The notes under the pieces were generated by a model. That model worked only from the letters and a program-made list of their open reading frames with translations, was not told the DNA's origin and searched no databases. DNA of 46,345 nucleotides. Origin: an archaeon (lineage in GTDB: Archaea; Nanobdellota; Nanobdellia; Woesearchaeales; GW2011-AR9). The position numbers were made by a program, and so were the translations under genes. The stretch is from the NCBI GenBank assembly GCA_023259115.1, contig JAHFQW010000003.1, forward strand, positions 1 through 46,345, written 5' to 3'. Positions 1 through 46,345 of the stretch are shown here, in pieces (the stretch's first letter is position 1; every line of letters starts with the position of its first letter).

Positions 1-21
1 GCTTTCTCTTCTATAATAAAG

Positions 22-429
22 ATGAGAGTGTATTATTCTCTTACTGAATCATTGGAACTGCTCGCCACGCGCTTGGATGAGGATCAAAGGCAGCGTGACT
101 ATGAAGAAAAACCATGTATACCCATTATTTCTAAATCTTTACGAATAGAACATAATGAACTCTATTTTCGTCGTACGGGGTTTTCTGAATCGCCGTTTTC
201 TTGGTTTTATGATGAGAAGAGCGGTACTCTCAAAATAGCGTATGATATGGCATCAAGTTCTCATTTTGGCAGCGGGGTCTATGAAGAACGTATCCCTCTA
301 CCTGAACTTACCCAACAACTGGAATTTGGTATAAAAGGAGGAGACGTGGTGGATTCACGTACGGGAAAAGCGTTACGCGATCTGACCGAGGAAGAATATC
401 GATTACATGCTTTTCCAAATATGAGATAA
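22..429 (+). CDS. Hypothetical protein, 135 aa
   Basis: I do not recognise this protein. It is a soluble, acidic-to-neutral 135-residue product with no signal peptide or membrane segment. It has mixed alpha/beta character, with an aromatic stretch (FSWFYDEKSGTLKIAYD) near residues 59-75 and a charged C-terminus. The ATG at 22 is the only good in-frame start near the window edge; the bases before it are too few to judge a promoter. The stop codon lies inside a short inverted repeat (ATAACT at 426-431 with AGTTAT at 438-443). It is the first gene of the window and is separated from ahcY by a highly structured 300-base gap. Confidence 0.6.
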   Translation: MRVYYSLTESLELLATRLDEDQRQRDYEEKPCIPIISKSLRIEHNELYFRRTGFSESPFSWFYDEKSGTLKIAYDMASSSHFGSGVYEERIPLPELTQQLEFGIKGGDVVDSRTGKALRDLTEEEYRLHAFPNMR

Positions 430-472
430 CTGCGCAAGTTATATCACATTTGGCACAGTTATTCTAATACAA

Positions 473-655
473 GAAAATAAATAATGATTTATTTTCCACA
501 AGACAAAACCGCGATTTTGTCTGTGCACAAATAGGATAGTTTTCCTATTTTGTGTGTACAGAAATACGATAGTTTTCGTATTTCTTGTAAGTAAACTGCG
601 TGTATAAGATGGTTTTGTTGTAAATAGGGATGTGCTATAAGTAACGCAGTTTACT
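473..655 (+). repeat. Array of five adjacent hairpins upstream of ahcY
   Basis: This gap holds five abutting inverted repeats. Arms are 473-482/487-496 (10 bp, perfect), 497-508/515-525 (one bulge), 526-536/543-554 (one bulge), 557-569/576-589 (one bulge) and 590-600/645-655 (11 bp, perfect). Hairpins three and four differ in stem sequence but share the loop TAGTTT and its closing GA/TC, so they look like diverged copies. The last hairpin begins AAGTAAA and ends TTTACTATAT, the same ends as hairpin B of the elements at 14.5 and 39.3 kb. No ORF is evident. It may act as a folded leader or DNA element, or may be a palindromic repeat. Confidence 0.6.
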
Positions 656-700
656 ATATGCGCTAAATTTTAAATAAGGATGCAGATTTTTCTTTCTAAA

Positions 701-710
701 CTTTTATATA
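701..710 (+). promoter_or_regulatory. TATA box of ahcY
   Basis: CTTTTATATA lies where an archaeal TATA box would place transcription start near 731-734. That leaves a short leader before the ATG at 758 and excludes the ATG at 725 from the main transcript. Confidence 0.55.
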
Positions 711-757
711 CCCCTAACTAGAAAATGAGTGCAATAAACAAAATGAGGGTGGAACAT

Positions 758-2152
758 ATGACTGATTATAAAGTAAAAGATATTTCTGTAGCAGATTGGG
801 GGCGACGCGAGATTACAATTGCCGAGAAAGAGATGCCTGGATTAATGGCGATTCGTGAGAAGTATGCGAAAGAGAAACCGTTGGCTGGTGCACGAATTAC
901 GGGTTCGCTGCATATGACGATTCAAACTGCGGTATTGATTGAGACGTTGACGGCTCTGGGAGCGAGTGTGCGTTGGGCATCATGTAATATTTTCTCAACA
1001 CAAGATCATGCGGCAGCAGCAATTGCTAAGGCAGGGATTCCGGTGTTTGCATGGAAAGGAGAGAATTTAGAAGAATATTGGTGGTGCACACAGCAGGCGT
1101 TGAATTTTTCGGGTAAAGGACCAAATTTAATTGTTGATGATGGGGGAGATGCAACGTTGTTTGTGCATCGAGGATATGAAGGGGAGAATAATAATGCTCT
1201 TCTTCATTCGGATGAAGGATCAGAGGATTTACGAATTATTAATCGATTGTTGAACGAGGAATTACGTGCGCATGGACAGAAATGGCATGAGACGGTGGGA
1301 GATATGAGAGGGATTTCTGAGGAAACAACGACGGGAGTACATCGCTTGTATCAGATGATGAAAGAGAAAAAGTTGCTCGTCCCCGCGATTAATGTGAATG
1401 ATTCGGTTACTAAATCTAAGTTTGATAATTTGTATGGCTGTCGGGAGAGTCTGGTTGATGGGATTAAACGCGCAACGGATGTGATGTTAGCTGGTAAGGT
1501 GGCAGTAGTTGCAGGATATGGTGACGTTGGAAAAGGCTGCGCACAATCTTTGCGAGGGTATGGCTGTCGAGTGATTGTGACGGAGATTGATCCGATTAAT
1601 GCGCTGCAGGCGGCAATGGAGGGGTATTGTGTTAAGAAAATGGATGATGCCGTGCGTGAGGGAGATATTTTTGTAACGACAACGGGTTGCCGGGATATTA
1701 TTGTAGATAGACATTTTAACGCAATGAAAGATCAAGCGATTGTGTGCAACATTGGTCATTTTGATTGTGAGATTGATATGGAGTGGCTGAATACGAAGTC
1801 GGGGGCGAGAAAGCTTGAGATCAAACCACAGTATGATAAATATACGTTTCAAAATGGGCGAGAGATGTATGTGTTGGCGGAGGGGCGATTAGTTAATTTA
1901 GGTTGTGCGACCGGACATCCATCGTTTGTGATGAGTACGTCGTTTACGAATCAGGTGCTGGCGCAATTAGAATTGTGGACGAAAAAGCACGCGATTGGTG
2001 TGTATGTGCTGCCAAAGAAATTAGATGAAGAAGTGGCGCGATTGCATTTGCACAAAATTGGAGTGGTGATTGATACACTCACTGATGCGCAGGCAGCGTA
2101 TTTAAACATTGCCAAAGATGGGCCGTATAAAGCGGAGCATTATAGGTATTGA
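758..2152 (+). CDS. ahcY: S-adenosylhomocysteinase (adenosylhomocysteine hydrolase)
   Basis: It catalyses reversible hydrolysis of S-adenosylhomocysteine to adenosine and homocysteine, relieving product inhibition of methyltransferases. Visible motifs: the N-terminal [23 protein letters not shown], the substrate stretch [25 protein letters not shown], the catalytic Lys/Asp region [11 protein letters not shown], the NAD-binding glycine loop [12 protein letters not shown], and the C-terminal PYKAEHYRY that completes the neighbouring NAD site. The region between VDDGGDATL and GISEETT contains the roughly 40-residue insertion of bacterial/eukaryotic enzymes. I chose ATG 758 because the family starts near here, GGGTGG lies just upstream, and the predicted TSS excludes ATG 725 (ATG 743 is also possible). 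Its adenosine product is the substrate of the kinase at 5800-6795. Confidence 0.96.
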
Positions 2153-2170
2153 GAAGTTTGTATTTTTTTA

Positions 2171-2338
2171 ATTCAATGAAAATGGGTCTAATGCCCCACA
2201 GCTTGCTGTGACGACTACATTCGATGAAAATGTTATCGCATTTTCAGCGTGCCAAAAATCATTGATTTTTGTGCATTCAAGAGTAAAAATCCATTGATCC
2301 TATTGAATGCCCCGCTGCTTGCTGCGATGGGGTTTTTT
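2171..2338 (+). repeat. Cluster of inverted repeats after ahcY
   Basis: The gap after ahcY holds several inverted repeats: GAAAATG/CATTTTC around 2225-2245, CAAAAATC/GATTTTTG around 2253-2271, and two copies of AATGCCCC-nnn-GCTTGCTG (near 2190 and 2307). The strings ATTCAATGAAAATGG (2171-2185) and TTCAAGAGTAAAAATC (2276-2291) recur in the same order at 40125-40166, inside the extra insert of another hairpin element. This suggests a dispersed palindromic repeat. No coding potential is visible. Confidence 0.55.
2309..2338 (+). terminator. Hairpin plus T-run terminator after ahcY
   Basis: CCCCGC pairs with GCG-at-GGGG around an eight-base loop and is followed by six T residues. It probably ends the ahcY transcript. 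Confidence 0.55.
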
Positions 2339-2395
2339 ACTTTTTGAGGAAAATATATCCAGAAGACTATGTTTAACTGATTTGTTAGATTGTTT

Positions 2396-2791
2396 CTAAA
2401 TCCCTAATGGTCCAAAAGAAGCCTCAAGTCTTTCTCTTAGTTTTTCATATTCTTTTATTTGGGTTGACGAGAGAAACAGTGAGGCATAGGTTCTATCCCC
2501 CTCTTTTGCAAGTTGATGCGCTCTTTGCAGAGGGATATTTTGATGAATGGATAAATCGGCTTCGATGATTTCATGTAAGATTACGGGTTTCAGGAATTTA
2601 TGAGGAATCTTTTGTTTATCTATGTATATGTCAGCGCCATCAACTAAAGTAGAGGTGGAATACCAGGCAGGAGGTTCTAGATTCTCTGTTATTTGAAGCC
2701 AATAATTTCTTCCCCGATAGGGGATTATATCAAGATCTTTTAAAGACAGGGCATTTACCAGAGAGAACAATTCTTTTTGGTTTGGTATCAT
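2396..2791 (-). CDS. Hypothetical protein with HExxEA motif, 131 aa
   Basis: I do not recognise the family. This is a soluble 131-residue protein. The string VILHEIIEADLSIHQN (about residues 70-85) has a zincin-like HE on a predicted helix, but the usual HExxH is HExxE here, with a further His seven residues later. Metal binding is therefore possible but not shown. The downstream helix (LQRAHQLAKEGDRTYASLFL) is well formed. The start codon is ATG at 2791. It lies 21 bases downstream of the 256-aa gene in the same direction, so the two are probably co-transcribed. No signal peptide. Confidence 0.6.
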   Translation of the reverse strand: MIPNQKELFSLVNALSLKDLDIIPYRGRNYWLQITENLEPPAWYSTSTLVDGADIYIDKQKIPHKFLKPVILHEIIEADLSIHQNIPLQRAHQLAKEGDRTYASLFLSSTQIKEYEKLRERLEASFGPLGI

Positions 2792-2812
2792 CTTTTTCTA
2801 GCCCTAAAATAT

Positions 2813-3583
2813 TTATTGATTTTCTTTTCGTGCGCCCGCAAGAGTAACAGTTGTGTAGATATTGCTATCTTGATAATTAAGAGCCCAGAACTGAGAGAGA
2901 TTAGGACTAAAATTGTGCAGCCATGAGTCACGTATGAAGACATAATTATCACAAGTCTTTGTGGCATAGCGTCTAACAAAACGGGGATCTAGCACAGAAA
3001 TACTTGTTTGAGAAATATGAGCATCAGCAAGCATGGCCATATTTTCAGTGAGATCAGTTCCGCTGCCATAGATACGCTCAACGAATTTACGTTCTTCTGA
3101 ATTGAGTTGCGTTTGATACTTTTGTGTATCAATGTTCAAAGAAAAATGGGATGAATGACCCCCAGGAGTAATTTCTTGCAAACGAAGCTGGCTTAAATCT
3201 ATGGTAACTGTATCTTTTGCTCGCATGGCGTTCCACGCTTCACTGCCATCTGGCTGGTAATTTTTATTGTGCCGCACTACTAATTGATAATAGGAATTGT
3301 TATCATCCCAGTATGAGGAAGTCATTACACCATTTTCGAATCCGTCAGCGAGATGTCTGAAGAGCGGATTATTAGCTTCGCGAGTGATAGCAAGATAGGG
3401 TATCTCATTATGTGTGTAATATATTTGACCATCCGGAGTGTAGAATTGATATTTCTGTATTTGTACATCTTTTCTGCGTGCGTTCATTAATTCGTCTACG
3501 TGAAGCAGTGTACCGGGTTGGAGTTGATTGTAGGCTTTAAGCAAATCTCCTCTAACGATTTCAATAGGTGGTGGTTGTGTCAT
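2813..3583 (-). CDS. Hypothetical protein, 256 aa
   Basis: No family recognised. It is a soluble 256-residue protein rich in Asn, Tyr and Gln with mostly beta-strand character in the first half (QKYQFYTPDGQIYYTHNEIP) and a helical segment around LNSEERKFVERIYGSG. No signal peptide, membrane span or catalytic motif stands out. The ATG at 3583 follows a GAGGA ribosome-binding sequence a few bases upstream, and A/T-rich TATA-like DNA lies behind that. It heads a likely two-gene unit with the 131-aa HExxEA protein. The divergent neighbour is a TrmB-type regulator. Confidence 0.65.
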   Translation of the reverse strand: MTQPPPIEIVRGDLLKAYNQLQPGTLLHVDELMNARRKDVQIQKYQFYTPDGQIYYTHNEIPYLAITREANNPLFRHLADGFENGVMTSSYWDDNNSYYQLVVRHNKNYQPDGSEAWNAMRAKDTVTIDLSQLRLQEITPGGHSSHFSLNIDTQKYQTQLNSEERKFVERIYGSGTDLTENMAMLADAHISQTSISVLDPRFVRRYATKTCDNYVFIRDSWLHNFSPNLSQFWALNYQDSNIYTTVTLAGARKENQ

Positions 3584-3641
3584 TTTATTTTCCTCGGCGA
3601 TTTAAATTTTAATCATTTTAAAGTGATTATTTATTGGGGAG

Positions 3642-3673
3642 AGTATATAAATTATTGTTCTCCATTTTTGGAG
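3642..3673 (+). promoter_or_regulatory. TATA-like sequence and palindrome upstream of TrmB-type gene
   Basis: GTATATAAAT near 3642-3651 is followed by the perfect palindrome CTCCA-TTTT-TGGAG (3660-3673). A second TATA-like TTTAAATA (3688-3695) lies about 25 bases before ATG 3717. A palindrome at a regulator's own promoter suggests autoregulation. The two other TrmB-type genes in the window also have palindromes in this position. Confidence 0.45.
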
Positions 3674-3716
3674 GATGAAACGAAGTGTTTAAATAATAGA
3701 GAAGATTATTTTGATT

Positions 3717-4439
3717 ATGGATACAAAGATATTAGAAGATATTGGCTTGAGTACTGCGGAAATTAAAGTGTATCTTGCATTATTAGAACTAGGAACGGCA
3801 ACGGCTGGGCCAATTCTAGAGAAAGCAGGGTTGCAAAATTCCGTGGTTCACATGACGTTAAATAAGCTTATAGACAAAGGGTTTGTCACATTTGTAAAAG
3901 AGGGGAAGAGAAATCATTATCAGGCGGCAAATCCGAGGCATATTATAGAATACATGAATGAAAAAAAGGAGCGTTTTGAGCAGATATTACCCGAATTGTT
4001 ACTCAAACAACGGCAATCGAGAGAAAAGCCAGAAGTAATTACATTTAGGGGGGTTAAAGGAATTAGAGAATTACTCTATGAGCTTTTAGAAGCAGGTGGA
4101 GAGAATCATTACACCGTTGGTTCTTGTGTCAAATCTTTAATGATGGGGGAGGCGTGGTGGGTGAGTTATCATAAGAAAAGAGCAACTAGGCGAATCAGGG
4201 CTAAATTGATTTTTAATGAATCTCTTCGACAATGGTGTGAAATAAATAGGTATCCCAAAGCAGAATATAAATTTACCCACACAAATTTTGAACCGTTGAC
4301 TGAGACGATTATTCGAAATGATAAAATAGGAATTATTATTTGGACAGATAAACCTTTTGGAGTATTACTGCACAATAAAGAAGCGGCAGATTCGTATACG
4401 CATTATTTTGAGTTGATTTGGAACCAGGCGGGAAAATAA
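3717..4439 (+). CDS. TrmB-family transcriptional regulator (paralogue 1)
   Basis: The N-terminal 75 residues form a winged helix-turn-helix typical of TrmB proteins (ILEDIGLSTAEIKVYLALLE, then VVHMTLNKLIDKGFVTFVKEG and the wing residues NHYQAANP). A short coiled-coil linker (about residues 85-105) and a C-terminal phospholipase-D-like effector domain follow (TFRGVKGIRELLYELLEAG ... DKIGIIIWTDKPFGVLLHNKE). The C-terminal sugar-binding part of large TrmB proteins is absent, as in short TrmB-like regulators. I place the start at ATG 3717 because it lies about 25 bases after TTTAAATA, giving a leaderless message; a TTG six bases upstream is also in frame. Paralogues lie at 23851-24606 and 31995-32744. 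The target is unknown. Confidence 0.85.
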   Translation: MDTKILEDIGLSTAEIKVYLALLELGTATAGPILEKAGLQNSVVHMTLNKLIDKGFVTFVKEGKRNHYQAANPRHIIEYMNEKKERFEQILPELLLKQRQSREKPEVITFRGVKGIRELLYELLEAGGENHYTVGSCVKSLMMGEAWWVSYHKKRATRRIRAKLIFNESLRQWCEINRYPKAEYKFTHTNFEPLTETIIRNDKIGIIIWTDKPFGVLLHNKEAADSYTHYFELIWNQAGK

Positions 4440-4497
4440 AATGTTGACTATTTGTAACCCGTAATTAATATAAAGAAGGGTGATTCTCTTTATTTTT

Positions 4498-5244
4498 ATG
4501 ACTAAAATTGGCATCATTGGGGGTTCGGGGTTGGATAATCCCGATATTTTACAGGATGGGCGAGATGTGATTATTGATACGCCGTATGGGAAGATGTCTT
4601 CGCCATTAAAAGTGGGACAGATTAATGGAGTAGAGGTGGTGTTACTTGCTCGGCATGGGCGAGATCATAGTATTCCACCAACGCAGGTGAATAATTTGGC
4701 AAATATGTGGGCTCTGCGAGAAGTGGGGTGTACACATATTATAGCAACTACGGCGTGCGGGAGTTTACGTAAAGATATTATGCGCGGAGATTTGGTTATT
4801 CTTGACCAATTTATTGATTTTACCCGCCATCGGAAAGTGTCTTTTTTTGAGGAGTTTAAAGCAGGTGAGGTGAAGCATACGGCGATGGCACAACCTTTTT
4901 CTACAGTACTACGCGAAAAACTAATTGAGATATGTCGAGAATCAGAATTACGATATCATAAAACAGGTACAGTCATTACAATTGAAGGTCCACGTTTTTC
5001 TACCAAAGCGGAGAGTAAGATGTTTCGATTGTGGGGAGCAGATGTGATTAATATGAGTATTGCACCGGAAGCGATTCTGGCAAATGAACTGGGATTGCCG
5101 TATGCGGCGATTGCGATGAGTACGGATTATGATTGTTTATTTGATGATGTTGAACCTGTGACGTGGGATGATATCTTGAAAGTATTTGCAGCGAATGTGG
5201 ATACAGTTACGAATGTGTTAAAACAAACCGTACTTAAAATTTAA
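4498..5244 (+). CDS. mtnP: 5'-methylthioadenosine phosphorylase (PNP family 2)
   Basis: It splits methylthioadenosine with phosphate to adenine and methylthioribose-1-phosphate. Visible signatures are KIGIIGGSGLDN (phosphate loop), ARHGRDHSIPPTQVN, the TTACGSL segment, IEGPRFSTKAESKMFR, the ribose/purine segment NMSIAPEAILANELGLPY and the family Asp motif STDYDC. Length (249 aa) matches trimeric MTA phosphorylases. The ATG at 4498 lies about 26 bases after an AATATAAAG box, suggesting a leaderless message; the earlier ATG at 4480 adds a non-conserved extension. It is first in a tight operon with apt (20-base gap) and the PfkB kinase; the adenine it releases is the substrate of Apt. A minor role on inosine or adenosine is possible. 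Confidence 0.92.
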   Translation: MTKIGIIGGSGLDNPDILQDGRDVIIDTPYGKMSSPLKVGQINGVEVVLLARHGRDHSIPPTQVNNLANMWALREVGCTHIIATTACGSLRKDIMRGDLVILDQFIDFTRHRKVSFFEEFKAGEVKHTAMAQPFSTVLREKLIEICRESELRYHKTGTVITIEGPRFSTKAESKMFRLWGADVINMSIAPEAILANELGLPYAAIAMSTDYDCLFDDVEPVTWDDILKVFAANVDTVTNVLKQTVLKI

Positions 5245-5264
5245 AATTATATGGTGATCAAAAA

Positions 5265-5786
5265 ATGGATTTAACAAAAGTTATTCGTACAGTACCTAAC
5301 TGGCCAAAGCAGGGAGTTATGTTTAGGGATATTACAACATTACTACTGCATCCAGAAGCATTTAGGTATTGTATTTCACGATTTGTAGAGCAGTATACCA
5401 AACGAGGGATTACAAAAATTGCGGGAATTGAGTCACGCGGTTTTGTGTTTGGAGCGGCGTTGGCACATGAGATGAAATTACCGTTTGTGTTGATTCGTAA
5501 GAAAGGAAAATTGCCGGCGCAGACGATTTCGCAGGAGTATGCGTTAGAGTATGGAGTGGATACGATTGAGGTGCATACGAATGCGATGGTGTCTGGAGAT
5601 AAAGTATTGATTATTGATGATTTGTTAGCAACGGGGGGGACAATGAATGCGGCGTGTCAATTGGTTGAGAAAGTGGGAGGGAAAGTGGAGGGATGTGGGT
5701 TTGTGGTAAATCTACCGGAGTTGCAAGGAATTGAAAAGTTAAAGAGATATGATTTGTTTTGGTTAGTGGAATTTGAGGGGGATTAG
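5265..5786 (+). CDS. apt: Adenine phosphoribosyltransferase
   Basis: It converts adenine and PRPP to AMP in the cytoplasm. The 173-residue length is typical. Visible features: the N-terminal IRTVPNWPKQGVMFRDITTLL of APRT, the IAGIESRGFVFGAALA segment, LIRKKGKLPAQTISQEYALEYG, and the PRPP-binding loop VLIIDDLLATGGTMNAA. A GGTGAT ribosome-binding sequence lies a few bases before ATG 5265. It follows mtnP by 20 bases and precedes the kinase by 13, so the operon channels MTA-derived adenine back to AMP. Confidence 0.96.
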   Translation: MDLTKVIRTVPNWPKQGVMFRDITTLLLHPEAFRYCISRFVEQYTKRGITKIAGIESRGFVFGAALAHEMKLPFVLIRKKGKLPAQTISQEYALEYGVDTIEVHTNAMVSGDKVLIIDDLLATGGTMNAACQLVEKVGGKVEGCGFVVNLPELQGIEKLKRYDLFWLVEFEGD

Positions 5787-5799
5787 GAGAGTGGTATTT

Positions 5800-6795
5800 A
5801 TGAACAAAAAATACGATGTTATTGGTTTAGGAAATACGATTATGGATTTTCTTGTAGAAGTTGATGATAAGACATTGCTTGATTTTAATCTGAAAAAAGG
5901 TGAGATGCATTTAGTGGATGAAACTAAAGCAAAGGAAGTATTACAAAAATTACACCACCAGAACTTAGAGATTGAAATGGTTCCTGGCGGTTCTTGCGCA
6001 AATACCATGCGAGGGTTGGCGTTGCTTGGTGCTAAGGTTATCTTTTGTGGAAAAGTGGGTGAGGACAAACATGCTGATTGGTATATTGAAGCATTACAAG
6101 ATCATGCTGTTGTTACAAAGATGAAAAAGCACCAAGGGATTACAGGACATGCAATTGGGTTTATTACGCCAGATGCGCAGCGGACATTTTCTGTGCATTT
6201 AGGCGCGGGGATTCATGTGGCAAAAGAGGATGTGATTGAAGAGGATATTGCTTTAAGTCGAGTGTTACATATTGAGGCGTATCAATTAGAGGGGAAAACG
6301 CAGGAAGTAATTTTTTATGCAATGGAGATGGCGAAAAAGCATGGCACGAAAATTTCGATTGATTTAGCTGATCCGGGGTTAATTCGACGGCAACGAGAGG
6401 TGCTGCAGGATGTGGTGAAGAAGTATGCAGATATTGTATTTGTGAATGAGACGGAAGCGCGAGAGTTTACAGGGAAAGAGGAAGTGGAGGCAGCTAAGGT
6501 ATTAGGAGAGGATGTCGATATTGCGATTGTGAAATTAGGCAAAGAAGGTTCGATGGTGTATAATAATGGTGAGATTTCATACATTGCGCCGTTTATGGCT
6601 AAAGCAATTGATACGACTGGGGCAGGAGATACATTTGCGGCAGGATTTTTATATGGGTATTGTCGGGAATGGGATTTGGCGAAAGCAGGAAAGTTAGGGT
6701 CATTACTTGCAGCAAAAGTGGTGGAACAAAAAGGAGTGAAGTTGAAACATTTAGAATTTGTGAAGTGGATGCGAGAGATTGAGCGAGAGGAGTAA
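5800..6795 (+). CDS. PfkB-family kinase, probable adenosine kinase
   Basis: A ribokinase-fold (PfkB) sugar kinase of 331 residues. The N-terminal motif YDVIGLGNTIMDFLVEVDD, the Gly-rich substrate loop GGSCANTMRGLALLGA, and the C-terminal anion hole/catalytic motif DTTGAGDTFAAGFLYGY (catalytic Asp in GAGD) are all intact. The segment GKVGEDKHADWYIEALQ and the AGIHV region resemble adenosine/nucleoside kinases rather than ribokinase. The operon context after mtnP and apt, and ahcY nearby, favour phosphorylation of adenosine to AMP. Guanosine, inosine or cytidine cannot be excluded by sequence. I chose ATG 5800 over a start at 5773 because the fold begins at NKKYDVIG and the upstream part overlaps apt. 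Confidence 0.85.
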   Translation: MNKKYDVIGLGNTIMDFLVEVDDKTLLDFNLKKGEMHLVDETKAKEVLQKLHHQNLEIEMVPGGSCANTMRGLALLGAKVIFCGKVGEDKHADWYIEALQDHAVVTKMKKHQGITGHAIGFITPDAQRTFSVHLGAGIHVAKEDVIEEDIALSRVLHIEAYQLEGKTQEVIFYAMEMAKKHGTKISIDLADPGLIRRQREVLQDVVKKYADIVFVNETEAREFTGKEEVEAAKVLGEDVDIAIVKLGKEGSMVYNNGEISYIAPFMAKAIDTTGAGDTFAAGFLYGYCREWDLAKAGKLGSLLAAKVVEQKGVKLKHLEFVKWMREIEREE

Positions 6796-6863
6796 GGTAG
6801 AGATATTAGTTTGAATAAAGAAGGATAGTGAGATATTTAAAGTACTTTACTTTTTTAATTAAA

Positions 6864-7243
6864 ATGAAGAAAGTATTGAGGAGAATTTTTAAGATTCTAC
6901 GGGAATTATCTCTAACATTTTCTAAACATAAATATTTTTTTAAGAGGGTAAGAAATTAGTTATATGGGTTGGTGTACGTTCAGCAGATGATGAAGATGGT
7001 GATTCTGGGGCAGAATATAAATTATTAAAAGGAAAAATAAAGAAAAGAGTTATTAATAGAAATAGAACACGATCAAACGATGGTTTGGATTATACTTTTT
7101 ATAGTCAGTTGGAAATAATTCCTCTTAGTCGTACTGCTTTAATTTTATATGAGTCACATGAGGGGAGTGAGGTTATTCCTTCTAAAAAATATAAAATTAG
7201 ATTGTTTAAACACTCTCTTAAAAATAAAGAGATCATTCGATTA
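6864..7243 (+). pseudogene. Small gene broken by a frameshift
   Basis: An ATG at 6864 lies about 26 bases after GATATTTAAAG and opens a 31-codon frame of basic residues (MKKVLRRIFKILRELSLTFS) ending in TAG at 6957. An overlapping open frame runs from 6944 to TAA at 7241-7243 (about 99 codons) and has no ATG, GTG or TTG near its beginning; its product (IWVGVRSADDEDGDSGAEYK and onward) looks protein-like. Adding one G in the GGG run at 6946-6948 would join the two into a protein of about 130 residues. Either the gene is decayed, the assembly lost a base, or a frameshift is used. No family recognised. Confidence 0.5.
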
Positions 7244-7246
7244 TAA

Positions 7247-8317
7247 TTATATTCTTTGCGCTTTTTCAATGGCTTTGGCAATTTCATCTTCTACGGAGAG
7301 GGCTTTAGATGAAGAGGGTTGAGCGGATGAGAGTGTTGCGAAGGGAGATGATTTTTTTGGTTCTGGTTTAGGTGGTTCTTTGGGAGATTCTATTTTATAT
7401 TTTATATTCCAGGTTTTGTCTTTGATTTTGGCTTCGATGTCTTCTAATTTATAGGTTGGTTGTTTTGGTTCCCAGTGCAGTGATTGCAAGGAGTCGTTTT
7501 GGGTGCGAGGAAGAATATTGAGGCAGAGTGTGCCTGATTTATTGTCATCAGTGATGCCTGATTTGATGATTAAGTTTGTGCCTTGGCATTGGAGGATTTG
7601 AAATTGGAGTGATGCCACAAATGAAGCAACTGTGAAGAAGTGGATGGCATCAGTTTGGGAGAGTTTTTCAAAATAATAGGGTTCAGTTTTACTGTAGAGT
7701 TCGATATGTCCCTCGATGAGATTGCTCGTAGGGAGAAGACAGAGGACTTTTTCGTCTTCGTAGAGAACTGTACTGGTTTTGGCGAGGCTGGTTAAGTGTG
7801 AGGGAATTGTGCCACTGCTGTTGTGCCAGAATTGTGGAGAGGAGAGAAAATAGTTTTGCATGATTTGCTGCAAGGTGGATTGGATCTGCTGGAGTTTGTC
7901 TTGAGCGAGGGGTTTATTTTTTTTGTTGAAGAGGAGGGGGAAGAAGTTGTCGCCTTCGTCGCGGGGCATGAGGTGGATGAGGAAATGGGGGTATTGCTGT
8001 CCGGCGGCGCCACCATTGGCGATGAAGATGTTTAGGGCAACTGAGACCATGGCGGATTTGATGGCTTTGGTGAGTTGCGGGAGAAGACCAAATAAATGAT
8101 GGAAGTCTTCTACGGGCAGATAGGGCATGATGGGGTAATGTTCTTTGAGTAGGTAGAGGGTGTGGCCTTTGGTGGCAGGGTAGATGTCGAGAACGGCTAA
8201 CGTTGCAGGGTCTTCGAAGACAATTTTTGCGGGAATTTCTTTTTTGATGATTTTACAGAAGACGCAGTCTTTTTTTTGCTCGGCGAGTTGCGCTTTGACT
8301 TCGGGGGTGAGTTGCAT
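7247..8317 (-). CDS. Tandem HIT-domain-like protein lacking the catalytic histidines
   Basis: The first 130 residues follow the HIT/Hint fold: zinc-type CVFCKIIKKEIPAKIVFED (residues 18-36), LDIYPATKGHTLYLLKEHY and the active-site strand QQYPHFLIHLMPR (residues 107-119). In active enzymes that strand reads H-x-H-x-H; here it is H111-F-L113-I-H115, so the nucleophilic middle His is Leu. A second, weaker copy follows (about residues 180-275, ending GTLCLNILPR) with no histidine triad at all. The C-terminal 70 residues are Pro/Ser/Lys-rich and probably disordered, with a helix at the very end. The protein may bind nucleotides or a partner rather than hydrolyse. ATG 8317 is the first good start. 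Confidence 0.75.
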   Translation of the reverse strand: MQLTPEVKAQLAEQKKDCVFCKIIKKEIPAKIVFEDPATLAVLDIYPATKGHTLYLLKEHYPIMPYLPVEDFHHLFGLLPQLTKAIKSAMVSVALNIFIANGGAAGQQYPHFLIHLMPRDEGDNFFPLLFNKKNKPLAQDKLQQIQSTLQQIMQNYFLSSPQFWHNSSGTIPSHLTSLAKTSTVLYEDEKVLCLLPTSNLIEGHIELYSKTEPYYFEKLSQTDAIHFFTVASFVASLQFQILQCQGTNLIIKSGITDDNKSGTLCLNILPRTQNDSLQSLHWEPKQPTYKLEDIEAKIKDKTWNIKYKIESPKEPPKPEPKKSSPFATLSSAQPSSSKALSVEDEIAKAIEKAQRI

Positions 8318-8391
8318 GTTGGAAATGAAAATTTATTTTTTATTAAATATTATGCTAGTGTGCTGAATCTCTTTTTTTAGAAGATTATTCT

Positions 8392-8517
8392 TCACAGAAT
8401 AGCCACCTCATGCTGTATTACGCTTTCTTTTATTTCTGGCCGTAATAATTTAGATTCAATCAAATCTACTTTTTTCTTTATGTTTTCTATTTTCTTGTCT
8501 TTTGTGGGTAAGGACAT
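8392..8517 (-). CDS. Small basic protein, 41 aa
   Basis: A 41-residue ORF beginning MSLPTKDKKIENIKKKVDLI and ending SVIQHEVAIL. It looks like a single amphipathic helix and may form a coiled coil. Its ATG at 8517 lies about 26 bases downstream (minus strand) of a TTTAAATATAA box at 8537-8550, the spacing seen for leaderless genes in this window. It ends 75 bases before the HIT-like gene and may be co-transcribed with it. No family recognised. Confidence 0.4.
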   Translation of the reverse strand: MSLPTKDKKIENIKKKVDLIESKLLRPEIKESVIQHEVAIL

Positions 8518-8571
8518 ATGATTATAAAAGAAGATGTTATATTTAAATTTGTCTGGAAAGATAGTTGCTAT

Positions 8572-9162
8572 TCATTTTTCTTGTGAAGAGATATTTTTTG
8601 AGGAGGGAAATGTTGAGGCAGGGTGGGGGGAAAAATCACCACAGAGTTCTTTTTTGCCATCTGGGAGGTCACCGCAGAGTTCTGAGATGACTCTTTGAGT
8701 TGTTTTTATCCCGGCATTATTATAGAGATCGGATAAAGTATAACATTCGATTGCTACACAGTATAACGCTTGTTCGCCATAGGCGTTGATGGAGATATGG
8801 GAACCAGGAGTAAATTGGGGGTATAGAGTCAGAGCAGAATTATTAATCAATGGGGAGTTAGTACATTTAAAACGAGAACCGAGTAATTCTTGAGCATTAT
8901 TCTGCAAAGAATGAAGAAATGATAAATTTCTCCGAAAAGGGATTAGCATGACATGGTATTCTGGGTTGTGTGCATGCTGGGCAATACGGTTTGTGTAGAG
9001 ATTTAATAAACGATGTGCATACTGTTCTCCATTGATTTTGTGATCTTTTAGAACATGAGCAATTACGTTGTAGTCTTCTAAGTGATTGCCATAGGGTAAT
9101 TTGGAAAAGAGATTTATGCCAAACCAAGGATGAACGATGAGGTCTAGAGTTATATGCTGCAT
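8572..9162 (-). CDS. Hypothetical protein, 196 aa
   Basis: No family recognised. A soluble protein beginning MQHITLDLIVHPWFGINLFS, with a segment that reads like a short alpha/beta fold (YHVMLIPFRRNLSFLHSL, then SHISINAYGEQALYCVAIE). The C-terminal 50 residues are polar and Pro/Ser-rich, with ELCGDLPDG and ELCGDF in close repeat. I prefer the ATG at 9162, where the ordered part begins; an in-frame start at 9192 adds ten residues of low conservation potential. It lies downstream of the divergent-free stretch next to TFB on the same strand. Confidence 0.55.
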   Translation of the reverse strand: MQHITLDLIVHPWFGINLFSKLPYGNHLEDYNVIAHVLKDHKINGEQYAHRLLNLYTNRIAQHAHNPEYHVMLIPFRRNLSFLHSLQNNAQELLGSRFKCTNSPLINNSALTLYPQFTPGSHISINAYGEQALYCVAIECYTLSDLYNNAGIKTTQRVISELCGDLPDGKKELCGDFSPHPASTFPSSKNISSQEK

Positions 9163-9250
9163 GATATTATCTTCCAACACACACAAAACCACAAAAGATT
9201 GGAATATTTAGTCCGCGATGGATGGAACCCAAAGATATCTCTATTACGGT

Positions 9251-10174
9251 TTACTTCTTTTTACTCTTTTCAACTTCTTTACTGAGTTTGAGTTTTTTTA
9301 TCAGTTCTTTATAGCGATTACGAATGGTGACTTCGGTGACGCCCGCAACGTCAGCGACTTCACGCTGGGTGCGTTTTTCACCATGCAATAAGCTTGAGAC
9401 GTATAATGATGCTGCGGCAATGCCTGTTGGTCCACGTCCTGAGGTGAGTTCAATGTCTCGTGCCATCTCTAAGATTTCAACAGCTTTGGATTGGGTTTCG
9501 GGACTAAGCTTGAGGGCGGAGGCGAAACGAGGGATATAATCAGCAGGATTACTTGGTTTGATGTTGATGCCGAGTTCTCGGGTGACAAATCTGTAGGTGC
9601 GACCGATTTCTTTCTTTTCAATTCCTGAGGCTTCGGACATTTCATCTAGAGTTCGGGGAATTTCATGACGTCGGCAGGCGGCATATAATGCGCCGGCGAT
9701 AACTGATTCCATGGATCGACCACGTACGAGGCCTTTTTGCACGGCTAAACGATAGATTCTTGCGGCTTCTTCTTCGACGGATCGAGGAAGCCTGAGAAAA
9801 GAGCTGACACGTTTTAATTCGGCAAGAGCGACTTTTAAGTTTCGTTCAATGGCGGTACTTATACGAATGTTCCATTTACGTAAGCGAAAGAATTTGTCGC
9901 GTTCTTTGTCTGAGCCAAGTTTGTAAAAGTCAGAGGTGGTTCCTACTTCGGTTCCTAGTCCTTTATCAAATTGGGTTTCAGAAGTGGGTGCTCCAGTTCG
10001 GCGTTTACTACCGCCACCGTCGTCTTCAAAGTCACGCCATTCTTGCGAGAAGTCTATCATACGATCTTCGATAACTAACCCACAATCTCGACAGATGGTT
10101 TCGCCTTTTTCAACGTCACGAAAAATATTGCGGCTAGCACATTCTGGACACTCTTTGAGGGTTTTGCGAATCAT
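9251..10174 (-). CDS. tfb: Transcription initiation factor IIB (TFB)
   Basis: It recruits RNA polymerase to TBP-bound TATA promoters. The zinc ribbon is intact (CPECASRNI ... TICRDCGLVIEDR), followed by the B-reader/linker (SQEWRDFEDD ... RRTGAPTSE), and two cyclin-like repeats (about residues 105-200 and 200-300; VSSFLRLPRSVEEEAARIYR and RFASALKLSPETQSKAVEIL). The C-terminal HTH contacting the BRE is present (TQREVADVAGVTEVTIRNRY). Length, 307 aa, is typical. I chose ATG 10174 (MIRKTLKECPEC) because the fold starts there; an in-frame start at 10189 adds five residues. A TATA-like CTATATAAATA lies on the minus strand near 10205-10220. Confidence 0.97.
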   Translation of the reverse strand: MIRKTLKECPECASRNIFRDVEKGETICRDCGLVIEDRMIDFSQEWRDFEDDGGGSKRRTGAPTSETQFDKGLGTEVGTTSDFYKLGSDKERDKFFRLRKWNIRISTAIERNLKVALAELKRVSSFLRLPRSVEEEAARIYRLAVQKGLVRGRSMESVIAGALYAACRRHEIPRTLDEMSEASGIEKKEIGRTYRFVTRELGINIKPSNPADYIPRFASALKLSPETQSKAVEILEMARDIELTSGRGPTGIAAASLYVSSLLHGEKRTQREVADVAGVTEVTIRNRYKELIKKLKLSKEVEKSKKK

Positions 10175-10301
10175 GGGAGGTGAGAACAATATAACCTAAT
10201 TTTAGGTATATTTATATAGGATTTCTTCTTCCCCTTTATAAACTTTGTGGTGTTTTGAGGTAAATAGAAAGATTTATATAGGTAGAAAATTTACTTGGGT
10301 T

Positions 10302-10448
10302 ATGGAAAAGAGAGGGCAATTGTTACAAATTGAGTTCCACTATTTTATTGTAGGGTTTCTTTTAGGGTTAGTGTTGGCGCTAGTTCTTGTGGCGCTGGGA
10401 ACAAGGCATGTTATTCCGTTTCAGGTGCCGTTTGTGTGTACGCCGTAA
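10302..10448 (+). CDS. Small membrane protein, 48 aa (tandem copy 1)
   Basis: A 48-residue protein beginning MEKRGQLLQIEFHYF, then one long hydrophobic helix (about residues 16-36, IVGFLLGLVLALVLVALG), then a short tail ending PFQVPFVCTP. Its neighbour at 10485 has the same plan, so the pair is a tandem duplication. The N-terminus, charged residues then RGQ and a Glu before the hydrophobic stretch, recalls archaeal class III (type-IV-pilin-like) signal peptides, though Glu is at +6 rather than +5 after the Gly-Gln junction. A TATA box GATTTATATA at 10271-10280 sits 25 bases before ATG 10302, so the message is probably leaderless. Function unknown. Confidence 0.7.
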   Translation: MEKRGQLLQIEFHYFIVGFLLGLVLALVLVALGTRHVIPFQVPFVCTP

Positions 10449-10484
10449 ATAGGTGAAAAGAAGAAAAGTATTGGTGTTTTATAT

Positions 10485-10628
10485 ATGGAAAGACGGGGAC
10501 AGCTTGAGTTTATTGAGATGAAGTATTTCTTTATGGGCTTATTGATTGGGCTACTGGGGGGGCTGATCTTGGTTAAGTTAGGCATAATTGGCACGTTGCC
10601 GTTTAAAGTGCCGTTGGTGTGTGGATAG
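10485..10628 (+). CDS. Small membrane protein, 47 aa (tandem copy 2)
   Basis: A 47-residue paralogue of the preceding gene: MERRGQLEFIEMKYFFMG, one transmembrane helix rich in Gly and Leu (LLIGLLGGLILVKLG), and the conserved ending LPFKVPLVCG. The shared features are the RGQ near the N-terminus, an acidic residue before the helix, and PF-x-VP-[FL]-VC at the end. The Cys near the C-terminus is kept in both. The gap between the two genes is 36 bases with AGGTGAA in it, so the second is likely read from the same message. No known function. Confidence 0.7.
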   Translation: MERRGQLEFIEMKYFFMGLLIGLLGGLILVKLGIIGTLPFKVPLVCG

Positions 10629-10817
10629 GGGTTTTATAGGCGATTTGTGGTAGAGAAGCTGCCTAGATTGTTTGATTTCTATGGCAATTTACTATATATT
10701 AGGCAGAATAGAAAATATTATAAGCGGATGTTTCTTTGAAGTTTTTTAAAAAGAAGTGAGATTGAGTCGAGGTATTCTCATTGCTAATAGTTAAAAAATA
10801 GAAAAGAGGGCTGTACC

Positions 10818-11366
10818 ATGGATGTAGAACGAATTCAGAAGATAAATACGTTGGCCGTCGATTTGATGCGACGAGGGCTTGCAAGTGATAGAGAAGATGC
10901 GGTGAAGCAAGCAGAGGCAGTATATCATAATCGTGATCCGGAAGGATTTAATTCTATTCGTGAAACGATGGCGGGTGTGAAAGAAGAAGCGCGACGAGCA
11001 GAAGGAGGAAATGGTGCGGCAGGAGATAATTCAGATTTATCATCGGAGAAAGTGAAAGATATTTTGGAGAAGAACACCAAATATATCATCACGCAATTGA
11101 GAGCGTTCCAAGAGAAAGTGGAAGGAATGGAAAAAGAGATTGTAACATTACGTTCACAGTTATCATCGGTGCGAGCGGGTGCTATGAGTTCAGCAGGCAG
11201 CGGGGAAGTTAGAATTCAATCTGCCTCGCCAGAACGACCAGTGAGTGTGCCGGCAAGTGCGCAAGGAAGCGGAGGAGGCTCTTCTTCTACGAGTCATCCA
11301 CGTTCAGGGAATTATAATGTGGGTGATGTGTCAATTGAGAAGTTCTTTTATGCAGGGCATAAGTAG
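10818..11366 (+). CDS. Hypothetical coiled-coil protein, 182 aa
   Basis: No family recognised. Residues 1-60 form a helical region (MDVERIQKINTLAVDLMRRG, then ASDREDAVKQAEAVYHNRD). A polar linker follows, then a heptad-like helix at about residues 75-118 (KYIITQLRAFQEKVEGMEKE). Residues 120-165 are low-complexity Ser/Gly/Pro, and the protein closes with an ordered tail, GDVSIEKFFYAGHK. It looks like a cytoplasmic scaffold or adaptor with a short docking tail. GAGGG lies just before the ATG, and an A-rich TATA-like sequence lies further up. T-rich DNA after the stop probably terminates transcription. Confidence 0.7.
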   Translation: MDVERIQKINTLAVDLMRRGLASDREDAVKQAEAVYHNRDPEGFNSIRETMAGVKEEARRAEGGNGAAGDNSDLSSEKVKDILEKNTKYIITQLRAFQEKVEGMEKEIVTLRSQLSSVRAGAMSSAGSGEVRIQSASPERPVSVPASAQGSGGGSSSTSHPRSGNYNVGDVSIEKFFYAGHK

Positions 11367-11438
11367 ATGATTTCTCTTTTTGTTTGTTTTTTTTATTTTT
11401 GAGAAAAATGAGCTGGTTCTGTTTAGGGAGAGGTAGGA

Positions 11439-12080
11439 TTATATCCCAATAAGACGTAGGTACATGTTTTCTAGGTCGAAGAGGCTCTTTGCAGAGGAAT
11501 TACAAGCATGGCTGGACAGAGACCAGAGCTGGGCAGTGGAGAAGATAGAACTTCCCCCAAAATATAAAGGCATCAGAGAAGCGGTGCTGTCTGTTTCTTG
11601 GGCTACGGCATCAACATATGCTTCTAGTCTCTCTTGCGATCTCGCAAGATATTGCCACACAAGCGATTGTTTTGCTTCATTTAGGGTATAATTTTTTCCA
11701 TGTAATTGACGGATGTCATGTTCGGATAATTTTAAGCCAGGAAGATGTTTTGTGAGATAGGCGGGCAGAAATAGGGTGTTATGCACTACATATTTTTCCA
11801 AATCGATTTGGTGAAGAAGTTCTTTTACTTGAGGATCATAGATCAGAATTTTTCCACTCTGGCTTTGCGGATCATATACTAAGAGGTCACAGGTATGGAT
11901 ATAATTGTCCCACCAAGTATCATGAAATGGTTTTAATGAGGGGATATTGCGCACGTCGAGACGACGTTGCATGATATCGGAGATAGACAGTGGTGTTTTT
12001 CCCTGGGTGAAAAGAAGAGAAATTTGTTGGCTGCTACTGCCGTAATATTCTTGATATGCGTCACCGAGTTGTAGGGCCAT
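11439..12080 (-). CDS. Hypothetical protein, 213 aa
   Basis: No family recognised. A soluble protein, MALQLGDAYQEYYGSSSQQI onward, with aromatic-rich HDTWWDNYIHTCDLLVYDP (about residues 53-71) and a long helical second half (NEAKQSLVWQYLARSQERLE). There is no signal peptide, membrane span or obvious catalytic motif. It has its own short unit, convergent with the coiled-coil gene and co-directional with the Sfm1-like gene 150 bases upstream. It probably belongs to the set of lineage-specific orphans in this window. Confidence 0.6.
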   Translation of the reverse strand: MALQLGDAYQEYYGSSSQQISLLFTQGKTPLSISDIMQRRLDVRNIPSLKPFHDTWWDNYIHTCDLLVYDPQSQSGKILIYDPQVKELLHQIDLEKYVVHNTLFLPAYLTKHLPGLKLSEHDIRQLHGKNYTLNEAKQSLVWQYLARSQERLEAYVDAVAQETDSTASLMPLYFGGSSIFSTAQLWSLSSHACNSSAKSLFDLENMYLRLIGI

Positions 12081-12229
12081 GGGAAATTACCGTTGTTGAT
12101 ACTTAGGTGAAGAAGAGGTTTATTTATAATATTTTTGTAAGAGTGTTACTTTAAAGTGGTTTTCTTACGCCTCAAAACAATGGGGGTTACAGTTATAGTG
12201 TTAGTGACATTCAAAAAATATTTATATCT

Positions 12230-12802
12230 TCAAAACATTTTTTGTTTTTTTAAGAATTCTTTGAACCCAGGGGCAAGAAAGGGTTTGCCATGTAGAAGAA
12301 CGTAACGAAAAGGGAGAACTACGGATTCACCTTTGTCTATAGTAATTTCTAAAGTATCTTGGTATTTGAATTCGTTAAGTGTCTTGTGATGTTCAAGGAT
12401 TTCTTTTGCAACATACACGGCGTTGTCGGTTGGGAATTGTTCTTTACCCAGATGGCGAGTGAGAATGGTTTTACAGAATTGGCTGAGTTCTTTTTTGGTT
12501 CTAGCTTTCATGGGATGGTCGCCTAAGATTCCACCTATTATTATATAGGTGAATTCTTGGGCATCCTGTGGCGTGAGTGGGGATGCGGCGAAGGGATCGA
12601 GAATACACGCTTTCTCAAGAGGGATGTGGCGAACACTTTGAGTGTGAACTGTACCCAGAGGTTGAAGTTTCTTTTTTTGTGCTGATGTTTTGATATTAGT
12701 AAAGATGAGGTTTTGTTTGCCGACAATTTGAGAGATATGGGTATATTCTAAGAGGCACCAAGGATAGAGTTTGGCTTCAAGATGTTCGATGATATATTTC
12801 AT
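12230..12802 (-). CDS. Sfm1-like SPOUT protein-arginine methyltransferase
   Basis: The sequence matches the yeast Sfm1/YOR021C family (SPOUT fold, methylates an arginine of ribosomal protein uS3 in yeast). Shared features are MKYIIEHLEAKLYPWCLLEY at the start, the central ILDPFAASPLTPQDAQEF, the knotted SAM-binding GGILGDHPMKARTKKEL, and RHLGKEQFPTDNAVYVAKEI and LPFRYVLLHGKPFLAPG near the end. Length, 190 aa, is close to the family. I chose ATG 12802 because the family begins at MKYIIEH; an upstream TTG at 12871 adds 23 residues but sits nearer the predicted transcription start. The substrate in this archaeon, uS3 or another protein, is inferred only. Confidence 0.8.
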   Translation of the reverse strand: MKYIIEHLEAKLYPWCLLEYTHISQIVGKQNLIFTNIKTSAQKKKLQPLGTVHTQSVRHIPLEKACILDPFAASPLTPQDAQEFTYIIIGGILGDHPMKARTKKELSQFCKTILTRHLGKEQFPTDNAVYVAKEILEHHKTLNEFKYQDTLEITIDKGESVVLPFRYVLLHGKPFLAPGFKEFLKKQKMF

Positions 12803-12896
12803 GGAGTTAGAGGAAAGAATGAGGGGTTTTAAAGATTGCGGCAGGGGATGTGAGTATTTGGCATGATGCAAAAAAATAGGTGTTTGCTACGAAAGA

Positions 12897-12908
12897 TTTA
12901 TATATAAA
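12897..12908. promoter_or_regulatory. Symmetric TATA box of a divergent promoter
   Basis: TTTATATATAAA is its own reverse complement. It sits so that transcription would start near 12928 on the plus strand (surface protein) and near 12876 on the minus strand (Sfm1-like gene). Confidence 0.55.
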
Positions 12909-12948
12909 GTAACTACTTTAGAATAAAAACTCCCAGGGGGTAGACACC

Positions 12949-14424
12949 ATTACATCTACAAAACTATTATTAGGACTATTGATTACGATTTTATTAATGC
13001 AGGTTGTGCAGGCAGATATTCAACTCTCAGATAGCTCCAGTCTAATTACACTTGATGTGGATTATGGCTTGTTGCGAAGCAATAATAATGTGGCTTTAGA
13101 TTTACAGCCAAAAACGGTTACGTTCACCGATACGAATGCCAATGAAAATGCGACGTTTGAAGTGATTCCAGTGGATTCACGCTATTCATTGACGTTAGAT
13201 AGTTCAAAAGTTAATTCTCTTAATACAGCGATTCCCGCAATTGGAAAAGATTTGATTCTTAATTTGAAAGCGCCAACAGGAGTAAACCAGGGACAAACGC
13301 CGACAATTGCAAAAATTCATGTGAAATCTGCAACAGTGGATAAGACATTTGAGGTGAATGTGAATGTGTTACCTGAGCTTGAATTAAATAAGATTGTGGT
13401 TTCTTTGAATGGGAATGAAGAGAAGAATGTGGGTAGTGATGGCGGTTCAGTTAAAAATATAAAGCCAGGGGATAAAATTTCGATGCGTTTTGTGATTGAT
13501 AATCATTACGATAGTGATTATAATTATGGTGATGTTGATGGAACTATTGGTGTGAAACTAGATGATTCTGATTTTGGCGATACGGTTGATGAAGAGACGG
13601 ATTTCAGCATCAATGCGGGTGATAAAATGGATTCACTCAAAGATGGCGTGATTGAGTTTAATGTGCCACAAGATGTGAAAGAAGGAGATTATACCGCAGA
13701 TATCAAAGTAGAAGGAAAAGATCAAAATAAAGCTAAGTTTAAGATACAGTGGAAGATGACTCTGCGAGTGCAACGAAATAAAGATGATGTGCGCATTGAT
13801 AGTATTACACTTGACCCAATTGAGGTTAATTGTGCACCACGCAACATTCAAATTGTAACAAAAGTGTCTAATCAAGGGAGTAATAATCAGAAACATGTGA
13901 CACTCAATGTGGAGAGTAGTTCATTAGGATTGAAGAAGAGCGAGGATTTTCAATTGGATAAAGGGTCTTCAACAGCTAATACAAAAACTTCTTTATGGGA
14001 TATGGAAGTAAGCCCTACACTGAAAGTAGGAACATATACGATTACGGCTAGTGCATTTATGGATTTTACAGTGCCGGCAGATAAGAAGACAGCAACTTTA
14101 ATTGTAAAAGAGTGCCCAACGAAAACGGCTGCGAGTGCTGAGACTGTTAATGTGAATGAAACGACTACACAAAGTGCAGCAGGTACACAACAAAGTTCTG
14201 GTTTGGTTGCAGTGAAAGGAGCTAAGAATACGCCGGCAACACCAGGTGTGGCTTCAAGTGTTTCAAATAATGCGAATAACGCGAACAATAACGTTAATCC
14301 GCTCATTTTGACAAAAGAAAAAGCGCCATATACGGCAGAGGATTATCTTGTGGGGATAATTATTGTGGTTGTCGTGTTTGTATTGGCATTGATTATTTTG
14401 TGTTTAGTGTTATTGTTCAAATGA
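12949..14424 (+). CDS. Secreted membrane-anchored surface protein with apparent ATT start
   Basis: The product has a full signal peptide only if reading begins at ATT 12949: (M)TSTKLLLGLLITILLMQVVQA then DIQLSDSS. The leader GGGGGTAGACACC-ATT mirrors that of the neighbour, GAGGTACACACC-ATG, so ATT seems to replace ATG; the first standard start in frame is TTG 12979, which would cut the signal peptide. The mature part is beta-rich with an Ig/CARDB-like module bounded by Cys (NCAPRNIQIVTKVSNQG to VKECP, about residues 290-390), then a Ser/Thr/Asn linker and a C-terminal membrane anchor (LVGIIIVVVVFVLALII). It is paralogous to the C-terminal module of the 1346-aa protein that follows, so both probably belong to the cell surface layer. 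Confidence 0.75.
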   Translation: MTSTKLLLGLLITILLMQVVQADIQLSDSSSLITLDVDYGLLRSNNNVALDLQPKTVTFTDTNANENATFEVIPVDSRYSLTLDSSKVNSLNTAIPAIGKDLILNLKAPTGVNQGQTPTIAKIHVKSATVDKTFEVNVNVLPELELNKIVVSLNGNEEKNVGSDGGSVKNIKPGDKISMRFVIDNHYDSDYNYGDVDGTIGVKLDDSDFGDTVDEETDFSINAGDKMDSLKDGVIEFNVPQDVKEGDYTADIKVEGKDQNKAKFKIQWKMTLRVQRNKDDVRIDSITLDPIEVNCAPRNIQIVTKVSNQGSNNQKHVTLNVESSSLGLKKSEDFQLDKGSSTANTKTSLWDMEVSPTLKVGTYTITASAFMDFTVPADKKTATLIVKECPTKTAASAETVNVNETTTQSAAGTQQSSGLVAVKGAKNTPATPGVASSVSNNANNANNNVNPLILTKEKAPYTAEDYLVGIIIVVVVFVLALIILCLVLLFK

Positions 14425-14480
14425 ATAAAAGATTACTAGAAGTAAATAAGAGTGATTTGTGAGGATGTTTTTGATAGATG

Positions 14481-14574
14481 TATAGTAGAATTCCATGATT
14501 TTCAAACATTTGTGGAATTCTACTAATAAGTAAATATCCCTAATTATGTTCGAGAACGAGGGATATTTACTATA
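14481..14574 (+). repeat. Double-hairpin element (TAGTA type) upstream of large surface protein
   Basis: Hairpin A pairs 14483-14495 with 14513-14525 (13 bp, perfect, TAGTAGAATTCCA). The linker is ATAA. Hairpin B pairs 14529-14541 with 14559-14571 (13 bp, perfect, AGTAAATATCCCT). The outer ends TATAGTA and TACTATA are also complementary. The architecture matches the copy at 39272-39365 although the stems differ. The next gene starts at 14610. Confidence 0.75.
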
Positions 14575-14609
14575 TTAGTTAGATTAACAATTACCATGAG
14601 GTACACACC

Positions 14610-17600
14610 ATGAAACAGAAAAATATGAAATTTGTTGGATTGACAATAGGAATTGTATTATTATTAGTTGTGAGTATGTGGTCAGCTTTAGCAGCAGCAC
14701 CAGTTGTTAATGCGATTGCTGATCAGGTAGCAACAGTTGATGAACAATATGCTATTGTGGTTACTGCAACAGATGCGGATGTTGGGGATTTGGCAAATTT
14801 GGCGATTTCAGAGGCGGATTCTGATTTACAATTTCTCAAAGTAGATGCGACAAATAAGATGAAGCTAGTGGGTACACCGGTGAAAGGCGGCGATTTTGTT
14901 ATTAAAGTGGTGGTAACTGATGGAAAAGAGAAGTCGCAAGTATCTTCATTTAAAATTCATGTTAATGATGTGGTGTTAGGTATTAAGAATGATGCAACAT
15001 TTACGATTACTATTGCAGGAAAGTCTTATACGCCAAAAGATGCGTTAGCAGTTTCACCAGGGGATAAGGTTACGCTAGCGTTTACGTATAATAATAATTT
15101 CATTTCACAATTATTGGGTTATGTTCAAGTGAGTGCAACGAGTAATCTTAAAGATGATTTTGTGGCATATATTAGTAAAGTTTGGGCAGTGAAACCAGGG
15201 AGTTACCCGACATCAATTCAATTTGTTGTTCCATCAACAATTGTGGATGATAAATTTACGGTATCTGTTAAAGTAGGAGATGAAACAGCGACAGGTAAGA
15301 AATATGGGGATCAGGTTGATTTACTGTTTACAGTTACTAAGAAAATTAAAAATGCGTTTATTAATAGTGTGAGTGTTTCAGATGATACGGTAACTTGTTC
15401 TAAAGTTACAACCACAAGTGTGGAAATTGTAAATAATGGGATTAATGCGTTAGGCCCAGAAGTGTGGGTATTAAACCAACCAGCTTCAGGAATTGGAACG
15501 GATGGGAAACCAGTTACTAGTGCTACAGTTAAAGTTCATTTTCCCGATGATTTTGCGGGCGTAAATCCTGCAAAAATTGATGCGGGAAAATCGGTTACGG
15601 TGAAAGTTCCAGTTGATCTATCAAAAGTAAGTGGAGCGCAAACATTGTATGTATATATTGTGAGCCCTTGGTTTGTTGATGATAATGGTAATTTTGTTTT
15701 TGCTGATTCAAAACAAATAGCTGTGAAGAATGTGGGTGTTTGTTTGAAAACAGATGCGGTACAGAATGCGTTATTTATTGCAAAGAATGCACAGGCAGAG
15801 ACGAGTGTGGATTTACTTGCACAGAATGCGGATGGAACCTATAAGTATATTGATGAAGATAAAAAGATACCCGCGGATTATGGAATTGTATTTTCCATTC
15901 CGGTTAATGGACAAACAAATAAAGCGTTAGTTGATTGTTCTGTGAAAGCGGATGGACATACCCTTAGCTGCGCAAAACCTGCTGCAAATAAAGAAGGAAG
16001 TTCTGATTTGAGTATACAAGTGGATGAGAAAACATTAAAATCTTCATTTACAGAAAAAGCAACGGTTAAGGTTGCACCCATTTTACGATTGAGTGTAGTG
16101 GATATCAATGGTAAAACGGTTGAGGATGTATTAGCAAATGGACTTAGTGTTAATCCGCTCAGTGATGTAGTTATTCATTACAAATTAAGCAATGCGTTAG
16201 ATGAAAAATTGGTAGCGGGCTTAGTGTATTTAGATGATGCAACGTTTAAGTTTGCAACACAAAGTGGGTTTAATTTAAAGAATAAAGAAGAATCAGGTAT
16301 GAAAACGTTTAAAGTATCTCTGCCTGCGAGTGCAGTAGAAGGAAAGTATGATCTTACGTTATGGTCTAAGGCAGTAACGGATTTTGAAAATAAGGCACAA
16401 CAAGATTCTTTTGCATTTAGTATTAATGTGAAACAAAAAGCAGATTTACAAGTTTTGGCAAAAGCCAAAGAGAGTACGCTTGCATGCAAGAGTGATGATG
16501 CAATTGATGTTACCATTACAAATATTGGTAAAGTGGAAAAAACGGGAACAATTACCATTAAAGAAGCTAGTTTGGTTTTGGGAAATGCGGTGGCGTTTAA
16601 AGTTGCACCAAATGGAGGAATTGTTGTACAGAGCGTTCCTATCACGGTTAGCACGCCAGGAAAACATTCTTATAGTGTGTCTGTGGATTATGATTTTGAT
16701 GTAGAAAAATTTCCAGGAAACACGGTTACAACAAGTGCCGATATAAGCAAAGATAGTTGTTTGGATGTGGCGTCAGCTTTGCCTGCGGGTAATAGTATAG
16801 TCATTATGGAGAGTCAAAGCCAGCTCTTTAGCGTGAAAGTTAACAAAGTAGGATTTGAAAATCTTGTAACGTGGTATGTTGATGATGTGCAGGTGGCAAA
16901 TGGGTTAACATATACATTTTCTCCGGGAAAATTGGGAGTATATAAAGTACAGGCCAAGTTGAATGGAGAACAAACAAATCTATGGACGGTCACGGTGAGC
17001 AACAAACCAGTTACACAGAACTTGAAGACAAATATGGGGGATAATCCAACTAAACAGCAATTAGCGGCAATGGATGGTTTGACTGTGGAGACAAAATCAG
17101 GATCTTTTGGGAAAATTGAGTATGTCCAAAAAGTGGATCTAACAAATGTATTAGATTTGGATAAAGCAATTACGATTGCGGATGGATTGGCAGGGGTAGA
17201 TAGTGCAAATTATCCTGGATTGAATAAGCCGGCAAAAATTACATTATATAAGACGTTTACTACTCCGGTTATTTTAAAAGTGGATGAGAAAGGGCAGAGT
17301 GCAGTTTGTACGACTTGTACGATATTGGGAAATACCAATGGACAATTTGTGTTTAGTGTCGATGGTTTTTCTACCTATAAAGTACAAGAGAAACAAGCGG
17401 TAGGTATTGCAATTTCCACGATTCCCGCAATTGAAAATGTGGATTTAGGCAATACAACGACATTTTCATTTATCGTGACAAATACGGGTACGGTTGATGC
17501 ATTGAATAATGTGGTGCTGAATCTTGCGGATATATCAAAATATTCTCCTAAAGTGATAGATGATGTTGTAAAAACATTGGGGCCAGGACAGTCTGATAAT

Positions 17601-18650
17601 GTGGTTGTACAGATTACCGTGCCAAAGAATGAGGAAGGTGGAAAGCATAAGATGGGGTTGGTAAAAGTTACAAGTACAGAAGTTCCTGCGGGAACTACCG
17701 CAAATGTTGATTTAATTACCAAGAGTTATTTGGCAATTGATACGATTAAAGTTGCAGGAAAAGAGAGCGGCAAACTTTCGTTGAAAGAGAGTACGGCATT
17801 TAAAGTGAAAGTGTTGAATAATTTCAATTTAGATGTAAATAGTGTAAGTGTGACAGTAAAAGTGCTTGATGTTGATGGCAATAATATTGAAGAGCAATCA
17901 GATAGTGAAGATATCAATGCAGGAGATAGCCAAGACTTTACAGTTGATGTTGATGTGAGCAAGGAAAAAATTGATCAGGAAGACTATACGGTGGAAATTA
18001 CGGCAGAAGGAACAGGCAAAGATGGTTCAAAGCAGAAAGTGATGGTAAGCCAGAGTGTTTCAGTTGATCTTGATAAACACAAAGTGGCAATCAAAGATGC
18101 TACGTTGACAGAGACACAATTATCTTGTTCAAGAGAGACGACAATGCGGGTGAACTTACAGAACCAAGGTAAAAATAAAGAGAATTCGATTGAGGTTCAT
18201 GTGAAAAATAGCGCATTGAAGTTAGACGCCAAGCAAGAGAAGATAAGTTTGGATAAGTTAACTGGTGATGAGCCGGACTATACGTCGGTTTTGAATATTG
18301 ATGCAAGTGGAGCAAAGCCAGGAAGTTATCCTTTAACGGTGGAAGTGTATCGTGATGGAACGTTAGATGATACAAAAACGATAACATTAACGTTGTCAGA
18401 TTGTGGTGGATTGACGAGCTCTTCTCAGAGCAATGGGCAGTCCACATTTTCAAATAGCGATCAGGCTACCGCGATGTCTGTAGCATTACAACAGCAATTA
18501 CAAGCAAAAGCACAAGAATCACAAACAGTGGTCAAAGGATCGTTCCGTGAGAGCGATTCGTATGTGATGTTACTAGGTGTGCTTGGTGTATTGATGTTTA
18601 TTGCATTGGTGCTGGCGTTAGCGGTACTTGTGATGCGAAAGAAGAAGTAA
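14610..18650 (+). CDS. Large cell-surface protein with Ig/CARDB-like repeats and C-terminal anchor
   Basis: The 1346-residue product begins with a signal peptide (positive start, VGLTIGIVLLLVVSMWSALA, cleavage near AAA-PVV). A cadherin/Ig-like domain (residues 30-115) follows, then many beta-rich modules. At least three of these start with a Cys strand (VTCSKVTTTSVEIVNNG; LACKSDDAIDVTITNIG; LSCSRETTMRVNLQNQG) and end with a second Cys, which suggests disulphide-closed CARDB-like repeats. The C-terminus is a low-complexity Gln/Ser linker, a transmembrane helix (VMLLGVLGVLMFIALVLALAV) and a basic RKKK tail. It is the most prominent candidate S-layer or adhesion protein here. GAGGTA precedes ATG 14610, and the double-hairpin element lies just upstream. 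Confidence 0.88.
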   Translation: MKQKNMKFVGLTIGIVLLLVVSMWSALAAAPVVNAIADQVATVDEQYAIVVTATDADVGDLANLAISEADSDLQFLKVDATNKMKLVGTPVKGGDFVIKVVVTDGKEKSQVSSFKIHVNDVVLGIKNDATFTITIAGKSYTPKDALAVSPGDKVTLAFTYNNNFISQLLGYVQVSATSNLKDDFVAYISKVWAVKPGSYPTSIQFVVPSTIVDDKFTVSVKVGDETATGKKYGDQVDLLFTVTKKIKNAFINSVSVSDDTVTCSKVTTTSVEIVNNGINALGPEVWVLNQPASGIGTDGKPVTSATVKVHFPDDFAGVNPAKIDAGKSVTVKVPVDLSKVSGAQTLYVYIVSPWFVDDNGNFVFADSKQIAVKNVGVCLKTDAVQNALFIAKNAQAETSVDLLAQNADGTYKYIDEDKKIPADYGIVFSIPVNGQTNKALVDCSVKADGHTLSCAKPAANKEGSSDLSIQVDEKTLKSSFTEKATVKVAPILRLSVVDINGKTVEDVLANGLSVNPLSDVVIHYKLSNALDEKLVAGLVYLDDATFKFATQSGFNLKNKEESGMKTFKVSLPASAVEGKYDLTLWSKAVTDFENKAQQDSFAFSINVKQKADLQVLAKAKESTLACKSDDAIDVTITNIGKVEKTGTITIKEASLVLGNAVAFKVAPNGGIVVQSVPITVSTPGKHSYSVSVDYDFDVEKFPGNTVTTSADISKDSCLDVASALPAGNSIVIMESQSQLFSVKVNKVGFENLVTWYVDDVQVANGLTYTFSPGKLGVYKVQAKLNGEQTNLWTVTVSNKPVTQNLKTNMGDNPTKQQLAAMDGLTVETKSGSFGKIEYVQKVDLTNVLDLDKAITIADGLAGVDSANYPGLNKPAKITLYKTFTTPVILKVDEKGQSAVCTTCTILGNTNGQFVFSVDGFSTYKVQEKQAVGIAISTIPAIENVDLGNTTTFSFIVTNTGTVDALNNVVLNLADISKYSPKVIDDVVKTLGPGQSDNVVVQITVPKNEEGGKHKMGLVKVTSTEVPAGTTANVDLITKSYLAIDTIKVAGKESGKLSLKESTAFKVKVLNNFNLDVNSVSVTVKVLDVDGNNIEEQSDSEDINAGDSQDFTVDVDVSKEKIDQEDYTVEITAEGTGKDGSKQKVMVSQSVSVDLDKHKVAIKDATLTETQLSCSRETTMRVNLQNQGKNKENSIEVHVKNSALKLDAKQEKISLDKLTGDEPDYTSVLNIDASGAKPGSYPLTVEVYRDGTLDDTKTITLTLSDCGGLTSSSQSNGQSTFSNSDQATAMSVALQQQLQAKAQESQTVVKGSFRESDSYVMLLGVLGVLMFIALVLALAVLVMRKKK

Positions 18651-18692
18651 TTTTTCTTATTTTATTTTTATTGTTATTTTTCTGTAGGGGGG

Positions 18693-19328
18693 TTATGGTT
18701 TTAATTTTTGTATCATTTCTTCAAATTTATCCATACGTTGCCACATGTTTACCATGCGTTGATTGATGAGTTGGGTGAGATACGAGAATTCTTGGTCGAA
18801 GAGGAGGTGATGATTATCGTAGAGAGGCATTTCAATGAGTTCAGAGGAGCGAATTTCGAGGATGATTTTTTTTGAGATGCTCAACAGAGAGCTTTTTTTG
18901 TAGAGGAGATGGGCCTCGTTGAGGAGATAATTGGCGCTCTTGAGATCTTTGCAGCAGATATGGAGAATGAATGGTTCGAATCTGAGCCAGACAAGATTAG
19001 GGGTGGGTTGGGAGAGGGTGAAGAAAGAGTCATCTATGAGGTCGTGGCTGACTTTGAGCCATTGTGTTTCGTTCTTTTTGCCAGAACCAGTCCAGAGGTA
19101 GACACGACCAGAGCAGGAAGAGGTAGTGTAGTAGTTAGGAAGTTGGTTGATGGCGTTGAGAAGTGGAAGAGCGCGTTGATCGATATCGCCTTTTTTGCTT
19201 TTGTCGAGTTTTGTGAGAAACGTCTTTTTGTTGTTGGGGAAATTGCCCTGATTTTTGGTAGTTAGAGGAGTTAGAGGAATTGGAGGAGAGAAGGGGGTGA
19301 TTTTAAGAGAGTGAGGGGTTTGTGGCAT
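18693..19328 (-). CDS. taw3: tRNA wybutosine-synthesis protein Taw3/TYW3 family
   Basis: TYW3/Taw3 methylates the tricyclic base precursor on tRNA-Phe position 37. The family signature is clear: FLTKLDKSKKGDIDQRALPL, then INQLPNYYTTSSCSGRVYLW, the aromatic and histidine-containing middle (VSHDLIDDSFF, LRFEPFILHICCKDLKSA) and ELIEMPLYD. Length without the N-terminal extension is about 180 residues, normal for the family; the first 30 residues are Pro/Thr-rich and probably disordered. The gene is divergent from trmI with a 52-base gap, so two tRNA-modification genes share a promoter region. Confidence 0.88.
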   Translation of the reverse strand: MPQTPHSLKITPFSPPIPLTPLTTKNQGNFPNNKKTFLTKLDKSKKGDIDQRALPLLNAINQLPNYYTTSSCSGRVYLWTGSGKKNETQWLKVSHDLIDDSFFTLSQPTPNLVWLRFEPFILHICCKDLKSANYLLNEAHLLYKKSSLLSISKKIILEIRSSELIEMPLYDNHHLLFDQEFSYLTQLINQRMVNMWQRMDKFEEMIQKLKP

Positions 19329-19380
19329 GTTGTGATTTATTGAGGGAAGCTTTAAAAATATTCTCTTTCTTTTGTGAAGT

Positions 19381-20115
19381 ATGAGAATGATTCAGAAGAT
19401 ATTGGTGCATTGTAAGTTGGGCAAACGATTCTTTGTGAAAGATGTGGATGATGATTTTCATACGGCGTATGGCACGATTAATAAGACAGATTTGAAGATG
19501 AATACGGGCGTAGTTGAGAGTACGAAGGGAGAGAAATTTTTAGTGTTAGAACCACAGTTTGGTGATATCTTGGCGGAAATACAACGTGGACCGCAGGTGA
19601 TGATTGCCAAAGATATTGGATGGATTTTGGTGAAAACAGGGGTGAATAAGAATTCACGGGTGGTGGATGCGGGCGGTGGATCGGGGATGTTATGTTTCTC
19701 GCTGGCAAATATATGCAGAGAAGTGTTTGTGTATGAGGTGAATAAAGAACATTGGACGATTTTGGAGAAGAATAAGAAGTTGTTAGGGTTAGATAATGTG
19801 ACGTTGAAGCTTGCTAATGTGCATGATGGAATTTCAGAGCGAGAGGTTGATTTAGTGACGTTAGATTTGCCAGAACCGTGGAGATGTATTGGTCATGTTG
19901 CTCAAGCGTTAAAGTTAGGCGGGTTTTTAGTGGTGTATCTTCCGAATATATTGCAGGTGAAAGAGTTTATTGATTCGCTGCGAGGATCGCAGATACGGAT
20001 GCTTGCGATGGTGGAGTTATTGGAGCGGCAGTGGAAAGTGGAGGAGCGAATTATGCGTCCAGAGTTTGAGATGTTAGGGCATACGGGATTTTTGGTGTTG
20101 TGTCGGAGGATGTAG
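19381..20115 (+). CDS. trmI: tRNA (adenine-N1)-methyltransferase TrmI
   Basis: It methylates N1 of adenine at position 57/58 of the tRNA T-loop. The N-terminal small beta domain (residues 1-80) is followed by a Rossmann methyltransferase: SAM motif I RVVDAGGGSGMLCFSLA, acidic motif II VFVYEVNKEH, and the catalytic/base-contact motif LVTLDLPEPWRCIGH. The C-terminal RPEFEMLGHTGFLVLCRR is characteristic of TrmI. Length, 244 aa, fits the family. ATG 19381 lies about 26 bases after GCTTTAAAAATA, so the mRNA is probably leaderless; MIQKILV three codons on is the alternative start. Confidence 0.93.
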   Translation: MRMIQKILVHCKLGKRFFVKDVDDDFHTAYGTINKTDLKMNTGVVESTKGEKFLVLEPQFGDILAEIQRGPQVMIAKDIGWILVKTGVNKNSRVVDAGGGSGMLCFSLANICREVFVYEVNKEHWTILEKNKKLLGLDNVTLKLANVHDGISEREVDLVTLDLPEPWRCIGHVAQALKLGGFLVVYLPNILQVKEFIDSLRGSQIRMLAMVELLERQWKVEERIMRPEFEMLGHTGFLVLCRRM

Positions 20116-20116
20116 A

Positions 20117-20641
20117 TTATTTTAATATTTTCTCTATCTCAAATGTGAATTCTTTAGCGCGTTGTAGGGAGGTTTTAGCTCTGGCGTGAAGTTCAAATTC
20201 TTTTGTTTCATATTGAACTCGGCTTCTTTTTTCTCGTTCCAAATCAAAGTTTTCTAAGAGGGAGTCAGTTTTTATAGCGGCGAGAGCTTGTTGTTGTACT
20301 TCTTCATATTCTTCGAGCAGTGATTTTTTTAATTTGTTTCGAATAAAGACGATTAGAGCATCTGCAGTGACTTTATGAGATATTTTTTCGCCAACTTTAT
20401 AATGATATTTATAGAGAGCGGCATTGGCGATATAATACATAGAATAGTAGGAAGTGACAATAATCCACTAATTAGATTTATTGTTGACAAGTAAAAATTG
20501 GGCAATGTCTAAGCTGTCTTGGGCGTTCTTAAGGAATATAGCGTAAATTTCTGGTTGGAATGATTCTTTTTTGAGAAGGCCGTCGTCTAGATATTTTTGT
20601 ACATTGTGTTCTGCTTCTTTTATACGTTGTTCATCAAGCAT
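20117..20641 (-). pseudogene. HEPN-domain toxin gene with in-frame amber codon
   Basis: The frame from ATG 20641 reads MLDEQRIKEAEHNVQKYLDD to NNKSN, then TAG (20468-20470), and continues in the same frame as WIIVTSYYSMYYIANAALY to the end at 20117. Together these give a 173-residue HEPN-like helical protein: first helix FLKNAQDSLDIAQFLL, second helix around SYYSMYYIANAALY, then GEKISHKVTADALIVF. The amber falls between the first two core helices. Its ATG overlaps the end of the MNT gene by eight bases, the standard layout of MNT-HEPN modules. The gene is therefore either inactivated, mis-sequenced by one base, or read through. A protein starting at Met 20440 alone would lack the first helix. 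Confidence 0.7.
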
Positions 20642-21200
20642 GGTTAATCAACCGATAATAATCTTCTATACCAAATAAAATAATATTCTTTTTAATTGCT
20701 TCGCTGACAACACTAAATTCTTTTGATTTAAGCATTGTTGTAAAATTGTTATAGGTTATGGAGGTGAGGTGAATATTGAGTGGGAGAAGGTTTAGTTTTG
20801 ATTCTATTTCTTGAGGGGAGTTGGTAATAAGAAGAAGATCAATATCAGAGTGGGAGGTTTGTGTCTTTTTGGCATATGAACCAAAGAGAAGAAGGATGAA
20901 TTGTGAGGGGGTATTTGATAATCTATCGTGTATCACTTTAAAATTTTTGTTTTTGAAGAGGTCTTCTCTTCTACTATATTCTATGGTATACACAGAACTA
21001 TTAAAATGTAGATTGAACTGACAGAGAGAAGTATTTCCATATTTTATAATGTCAATTATTTTTTCTTGATGGAGTTTCTGGAGTGCTTGATATGCCGATT
21101 TGTAATTTATTTTTCTGATTTTTGCGATTTTTCGAATGCTGGGGCGTTGTTCTTGATGTTCGATGAGCAGTTTTAAGATATTATTTTTTTCATTAGCCAT
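20634..21200 (-). CDS. HTH-fused MNT nucleotidyltransferase, antitoxin-like
   Basis: Residues 1-65 form a winged helix-turn-helix (SIRKIAKIRKINYKSAYQAL, HQEKIIDIIKYGNTSL). Residues 95-180 form a minimal nucleotidyltransferase with the intact motif LLFGSYAKKTQTSHSDIDLL (GS-x10-D-x-D). Such proteins pair with HEPN partners; known MNT antitoxins silence the toxin by adding AMP to it. The HTH suggests it also represses its own promoter, which carries four AACCATA half sites. The HEPN partner follows with an eight-base overlap but has an amber codon. ATG 21200 is a good start, 10 bases from the predicted transcription start. Confidence 0.85.
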   Translation of the reverse strand: MANEKNNILKLLIEHQEQRPSIRKIAKIRKINYKSAYQALQKLHQEKIIDIIKYGNTSLCQFNLHFNSSVYTIEYSRREDLFKNKNFKVIHDRLSNTPSQFILLLFGSYAKKTQTSHSDIDLLLITNSPQEIESKLNLLPLNIHLTSITYNNFTTMLKSKEFSVVSEAIKKNIILFGIEDYYRLINHA

Positions 21201-21204
21201 TTTT

Positions 21205-21250
21205 AACCATAGTATTATGGTTTTTAACCATATATTTAAATGTTATGGTT
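21205..21250. promoter_or_regulatory. Paired AACCATA palindromes around the MNT promoter
   Basis: AACCATA at 21205-21211 pairs with TATGGTT at 21216-21222, and AACCATA at 21226-21232 pairs with TATGGTT at 21244-21250. The second pair encloses the minus-strand TATA box (near 21231-21242). Repressor binding here would block transcription of the module. The likely binder is the HTH-MNT protein itself. Confidence 0.55.
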
Positions 21251-21315
21251 CAATTTATTCACTAAGGAGATATTGCAAGCAAAAGCTTTTTCAATGAGTG
21301 ATAATTTTTTATTTT

Positions 21316-21738
21316 ATGATTCAATTGAAAAAATTAAATAATGATGCGGTATTGCCCTGCTATGCGCATCTTTCTGATGCGGGAATGGATTTTTTTGCTT
21401 GTGAGAGTGTGGTGATTAAATCGGGTGAGCGAGGAGTGATAGCAACAGGGATAGCAATGGCAATTCCTGCAGGGTATGTGGGTTTAATTTGGGACAAGTC
21501 AGGAATGGCAGCGAAGCATGGGCTTAAAACGATGGCCGGAGTGATTGATTCGGGCTATCGTGGAGAGGTTAAGATTGTGGTGCATAATTTGTCAGCTATT
21601 GATTACCAAGTGAACGCAGGGGAGAAGGTTGCGCAGATGTTGATTCAGCCAGTGGTACAGCTGCCTCTTTTAGAAGTGGAGGAGTTGGATTCGACTTCTC
21701 GGGGAGTTGGGGGGTTTGGGAGTACGGGGATGAAGTAG
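21316..21738 (+). CDS. dut: dUTP diphosphatase (trimeric dUTPase)
   Basis: It hydrolyses dUTP to dUMP and pyrophosphate, keeping uracil out of DNA. All five dUTPase motifs are present: SDAGMDFFA (I), DKSGMAAKHGL (II), GVIDSGYRGEVKIV (III), GEKVAQMLIQPV (IV) and SRGVGGFGSTG (V). The 140-residue length is that of the homotrimeric enzyme. The start at ATG 21316 (MIQLKKL) is preferred over 21298, whose extra residues precede the fold. It is divergent from the MNT module. Confidence 0.95.
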   Translation: MIQLKKLNNDAVLPCYAHLSDAGMDFFACESVVIKSGERGVIATGIAMAIPAGYVGLIWDKSGMAAKHGLKTMAGVIDSGYRGEVKIVVHNLSAIDYQVNAGEKVAQMLIQPVVQLPLLEVEELDSTSRGVGGFGSTGMK

Positions 21739-21751
21739 GGTTATTTTGAAC

Positions 21752-22231
21752 TTAGCTTAATTTCAACTTTTTCTTGATACGTTTGACATCATTATGTACG
21801 TTGAGAAGTATTTTATGGGATTGCTGATCGATTTGCAGGTCACGCAAGTCTTTTTCTAAGTCTAATTCGGAGCGGGCTTGTTCTCGTTTGGCGGAACGAT
21901 TCTGGGCCATTAGGATAACGGGAGCTTGAAATGCCGCGAGGGTTGAGAGGAAGAGGTTTAAGAGTATGAAAGGATAAGGGTCGAAGGGGTGGGTGGTTAA
22001 GAGAAAGGTGTTGGTTATTATCCAAGAGAGGAGGATGATTATGAATAAAGTGATAAATGTCCAGCTACCACCAATTTGCGCGATGGAATCGGAGAGGCGA
22101 TCGAGGAAACGAAGATCTTTTTTATAGAATTGGTCGATTTGGTTGAGACTTTGTTCTACTTTACGGATTTCTTGCTCAAAGATGTCCATGATGTCAAAGT
22201 CATCAATCTGTTTTATTTTTTTCTTTTTCAT
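21752..22231 (-). CDS. DUF1003 membrane protein
   Basis: This 159-residue protein matches the DUF1003 family: a soluble start, then LDRLSDSIAQIGGSWTFITL leading into the first membrane span (FIIILLSWIITNTFLL), the signature HPFDPYPFILLNLFLSTLAA in the second span, and VILMAQNRSAKREQARSELD followed by a charged helical tail to the C-terminus. The function of the family is not established. It ends just after dut in convergent orientation and follows deoA-type AMP phosphorylase by 37 bases, so it is not obviously part of an operon with dut. Confidence 0.85.
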   Translation of the reverse strand: MKKKKIKQIDDFDIMDIFEQEIRKVEQSLNQIDQFYKKDLRFLDRLSDSIAQIGGSWTFITLFIIILLSWIITNTFLLTTHPFDPYPFILLNLFLSTLAAFQAPVILMAQNRSAKREQARSELDLEKDLRDLQIDQQSHKILLNVHNDVKRIKKKLKLS

Positions 22232-22267
22232 GGGGTTATTGCAGGGGGATAGTTGAGTTATTTATCT

Positions 22268-23740
22268 TTAATGTAGTTGATAGCCGCTCTCTTTTTTGGC
22301 GATGTCAAGCGCAAGATTTAATTTGAATTGACTTTGCGCGTAGATAGTGTAGAGGATGTCATTTTTTTGTACGAAGTCATGAACTTTATGGTTGATGAAT
22401 AAACCTGCACCTTTGTCATCGGGAGCACCGGCGATACGGGCGATTTTAGAAATAATTTCATTGTCAATGGATTTAATGCGACCGACTTTTGAAGCACGAA
22501 GGGCGTAGCGGAATTCACCGAGTTTTGGCTTTTTTTGTTTGCCTTGGGCGGCAATGATTTGATTCATTTTTTTGAGGGCTTTACCACTGGCAAGAATTTC
22601 TTTGGCTATCTTTTCGCCGTCTTTATATTTTCCGGTCATTTCTAGCAGAATTCCCGCCATGTGAAGGGCTTTCTTTTTTAAGTCAGCAGGAGCATGTGGA
22701 TCATTTCGGAGAACGGCCATGACATCTTGAGCTTCTAAAAGCGGACCAACGCCGTCGCCAATGGGTTGTGAGCCGTCGGTTATGACTACTTTGACAAACA
22801 TGCCTAATTTTTTTCCAATGAGTTCGAACATTTGTTTGAGATGTTTTGCTTTTTTCCATGTGTTGGCTTTAGTGGATTTACCCATAGGGATATCGATGAG
22901 AACGTGCGTGGCGCCAACAGAATATTTTTTGGCCATGACAGAGGCGAGGAGCTGGCCTTCGGCGTCAATGGAGAGAGGGTGTTCGACTTGGATGATTTTG
23001 TCGTCAGCGGGAGCGAGGTTCATGGAACCGCCATGGACGATACATGTACCAATGTTGTGAATGATTTGTTTGATACGGGATTCGGGAAGTTCGACTTTGG
23101 CGAGGCATTCCATGGTATCTGCAGTACCTGCGGGGGATGTGATAGCGCGAGAACTGGTTTTGGGAATGGTAAAACCAGCTGCGGCAACGATGGGGATGAC
23201 AATCATGGTTGTGCGATTGCCAGGAATGCCACCAATACAATGTTTATCGAGAACCATCCCTTTGAGTTTGAGTTTTTCACCGGTTGCGACCATGGCGCGG
23301 GTCATATCAATGATTTCATCAGAGTTTAGGCCTTGAGTGAAACAGGCGGTGACAAAATAGGTTTTTTCTACATCGGTGAGACGGTCATGGCTGATGTCAT
23401 CCATGATATGATACATTTCTTCGTAACTGAGACGTTTGCCGAAGAGTTTCTCACGGATGTGATTGACAGATTCGGGTTTGGAGGCGTATTCTATTTCGAT
23501 AGAGTTTGGAGGTTTGATGTGAAGTTGAGTGAGTACTTCTTCAAATAAGCCTATCTGGCCAGATGGAACGGCTTTTTTTGTCTGCGAGATATCTAAGATG
23601 CAGGTCGCATCGAATCTACCATGTTTGACGAGAACGCGATCGCCGGAATGTAGGTCTAGCTTTTTGGCATCAAGTTTATTGAGAATGACAATGAAAATGC
23701 CACCGGTGGCGATATCCATGTCTTTGACTTTGAAACGCAT
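22268..23740 (-). CDS. deoA: AMP phosphorylase (archaeal thymidine-phosphorylase family)
   Basis: Archaeal members of this family convert AMP and phosphate to adenine and ribose-1,5-bisphosphate, the first step of the AMP-to-RuBisCO route. The 490-residue length and the N-terminal double-psi-like domain (MRFKVKDMDIATGG, LDLHSGDRVLVKH) are typical of the archaeal subgroup. Family signatures include LKGMVLDKHCIGGIPGNRTT, then IPKTSSRAITSPAGTADTME and VHGGSMNLAPADDKIIQVEHP. Bacterial thymidine phosphorylases lack the N-terminal domain. No ribose-1,5-bisphosphate isomerase or RuBisCO is in the window. ATG 23740 lies a few bases after a purine-rich AAAAAGAGG. Confidence 0.92.
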   Translation of the reverse strand: MRFKVKDMDIATGGIFIVILNKLDAKKLDLHSGDRVLVKHGRFDATCILDISQTKKAVPSGQIGLFEEVLTQLHIKPPNSIEIEYASKPESVNHIREKLFGKRLSYEEMYHIMDDISHDRLTDVEKTYFVTACFTQGLNSDEIIDMTRAMVATGEKLKLKGMVLDKHCIGGIPGNRTTMIVIPIVAAAGFTIPKTSSRAITSPAGTADTMECLAKVELPESRIKQIIHNIGTCIVHGGSMNLAPADDKIIQVEHPLSIDAEGQLLASVMAKKYSVGATHVLIDIPMGKSTKANTWKKAKHLKQMFELIGKKLGMFVKVVITDGSQPIGDGVGPLLEAQDVMAVLRNDPHAPADLKKKALHMAGILLEMTGKYKDGEKIAKEILASGKALKKMNQIIAAQGKQKKPKLGEFRYALRASKVGRIKSIDNEIISKIARIAGAPDDKGAGLFINHKVHDFVQKNDILYTIYAQSQFKLNLALDIAKKESGYQLH

Positions 23741-23850
23741 CGTGTTAACCTCTTTTTAGGACAAGGAGAGTTTGTGAGTTTTTATAGTTATGGGTTGTAT
23801 TAGGAGAGATTTCCCAGAGGGATTTTGAGTGATACTTTTATGACTTCCAG

Positions 23851-24606
23851 TTAGAGGAATTTTGAAATTTCCCACATGGCGGCAAAAGATGCGCGAAAAG
23901 ATCTAGCTATCTCTTCATTTTTAATCACAATGGAGATTATAGATTGGTCTTTTCCAATGTGTATTCCTACAGTATTATTATAAATGGTAAATAGAGCGGG
24001 AGTATGCCAATTAAGAGGTAAGACTTTTATTTTGTGCCAGGGAGTTTTACGCTCCTGGGCTTTGTGTATTCCTTGCCTATCAAAAATGGATCTTGCTTTA
24101 AATCGTTTAGTTTGCTGGGCTATGTAAATTTTTCGGGCGTAATGGCGCATAGATTCAGTTGTGTGACTAATTCCCATGGCTTCGTAGGTATCATTAGAAT
24201 TGAGCTCGTTGATTGTTTTGTCGATCATTGTTTTAAATCCATCATATCCCTGATAGATCATGATATTAAAGTCTTGTTTTGGGTGTAATTGTGAGAGTTT
24301 GGGTAAGATGGTTTGAAGTGCTGTTTGCTGCTGGTGAATTTTTTTTTCTTTGGTTTTGATGATGTTGAATAGAGAATTTGGAGGAAGAGGTTGATAGAAG
24401 AGGAGGCCATTTTTTTCTATTTTACTGACTACTTGTTTTGCGATGAGGCGTTCGAGGATATCATAGACTTTGGAGCGTGAGATGCCTGAGGATTTGATTA
24501 ATGGGCCTACTTTGGTTTCGCCAATGTGGAGTAATGCGATGTAGATTTTTGATTCGCCATCGGTAAATCCTAGGTCAGCTAAGATAGTTTGAAGCTCATT
24601 TGTCAT
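23851..24606 (-). CDS. TrmB-family transcriptional regulator (paralogue 2)
   Basis: The winged HTH (TILADLGFTDGESKIYIALL, then SGISRSKVYDILERLIAKQV) is followed by a coiled coil (IKTKEKKIHQQQTALQTILP) and a phospholipase-D-like effector domain (IMIYQGYDGFKTMIDKTINE; FTIYNNTVGIHIGKDQSIIS). It shares this layout with paralogues at 3717 and 32744 and is most similar to the latter in its recognition helix (SRSKVYDILERL versus TRSKIYDILERL). ATG 24606 lies close to the predicted transcription start (TATA ATATTTAAATAAT at 24632-24645). A CCCCT-tct-AGGGG palindrome lies between TATA and ATG. Target unknown. Confidence 0.87.
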   Translation of the reverse strand: MTNELQTILADLGFTDGESKIYIALLHIGETKVGPLIKSSGISRSKVYDILERLIAKQVVSKIEKNGLLFYQPLPPNSLFNIIKTKEKKIHQQQTALQTILPKLSQLHPKQDFNIMIYQGYDGFKTMIDKTINELNSNDTYEAMGISHTTESMRHYARKIYIAQQTKRFKARSIFDRQGIHKAQERKTPWHKIKVLPLNWHTPALFTIYNNTVGIHIGKDQSIISIVIKNEEIARSFRASFAAMWEISKFL

Positions 24607-24613
24607 TTTGTAA

Positions 24614-24626
24614 CCCCTTCTAGGGG
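24614..24626. promoter_or_regulatory. CCCCT-tct-AGGGG palindrome at TrmB paralogue 2 promoter
   Basis: A perfect 5-bp inverted repeat lies between the TATA box and the start codon of the minus-strand TrmB-type gene. A similar CCCT-cttt-AGGG lies at the promoter of paralogue 3. It is a likely operator. Confidence 0.5.
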
Positions 24627-24734
24627 AACTATTATTTAAATATGGTTGTTAATTAGTTGTTATTTGTTAGGGGTTAAATTTTAGATTTAGAGAATACGCA
24701 ATTATGACTGCACACAGTTAAGGAGAGAATGAAT

Positions 24735-25910
24735 ATGGCAGAAATACATGATTTAGAAGATACGATTAGACAAATAGGGTCAGAAGAGAAACAAATTAAA
24801 TTTGTGGAACTTTTAGCAGGGAAAATAGAACTTCCCTCGAGGTATATTGATCAAGCAATTTTGTGGTATGAACGGAAGTCTGGTGAATGTGAGGAACAAA
24901 AAAATAGGCATGGAGCAGTATGTTATTTGAACGTTGCGGCAGAAATTGCTCAGAAGTGTAATAGAGCACAACAGGCGCAAGAATTGTATCGTCAGATGTA
25001 TGATAAAAGAGAGGAAATCACTTCTGATACCTATTATAGACAAGTGAGAGAACGGGGTGATTTAGCAAAAAAAGCTGGATATCTTGATGATGCGAGAGAG
25101 TATTATAGAGAATCTATTCAAAGAGAAATCAAAGATATGAGAAAAATAAAAGGTTTTGAATTACATTTAGAACAAACAGAAAAACTCTTAGAATTCGCAA
25201 CACAAGAGGGAATTCCTGAATTGATGGGGGAGATAGAACAATATAAACAACAATGTCAGGAAGAAGTATTGCAAGAATATATTGGGAGAAGTAATTGCGA
25301 TTGGGAAAGAGCGGCGCTTCTGGCGGAAAAATTTCATAAAGAAGGCATGGCAGCAAATTATAGAGTACTGGCACATGCCTCAGTTGAAGAAAGAGAGGCA
25401 ATATTTGCTCGACAACAAGGAGAGATTGACAAATCGGAGAGATTATTCTTGAGAGCAATAGTGGAATATGAGAATCATAACAAATTTTCTGATGCGGCAA
25501 AGCTGGCAGAACGAATAGGGAAAAATAGTTGGGCTAGGGAATTATATGAACGAGGGGGAAAACTTGATGAGGCAGCACGCCTGGCAGAATTGGATCACAA
25601 TCCAGAAGAAATAAAGAGATTGTATGACAAAGCGGTGAATCAATATAATAAAGATAAAAACAAAGAGAATCCAGAAATGGTAGCACGTATTTGTAAACGG
25701 TTGGGAAATGTTGCAGATGCAGAAGAGTGGTATACCAAAGCAATTGAAAAATATGAAAAAATATCAAATTGTGACTGTTGTATTCCCCATATTAAAAAAG
25801 CGAGTAAGATTGCCGAGGAATGCGGACGTCGCAAGAAAGCACAGAGTCTGATTACAATATATGAATTATTAAAGCAACATTATTCTGTTGATAGAGAAAT
25901 TGAGGATTGA
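24735..25910 (+). CDS. Helical-repeat (TPR/alpha-solenoid) protein, 391 aa
   Basis: The whole protein is built of helix-turn-helix units of about 34-40 residues with the AxxxYxxA/LA pattern of TPR-like solenoids, for example YRQVRERGDLAKKAGYLDDA, then AIVEYENHNKFSDAAKLAER and NSWARELYERGGKLDEAARL. The last unit carries a CDCCIPHIKKA cluster of cysteines. No signal peptide or enzyme domain is present, so it is probably a cytoplasmic protein-protein interaction platform. I start it at ATG 24735 because AAGGAGAG at 24720-24727 is at a better distance from it than from ATG 24729. It is convergent with the tRNA gene. Confidence 0.8.
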   Translation: MAEIHDLEDTIRQIGSEEKQIKFVELLAGKIELPSRYIDQAILWYERKSGECEEQKNRHGAVCYLNVAAEIAQKCNRAQQAQELYRQMYDKREEITSDTYYRQVRERGDLAKKAGYLDDAREYYRESIQREIKDMRKIKGFELHLEQTEKLLEFATQEGIPELMGEIEQYKQQCQEEVLQEYIGRSNCDWERAALLAEKFHKEGMAANYRVLAHASVEEREAIFARQQGEIDKSERLFLRAIVEYENHNKFSDAAKLAERIGKNSWARELYERGGKLDEAARLAELDHNPEEIKRLYDKAVNQYNKDKNKENPEMVARICKRLGNVADAEEWYTKAIEKYEKISNCDCCIPHIKKASKIAEECGRRKKAQSLITIYELLKQHYSVDREIED

Positions 25911-25948
25911 GAGGTTAGAGAAAAATATCTAAACGGGAGAGATAAATA

Positions 25949-26105
25949 TGGTGGACCTGCCCGGACATTCTCACTAGCGTTCGAGGCATTATCGCCTCGG
26001 GCGCTAATATTTGAACCGGGGACTAACGCCTCACTTATCTTTATGATTGTAAGGGCGCTGTCATCTACGATCTCTGGGTAGAGATAACCGCTAGACCACA
26101 GGTCC
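25949..26105 (-). tRNA. tRNA-Val(UAC) with three apparent introns and encoded CCA
   Basis: Acceptor arms GGACCTG (26105-26099) and CAGGTCC (25959-25953) pair over 7 bp, followed by discriminator A and an encoded CCA (25951-25949). Anticodon UAC is at 26051-26049 in a CTTACAA loop closed by GCGCC/GGCGT. The T stem is CCCGG/CCGGG with TTCAAAT loop. Three insertions interrupt the cloverleaf: 21 nt at 26084-26064 (between D loop and D-stem 3' arm, with TCTAC/GTAGA ends), 16 nt at 26047-26032 (the canonical 37/38 site) and 44 nt at 26008-25965 (between T loop and T-stem 3' arm, with TAGCG/CGCTA and GAGGC/GCCTC stems). Removing them leaves exactly 76 nt. Exact splice points can slide by a base. A TTTTTAAAT box lies about 30 bases upstream. 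Confidence 0.85.
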
Positions 26106-26208
26106 GACTAGGGGTTAGGATTATGGCTGATTTAAAAATGTTTCTATGGGGAGAAATGGGGAGAAAAAAATGTGATGAACTTGAAATAGAGTTATAAAAA
26201 AATAGAAA

Positions 26209-27804
26209 TTATTTTTTATGCTTTTTTGCTTCAGAAGTGTGCTCTTTTTTTGCTTCGGGTTTGGCTTCGGATTTGTCGGGTTTGGATTCAGAGTCCGTCT
26301 CTTTTGATTCGCTATGGCTATGATGAGGAGCTTCTTCTTTTTTTTCTTCTGATTTGGTGTGATGTTCGGAAGGTGCTTTTAAATCCGCAGAGGTGTCTTT
26401 TTTTGTGGCAATTTTCTCTTTGACTTTTTCGCTTACTTTTTCACTGGCTTTTTTGAAATGGTCAAAGACGAATTTAAGTCCTGTACCAATAGCGGCTAAC
26501 CCGGTAATGATGGCCGCGATTACACCAATATTGCCCCCTAACCATTGCAGAAAGCTTTGTTCTTCTTGTTTGGAGTTGGCGAGACTTTTATTGGTGTCAT
26601 CAAGTGAGCTTTTGACAAGGTCAAGAGTAATTTTGGCATCAGCGAATTTGTTGGTTAAGATTTGCTGCTGAGCCGATTCAATCTTTTTTTTACTTTCTTT
26701 GATGCTGTCATAAATTTCGGAGACTAAATAGCCTTCTGATTTTTTTTCATAATAAGTAGTTTCCTGCTGCTGGATGTTTTCTTTGAGATTGGTTAATTGA
26801 GTGAGCAATTCGTCTTTGCTATATTGCGTTTGTTTGGTGATAGTGATGTTTAAAGGAAATGTTTTGTCTTTGATTTTGACTTTGGCATCAATGGAATCAG
26901 TACCGGCTATGTTTACTTTGATAACCAAAGAGTCTTGATCGCCAGAGCTAAGTGAACTGATACTGGAAGAGCTAAGGGTGGTTATGCCCGTACCAATGAT
27001 TTTGGCGGAGATATCTTTTACGGTGTTTTGTCCACCATTGATAATGATTAGGGTTATTATTTGATTGTCTCCTGAATCTAGTGTTTTGGGGAAATAAGAG
27101 TCTAATTTGAGTTTTGAATCGAAGTTGGAGACGGTTATAGGGATGATTTTTTGCAGAGTGTTACCGGTGGCGTCGGTGATTTGGAGGGTGGCGTTGTATT
27201 CGCCAACGTCTTCGTAGGTGAAGCCGGGGTTTTGTTTTGTACTATCAATGGAACCGTCATTGTTGAAGTCCCAAGTGTATTTGAATGGTTCTTTTCCGGT
27301 GGCGGCGACGGTGTATTGAACAATGAGAGGAGCAGAGCCAGATAAAGGATTGGCAAGAATGGTTGCGGTCATGGCGGTTTTAGCGATTACTTGTGTGGTT
27401 GCACTGGCAGTTTGATTATCTGCCGTTGTAACGGTGACTTTGATAGAATATATGCCATCTGTGGAGTAAACGTAGTCTGGATTGGCAGAGGTGCTATCGG
27501 TTTTGCCATCGCCATTAAAATCCCAAACATAAGAGCTAATGGGAAGATTACTTGTGACGTTAAAAATAGTGAAGAGAGGAATAGAACCGGTTGCGGGAGC
27601 CACTTGAATAGTTATTTGCAGAGGAGTGAGAGGGGCTGGGGGAGGAGTTGCGGGTTCTGTTGTTGCAGCGCCAGTTGGTTGCGAGTTTGAATCGGAAGAG
27701 GGTTGTGTTAGATTAGAATCATTGGTGTTTTGTGCAATTACAAGAGAGAACACAAGCAAGCTTAATATCATTAAAGATAAAATTATACGTGGTAGATTTG
27801 TCAT
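26209..27804 (-). CDS. PKD-domain surface protein with coiled coil, membrane span and charged cytoplasmic tail
   Basis: The 531-residue protein starts with a signal peptide (MTNLPRIILSLMILSLLVFS) and a Thr/Pro linker. Two PKD domains follow (residues 60-150 and 150-235; SSYVWDFNGDGKTDSTSANP and FKYTWDFNNDGSIDSTKQNP), then a CARDB-like beta domain (LDSYFPKTLDSGDNQIITL). After this come a helical coiled coil (about residues 330-415), a transmembrane helix (NIGVIAAIITGLAAIGTGLKF) and a highly charged Lys/Glu/His/Ser tail of about 80 residues. It probably displays glycan- or protein-binding domains outside, with a disordered inner tail. It is divergent from scpA. Confidence 0.82.
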   Translation of the reverse strand: MTNLPRIILSLMILSLLVFSLVIAQNTNDSNLTQPSSDSNSQPTGAATTEPATPPPAPLTPLQITIQVAPATGSIPLFTIFNVTSNLPISSYVWDFNGDGKTDSTSANPDYVYSTDGIYSIKVTVTTADNQTASATTQVIAKTAMTATILANPLSGSAPLIVQYTVAATGKEPFKYTWDFNNDGSIDSTKQNPGFTYEDVGEYNATLQITDATGNTLQKIIPITVSNFDSKLKLDSYFPKTLDSGDNQIITLIIINGGQNTVKDISAKIIGTGITTLSSSSISSLSSGDQDSLVIKVNIAGTDSIDAKVKIKDKTFPLNITITKQTQYSKDELLTQLTNLKENIQQQETTYYEKKSEGYLVSEIYDSIKESKKKIESAQQQILTNKFADAKITLDLVKSSLDDTNKSLANSKQEEQSFLQWLGGNIGVIAAIITGLAAIGTGLKFVFDHFKKASEKVSEKVKEKIATKKDTSADLKAPSEHHTKSEEKKEEAPHHSHSESKETDSESKPDKSEAKPEAKKEHTSEAKKHKK

Positions 27805-27888
27805 AATAGAATGGAAAATGGCACTTGTTTTTAAAGGTTTTTGTTAGGAGTGATGGCGCTCTTGACAAAGAAGAGGGATTCGTAGGGG

Positions 27889-28716
27889 TTGAGTGATGAA
27901 TTCTGGGATGAAAAGAGAGAAGTGAGGACTTTACAAAAGAGCGAAGGGTTTAAGAAGAAAAAGCTTTTTATCAATACAATGCAGGAAGAAATATTTGATT
28001 TGTTGCTTAATCAGGAAGAGCTGAGCTGGAAGAGTATCTTAGTTGATTTAGTGCAGACTGAACAGATGGATCCGTGGGACATTGATATTACGCTTTTGAC
28101 GCAGCGATATATTCAAGCGATTAAACTGATGCAGGAGAATAATTTACGGGTGTCAGGGAAGATACTTTTGGCGGCGGCGTTTCTATTAAAGTTGAAGTCT
28201 GATCATCTAGTGGATAATGATTTATCAAAATTTGATACGTTGATTCATCAATCGGAGCAAGAGATTGAGGAAGAGCTGTTGGGGATGTTGGATGAGGGAA
28301 CGCGCGAGAAGAGGGCGCGGGAGAAGTTTGCATTAATCCCGCGTAATCCACAGCCACGGAATAGAAAAGTGTCGATTCAGGATTTGGTTGAGGCATTACA
28401 GCAGGCGATGGCATCAAAGAAGAAAGTGTTGACGCGGATTAGACCTGTGAAGTTTACTATGCCAGGGAGAAGGATGGATATTGTAGAGGCGATTCGCGAT
28501 GTGTTTCATAAGGTGATGTATTATAATGAGAAGAATGTGAATGGAGAAAAGGTGAGTTTTACACAGTTATTGCCACCTCAGGCAATGAAACAGGATAAAG
28601 TGGTGACGTTTGTGCCGTTATTACATTTAGAGAATCATGAAAAGATTGAGATGGAACAGGAGAAGCCGTTTGAGGAGATTTATATTTCAGTGAAGGGGAG
28701 AGGGACGAGAGAGTGA
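27889..28716 (+). CDS. scpA: Segregation and condensation protein A (kleisin ScpA)
   Basis: ScpA bridges SMC heads in the prokaryotic condensin. Features: the N-terminal helical domain (MQEEIFDLLLNQEELSWKSI, then MDPWDIDITLLTQRYIQ), the hydrophobic FLLKLKSDHLV helix, an acidic linker, and a C-terminal winged helix (IVEAIRDVFHKVMYYNEKN, then VSFTQLLPPQAM, VVTFVPLLHLENHEKI). Length fits. The start is uncertain: TTG 27889 is the furthest start without a stop; ATG 27979 is the first ATG. Ten codons upstream of the TTG, in the same frame, ATG 27853 opens a mini-ORF closed by TAG 27883, directly behind a TTTTTAAAGG box. No smc or scpB is in the window. Confidence 0.88.
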   Translation: MSDEFWDEKREVRTLQKSEGFKKKKLFINTMQEEIFDLLLNQEELSWKSILVDLVQTEQMDPWDIDITLLTQRYIQAIKLMQENNLRVSGKILLAAAFLLKLKSDHLVDNDLSKFDTLIHQSEQEIEEELLGMLDEGTREKRAREKFALIPRNPQPRNRKVSIQDLVEALQQAMASKKKVLTRIRPVKFTMPGRRMDIVEAIRDVFHKVMYYNEKNVNGEKVSFTQLLPPQAMKQDKVVTFVPLLHLENHEKIEMEQEKPFEEIYISVKGRGTRE

Positions 28717-28756
28717 GTTGTAGAGCGAGGGTGTGTGTTATGGAATTAAGAAGTTC

Positions 28757-29335
28757 TCATCTATGAACAATTCTCATCTTTTCACCAAAGTATATATCGT
28801 TCACTTTTCTCAAGATTTTTAATGCTTTTTTATCAGCTTTAGGATCATGTTCATATGCTGTTTTTGTGGCTAGGCTATCTCTTTGGAAATGAACATAGTA
28901 AATTGGTTTTGCTCTTCTATCCAACCCTTCCAGTGAATCTAATCGAAGTTCAGTTAATTCGGTATCTCCTTCAACAAAAAGAAATCTTAATGGTTCGGCC
29001 AGTTCATGAACCCATAAATATACTCCAACTTGTGTAAACTGAACAGAATTTAATGCTTGACATAAATCATTATAAGATCTTCCGTTGGTAGGTAGTCTTG
29101 CATCTTGAGCATATTGCATTATTCTTTCTCTATTCGGATATGCCCAATGAGAATCATCTGGATTATCAATAACGGTCTGAGGAATTTGAAATTTAAAATT
29201 TTTATTATCACCAAAATCTTCAGCTCTTTTACTTCTAAGACCCTCTTGTTTAGCTATTGCTTGAACATAAGAAACTACTTCATCTACTGATTTTCCTTGA
29301 GTTAAATTTCCGCTATAAAATAGGGATATTCCCAT
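28757..29335 (-). CDS. Hypothetical protein, 192 aa
   Basis: No family recognised. A soluble protein with an N-terminal GISLFYSGNLTQGKSVDEVV and a mixed alpha/beta body (SVQFTQVGVYLWVHELAEPL, then LRFLFVEGDTELTELRLDSL). The C-terminal third (IYYVHFQRDSLATKTAYEHD) could be the edge of a small beta-sheet domain. ATG 29335 lies about 25 bases from a minus-strand TTTATAAAAT box, the leaderless pattern. It lies between scpA and a broken ORF and has no operon partner. Confidence 0.6.
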   Translation of the reverse strand: MGISLFYSGNLTQGKSVDEVVSYVQAIAKQEGLRSKRAEDFGDNKNFKFQIPQTVIDNPDDSHWAYPNRERIMQYAQDARLPTNGRSYNDLCQALNSVQFTQVGVYLWVHELAEPLRFLFVEGDTELTELRLDSLEGLDRRAKPIYYVHFQRDSLATKTAYEHDPKADKKALKILRKVNDIYFGEKMRIVHR

Positions 29336-29364
29336 ACTATTGTGAGAATATAACTATTTTATAA

Positions 29365-29548
29365 ATGTTTTGGCACTTTTTTTGGTGATCCAAAACATAC
29401 ACTTTCAAGTCTTAACGGGATTGCCTTTGTTAAAGACAAACAACTCAAAGAATGCTTAGATAGAGCAGCTGCTGATTTGAGGAAGAATGCTTTTTCTCAT
29501 AAAGATTGGAATAGAGTGTTTATATATCGAATGAAAGAGCAGCAATAA
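29365..29548 (+). pseudogene. Small ORF disrupted at a T7 run
   Basis: ATG 29365 reads M-F-W-H-F-F then W-stop because the run TTTTTTT (29377-29383) shifts the frame. With six T residues instead of seven the frame continues as GDPKHTLSSLNGIAFVKDKQ to TAA at 29546-29548 (about 60 residues). The downstream frame has no start of its own. This may be a relic of a larger gene, a phase-variable homopolymer, or an assembly error. No family recognised. Confidence 0.4.
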
Positions 29549-29609
29549 AAGAACCAAATTAACAATCATACCATAAGGTTTTTAAAGGACTTTAGGAAGA
29601 AGAGGATTT

Positions 29610-31511
29610 GTGGTTTCTGAGACTAATTCAACGATGAAGATGACAATGAAGACGACAAAGCAGATTAAGATTCCGGCAAAGATTGTAGATCGAGTGCTGG
29701 GCCAAGATGAGGCGGTGAACATCATTCGCAAGGCGGCACAGCAGCGACGGCATGTACTATTAATAGGAGAACCGGGTACGGGGAAGAGTATGCTGGGTTT
29801 GGCGTTGGCAGAGTTGCTGCCTAATTCTGAATTGAAAGATCTGTTGGCGTATCAGAATCCTAATGATGAGAATAATCCGCAAGTGCGGGAGTTTGCGGCA
29901 GGTAAAGGACGAGAAGAAGTGAAGAAGCATACGTTAGATAGCAACCAAGTTCTGAAGAATAATAATATTTTGTTGTTTATTGTGGCGTTATTGACGTTTA
30001 TTGCGCCGTGGTGGGTGAGATATCATTACAAGTCGGATTTGATGTTTACGGCATTTTTCTTAGGTGGAATGTTATTTTTAGCGGCGTTTTCGATTATGTT
30101 GAGCATGGGGCCGAGGATGTTTAAGATGCAAAATGTTTTGCTGCCTAAAGTGATTGTGGATAATTTTGGACGAAAACAAGCGCCATTTTTTGACGCGACG
30201 GGAGCACATGCGGGAGCGTTGCTCGGAGATGTGTTACATGATCCATTCCAGTCAGGAGGATTAGGAACGCCGGCGAATCAGCGCGTGGTTGCAGGAATGA
30301 TTCATAAAGCGCATTTAGGAGTATTATTTATTGATGAGATTGCGACGTTGCATCCGCGAACACAGCAAGAGTTGTTGTCAGCATTACAGGAGAAGAAGTT
30401 TCCCATTACGGGTCAGTCCGAGCGATCGGCTGGAGCGATGGTGAGAACAGAGGCGGTGCCTTGTGATTTTGTATTAGTGGCGGCGGGCAATCCTGAGACG
30501 ATTAAGAATATGCATCCGGCACTACGCTCTAGAATTCGAGGGTATGGTTATGAAGTGTATATGAATGATACGATGCTTGATACGCCGGAGAATAGAGGCA
30601 AGATTGCGAGATTTGTGGCACAGGAAGTGGTGCGTGAAAATGGAAAAATACCACATTTTGATGAGGAAGGAATTAAAGTGATGATTGAGGAAGCGCGCAA
30701 GCGAGCGAATAGAAAAGGGCATTTGACGTTACATTTACGTGGTTTAGGGGGGCTTGTGCGAGCGGCGGGAGATTTGGCAAAAGAGGAAGGAGCCGAGTTT
30801 GCAACACGTACGCATATACGAGAAGCGTTAAAATTAGCACGACCATTGGAACAGCAAATGGCGGATAAATATATTGAACGTAAAAAAGAGTATGAAGTGA
30901 TTATGACAACAGGTAAGCAAGTGGGTCGAGTGAATGGGTTGGCGGTTATTGGCGGCGGCGATACGATGGCATCGGGCATTTTATTACCTATAGAGTCTGA
31001 AGTGACAGTAGGAGGTAGAAAAGCAGAAATTATTGCAACGGGAAAATTGGGTGAGATTGCTAAAGAGGCGGTAAAAAATGTTGCGGCGATTATTATGAAG
31101 TATTTTGGGGAAGATATCAAAGAGACACGAGATATTTATGTGCAGTTCTTGCAGACGTATGAAGGAGTGGAAGGGGATTCCGCATCGATTGCGGTGGCAA
31201 CGGCAATTATTTCGGCACTCAAAGAAATTCCGGTGAAACAAGATGTGGCGATGACGGGGTCGTTGTCGGTACGTGGAGAGGTATTACCAGTGGGGGGAGT
31301 ATCTGCGAAAGTAGAGGCAGCAATTGATACAGGAATTAAGACAATTATTGTGCCTAAATCGAATTTACAGGATATTGTAATTGAGAAAACGAAATTGGAG
31401 AAAGTGAAAATTATTCCAGTGGAACATATTGAGGAAGTGTTAGAGCATGCGCTGGAGTGGAGCGGCAAGGCGGCGTTGAAGCAGAAGATATTTCAACAAA
31501 AAAAGAAGTGA
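29610..31511 (+). CDS. lonB: Membrane-bound ATP-dependent protease LonB
   Basis: LonB degrades membrane and soluble proteins using ATP. The AAA+ domain carries Walker A GEPGTGKS (residues 53-60) and Walker [14 protein letters not shown]. Two transmembrane helices are inserted between them ([35 protein letters not shown]), as in archaeal LonB. The C-terminal Lon protease domain has the catalytic Ser in [12 protein letters not shown] and Lys in [14 protein letters not shown]. Length, 633 aa, is typical. The GTG start at 29610 lies about 26 bases after TTTTTAAAGG, so the message is probably leaderless; ATG codons from 29634 are alternatives. Confidence 0.95.
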
Positions 31512-31583
31512 GGGGAGTTTAGGGAATGATTAGAGATTTTCAAAACAAAAGCTTTAAAAAGCAGAGGCTAATTTTATAGGAAT

Positions 31584-31961
31584 ATGGCACGATCAACAGA
31601 ACGTTCATTACGCAAACCCAGTGGGGGACGGTATCATTTCTCACGTGGGAAACGAGGATACGAAGTTGCAGGTTATGCAGCAAATACTAAGTTAGGTGAT
31701 GCGAAGAAAGTACAAGTTAAGCGAGCACGAGGCGGCGAGACGCGAGAAGTTCTTTTAGTGGTCAAACAAGTCAATGTGGCAGATAAAAAGGGTAAAACTA
31801 CGAAGATGGATATTTTAAATGTAGTTGAAAATCCGGCTAATGCGAACTTAGTTCGACGTAACATTATTACTAAAGGCTGTGTGGTTGAAACATCACTTGG
31901 TCGCGTACGGGTTACATCACGACCTGGGCAAGAAGGCATGGTTAATGGTGTTTTGATTTAG
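31584..31961 (+). CDS. rps8e: 30S ribosomal protein S8e
   Basis: An archaeal/eukaryotic small-subunit protein. Matching features are the start MARSTERSLRKPSGGRYHFS, the RGYEVAGYAANTKLGDAKKV strand, NVVENPANANLVRRNIITKG and the end GRVRVTSRPGQEGMVNGVLI. Length, 125 aa, is normal for archaeal S8e. ATG 31584 lies about 26 bases after GCTTTAAAAA, consistent with its own leaderless promoter despite following lonB closely. Confidence 0.97.
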   Translation: MARSTERSLRKPSGGRYHFSRGKRGYEVAGYAANTKLGDAKKVQVKRARGGETREVLLVVKQVNVADKKGKTTKMDILNVVENPANANLVRRNIITKGCVVETSLGRVRVTSRPGQEGMVNGVLI

Positions 31962-31994
31962 GTGTTTTTATTGTTATAGTGTTTTCTTTTAGGA

Positions 31995-32744
31995 TTATTT
32001 CTTGGCAATTTGCCATAGCGCTTTAAAGTATTCTCTAAAAGAGTCAGCTGTTTCTTGATTGTTTATGAGAATGGTTAGGAGTGGTTGGTTGAGAATGGCA
32101 ATGAGGGTGTAGTGTTTGTAGATGTTGATGGCAGCAGGAGTGGTAGTTATGAGATATCTGGCTTGGATGAGGGGAGAGGTTTCTTGAGTGAGGAATAAAC
32201 CTCGAGAAGATTCATTAAAGATAATTTTTGAATGTATCTTTTTTTTGATGCGTTGAAGATGGAGTTGGTGGAAGAACTTTTGGATTTGAGGAGTATTTTC
32301 ACCTTTGCCGGCGCCGAAGGCGTAGTAGATTTCTTTTGAATCAAATAAAGGGATAAGAGTGTTGAACGCGTTTTGCATGCCGTTGATGCCAAGGAATATT
32401 TCGGCAGTCTTAGAGTTTTGGGTGAGAGATTGCTTGAGAAGAAGCTGAGGAAGAAGTTTGGAAATGGATGATTTTTCTTGGGCAATTTCTTGTCCTTTTC
32501 TATCAAGATAATGTAAGAGATTATGTGGATCGGCGGCGCTGAAATATTTGGTTGATTGAGAGGTGATATAACTGACAAGACCTTTTTGTTTGAGGCGTTC
32601 GAGGATATCATAAATTTTAGATCGAGTGACTTTGGCTTCGTCTACGATGGGGCCGGCAGTGGTTTGGCCTAATTGTAAGAGGGCGAGGTAGACGGCTATT
32701 TCTGATTTAGTTAAGCCAATACGTTCAAGGGGTTTGAGGTCCAT
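31995..32744 (-). CDS. TrmB-family transcriptional regulator (paralogue 3)
   Basis: The winged HTH (PLERIGLTKSEIAVYLALLQ, then KVTRSKIYDILERLKQKGLV) leads to a coiled coil (RKGQEIAQEKSSISKLLPQL) and a phospholipase-D-like domain (EIFLGINGMQNAFNTLIPLF) ending with SFREYFKALWQIAKK. It is close to paralogue 2 in the recognition helix and in the C-terminal SFR-x(4)-A-x-W. The start at ATG 32744 (MDLKPLERIGL) is chosen because the family begins there; the frame continues upstream to 32789 without conserved residues. Its regulon is unknown, but a CCCT-cttt-AGGG palindrome lies upstream. Confidence 0.87.
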   Translation of the reverse strand: MDLKPLERIGLTKSEIAVYLALLQLGQTTAGPIVDEAKVTRSKIYDILERLKQKGLVSYITSQSTKYFSAADPHNLLHYLDRKGQEIAQEKSSISKLLPQLLLKQSLTQNSKTAEIFLGINGMQNAFNTLIPLFDSKEIYYAFGAGKGENTPQIQKFFHQLHLQRIKKKIHSKIIFNESSRGLFLTQETSPLIQARYLITTTPAAINIYKHYTLIAILNQPLLTILINNQETADSFREYFKALWQIAKK

Positions 32745-32788
32745 TTTTGATATTATGGAGGGGGAGTTTATTAATTTTTGTATTTGCA

Positions 32789-32800
32789 CCCTCTTTAGGG
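32789..32800. promoter_or_regulatory. CCCT-cttt-AGGG palindrome at TrmB paralogue 3 promoter
   Basis: An inverted repeat lies upstream of the start codon and next to an AAATATTATAAAT TATA-like sequence (32806-32818). It resembles the palindrome at paralogue 2 in sequence and position. Confidence 0.45.
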
Positions 32801-32866
32801 GGGCATAAATATTATAAATTGATTGCTATCTCTAATGAAATAGAAAAATAATCTAGGAAAAATACG

Positions 32867-33373
32867 ATGACAAAATATATACCCTCATATCCCCTCATTA
32901 AACCGGAAGAGATGATTGCACGTGATAAAATGGTATTAGTCCCTGAAGAGAAACTGGACCCATTACAACGCGCAGAGTTGCATAATTTACGTCGAGGAAT
33001 TCCTTATTATATTACACTTGTCGATACACAGGAAAATCGAGCTAATTTTAATTTTACAACATTGTATTATCAGCAGGTGGCATATAAAGAAGGTTGGGAG
33101 TTTAAACCAGAGAATTGGCAGGTGAGGTACATTGCACCAAATGATCCGAGATTTCCACATGATGGTGAACAACGTAGAATTTATAGCTATAAATCAATTG
33201 ATCAGACATGTGATCCAATAGGCAAGTTGCATTGTGATGGAAAGATACTTCCTCTTTCTACAGGGAATAGGTTGGGGTTTACATTAGAATCAAATGGAAA
33301 ATATGCTCGACTGATGGATACGTGTGATACAGATGATTTAGGTGCAAAAGTGAGGGGATTATTTAAACACTAA
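32867..33373 (+). CDS. Hypothetical protein, 168 aa
   Basis: No family recognised. A soluble protein starting MTKYIPSYPLIKPEEMIARD, with many prolines and aromatics and largely extended structure (FNFTTLYYQQVAYKEGWEFK, then WQVRYIAPNDPRFPHDGEQR). Three Cys lie in the C-terminal half (TCDPIGKLHCDGK, DTCDTDD), which could bind metal but form no known motif. The ATG at 32867 follows A-rich DNA (TAGAAAAATAATC) and no strong SD. It is divergent from the TrmB-type gene, so it may be one of that protein's targets. Confidence 0.6.
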   Translation: MTKYIPSYPLIKPEEMIARDKMVLVPEEKLDPLQRAELHNLRRGIPYYITLVDTQENRANFNFTTLYYQQVAYKEGWEFKPENWQVRYIAPNDPRFPHDGEQRRIYSYKSIDQTCDPIGKLHCDGKILPLSTGNRLGFTLESNGKYARLMDTCDTDDLGAKVRGLFKH

Positions 33374-33397
33374 GAGGGGTTGACGGATTAGGAATTT

Positions 33398-33751
33398 TTA
33401 ATTCTTATAAGCGTTGCCCACTAGTGTATCAATGGTGCCAAAGCGCAGGAAGTAGTCTTGGAGCAGAGAGATATGAAAGAGGATGGCGATAAGAACAAGT
33501 AGAATGCCCAGGAAGCCTAACATTATTCCTAGAAGAGACATCCATCTGCCAGCTAATTTTTCTCGCCCAACTTGCATTAAACCACCGATGCCAAAGATTA
33601 TGGCTAACGCACTAAATAGAGGTAGAATTAAGCCAAAAATACCAAGGATTAGTGAGATGAAACAGAGTTCTGAATGATGTGGCGAAGAGGATTTTTTGTG
33701 AGGGAGAGAGTCTGGTGCGAGGGGAAGAGGTCGTTTATGAGCATCGGGCAT
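33398..33751 (-). CDS. DUF4190-like small membrane protein
   Basis: A short polar N-terminus (MPDAHKRPLPLAPDSLPHKK) precedes two transmembrane helices (CFISLILGIFGLILPLFSAL; WMSLLGIMLGFLGILLVLIA) joined by the loop GIGGLMQVGREKLAGR. The hairpin with the GxxGLxxPxxSxxAIxxGxxG arrangement and the basic loop resemble DUF4190, a family of unknown function. ATG 33751 (MPDA) is preferred over 33760. It is convergent with the 168-aa gene. Confidence 0.65.
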   Translation of the reverse strand: MPDAHKRPLPLAPDSLPHKKSSSPHHSELCFISLILGIFGLILPLFSALAIIFGIGGLMQVGREKLAGRWMSLLGIMLGFLGILLVLIAILFHISLLQDYFLRFGTIDTLVGNAYKN

Positions 33752-33792
33752 GTCTATCACGTAGTGGGAAGGAGAAAGAGTTATTTAAAGTT

Positions 33793-33978
33793 ATGGGGTT
33801 GGTTATTTATAGTGGACAAGTGGAGTGGCTTGTGGATATACGCTTTGGTTGTTTAAAATTTCTTACTTTTAGGCGTTTGGGATGGGTCCACTGGACACAC
33901 TGGACAGCTGCGGATAGGGTTTATATAGCACCGCGAGCAGTAAGAGTATATGAAAAAATGAGGCAGGATGTGCCATGA
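33793..33978 (+). CDS. Possible small protein, 61 aa
   Basis: An ORF beginning MGLVIYSGQVEWLVDIRFGC and ending PRAVRVYEKMRQDVP. The middle is Trp-rich (RRLGWVHWTHWTAADR). Its stop codon lies in the loop of a 9-bp terminator hairpin followed by a T-run (33963-34000), which supports a transcript ending here. GTTATTTAAAG is just upstream of the ATG, too close for a classical TATA box. The frame also extends upstream to 33679 across the DUF4190 gene. Coding status is uncertain. Confidence 0.3.
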   Translation: MGLVIYSGQVEWLVDIRFGCLKFLTFRRLGWVHWTHWTAADRVYIAPRAVRVYEKMRQDVP

Positions 33979-34000
33979 CATCCTGCTTTTGTTTTTTTAT
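33963..34000 (+). terminator. Hairpin terminator GCAGGATGT/ACATCCTGC
   Basis: Nine perfect pairs (33963-33971 with 33978-33986), a six-base loop and a T-rich run. It ends whatever is transcribed from 33.8 kb. Confidence 0.7.
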
Positions 34001-34008
34001 TTTAAACA

Positions 34009-34103
34009 ATAGAGGGGTTTGATTAACCTTGTAAAATTTGTCAAACCCCTCTAAGAAGGACTTTGAATATTGGTGAATATAGGGGTTATTCAAAGTCCTC
34101 TAT
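34009..34103 (+). repeat. Double-hairpin element (AGAGG type) before the two small coupled ORFs
   Basis: Hairpin A pairs 34011-34022 with 34041-34052 (AGAGGGGTTTGA, 12 bp perfect). Hairpin B pairs 34057-34069 with 34087-34099 (AGGACTTTGAATA, 13 bp perfect). The outer ends ATAGAGG and CCTCTAT are complementary. The same element recurs at 35957-36050 and 40097-40267. Confidence 0.8.
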
Positions 34104-34168
34104 AAAAAAAGAGGTGGCGGAAGGTGCGTCCTTCGAACCTCTTTTTTTAAACTATAAAAAAGAGGTGA
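34104..34168 (+). promoter_or_regulatory. Alternative-hairpin leader: terminator versus hidden ribosome binding site
   Basis: Arm 1 AAAAAAAGAGGT (34104-34115) pairs perfectly with arm 2 ACCTCTTTTTTT (34137-34148); with an inner GAAGG/CCTTC stem this makes a terminator that ends in a T-run. Arm 2 can instead pair over 11 bp with arm 3 AAAAAAGAGGT (34156-34166), which carries the SD of the next gene (GAGGTGA before ATG 34174). The CCTCT at 34097-34101, at the end of the double-hairpin element, can also pair with arm 1. The arms are thus mutually exclusive, like a transcription or translation attenuator. Confidence 0.6.
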
Positions 34169-34173
34169 TACAA

Positions 34174-34302
34174 ATGATTGATCTTACCAATAGGACGATT
34201 AAGCGGCTATTTGAGAAGCAAGTGTTAGATATGACGCGAAAAACGTTGATTGATAGAGAGGAGTCTTTTGATTACCAATTAAGTGGGGGGTGGATACGAT
34301 GA
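34174..34302 (+). CDS. Small protein, 42 aa (coupled ORF 1)
   Basis: A 42-residue acidic/basic mixed protein, MIDLTNRTIKRLFEKQVLDM onward, ending QLSGGWIR. It looks mainly helical and soluble. A strong SD (AAAAAAGAGGTGA) lies at ideal distance before ATG 34174. Its TGA overlaps the ATG of the next small ORF (ATGA at 34299-34302), a sign of translational coupling. It lies directly behind the switch-like leader and double-hairpin element. I do not recognise the product; a toxin-antitoxin-type pair is one possibility, without direct support. Confidence 0.6.
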   Translation: MIDLTNRTIKRLFEKQVLDMTRKTLIDREESFDYQLSGGWIR

Positions 34303-34427
34303 GAACAGATTTTACAGAGAGAATTGAATATTTGTTGCACAAGTATGATGTGCAGCGTAATTTTGCGGGTTTGTATACTGGTGAAAATGCGCTTGTAGAA
34401 GAGTATGCCGCAGAGATGTATTTGTAA
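34299..34427 (+). CDS. Small protein, 42 aa (coupled ORF 2)
   Basis: A 42-residue protein, MRTDFTERIEYLLHKYDVQR, then NFAGLYTGENALVEEYAAEM and YL. It is acidic and probably two short helices. GGGGGGTGG lies 7-15 bases before the ATG, and the ATG overlaps the stop of ORF 1 by four bases. No membrane span or known motif. The pair forms a compact unit followed by a hairpin terminator at 34489-34541. Confidence 0.55.
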   Translation: MRTDFTERIEYLLHKYDVQRNFAGLYTGENALVEEYAAEMYL

Positions 34428-34488
34428 TTTTTTTATTTTATAGAAATGCTAGTAAATTATCAATTATTTGCAATTATACCACCTCTAT

Positions 34489-34541
34489 AAGGGAGGACGG
34501 AAATGCATAAAGCATATAAAACCGTCTCCCTTCTTTTTTTC
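34489..34541 (+). terminator. Hairpin terminator before the Sua5/YrdC gene
   Basis: AAGGGAGGACGG (34489-34500) pairs with CCGTCTCCCTT (34522-34532) with one bulged G, followed by CTTTTTTT. It covers an in-frame ATG at 34503, which argues that the real start of the next gene is ATG 34545. The sequence just before it, CCTCTATAA, repeats the 3' end of the AGAGG-type elements. It could also be an attenuator for the downstream gene. Confidence 0.65.
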
Positions 34542-34544
34542 TTA

Positions 34545-35111
34545 ATGGAAGTGTTAACACAACGAGAGTTACGAGTACGTGAAGAAGAGATTCTTGATAA
34601 GATTAAACGAGGGGCACTATTTATTTATCCCACGGATACGATTTATGGTATTGGGTGTGTGGCGAGTGATGCGTGCGCGGTTGAGAAAGTTCGATTGGTG
34701 AAGAAGAGGGCAGATACACCGTTTTCTATTTGGGTACCATCGTTAGCATGGGTGCGTTTGCATTGCGTGGTTGACAGTACAGTAGAAGGAGAATTGAAAA
34801 ATCTGCCTGGACCAATTACGTTGATTCTAAAATTAAAAGATAGGAAGAGTATTGTGACAGAAGTGAATAATGGGGCTAAGACAATTGGCATACGATATCC
34901 GAATCATTGGTTTGGAAAAATGGTGGAAAAGTTAGGCGTAGCAATTGTGACAACTTCGGTAAATATCCATGGAAAACCATTTATGATTTCGATTGAGGAT
35001 TTGGATCCGGGGGTTGAGACGCAAATCGAATTTATGATTTATGAAGGGCCAAAAGATGCGAAGCCTTCAAAAATTATTAATTTGGTGGAAGGAGGAGTGA
35101 GGGAGAGATGA
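34545..35111 (+). CDS. Sua5/YrdC-family protein, probable L-threonylcarbamoyladenylate synthase
   Basis: The YrdC domain makes threonylcarbamoyl-AMP for t6A37 modification of tRNA. Visible signatures: LFIYPTDTIYGIGCVASDAC (nucleotide/substrate pocket), KKRADTPFSIWVPSLAWVR, LPGPITLILKLKD, TIGIRYPNHWFGKMVEKLGV and the serine motif IVTTSVNIHGKPFM. The C-terminal Sua5 domain is absent, so this is the short YrdC form of 188 residues. A start at 34503 would add 14 residues that lie in the terminator hairpin, so I use ATG 34545. Confidence 0.85.
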   Translation: MEVLTQRELRVREEEILDKIKRGALFIYPTDTIYGIGCVASDACAVEKVRLVKKRADTPFSIWVPSLAWVRLHCVVDSTVEGELKNLPGPITLILKLKDRKSIVTEVNNGAKTIGIRYPNHWFGKMVEKLGVAIVTTSVNIHGKPFMISIEDLDPGVETQIEFMIYEGPKDAKPSKIINLVEGGVRER

Positions 35112-35165
35112 GACATTTGAAAAAAAAAGATTAAAAAAATAGGTAGAGTTTTCTATTCATTCTAT

Positions 35166-35588
35166 TTATTGCCACGAAGCAAGAATCACGCCCATCAAGA
35201 GCAGGGAGATAAAGTAATACCCTATATTGATGAGATATAACTTAATAGGTTTACTTTCCCACAAGACGCTGTTGATCATGATGGTTGCAACAAAGCCTAG
35301 CCAAAGCCAAAAACCGAGTTGAAGGCCTTCGATTGCGGTCATGGAACTGGTGTATTTTACAAAGTGTGCAAGGATGTAGCTCATGAGGAGTGCGACAATG
35401 AACATAATCATATATAATTTGGCCATGCCTCTTTTTTTGGATTCTTCCATCGTTTTGGCGTTGAAATTCATTAATTTCATCCAGGATTTGCCAAAGAGAA
35501 TCGGCGAATACCATAGTGCGCCAAGAATCATATGCGCTAGTGCGGCAATAAAGATTGCGGCGTAATTTAAGGTTATTTGTTGTACCAT
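35166..35588 (-). CDS. DUF1761 membrane protein
   Basis: A 140-residue protein with four predicted transmembrane helices, matching DUF1761: the N-terminal NYAAIFIAALAHMILGALWY and SPILFGKSWMK are characteristic of the family, followed by LYMIMFIVALLMSYILAHFV, GFWLWLGFVATIMINSVLWE and INIGYYFISLLLMGVILASW. Its function is not established. ATG 35588 lies 7 bases after the stop of the HTH protein read first on the same strand, so the two form an operon in which the HTH protein may control the membrane protein. Confidence 0.85.
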   Translation of the reverse strand: MVQQITLNYAAIFIAALAHMILGALWYSPILFGKSWMKLMNFNAKTMEESKKRGMAKLYMIMFIVALLMSYILAHFVKYTSSMTAIEGLQLGFWLWLGFVATIMINSVLWESKPIKLYLINIGYYFISLLLMGVILASWQ

Positions 35589-35594
35589 ATTGTT

Positions 35595-35855
35595 TTACCC
35601 CCATTTTATATGAAATTCATTTACGCTTACGTTAAACTCCTGCGGTTTGTGTTGCTCGAGAATTTCTTGTGCTTTGGTTGTGATGTTGAGTTGATTTTTT
35701 GTGATGATGAGATATTTTTTTTGAGTTAAGTATTGCAGGGCTTGATTCAAAGAAGTAGAAGACCATTTGGTTTTTTTTTGGAGTTCAATGATACTGGAAG
35801 GTTTTTGAGTGGTGATATAAGCCAAGAGATCAAGTGCGTCTGGAGGAATGGGCAT
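35595..35855 (-). CDS. Small winged-HTH protein, 86 aa
   Basis: It reads as a single winged helix: ALDLLAYITTQKPSSIIELQ, the recognition helix KTKWSSTSLNQALQYLTQKK, the wing YLIITKNQLNITTKAQEILE and a short tail. The product probably binds DNA as a dimer. It is upstream of DUF1761 in the same operon. ATG 35855 is used; upstream DNA has no clear SD. Confidence 0.65.
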   Translation of the reverse strand: MPIPPDALDLLAYITTQKPSSIIELQKKTKWSSTSLNQALQYLTQKKYLIITKNQLNITTKAQEILEQHKPQEFNVSVNEFHIKWG

Positions 35856-35956
35856 ACTTGAATGTAAGAAGAGTGGGTATTAAAATGTTTTGGTTGATGT
35901 TTTTAGGTGTTGGAGGTCTAAATGCTTGAGATGTAGTTGGAGGATTCTGATTCGAG

Positions 35957-36050
35957 AGAGGGGTTTGAATAACTATATCTGATTTGTCAAACTCCTCTAA
36001 GAATGACTTTGAATAACCCTATATTCCATCTATTATTCAAAGTCTTCTAT
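35957..36050 (+). repeat. Double-hairpin element (AGAGG type) at the end of the aminopeptidase gene
   Basis: Hairpin A pairs 35957-35968 with 35987-35998 (one G-T pair), hairpin B pairs 36005-36016 with 36033-36044 (GACTTTGAATAA, perfect). The 3' end TTCTATA overlaps the stop codon of the minus-strand aminopeptidase (36047-36049). It lies between two minus-strand genes and so is not simply a plus-strand leader. Confidence 0.75.
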
Positions 36051-37081
36051 AATTCCATTTTTTTGCCGTCAATATAGAATATTGGGTTTTTGAAGACTAA
36101 GTCGCTGTGGAAGATGGATTTGATGGCGCCGCCAAACCAGGAGTTACTGCCAAGGGCAATATGAGCGGTGCCGAGAACTTTTTCATCGATGATGGTGGAG
36201 CCAATCAAGAGGGCAGCGGGATTAATGCCAATACCAAGTTCACTTACAAGACGAATGCGTTCGGGGTGTTGTGAACGTTCTTGGAATTTTTCAAATGTTT
36301 GCTCAAACAGAGGAGCATGTTTGCCGGTCATTTTGACAAGAGTGCCGTTTTCAATGTGAAGAGTAAGAGGGTCATTGAGAAGAAATGCACCGGTATCGGT
36401 TTTAATACTTCCATCAATTATGATAGTACCATTGACGTTATTGATACCGTTGGGTGGAATGTAGACTTCACCTGCAGGCATGTTGCCGCCAGAGCCGGGT
36501 TGATGGTATTCTCCGATATTTATAACGGCTTCCATGTTTTCGACGTTGAAGGTGATGTCGGTGCCTAGCTCTGTTTTGACACGGATTTCTTTGGCTTTAT
36601 CCCATTGTTTTTTTATTTGGAGCCCGCGTTTTTTCATGGATTGGTAATTGATGTTGAGGCAGGCGAGAATTAAATTGAATTGAGTGGGTTTGAGATCGGC
36701 AAGACCGGTGGCGGAGATGAATCGATGACCATGTTCTTTACAGAAGTTGCGAAAACTTTTTTCTTCGCCTAGACGACCAAGTTTATTGGAGACGGCAATA
36801 ATGATTATACTCTTTTTAGGTAGGAGATTGAGCGCGTTGAGGATATGGTCTTCGACAAACATGAAGCCTTTTTTGGGCTGTTGATAGAGAATGGTGGCTA
36901 AGAGTTTCTTTTTTTGGGCGGCGTGGTAGTAGCCGTAGCCGAGCATGCTTGCAAGTTGACCGTAATCACTGATGATTAAGATTGGTTCGGATTTGAGTTT
37001 GAGGGATTTTTTGAGAATTTTATGAAATGTTGCACGTTCTTTTTCGATGAGGCTTTGAAGTTGAGGGGAGTGAGGAAACAT
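36047..37081 (-). CDS. M29-family aminopeptidase (leucyl/general aminopeptidase type)
   Basis: M29 metalloaminopeptidases remove N-terminal residues from peptides using a dinuclear metal centre. Motifs: the N-terminal domain (ILIISDYGQLASMLGYGYYH), the central TELGTDITFNVENMEAVINI and the metal-ligand region GGNMPAGEVYIPPNG, and the C-terminal GIGINPAALLIGSTIIDEKV, GTAHIALGSNSWFGGAIKSI and FHSDLVF. Length, 344 aa, is somewhat shorter than the about 410 residues typical of bacterial M29. The ATG at 37081 (MFPHSPQLQSL) lies about 25 bases after a TTTAAAAC box, suggesting a leaderless message; the frame extends upstream to 37201 without conservation. Confidence 0.85.
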   Translation of the reverse strand: MFPHSPQLQSLIEKERATFHKILKKSLKLKSEPILIISDYGQLASMLGYGYYHAAQKKKLLATILYQQPKKGFMFVEDHILNALNLLPKKSIIIIAVSNKLGRLGEEKSFRNFCKEHGHRFISATGLADLKPTQFNLILACLNINYQSMKKRGLQIKKQWDKAKEIRVKTELGTDITFNVENMEAVINIGEYHQPGSGGNMPAGEVYIPPNGINNVNGTIIIDGSIKTDTGAFLLNDPLTLHIENGTLVKMTGKHAPLFEQTFEKFQERSQHPERIRLVSELGIGINPAALLIGSTIIDEKVLGTAHIALGSNSWFGGAIKSIFHSDLVFKNPIFYIDGKKMEL

Positions 37082-37186
37082 AATACTTGGGAGAGCAGGA
37101 AGTTTTAAAGACTTGTGGTGAGGAAGAATATTTGTTGTCTCTTTTTCAGAGTGAAATTTATAAATAAGAGTGATTTTAAGAGTACT

Positions 37187-37516
37187 ATGAACCAGACACA
37201 CGTTTTAGGCGGATTGGCAAGTATAGTTTTGTTGGCAGGGTGTACTGAGCAGAGTGCGACAAATTATTGTGCGACAATTGATGGGCCGATTGAGTGTTGC
37301 AATAAGTATCGAATATCGGTTGATAAACTGAGTATTCCTCGATACGAGGGGATGCAGTATGCGGCGTGCAGTGAAGCACCATTGAATTATATCAATCCTG
37401 TTACAATATACCAACGTTCAAGAGGAGGGGAATGGGAATTGAATTCTATCTTAAATGGGAACGGATGGATTATTGAAGCGGGAGGGAAGTTGACGAATTG
37501 GAGTGCGGGAAAGTAG
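37187..37516 (+). CDS. Small predicted lipoprotein, 109 aa
   Basis: The N-terminus MNQTHVLGGLASIVLLAGC is a short lipoprotein signal with lipobox LAGC (Cys19). The mature part is 90 residues with five further Cys (YCATIDGPIECCNKY, AACSE) likely in disulphides, and beta-rich segments (YINPVTIYQRSRGGEWELNS). It is probably exported and lipid-anchored. ATG 37187 lies about 25 bases after TTTATAAAT, so the message may be leaderless. Family unknown. Confidence 0.65.
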   Translation: MNQTHVLGGLASIVLLAGCTEQSATNYCATIDGPIECCNKYRISVDKLSIPRYEGMQYAACSEAPLNYINPVTIYQRSRGGEWELNSILNGNGWIIEAGGKLTNWSAGK

Positions 37517-37535
37517 GGTGTTGGTTTCTTTGTTG

Positions 37536-38483
37536 TTATTCTACTTTCTTTATCTTCGCAACAAAGAAACCTTCTGTGTCATTATCCTGAGGCCAGATTC
37601 TGAGAGTATGTTTGATATCGGGATGATATTTGGTTTTGTTGAATTCGAGAATAGGAGGAGATGTTTTGAGTCCGGGTAGTGTTACTTTAATGATTTGAGC
37701 CTGAGGAAATGTGGTTAAGAGATAATCTACAACGCCTTCGTTTTCTTCTGGTTCGACAGAACAGGTGGAGTACACCATTTCACCGCCAACTTTAAGGTTT
37801 TCAAATGCTCGATGGGCAAGTTCTTTTTGTTGTTTGGCGAGTTTTGTTATCATGCCGGTGTTCCATATTCGAATGGTTTTGAGGGATTTACGAATGGTGC
37901 CTGTACCTGAACAAGGAGCGTCAACTAAAATTTTATCGAATTGGAATTGGTAGAAACGTTTGCCATGCATCAGCGAGATCATGACGTTGGTTAGGCCGCT
38001 GCGCTGCAGATTGATGCCTAATGATTGCAGACGTTGACCTTTGTAGTCGTTGGCGATGATTAATCCGGTGTTTTGCATCATGGAGCCCATCTGGGTGGTT
38101 TTGGAGCCGGGAGCGGCGCATAAGTCGAGCACGAAGTCATGCGGTTTTGGTTGAAGAACGAGTGGCGGAATCATGGAGGCGGCTTCTTGGACGTAGATTT
38201 TACCAAGATGATGTTCGAGAAGATTGCCGACGTCTCGCCGGTTGGGATGGGAAATCCAAAAACCTTCTTTGCACCAAGGGATGGGTTCGAGAAGCCAGCC
38301 TTTGGCTTTGATTGATGCAGTGATGTTTTTGACTGAACCCATAATGGTGTTGATGCGGATGCTGCGACGCAGAAATGAGAGAGAGTATTTTTTGAATTCT
38401 ACGAAGTTTGTGAGTTTTTCGTAGCGTTCAATGAATTGAGGTTTGAATTCGATTTTTTCGGTGGTGGGGATTGGTTCGAGCAT
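37536..38483 (-). CDS. NOL1/NOP2/Sun-family RNA m5C methyltransferase
   Basis: It methylates cytosine C5 in rRNA or tRNA. An N-terminal helical/PUA-less region (FVEFKKYSLSFLRRSIRINT) is followed by the RsmB-like fold: VQEAASMIPPLVLQPKPHDF, SAM motif I VLDLCAAPGSKTTQMGSMMQ, NDYKGQRLQSLGINLQRSG, motif IV with catalytic Cys in ILVDAPCSGTGT, and motif VI with the second Cys in MVYSTCSVEPEENE. The C-terminal GFFVAKIKKVE is typical. Length, 315 aa. Substrate position cannot be assigned from sequence. Confidence 0.92.
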   Translation of the reverse strand: MLEPIPTTEKIEFKPQFIERYEKLTNFVEFKKYSLSFLRRSIRINTIMGSVKNITASIKAKGWLLEPIPWCKEGFWISHPNRRDVGNLLEHHLGKIYVQEAASMIPPLVLQPKPHDFVLDLCAAPGSKTTQMGSMMQNTGLIIANDYKGQRLQSLGINLQRSGLTNVMISLMHGKRFYQFQFDKILVDAPCSGTGTIRKSLKTIRIWNTGMITKLAKQQKELAHRAFENLKVGGEMVYSTCSVEPEENEGVVDYLLTTFPQAQIIKVTLPGLKTSPPILEFNKTKYHPDIKHTLRIWPQDNDTEGFFVAKIKKVE

Positions 38484-38568
38484 GTGAGGTGTGTTTTGTG
38501 AAGGGATTTAAAAGAGTTTGGGAGGAGAAAGAGAAAAAGATATAAAGGACATTTGTTTTCTTTTGATT

Positions 38569-39225
38569 ATGGATTTTGTAAAGTCATATAACGCAATGAG
38601 TGGTTGGACGCTTGAAGCATTCAAAGAGCTTAAAGGACGAGGAGTACCTGCGACAGTCATAAAGTTATGTAAGAATGTTAATAGCGAAGGACGTGCGCTG
38701 GAATATCGCGGAGCAGGAATTAAATATTACGAGAAGACTTTGAAAAAAGCAGAGGATTTATTTAAACAGTATAGTACATTAAAAGGACCAAGAATTGTTG
38801 AAATCAAAGGAGGAGAGAATCCTGTGTACAGAAAAGTATCAGATTGGAATGATAAAGATCTCGCGAGATTAAAAGTAACTGGTAGCTACAATACCGATCG
38901 ATTTCTTTCAGAATTGGAAACTTATATTAAAAGAGGTAGGGATGTTATACCCAGAGTTAAAAAAAATATAATAGTATTACGAGCGTCGGCGCAAACAATT
39001 GTGGGGATTATGGAACAAGTGCAACAGTTAGATAAATCTGTGGACAAGAAATTATTAAGCCAGAGAAGGGAAGCGCTATTTGCGCAAGCAGAAAAGTATG
39101 CGCGAACAGCATATGGAGTTACACAAGCAGAAACTCGACGAAAGGATGGAGATAGTGAACAATTGATCAAAGAGTTTGCAGCGAGCTTTGAGAGCCTACA
39201 GCGGCATATTTCGATTAAGTCTTAG
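38569..39225 (+). CDS. Hypothetical helical protein, 218 aa
   Basis: No family recognised. A soluble, mostly helical protein beginning MDFVKSYNAMSGWTLEAFKE, with LPVT-type segments followed by long helices (IKYYEKTLKKAEDLFKQYST and VSDWNDKDLARLKVTGSYNT). The C-terminal half is a Lys/Arg/Gln-rich coiled coil. It may act as a nucleic-acid or protein scaffold. The start ATG 38569 lies about 26 bases after GATATAAAGG, so it is probably leaderless. It is divergent from the m5C methyltransferase. Confidence 0.65.
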   Translation: MDFVKSYNAMSGWTLEAFKELKGRGVPATVIKLCKNVNSEGRALEYRGAGIKYYEKTLKKAEDLFKQYSTLKGPRIVEIKGGENPVYRKVSDWNDKDLARLKVTGSYNTDRFLSELETYIKRGRDVIPRVKKNIIVLRASAQTIVGIMEQVQQLDKSVDKKLLSQRREALFAQAEKYARTAYGVTQAETRRKDGDSEQLIKEFAASFESLQRHISIKS

Positions 39226-39271
39226 GAAATGCATTTGGAAGAAGAGTTTTATGGAATAGAGAAAAGTGATG

Positions 39272-39365
39272 TATAGTAATGGTGAATCATTTTCGAAGGT
39301 TTGTTCACCATTACTAATAAGTAAATGTGTAGGTTAATATTTGATTATTTCACACATTTACTATA
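39272..39365 (+). repeat. Double-hairpin element (TAGTA type) upstream of the second MNT-HEPN module
   Basis: Hairpin A pairs 39274-39286 with 39304-39316 (TAGTAATGGTGAA, 13 bp perfect). Hairpin B pairs 39320-39330 with 39352-39362 (AGTAAATGTGT, 11 bp perfect). Linker is ATA. Outer TATAGTAA (39272-39279) and TTACTATA (39358-39365) are complementary. It mirrors the copy at 14481 with different stem bases. Confidence 0.78.
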
Positions 39366-39458
39366 TTCTTGATGAGAGAAGAATGTTGGTACATTTTATT
39401 CTCTCGTTTACGTTTGGTTGTAGAAATGTTTATATAATTATAGATTGATGTTCTAGGT

Positions 39459-39761
39459 ATGTTGACAAAGGAGAAGATTATCATAGAAATAGAACATCAT
39501 AAGAAGATAATTCGTTCGTTTGGCGTGAAGAAGTTAACGTTGTTTGGTTCTTATGCGCGAGGAGAGGCGACGGTGAAGAGCGATATTGATTTTTTAGTGG
39601 AATTTAAGAAGGGAAGAGGATTGTTTGATGATTCTTATGAGTTACAGCAATTTTTACAAAGTTTATTAAAACGAGAAATTGACCTAGTAAAGCCGGGATT
39701 AGTGCGTGAAGAGTTAAAGGCGTTTATATTCGGAGGGGAACATCTTGAAGCGAGAGTATAA
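39459..39761 (+). CDS. mntA: MNT-type minimal nucleotidyltransferase (antitoxin-like)
   Basis: A 100-residue stand-alone nucleotidyltransferase with the intact catalytic signature TLFGSYARGEATVKSDIDFL (GS-x10-D-x-D) and a third acidic segment (REIDLVKPG). Proteins of this kind pair with HEPN/DUF86 partners; known examples silence the toxin by AMPylation. The ATG at 39459 sits about 15 bases before the EKIIIEIEHHKKIIRSFGV helix. Its end overlaps the HEPN gene by 17 bases. The pair is the second MNT-HEPN module of the window and is of a different type from the first. Confidence 0.88.
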   Translation: MLTKEKIIIEIEHHKKIIRSFGVKKLTLFGSYARGEATVKSDIDFLVEFKKGRGLFDDSYELQQFLQSLLKREIDLVKPGLVREELKAFIFGGEHLEARV

Positions 39762-40101
39762 GTTATTTTTAGGAGATATACTTGAATCGATTGAGCGCGT
39801 TCAAAAGTATACCTCTACGTTGACTCTTAGTTCTTTTAAAAATAACAGCCTTGCCAGAGATGCTTGTGTAAGAAATATAGAAATAATGGGGGAAGCAATC
39901 AAAAATATTCCAAAAGAGGTAAAAGCACGCTATCCTGATATTCCTTGGGAAAAAGTTATCGGTTTTAGGAATATGGTTATTCGTCAGTATTGGGTTATTG
40001 ATGTAGATATTTTATGGGATATAATACAAACAAAGTTAGATTCTCTTTATAAACAAGTAGCTGTAGCTTTAAAAAAAGAAAAAAACCTAAAAAAAGTATA
40101 G
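39745..40101 (+). CDS. hepT: DUF86/HepT-type HEPN protein with His-to-Arg change at the active site
   Basis: A 118-residue HEPN protein of the HepT/DUF86 family (YKLFLGDILESIERVQKYTS; RNIEIMGEAIKNIPKEVKAR; WEKVIGFRNMVIRQYWVIDV). The RNase motif of HepT toxins is R-x4-H-x-Y; here it is R75-NMVI-R80-Q-Y82. The catalytic His is Arg (CGT at 39982-39984; CAT would be His, a one-base change). The toxin is therefore probably inactive unless the base is an error. The TTG start at 39745 follows a GGAGGGG SD 10-15 bases upstream. Confidence 0.85.
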   Translation: MKREYKLFLGDILESIERVQKYTSTLTLSSFKNNSLARDACVRNIEIMGEAIKNIPKEVKARYPDIPWEKVIGFRNMVIRQYWVIDVDILWDIIQTKLDSLYKQVAVALKKEKNLKKV

Positions 40102-40267
40102 AGGGGTTTGATTAACTTTATAAAATTCAATGAAAATGGAAAACATCATTTTCAAGAGTAAAAATCACATGATCTGTCCAAATACGCAAGTGATTTTTAC
40201 TTGTCAAACCCCTCTAAGAAGTACTTTGAATAATTGATCGAAATGGGGTTATTCAAAGTCCTCTATA
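40097..40267 (+). repeat. Double-hairpin element (AGAGG type) with an extra insert, upstream of gap
   Basis: Hairpin A pairs 40100-40111 with 40204-40215 (AGAGGGGTTTGA, perfect). Its loop is enlarged by about 75 bases near 40127-40201, containing TGAAAATG/CATTTTCA and GTAAAAATCAC/GTGATTTTTAC (40158-40168 with 40190-40200) hairpins. Hairpin B pairs 40223-40233 with 40249-40259. Outer ends TATAGAGG (40097-40104) and CCTCTATA (40260-40267) are perfect. Without the insert it would match the 34009 copy closely. Confidence 0.8.
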
Positions 40268-40340
40268 GAAATGTTTGAAAATTGATACAATATTGATTTA
40301 TTCAAACGAATCACATAGATTGGAAAAAAGAGGTGTAAAT

Positions 40341-41357
40341 ATGGTTATCAATGTGGCGATTAATGGTTTTGGACGTATTGGCCGGATGGTTCTGCGAGCG
40401 GGATGGCAGGATAAGAAAATTAATATTGTTGCGGTGAATGATTTAACGGATACAAAAACACTGGCGCATTTGTTGCAATATGATTCGGTGCATGGACGAT
40501 TTCAAGAGCAGGTAACGTTTGATTCTGAACATATTATTGTAGGAAAGAAGAAGGTTCGAGTGCTTGCTGAAAAAGATCCAACTAAATTGCCTTGGAAGAA
40601 GTTGAAAATTGATGTGGTGGTGGAGAGTACTGGGCGATTTACCAAGCCACAGGATGCGGCGTTGCATTTGGCAGGAGGAGCAAAGAAGGTTATTGTGTCG
40701 GCGCCTTGCAAGTGTGAGGATAATGTGTGTCCAATTGATACGACAACGATTGTGATGGGTGTAAATGAGAAAACATATGATAAGAAGAGGCATCTGGTGA
40801 TTTCAAATGCGTCATGCACAACGAATTGTGTGGCACCGGTATTAAAAGTGCTGCAAGATCATATTGGCATTAAACGTTGTTTTTTTACAACGGTGCATGC
40901 GTTTACGGCAGATCAGAGTATTGTGGATGGCCCACATAAGGATTTACGACGAGGGAGAACGGCAGGATTGAATATTGTGCCAACGTCTTCTGGGGCGGAT
41001 ATTGCAACTATTGAAGCGATTCCGGCGTTGAGAGGGAGAATTAGAGGATTTGCGTTACGTGTGCCGGTAGCGGATGGGAGTATTACAGATTTTACGGTGG
41101 AGATGGAAAAAGATGTGACGCCAGAAGAAATTAATGCGTTGTTTAAACGAGAAGCGGCGGGTAAATATAAACAATTGATTGAATATTCGGAGGGAGATTT
41201 GGTTTCCTCAGATATTATTCACAATGCGCATTCGGCTATTTTTGATTCGAAGTTGACAAAAGTGGTTGATAAACGGGTGCTTAAGATTGTTGCGTGGTAT
41301 GATAATGAGTGGGGGTATAGCAATCGCATACTTGATTTGGTAAAGCTTGTGATGTGA
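40341..41357 (+). CDS. gap: Glyceraldehyde-3-phosphate dehydrogenase, bacterial/eukaryotic type
   Basis: A phosphorylating NAD(P)-GAPDH of 338 residues. Hallmarks: N-terminal INGFGRIGRMVLRAG, the catalytic segment ISNASCTTNCVAPVLKVLQD (Cys159), TVHAFTADQSIVDGPHKDLR, and the C-terminal WYDNEWGYSNRILDLVKLV. It is the type I enzyme of bacteria and eukaryotes, not the usual archaeal type II. Before the catalytic region the loop reads SAPCKCEDNVCPIDTTTIVM, about seven residues longer than E. coli GAPDH and with three Cys (123, 125, 130). A strong GAGGTG SD precedes ATG 40341, and a double-hairpin element lies further upstream. Confidence 0.95.
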   Translation: MVINVAINGFGRIGRMVLRAGWQDKKINIVAVNDLTDTKTLAHLLQYDSVHGRFQEQVTFDSEHIIVGKKKVRVLAEKDPTKLPWKKLKIDVVVESTGRFTKPQDAALHLAGGAKKVIVSAPCKCEDNVCPIDTTTIVMGVNEKTYDKKRHLVISNASCTTNCVAPVLKVLQDHIGIKRCFFTTVHAFTADQSIVDGPHKDLRRGRTAGLNIVPTSSGADIATIEAIPALRGRIRGFALRVPVADGSITDFTVEMEKDVTPEEINALFKREAAGKYKQLIEYSEGDLVSSDIIHNAHSAIFDSKLTKVVDKRVLKIVAWYDNEWGYSNRILDLVKLVM

Positions 41358-41420
41358 ATTTTTTATAATTGCTTTTTTTCTGAAATTTTTTTATTTTTTT
41401 AATTTTCTTGAAATCGAAAC

Positions 41421-41430
41421 ATTTATATGT
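41421..41430 (+). promoter_or_regulatory. TATA box of the nine-codon transcription unit
   Basis: ATTTATATGT lies downstream of gap and about 85 bases before ATG 41515, predicting transcription start near 41451. A small hairpin (TCCGT-cgaaa-ACGGA, near 41465-41479) lies in the leader. Confidence 0.5.
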
Positions 41431-41514
41431 ACAAAAGTTTTACATTTTGATTAGATAGATGATGTCCGTCGAAAACGGATTAATTTATAATTATACAAAA
41501 GAGGTGAATGTATC

Positions 41515-41544
41515 ATGGCTAAAAAAGCTAAAAAGAAGAAATAA
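41515..41544 (+). CDS. Nine-residue basic microprotein MAKKAKKKK
   Basis: ATG 41515 is preceded by a strong SD (AAAAGAGGTGAA, ending about seven bases before the start) and codes for Met-Ala-Lys-Lys-Ala-Lys-Lys-Lys-Lys, then TAA at 41542. A TATA box (41421-41430) and a hairpin plus T-run terminator (41555-41598) flank it, so a discrete transcript of about 150 bases is predicted. The peptide could bind nucleic acid or ribosomes, or the ORF may only be a translated part of a small RNA. No function is known to me. Confidence 0.4.
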   Translation: MAKKAKKKK

Positions 41545-41554
41545 TTTCTGTTTG

Positions 41555-41598
41555 AATGGTAGTTATGGGTTTATCTCATGATTACCATTTCTTTTTTT
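41555..41598 (+). terminator. Hairpin terminator AATGGTA/TACCATT
   Basis: AATGGTA (41555-41561) pairs with TACCATT (41583-41589), followed by a run of T. It closes the short unit that encodes the nine-codon ORF. Confidence 0.6.
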
Positions 41599-41693
41599 AT
41601 ACTAGTTGAGGTTTCTAATGGGTCTGGGTGTGTCTAAAGAGGTAATAATTGATGAATAGAGGATATTCCACAGAAATAGAATGAACTCTGGAG

Positions 41694-41711
41694 TTATTCA
41701 AAGTCTTTTAT
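41694..41711 (+). repeat. Half copy of the AGAGG-type element
   Basis: TTATTCAAAGTC (41694-41705) and the following TTTTATA match the 3' arm of hairpin B of the AGAGG-type elements. The 5' arm and hairpin A are degraded. It lies next to the end of the RelA/SpoT gene. Confidence 0.5.
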
Positions 41712-41720
41712 AAAAGATGT

Positions 41721-43604
41721 TTATTCGAAATAGATGCGTTTGATGCTGCGCACTTTTTTTAGACGTTTGATCATTTCCAAGAGTTGAGAGAGGTCACGAG
41801 GGATGACGGCGAATGAACATTCGGCTCTATCTGGGCCAAGTAATTTGGCTTTGGCTTCTTTGACTTCGAAACCAGCGGAGGCGATGGTGTGCAGAAGATC
41901 AGCGAGCAGGCCGCTACGTTCATGGGCATCAATGTAAAAATGGATTTTTTGATTGAATGTGGATTTCCATTGTACCTCAACCCAGCGATCTTGTTCTTTG
42001 AGAGCAGCACGACAGTCTTTGCGATGAATAGAGATGACTCGACGTTTTGTGGCAATGCCGGCAATTGCTTGATCCGGAATGGGTTGGCAGCATTTGGCTA
42101 ATTGACAGACGGCTTGAGGAAATTCTTCTGAGGTTACAAGAGTGCCATCTTCTTGGTTGATAATAGGTTTGAGATTGCGGTAATGAAAAGCAGGGAGTTG
42201 TTCATGTTCTTTAAGAGATTTACGAATTTTTTGCTTGGCACGAGGAGAGTTAACTAATTTGAGCCAGGTTCTTCGGGGACGTTGGTTTTTGTTGGTGAGA
42301 ATTTCTACGACATCGCCGGAATTAAGGGTGTGTTTGAGTGCGACGAATTTTCCATTGACACGACCGCCGACACAATGATCGCCTATGTCTTGATGGATAT
42401 GGTAGGCGAAATCAAGCAGCGTGGCATCTTTGTTGAGTTCTTTGACGTCACCTTTGGGGGTGTAACATTGAATTGTATCACTAAAGAGGTCAACTTTGAT
42501 GGTTTCAAGCAAGCCTTCTTTTTCCAAATCGATTAAACTGCGCAGCCAGGCGGTTTTCTTTTCAAAGAGTTCATCAGATTTTATTTTTTTGTAGCGCCAA
42601 TGAGCGGCAACGCCTTCTTGAGCCAATTCGTCCATTTCAGGTGTGCGAATTTGAATTTCGATGATTTTACCTGCGGCAGTTTTGACGCCGGTGTGAATAG
42701 AGCGGTACAGGTTAGATTTGGGGTTTGTGATGTAATCTTTAAGACGGCCTTCGATGGGTTCAAAGTTTTCATGAATGATGCCAAGGGTGGTGTAACAATC
42801 TTTTTCTTCGGGAACGAGGATACGAATGCCTAAGAGGTCGTATTGTTCGTTGAGTTTATGCGCGCGGTCACGAATTTTTTTATAGATGCTATAGATATGT
42901 TTAGAGCGACCTTTGATTTTAATGATGCTCACGCGATTTTGACAGAGTTGCTCTATGTGTTTGATGATGTCTTGGATGTCTTTTTCACGCTGTTCACGTG
43001 ATGTTTCAAGGTAATGGGAAATTTCTTGATATTTTTTAGGGTTGAGAATATGAAACGCACCATCTTCGAGCTGGACACGCAGTTTTTCCATGCCTAAATG
43101 ATAGGAGAGAGGAGCGTAGATTTCTAAGACTTCTTGAGCTATACGTTTTTGTTCTGGTGGGGGGAGAAGATGAAGTGTTTGCAGGTTATCTAGTTTGCTT
43201 GCGAGTTTGATGAAGATGACGCGGACGTCGCGCAGGGTTGTGAGAATGACTTTACGAATGGATTCTGGACCTAACTGAGCATTTTTTATTTTTAATGATT
43301 TGAGGGATTGGAGTTCTTGCAAGAGGGAGAGAATTTCAGTGCCGAATTGCTCTTTGATTTCTTGAAGGGGGATAAGGGGGAGGATACTTTGTAAAATTGC
43401 GGCAGTGATGATTTCTGGACCAGGTTTACTCTCGGCAAGGATTGCAGCGACACGTAGGTTATGTTCATAATAAGAATCACCAGAGAGACGAGATTTTGAG
43501 GAGAGATGTTGGGAGGCAAATGTGAGGGCTTTTTGAAATTGATCTATCTCTGATTGAGGATATTGCTGCTGAGCGCAAAAGAGAAGAAAGTCTGATTCGT
43601 TCAT
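41721..43604 (-). CDS. Long RelA/SpoT homologue, probably synthetase-only
   Basis: It has the full long RSH layout: HD-like domain (residues 30-150), (p)ppGpp synthetase (220-340), TGS (375-440), zinc/CC region (490-550) and ACT (555-627). Synthetase motifs are intact: GRSKHIYSIYKKI, DLLGIRILV, GRLKDYITNPKSNLYRSIHT and EIQIRTPEMDELAQEGVAAHW. In the hydrolase domain, the HD pair of the HD-x-V-E-D motif is Gln-Ser (AAILQSILPLI, 68-78), and LADRLHNMRTL is LASKLDNLQTL. Hydrolase activity is thus probably lost. ATG 43604 lies near the start predicted by a minus-strand CTTTTTAATC box. It lies downstream of eno on the same strand. Confidence 0.9.
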   Translation of the reverse strand: MNESDFLLFCAQQQYPQSEIDQFQKALTFASQHLSSKSRLSGDSYYEHNLRVAAILAESKPGPEIITAAILQSILPLIPLQEIKEQFGTEILSLLQELQSLKSLKIKNAQLGPESIRKVILTTLRDVRVIFIKLASKLDNLQTLHLLPPPEQKRIAQEVLEIYAPLSYHLGMEKLRVQLEDGAFHILNPKKYQEISHYLETSREQREKDIQDIIKHIEQLCQNRVSIIKIKGRSKHIYSIYKKIRDRAHKLNEQYDLLGIRILVPEEKDCYTTLGIIHENFEPIEGRLKDYITNPKSNLYRSIHTGVKTAAGKIIEIQIRTPEMDELAQEGVAAHWRYKKIKSDELFEKKTAWLRSLIDLEKEGLLETIKVDLFSDTIQCYTPKGDVKELNKDATLLDFAYHIHQDIGDHCVGGRVNGKFVALKHTLNSGDVVEILTNKNQRPRRTWLKLVNSPRAKQKIRKSLKEHEQLPAFHYRNLKPIINQEDGTLVTSEEFPQAVCQLAKCCQPIPDQAIAGIATKRRVISIHRKDCRAALKEQDRWVEVQWKSTFNQKIHFYIDAHERSGLLADLLHTIASAGFEVKEAKAKLLGPDRAECSFAVIPRDLSQLLEMIKRLKKVRSIKRIYFE

Positions 43605-43644
43605 ATGTTCTGGGAAGAGGGGAGAGATTAAAAAGGTTTGTGGA

Positions 43645-44925
43645 TTAATTCTTCTGTTTTATCATCTGTTTTTTGGAGGTTGTGAGCTCTTCCTCAATTT
43701 GCAGCAGCCGATTATATTTTGCGGTGCGTTCGCTTCTACAGGGTGCACCGGCTTTGATCATGCCGCAACCTAGGGCAACGGCTAGATCAGCGATGAAGGT
43801 GTCTTCTGTTTCGCCAGAACGATGAGAGACCATGACTTGCCAATCTGCGTTGTATGCAGCGGCAGCGGAGTGTAATGCTTCGGTGAGGGTTCCAATCTGA
43901 TTGAGTTTAAGTAAGAGGCAAGAACAACTGTTATATTCAGTGGCTTGATGGATGCGTTCGAGATTGGTGACGGTGAGATCATCACCGACAATTTGGATGT
44001 GTTTGGCAAGTTTGTTTAGGTTGGCAAAATTGTGAAAGTCTTCTTGATGGAAGGGATCTTCAATGGAGATAATAGGGTATTTTTTGATCAAATCGAGATA
44101 GTATTGAGTGAGTTGTTGGGAACTCATGATTTTGTGCAGATGATATTTTTGATTTTTAGGGTTGTAGAATTCAGATGCGGCGCAATCTATGGCAATTGAT
44201 ACTTGTTTTTGATACCCTGATTTTTTTATGGCGAGAGTGAGGAGGTCTAATGCTTGTTGTGCGTTGGTGAGTGGAGGGGCGAAGCCACCTTCGTCTCCTA
44301 CGTTAATTGCTTGAGGGCCGTACTTTGGTTTTATTATTTCTTTTAATGTGTGATAGATTTCGCTGCCCATGCGCAGAGAATCATGAAACGTTTTTCCGGT
44401 TGGCACAATCATGAATTCTTGCATGGCTAGTTTTGTGCCGGCGTGTTTGCCGCCGTTGATGATGTTCATAAATGGATGGGGGAGTTCGAGGGCTTTGAGC
44501 ATATTGGTTTCTTTTTGGAAGAGTTGGTGTAAGTAGCGATAGAGAGGGATGTGTTGAGAATTTGCGGCAGCACGGGCACAGGCAAGAGAGACGGCGAGAA
44601 TAGCGTTGGCGCCTAGCGATGATTTGTTCGGGGTGTTGTCGAGGTTGAGCATGATTTGATCTATATGGGCTTGCTGTGTGCAATTTTTGCCTATGAGTTT
44701 TGGTTTGATTTTGTGGTGAATGTTATGAATGGCTTTTTGCACATCAAGGCCATGAAATGATTTGGTGTGGTCTCGCAGTTCAAGTGCTTCATGGATACCA
44801 GTTGATGCACCAGACGGAACAGACGCGGTACCAGAATGGGAAGCGGTTGTTATGGTGACTTCAATGGTGGGATTGCCACGACTATCGAGAATACGGTGAG
44901 CGTGTATGTTTTTGATGGTGGACAT
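43645..44925 (-). CDS. eno: Enolase
   Basis: It interconverts 2-phosphoglycerate and phosphoenolpyruvate. All family landmarks are visible: ILDSRGNPTIEVTI, VPSGASTGIHEALELRD, the HPFMNIINGGKHAGTKLAMQ motif, GDEGGFAPPL, metal ligands in AIDCAASEFY, SIEDPFHQEDF and GDDLTVTN, and the signature LLLKLNQIGTLTEAL with catalytic Lys, then MVSHRSGETEDTFIADLAV. Length, 426 aa, is typical. The gene heads a likely unit with relA/spoT 40 bases downstream. Together with gap it represents lower glycolysis/gluconeogenesis. Confidence 0.97.
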   Translation of the reverse strand: MSTIKNIHAHRILDSRGNPTIEVTITTASHSGTASVPSGASTGIHEALELRDHTKSFHGLDVQKAIHNIHHKIKPKLIGKNCTQQAHIDQIMLNLDNTPNKSSLGANAILAVSLACARAAANSQHIPLYRYLHQLFQKETNMLKALELPHPFMNIINGGKHAGTKLAMQEFMIVPTGKTFHDSLRMGSEIYHTLKEIIKPKYGPQAINVGDEGGFAPPLTNAQQALDLLTLAIKKSGYQKQVSIAIDCAASEFYNPKNQKYHLHKIMSSQQLTQYYLDLIKKYPIISIEDPFHQEDFHNFANLNKLAKHIQIVGDDLTVTNLERIHQATEYNSCSCLLLKLNQIGTLTEALHSAAAAYNADWQVMVSHRSGETEDTFIADLAVALGCGMIKAGAPCRSERTAKYNRLLQIEEELTTSKKQMIKQKN

Positions 44926-44966
44926 ATGAAAGAGTTAGGGGAAAAGAAAAATAAATTGAAACAAGA

Positions 44967-45476
44967 TTATTTTTTCTTGACTTTGGAAGATTTTTTGTTG
45001 GTAGCTTTTTTAGGGCTCATGAAACGCTCTACTTCAGCTGCTTCACGCCAGGCAACAAGACCCAGAATAATGAGGTGTGCAACAACAGCAAGCGCACCGA
45101 GCATGGGGATGAATACGAATAGAGGAATGAGACTCAACCAGCCAGGATAATTGCGAGAGAGGTAGATTTTCCAAAATGAGATGATACTCATAATGTAGAT
45201 GGCAAGCCAGCCGACAAAAGGAATGAGAAGTAAGAATACCCACGCCCAATGGAATTCTCCGAGCTGCAAAATTAATGCGATGTTGGCAAACGGAATCCAG
45301 GCTAACCAGGGAGTGGGATGATTTAATTTTTTGGCAATGGTCATTAACGCCGAGGCAACGTAGATGTAGAGAGCCAGACCAAGGATACAGATTAATGAGA
45401 ACATGAAAAAGCCAAAGGCGAGTAGATTGAGAGGATTGTTATATCCCCACATATAGTTAGACATATAATTCCACAT
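44967..45476 (-). CDS. DUF5684-like membrane protein
   Basis: A 169-residue protein with about four transmembrane helices (LLAFGFFMFSLICILGLALY; WVFLLLIPFVGWLAIYIMSI; LIPLFVFIPMLGALAVVAHL) and the P-x-x-AWIPFANIALILQLG loop, which resembles the DUF5684 family of unknown function. The C-terminal tail is Lys-rich (KKATNKKSSKVKKK). The start at ATG 45476 is one of several close Met codons. It lies upstream of eno on the same strand with a 41-base gap. Confidence 0.6.
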   Translation of the reverse strand: MWNYMSNYMWGYNNPLNLLAFGFFMFSLICILGLALYIYVASALMTIAKKLNHPTPWLAWIPFANIALILQLGEFHWAWVFLLLIPFVGWLAIYIMSIISFWKIYLSRNYPGWLSLIPLFVFIPMLGALAVVAHLIILGLVAWREAAEVERFMSPKKATNKKSSKVKKK

Positions 45477-45552
45477 GTATATCACCAAAGATATATGAAT
45501 GGCGAGAAGTATTTAAAGGTTTGGAAATGGGTTTTAGAATAGAATGGGAAAT

Positions 45553-46345
45553 TTAACGAGGAGCGAAGCCACCTAAAATACTATGATAGTAGGGTTGGGC
45601 CACACACTTTTTGCCTTGTTGTGAGATCCATGCTTCTTGAATGAGGAACTTTTTGATGGAGGATTCGACGCGAGGATCTTTGAGTTTAGGAGGATGGCTA
45701 TTCATGAGGCTGTTGTAGATGGCAAAAGTTTCTTCTTTGAAGGGGAGTTGCGCACAACGGGAACAGACGGGCAAGTAATCTATATCTTTTTTGCTTTTTG
45801 TTTCTTCGATATGAACGGTTTTATCAAAAAAAGGTGCGGCAATGTATTGAGTAATAAATGTTTGGCGATCTTTATTTACGTAGGGAAAAGAGGGCTGCAA
45901 TTCCAAGAGAAATTCAAAGTCTTGTTGCTTGGCAAATTCCTTTGACCAGACACGTTGCGTGTGTTTGGCGGTGTCATCACATTTTTTACCGTTGGGGCGA
46001 ATGGCCATGCAGGCGGGTTTTTTCTCTTCTTTGATATCAATATAAGGAAGAAGTGAATGAACATATCCAAAAGGCCTGTGACGAAAATCGTAGAGTAAGC
46101 CTGCGACTAATAAGAGCATGTTATTTCCGCGACACCAGTCCATGAATTCTACGGTATCTTGGGCTTCTTTTTCACTGAGACAAAATAGATTAATTTCATC
46201 AATGCCAATAACAATTTCATTCAATTGTTCAATACCTTGAGGAGGATGAGTTTCATAGGTATTGCCAGAGGTAATTCTTGCAATTTCATTTGTGTGATAG
46301 TCAATACGTAACTGTTGTACTTTTTGTTCGAGGTCTTGGCGCAAG
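45553..46345 (-). CDS. Thymidine-kinase-like protein, 5' end outside window
   Basis: The frame is open at the window edge, so the N-terminus is missing. The visible part follows type II thymidine kinases: the magnesium-binding VIGIDEINLFCLS, then NNMLLLVAGLLYDFRHRPFG (the VAGLDxDFRxxPFG motif) and the zinc ligands in ACMAIRPNGKKCDDTAKHTQR and a further CSRC. The C-terminal part (about residues 205-263) is longer and less like known kinases. The phosphate-binding loop would lie upstream. Thymidine salvage is inferred from motifs only. Confidence 0.7.
   Translation of the reverse strand, partial: LRQDLEQKVQQLRIDYHTNEIARITSGNTYETHPPQGIEQLNEIVIGIDEINLFCLSEKEAQDTVEFMDWCRGNNMLLLVAGLLYDFRHRPFGYVHSLLPYIDIKEEKKPACMAIRPNGKKCDDTAKHTQRVWSKEFAKQQDFEFLLELQPSFPYVNKDRQTFITQYIAAPFFDKTVHIEETKSKKDIDYLPVCSRCAQLPFKEETFAIYNSLMNSHPPKLKDPRVESSIKKFLIQEAWISQQGKKCVAQPYYHSILGGFAPR

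Follow-up and report, generated by a model that had tools for sequence, protein, structure and literature searches.

The window, i.e. the whole stretch of 46,345 nucleotides analysed here, belongs to a Woesearchaeota genome, in agreement with the DPANN-like host assumed in the original prediction, and carries on its minus strand a gene for tRNA-Val(UAC). As had been proposed, the 157 nucleotides of this gene reduce to 76 upon removal of three introns of 21, 16 and 44 nt, one of which is located at position 37/38 and the other two at non-canonical sites in the D-loop and the T-loop. The features of the locus are listed below; the splice sites are uncertain by 1-2 nt, since the intron ends can slide.

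25949..26105, minus strand: tRNA-Val(UAC) gene, encoded CCA included, 157 nt; an intronless orthologue is found in genome G004
26085..26105, minus strand: exon 1, tRNA positions 1 to ~21; nt 1-22 of the mature query match 26084-26105 at 100%
26064..26084, minus strand: intron 1, 21 nt, D-loop ~21/22; 6-bp hairpin ATCTCT/AGAGAT, last exon base included
26048..26063, minus strand: exon 2, located by mature-sequence search
26032..26047, minus strand: intron 2, 16 nt, canonical 37/38; bulge-helix-bulge with central helix CUUA/UAAG
26010..26031, minus strand: exon 3, located by mature-sequence search
25966..26009, minus strand: intron 3, 44 nt, T-loop 59/60; intron family R1 (match 25960-26020, 90.7 bits)
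25949..25965, minus strand: exon 4, including the discriminator A and the CCA (25951-25949); several Val(UAC) orthologues are likewise followed by a CCA

The spliced product and its orthologues

The spliced 76-nt product, GGACCTGTGGTCTAGCGGTTATGACAGCGCCCTTACAAGGCGTTAGTCCCCGGTTCAAATCCGGGCAGGTCCACCA, is identified by ARAGORN as tRNA-Val(tac) with a complete cloverleaf. The same program calls no tRNA in the unspliced 157-nt gene and finds nothing when introns 1 and 2 are excised and the T intron is left in. Rfam scans of the window and of the Val locus returned neither a tRNA match nor, at the gathering or a relaxed threshold, a match to a group I or group II self-splicing intron, and the Val introns, with lengths of 16-44 nt, do not qualify as members of these groups. 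A weak Rfam match to CRISPR-DR16 at the locus reflects just an intron hairpin. A purpose-written intron-tolerant scanner, blind to the coordinates of the Val finding, placed the locus at the top of a 21-kb minus-strand stretch with a score of 54.1 (runner-up: 33.9).

In about 20 relatives that possess a Val(UAC) gene, introns are present or absent at the same three sites:

no introns: G004
anticodon intron alone: G174, G016, G183, G175, G024
D intron alone: G173, G006
T intron alone: G188, G185, G186, G184, G010
D and anticodon introns: G017
anticodon and T introns: G022, G009, G007, G018
all three introns: the source genome, G002, G190

The intronless gene of G004 exhibits 87% identity to the mature Val sequence over 71 nt, and introns at the same position as intron 1 occur in G002, G017, G173, G006 and G190, while most other relatives lack them. 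This coming and going of introns at the same sites provides strong comparative support for all three inserts being introns, and we infer that they are indeed spliced.

It is very improbable that the locus is a decayed tRNA gene broken by insertions, with another gene supplying tRNA-Val(UAC). Standard tools do see no tRNA at the locus and the assembly (1.57 Mb in 54 contigs, an estimated ~96% complete) leaves room for a missed copy, but excision leaves perfect exons, almost every other tRNA gene of the genome is interrupted likewise, and no second copy, which the original prediction had itself named as grounds for its rejection, was found by a whole-genome intron-tolerant scan combined with a mature-sequence search. 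That the exon match is a chance product of the tolerant scan, which tries many cut positions and tolerates one intron per arm, can be dismissed almost with certainty, as it is refuted both by the orthologue of G004 and by the reversed-genome control, in which no candidate reaches 42, whereas the 40 real genes of the genome score at least 47.2.

The self-complementary intron ends noted previously were confirmed in so far as each intron contains a hairpin. A textbook splice-site motif, however, is seen at 37/38 only, where the bulge-helix-bulge comprises two 3-nt bulges around a central helix of 4 bp, an outer helix of 6 bp and an inner helix of 2 bp. At 59/60 the T-stem forms the outer helix and T54-C56 pairs with GAA of the intron; the bulges are 3 nt long and one further A is left unpaired. 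With 3 bp of central pairing plus the unpaired A, this motif is a relaxed one. The motif at the D-site is not a standard bulge-helix-bulge.

tRNA introns and splicing enzymes of the genome

The intron-tolerant scan of the whole genome revealed 40 tRNA genes for all 20 amino acids. As many as 37 of them are interrupted, by 72 introns in total (1.8 per gene), a count that may be low, because the scanner is limited to a single intron in each arm and to intron lengths of up to 115 nt. One intron is present in 9 genes, two in 21 and three in 7, and the introns are distributed among the anticodon arm (30), the T-arm (27) and the D-arm (15). The uninterrupted genes are those for Cys(GCA) and His(GTG) and one of the pair for Trp(CCA). 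For 17 amino acids all the genes found contain an intron, hence the cell must splice. Within this extraordinary intron-bearing set the Val(UAC) gene is nothing unusual; the original prediction correctly saw a three-intron tRNA-Val in a DPANN archaeon, but missed the genome-wide intron load and the membership of intron 3 in R1. In a relative, G035, 13 of the 15 tRNAs found in 340 kb scanned are intron-bearing. The Rfam tRNA model detects 8 genes in the source genome and 3 to 30 genes in each of 24 other genomes of the family.

An intron segment complementary to the exon T-loop at a minimum of three of four positions is present in 25 of the 27 T-arm introns, compared to 17% expected for random tetramers. 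However, in minimum-energy folds of the T-arm segments assigned to 59/60 the central helix forms in 9 of 25 and is absent from 16, and none is textbook; with so few central helices the motifs must be regarded as relaxed and the splice sites as predictions.

Several individual tRNA genes deserve mention. The two Trp(CCA) genes (C25:29623-29693, minus strand, and 30095-30244, plus strand) lie 0.4 kb apart on opposite strands, and one of them is intronless and differs from the other. A tRNA-Ile with the predicted anticodon UAU, as opposed to the CAU tRNA-Ile usual in archaea, is encoded at C23:44642-44790 (minus strand) and also at locus L199. Intron-bearing Lys(TTT), Asp(GTC) and Tyr(GTA) genes form a one-strand cluster at C7:60450-61171, and the T-arm intron of Tyr on C7 and of Asn on C23 apparently sits at ~53/54 instead of 59/60. 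In genome G293 (L177, minus strand, ~1205-1610) an intact intronless Ser(GGA) gene lies inside the apparent V-arm of an intron-bearing Ser(GGA) gene, flanked by a 16-bp inverted repeat; an assembly error is possible there.

The genome contains an RtcB gene and one splicing endonuclease gene (C38:14.9-15.7 kb), which encodes 216 aa from the likely start. Residues 46-111 match PF02778 and residues 122-208 match PF01974, i.e. the N- and C-terminal domains of the alpha subunit, and their union in one subunit of ~180-220 aa, encoded by one gene, corresponds to the alpha4 type. The protein aligns collinearly with the Methanocaldococcus jannaschii enzyme (1A79), and the Crenarchaea-specific loop with its conserved Lys, the 9-residue insertion of A. 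pernix 3p1z_B, is absent from the alignment. Its closest solved structure is the catalytic subunit of N. equitans (3iey_A, E=5e-42), while its best matches among named genomes come from Woesearchaeota metagenome-assembled genomes (MAGs). A broad-specificity endonuclease of a known type, which the original prediction had called for, was sought and not found: there is one alpha-type gene, no beta gene and no Crenarchaea-specific loop. Efficient removal of introns with relaxed motifs has been ascribed only to (alpha-beta)2 and epsilon2 enzymes (reviews: PMC6379350, PMC4033280), an alpha4-like endonuclease has been reported to cut mainly canonical motifs (PMC6379350), and intron richness has been linked to loop insertions in the endonuclease (PMC12397907). 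The Woesearchaeota clade appears not to fit this specificity rule, and either a divergent partner has been missed, or an alpha-type enzyme achieves broad specificity in some other way.

A divergent second subunit, unseen by profiles and giving a heterotetramer as in Nanoarchaeum equitans, is in our opinion unlikely, yet it is a serious contender: beta subunits can be short and divergent, and the closest solved relative is precisely the N. equitans protein. On the other hand, the endonuclease query also finds the N. equitans beta subunit (E=3e-14), so that a beta subunit of that type would have been detected, PF01974 has exactly one match in each of 26 genomes, and the source genome has a single PF01974 and a single PF02778 match, with no second subunit detected. 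The next-best ORF of the genome, on C48, was considered as a second subunit, but its match (E=0.08) was unconvincing when read. If a single alpha-type enzyme does act by another route, its charged N-terminal tail is a candidate for the source of broad specificity; the intron-rich relatives G032 and G034, whose endonuclease open frames span 184-185 aa, argue against such a role by the shortness of their enzymes. An AlphaFold model calculated without an alignment reached a pLDDT of 40 and was left out of the evidence. In one Woesearchaeota MAG (L173) the endonuclease gene is split between two reading frames, owing to a sequencing error or a broken gene.

Intron family R1

The 44-nt T intron of Val has counterparts in the T-arms of three other tRNAs of the source genome, Arg(TCG), Ser(TGA) and Ser(GCT), and resembles T introns of Thr, Ser and Phe tRNAs in other genomes. 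We represented this family, R1, by a covariance model of 61 nt of the T-arm built from nine copies. In the R1 structure 97.9% of cells are paired and 18 cells have double changes, compared to 5.7 in shuffles; the structure was taken from one of the nine copies and counted on the same nine, and the covariation thus amounts to support, not to an independent test. Within the order, 56 of the 353 genomes contain R1; a draw of 371 genomes from the phylum yielded 37 with the intron, just three of them from other orders. In all, R1 has been traced through 47 genera. Nearly all of the 50 matches retrieved are held by T-arms of tRNAs. In the genomes G283 (L198) and G294 (L199), R1 T-loop introns of 91 nt and 96 nt, respectively, contain an additional nested hairpin.

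Among 49 aligned members, which cover 24 anticodon types and 27 genomes (some multi-copy genomes were hand-picked), the nearest relative resides in the same genome in 18 cases, compared to a shuffle mean of 2.2 and with none of 2000 shuffles as high, whereas the same nearest-neighbour test on the 49 members reveals no signal of the host anticodon (P=0.33). A mean-identity test was also run and found within-genome identity only slightly raised (P=0.08); the clustering signal comes from the nearest-neighbour test. For 14 pairs of R1 introns that are at least 90% identical and interrupt tRNAs for different amino acids, the T-stem likeness is 3.36 of 8, compared to 3.49 for all pairs, and in G332 an identical intron is found in Gln(CTG) and Ser(CGA), whose T-stems differ. 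An R1 relative is present also at 37/38 in tRNA-Ile(GAU) of the source genome (28.3 bits, E=9e-7), and a tRNA of G253 has an R1 intron apparently in the anticodon arm. Homologous introns across isotypes characterize transposed tRNA intron families of the Thermoproteales type, and R1 exhibits this property; judging from the sequences, its introns seem to have moved without flanking exon sequence.

Taken together, we consider it very probable that the Val(UAC) gene is functional and harbours three protein-spliced introns of the bulge-helix-bulge type in an intron-saturated Woesearchaeota genome, where a single endonuclease and RtcB process the transcripts and R1 spreads between tRNAs. At each junction of the precursor, the 3' segment of the intron would pair with exon sequence immediately upstream of the cut; the single endonuclease, probably a homotetramer, would cut both intron ends, and RtcB would ligate the exons. 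At 59/60 the T-stem would serve as the outer helix and the universal T54-T55-C56-R57 as the exon half of the central helix, hence the same landing site would be available in every tRNA, through which R1 could colonize many of them as a precise unit, its movement being most simply explained by reverse splicing followed by return to DNA. We advance more tentatively, at somewhat less than even chances, the stronger proposal that a single-subunit endonuclease devoid of any known specificity loop copes with relaxed sites in almost all tRNAs, and that a 44-nt non-coding T-loop intron passes from one tRNA to another, and from genus to genus, as a precise mobile unit at the RNA level.

Ordinary DNA gene conversion between T-arms, as opposed to movement of precise intron units, is a less likely cause of the spread of R1. 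The near-identical T-loops of different tRNAs could seed recombination, and copies from the same genome are often nearest neighbours, but T-stems flanking near-identical introns show no excess likeness over all pairs, so conversion tracts would need to stop only a few bases from the splice sites, and an R1 relative occurs also at 37/38, where the exons differ. It is still more doubtful, and indeed improbable, that the T-loop introns are ancestral to each tRNA and inherited vertically with no movement. The R1 intron in Val(UAC) of G188 is 93% like that of the source genome, as vertical inheritance would have it; however, R1 similarity does not track the anticodon, the T introns in Val(UAC) of G002, G009, G010, G018 and G185 differ in sequence or length, those of G004, G016, G017 and G174 are missing altogether, and the Gln and Ser tRNAs of G332 share identical introns.

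Comparison with known systems and implications

Among known systems, a close match is found in Thermoproteales, whose tRNAs likewise have up to three introns of the bulge-helix-bulge type at 37/38 and in the D- and T-arms, including 59/60. However, Thermoproteales possess alpha plus beta endonuclease with the Crenarchaea-specific loop, and the Woesearchaeota (DPANN) genome has one gene. With 72 introns in 40 genes it matches or exceeds Pyrobaculum calidifontis, with 71 introns in 46 tRNA genes (PMC8450103), although the comparison is approximate, as our scanner is not tRNAscan-SE. In Thermoproteales, similar introns in different tRNAs have been read as gain by transposition (2010 work, as summarized in PMC4090602 and PMC4033280); R1 is alike in this respect, but it is a different intron in another lineage, described by one covarying 61-nt T-arm model in 47 genera, with one relative at 37/38, and comparison of the T-stems indicates that its flanks were not carried along.

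The view that three-intron tRNAs are known chiefly from Thermoproteales is outdated, as 92-95% of tRNA genes are interrupted in the Asgard groups Atabeyarchaeia and Freyarchaeia, often at non-canonical positions and more than half of them with several introns (PMC11291895). The Woesearchaeota genome resembles them in the heavy interruption, the frequent use of non-canonical sites and the common occurrence of several introns per gene, but these groups are not DPANN, and the passages of PMC11291895 consulted give counts and positions, with no mobile intron family. Closer by lineage are Nanoarchaeum equitans and ARMAN (Micrarchaeum), DPANN archaea with disrupted tRNA genes and with (alpha-beta)2 and epsilon2 endonucleases (PMC4033280, PMC12397907). 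The Woesearchaeota catalytic subunit is closest to that of N. equitans, but neither a second subunit nor a loop insertion was detected in the genome analysed here.

In the literature searched we found no description of tRNA introns in Woesearchaeota. As far as that literature shows, the kind of phenomenon is known; new are the host lineage, the number of introns, a mobile family that can be traced, and an endonuclease at odds with the rule. Extreme disruption of tRNA genes, known from Thermoproteales and two Asgard groups, thus reaches an order of DPANN archaea that is both large and uncultured. As the standard Rfam model recovers just 8 of the 40 tRNAs, errors are to be expected in the tRNA counts and codon-decoding tables of this order, and in its genome-quality scores as well. 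Since the clade appears to break the rule, the need of relaxed introns for a heteromeric or loop-bearing endonuclease becomes directly testable. Finally, R1, with its matched copies in different tRNAs and its unshared flanks, constitutes a useful natural system for studying the movement of archaeal introns.
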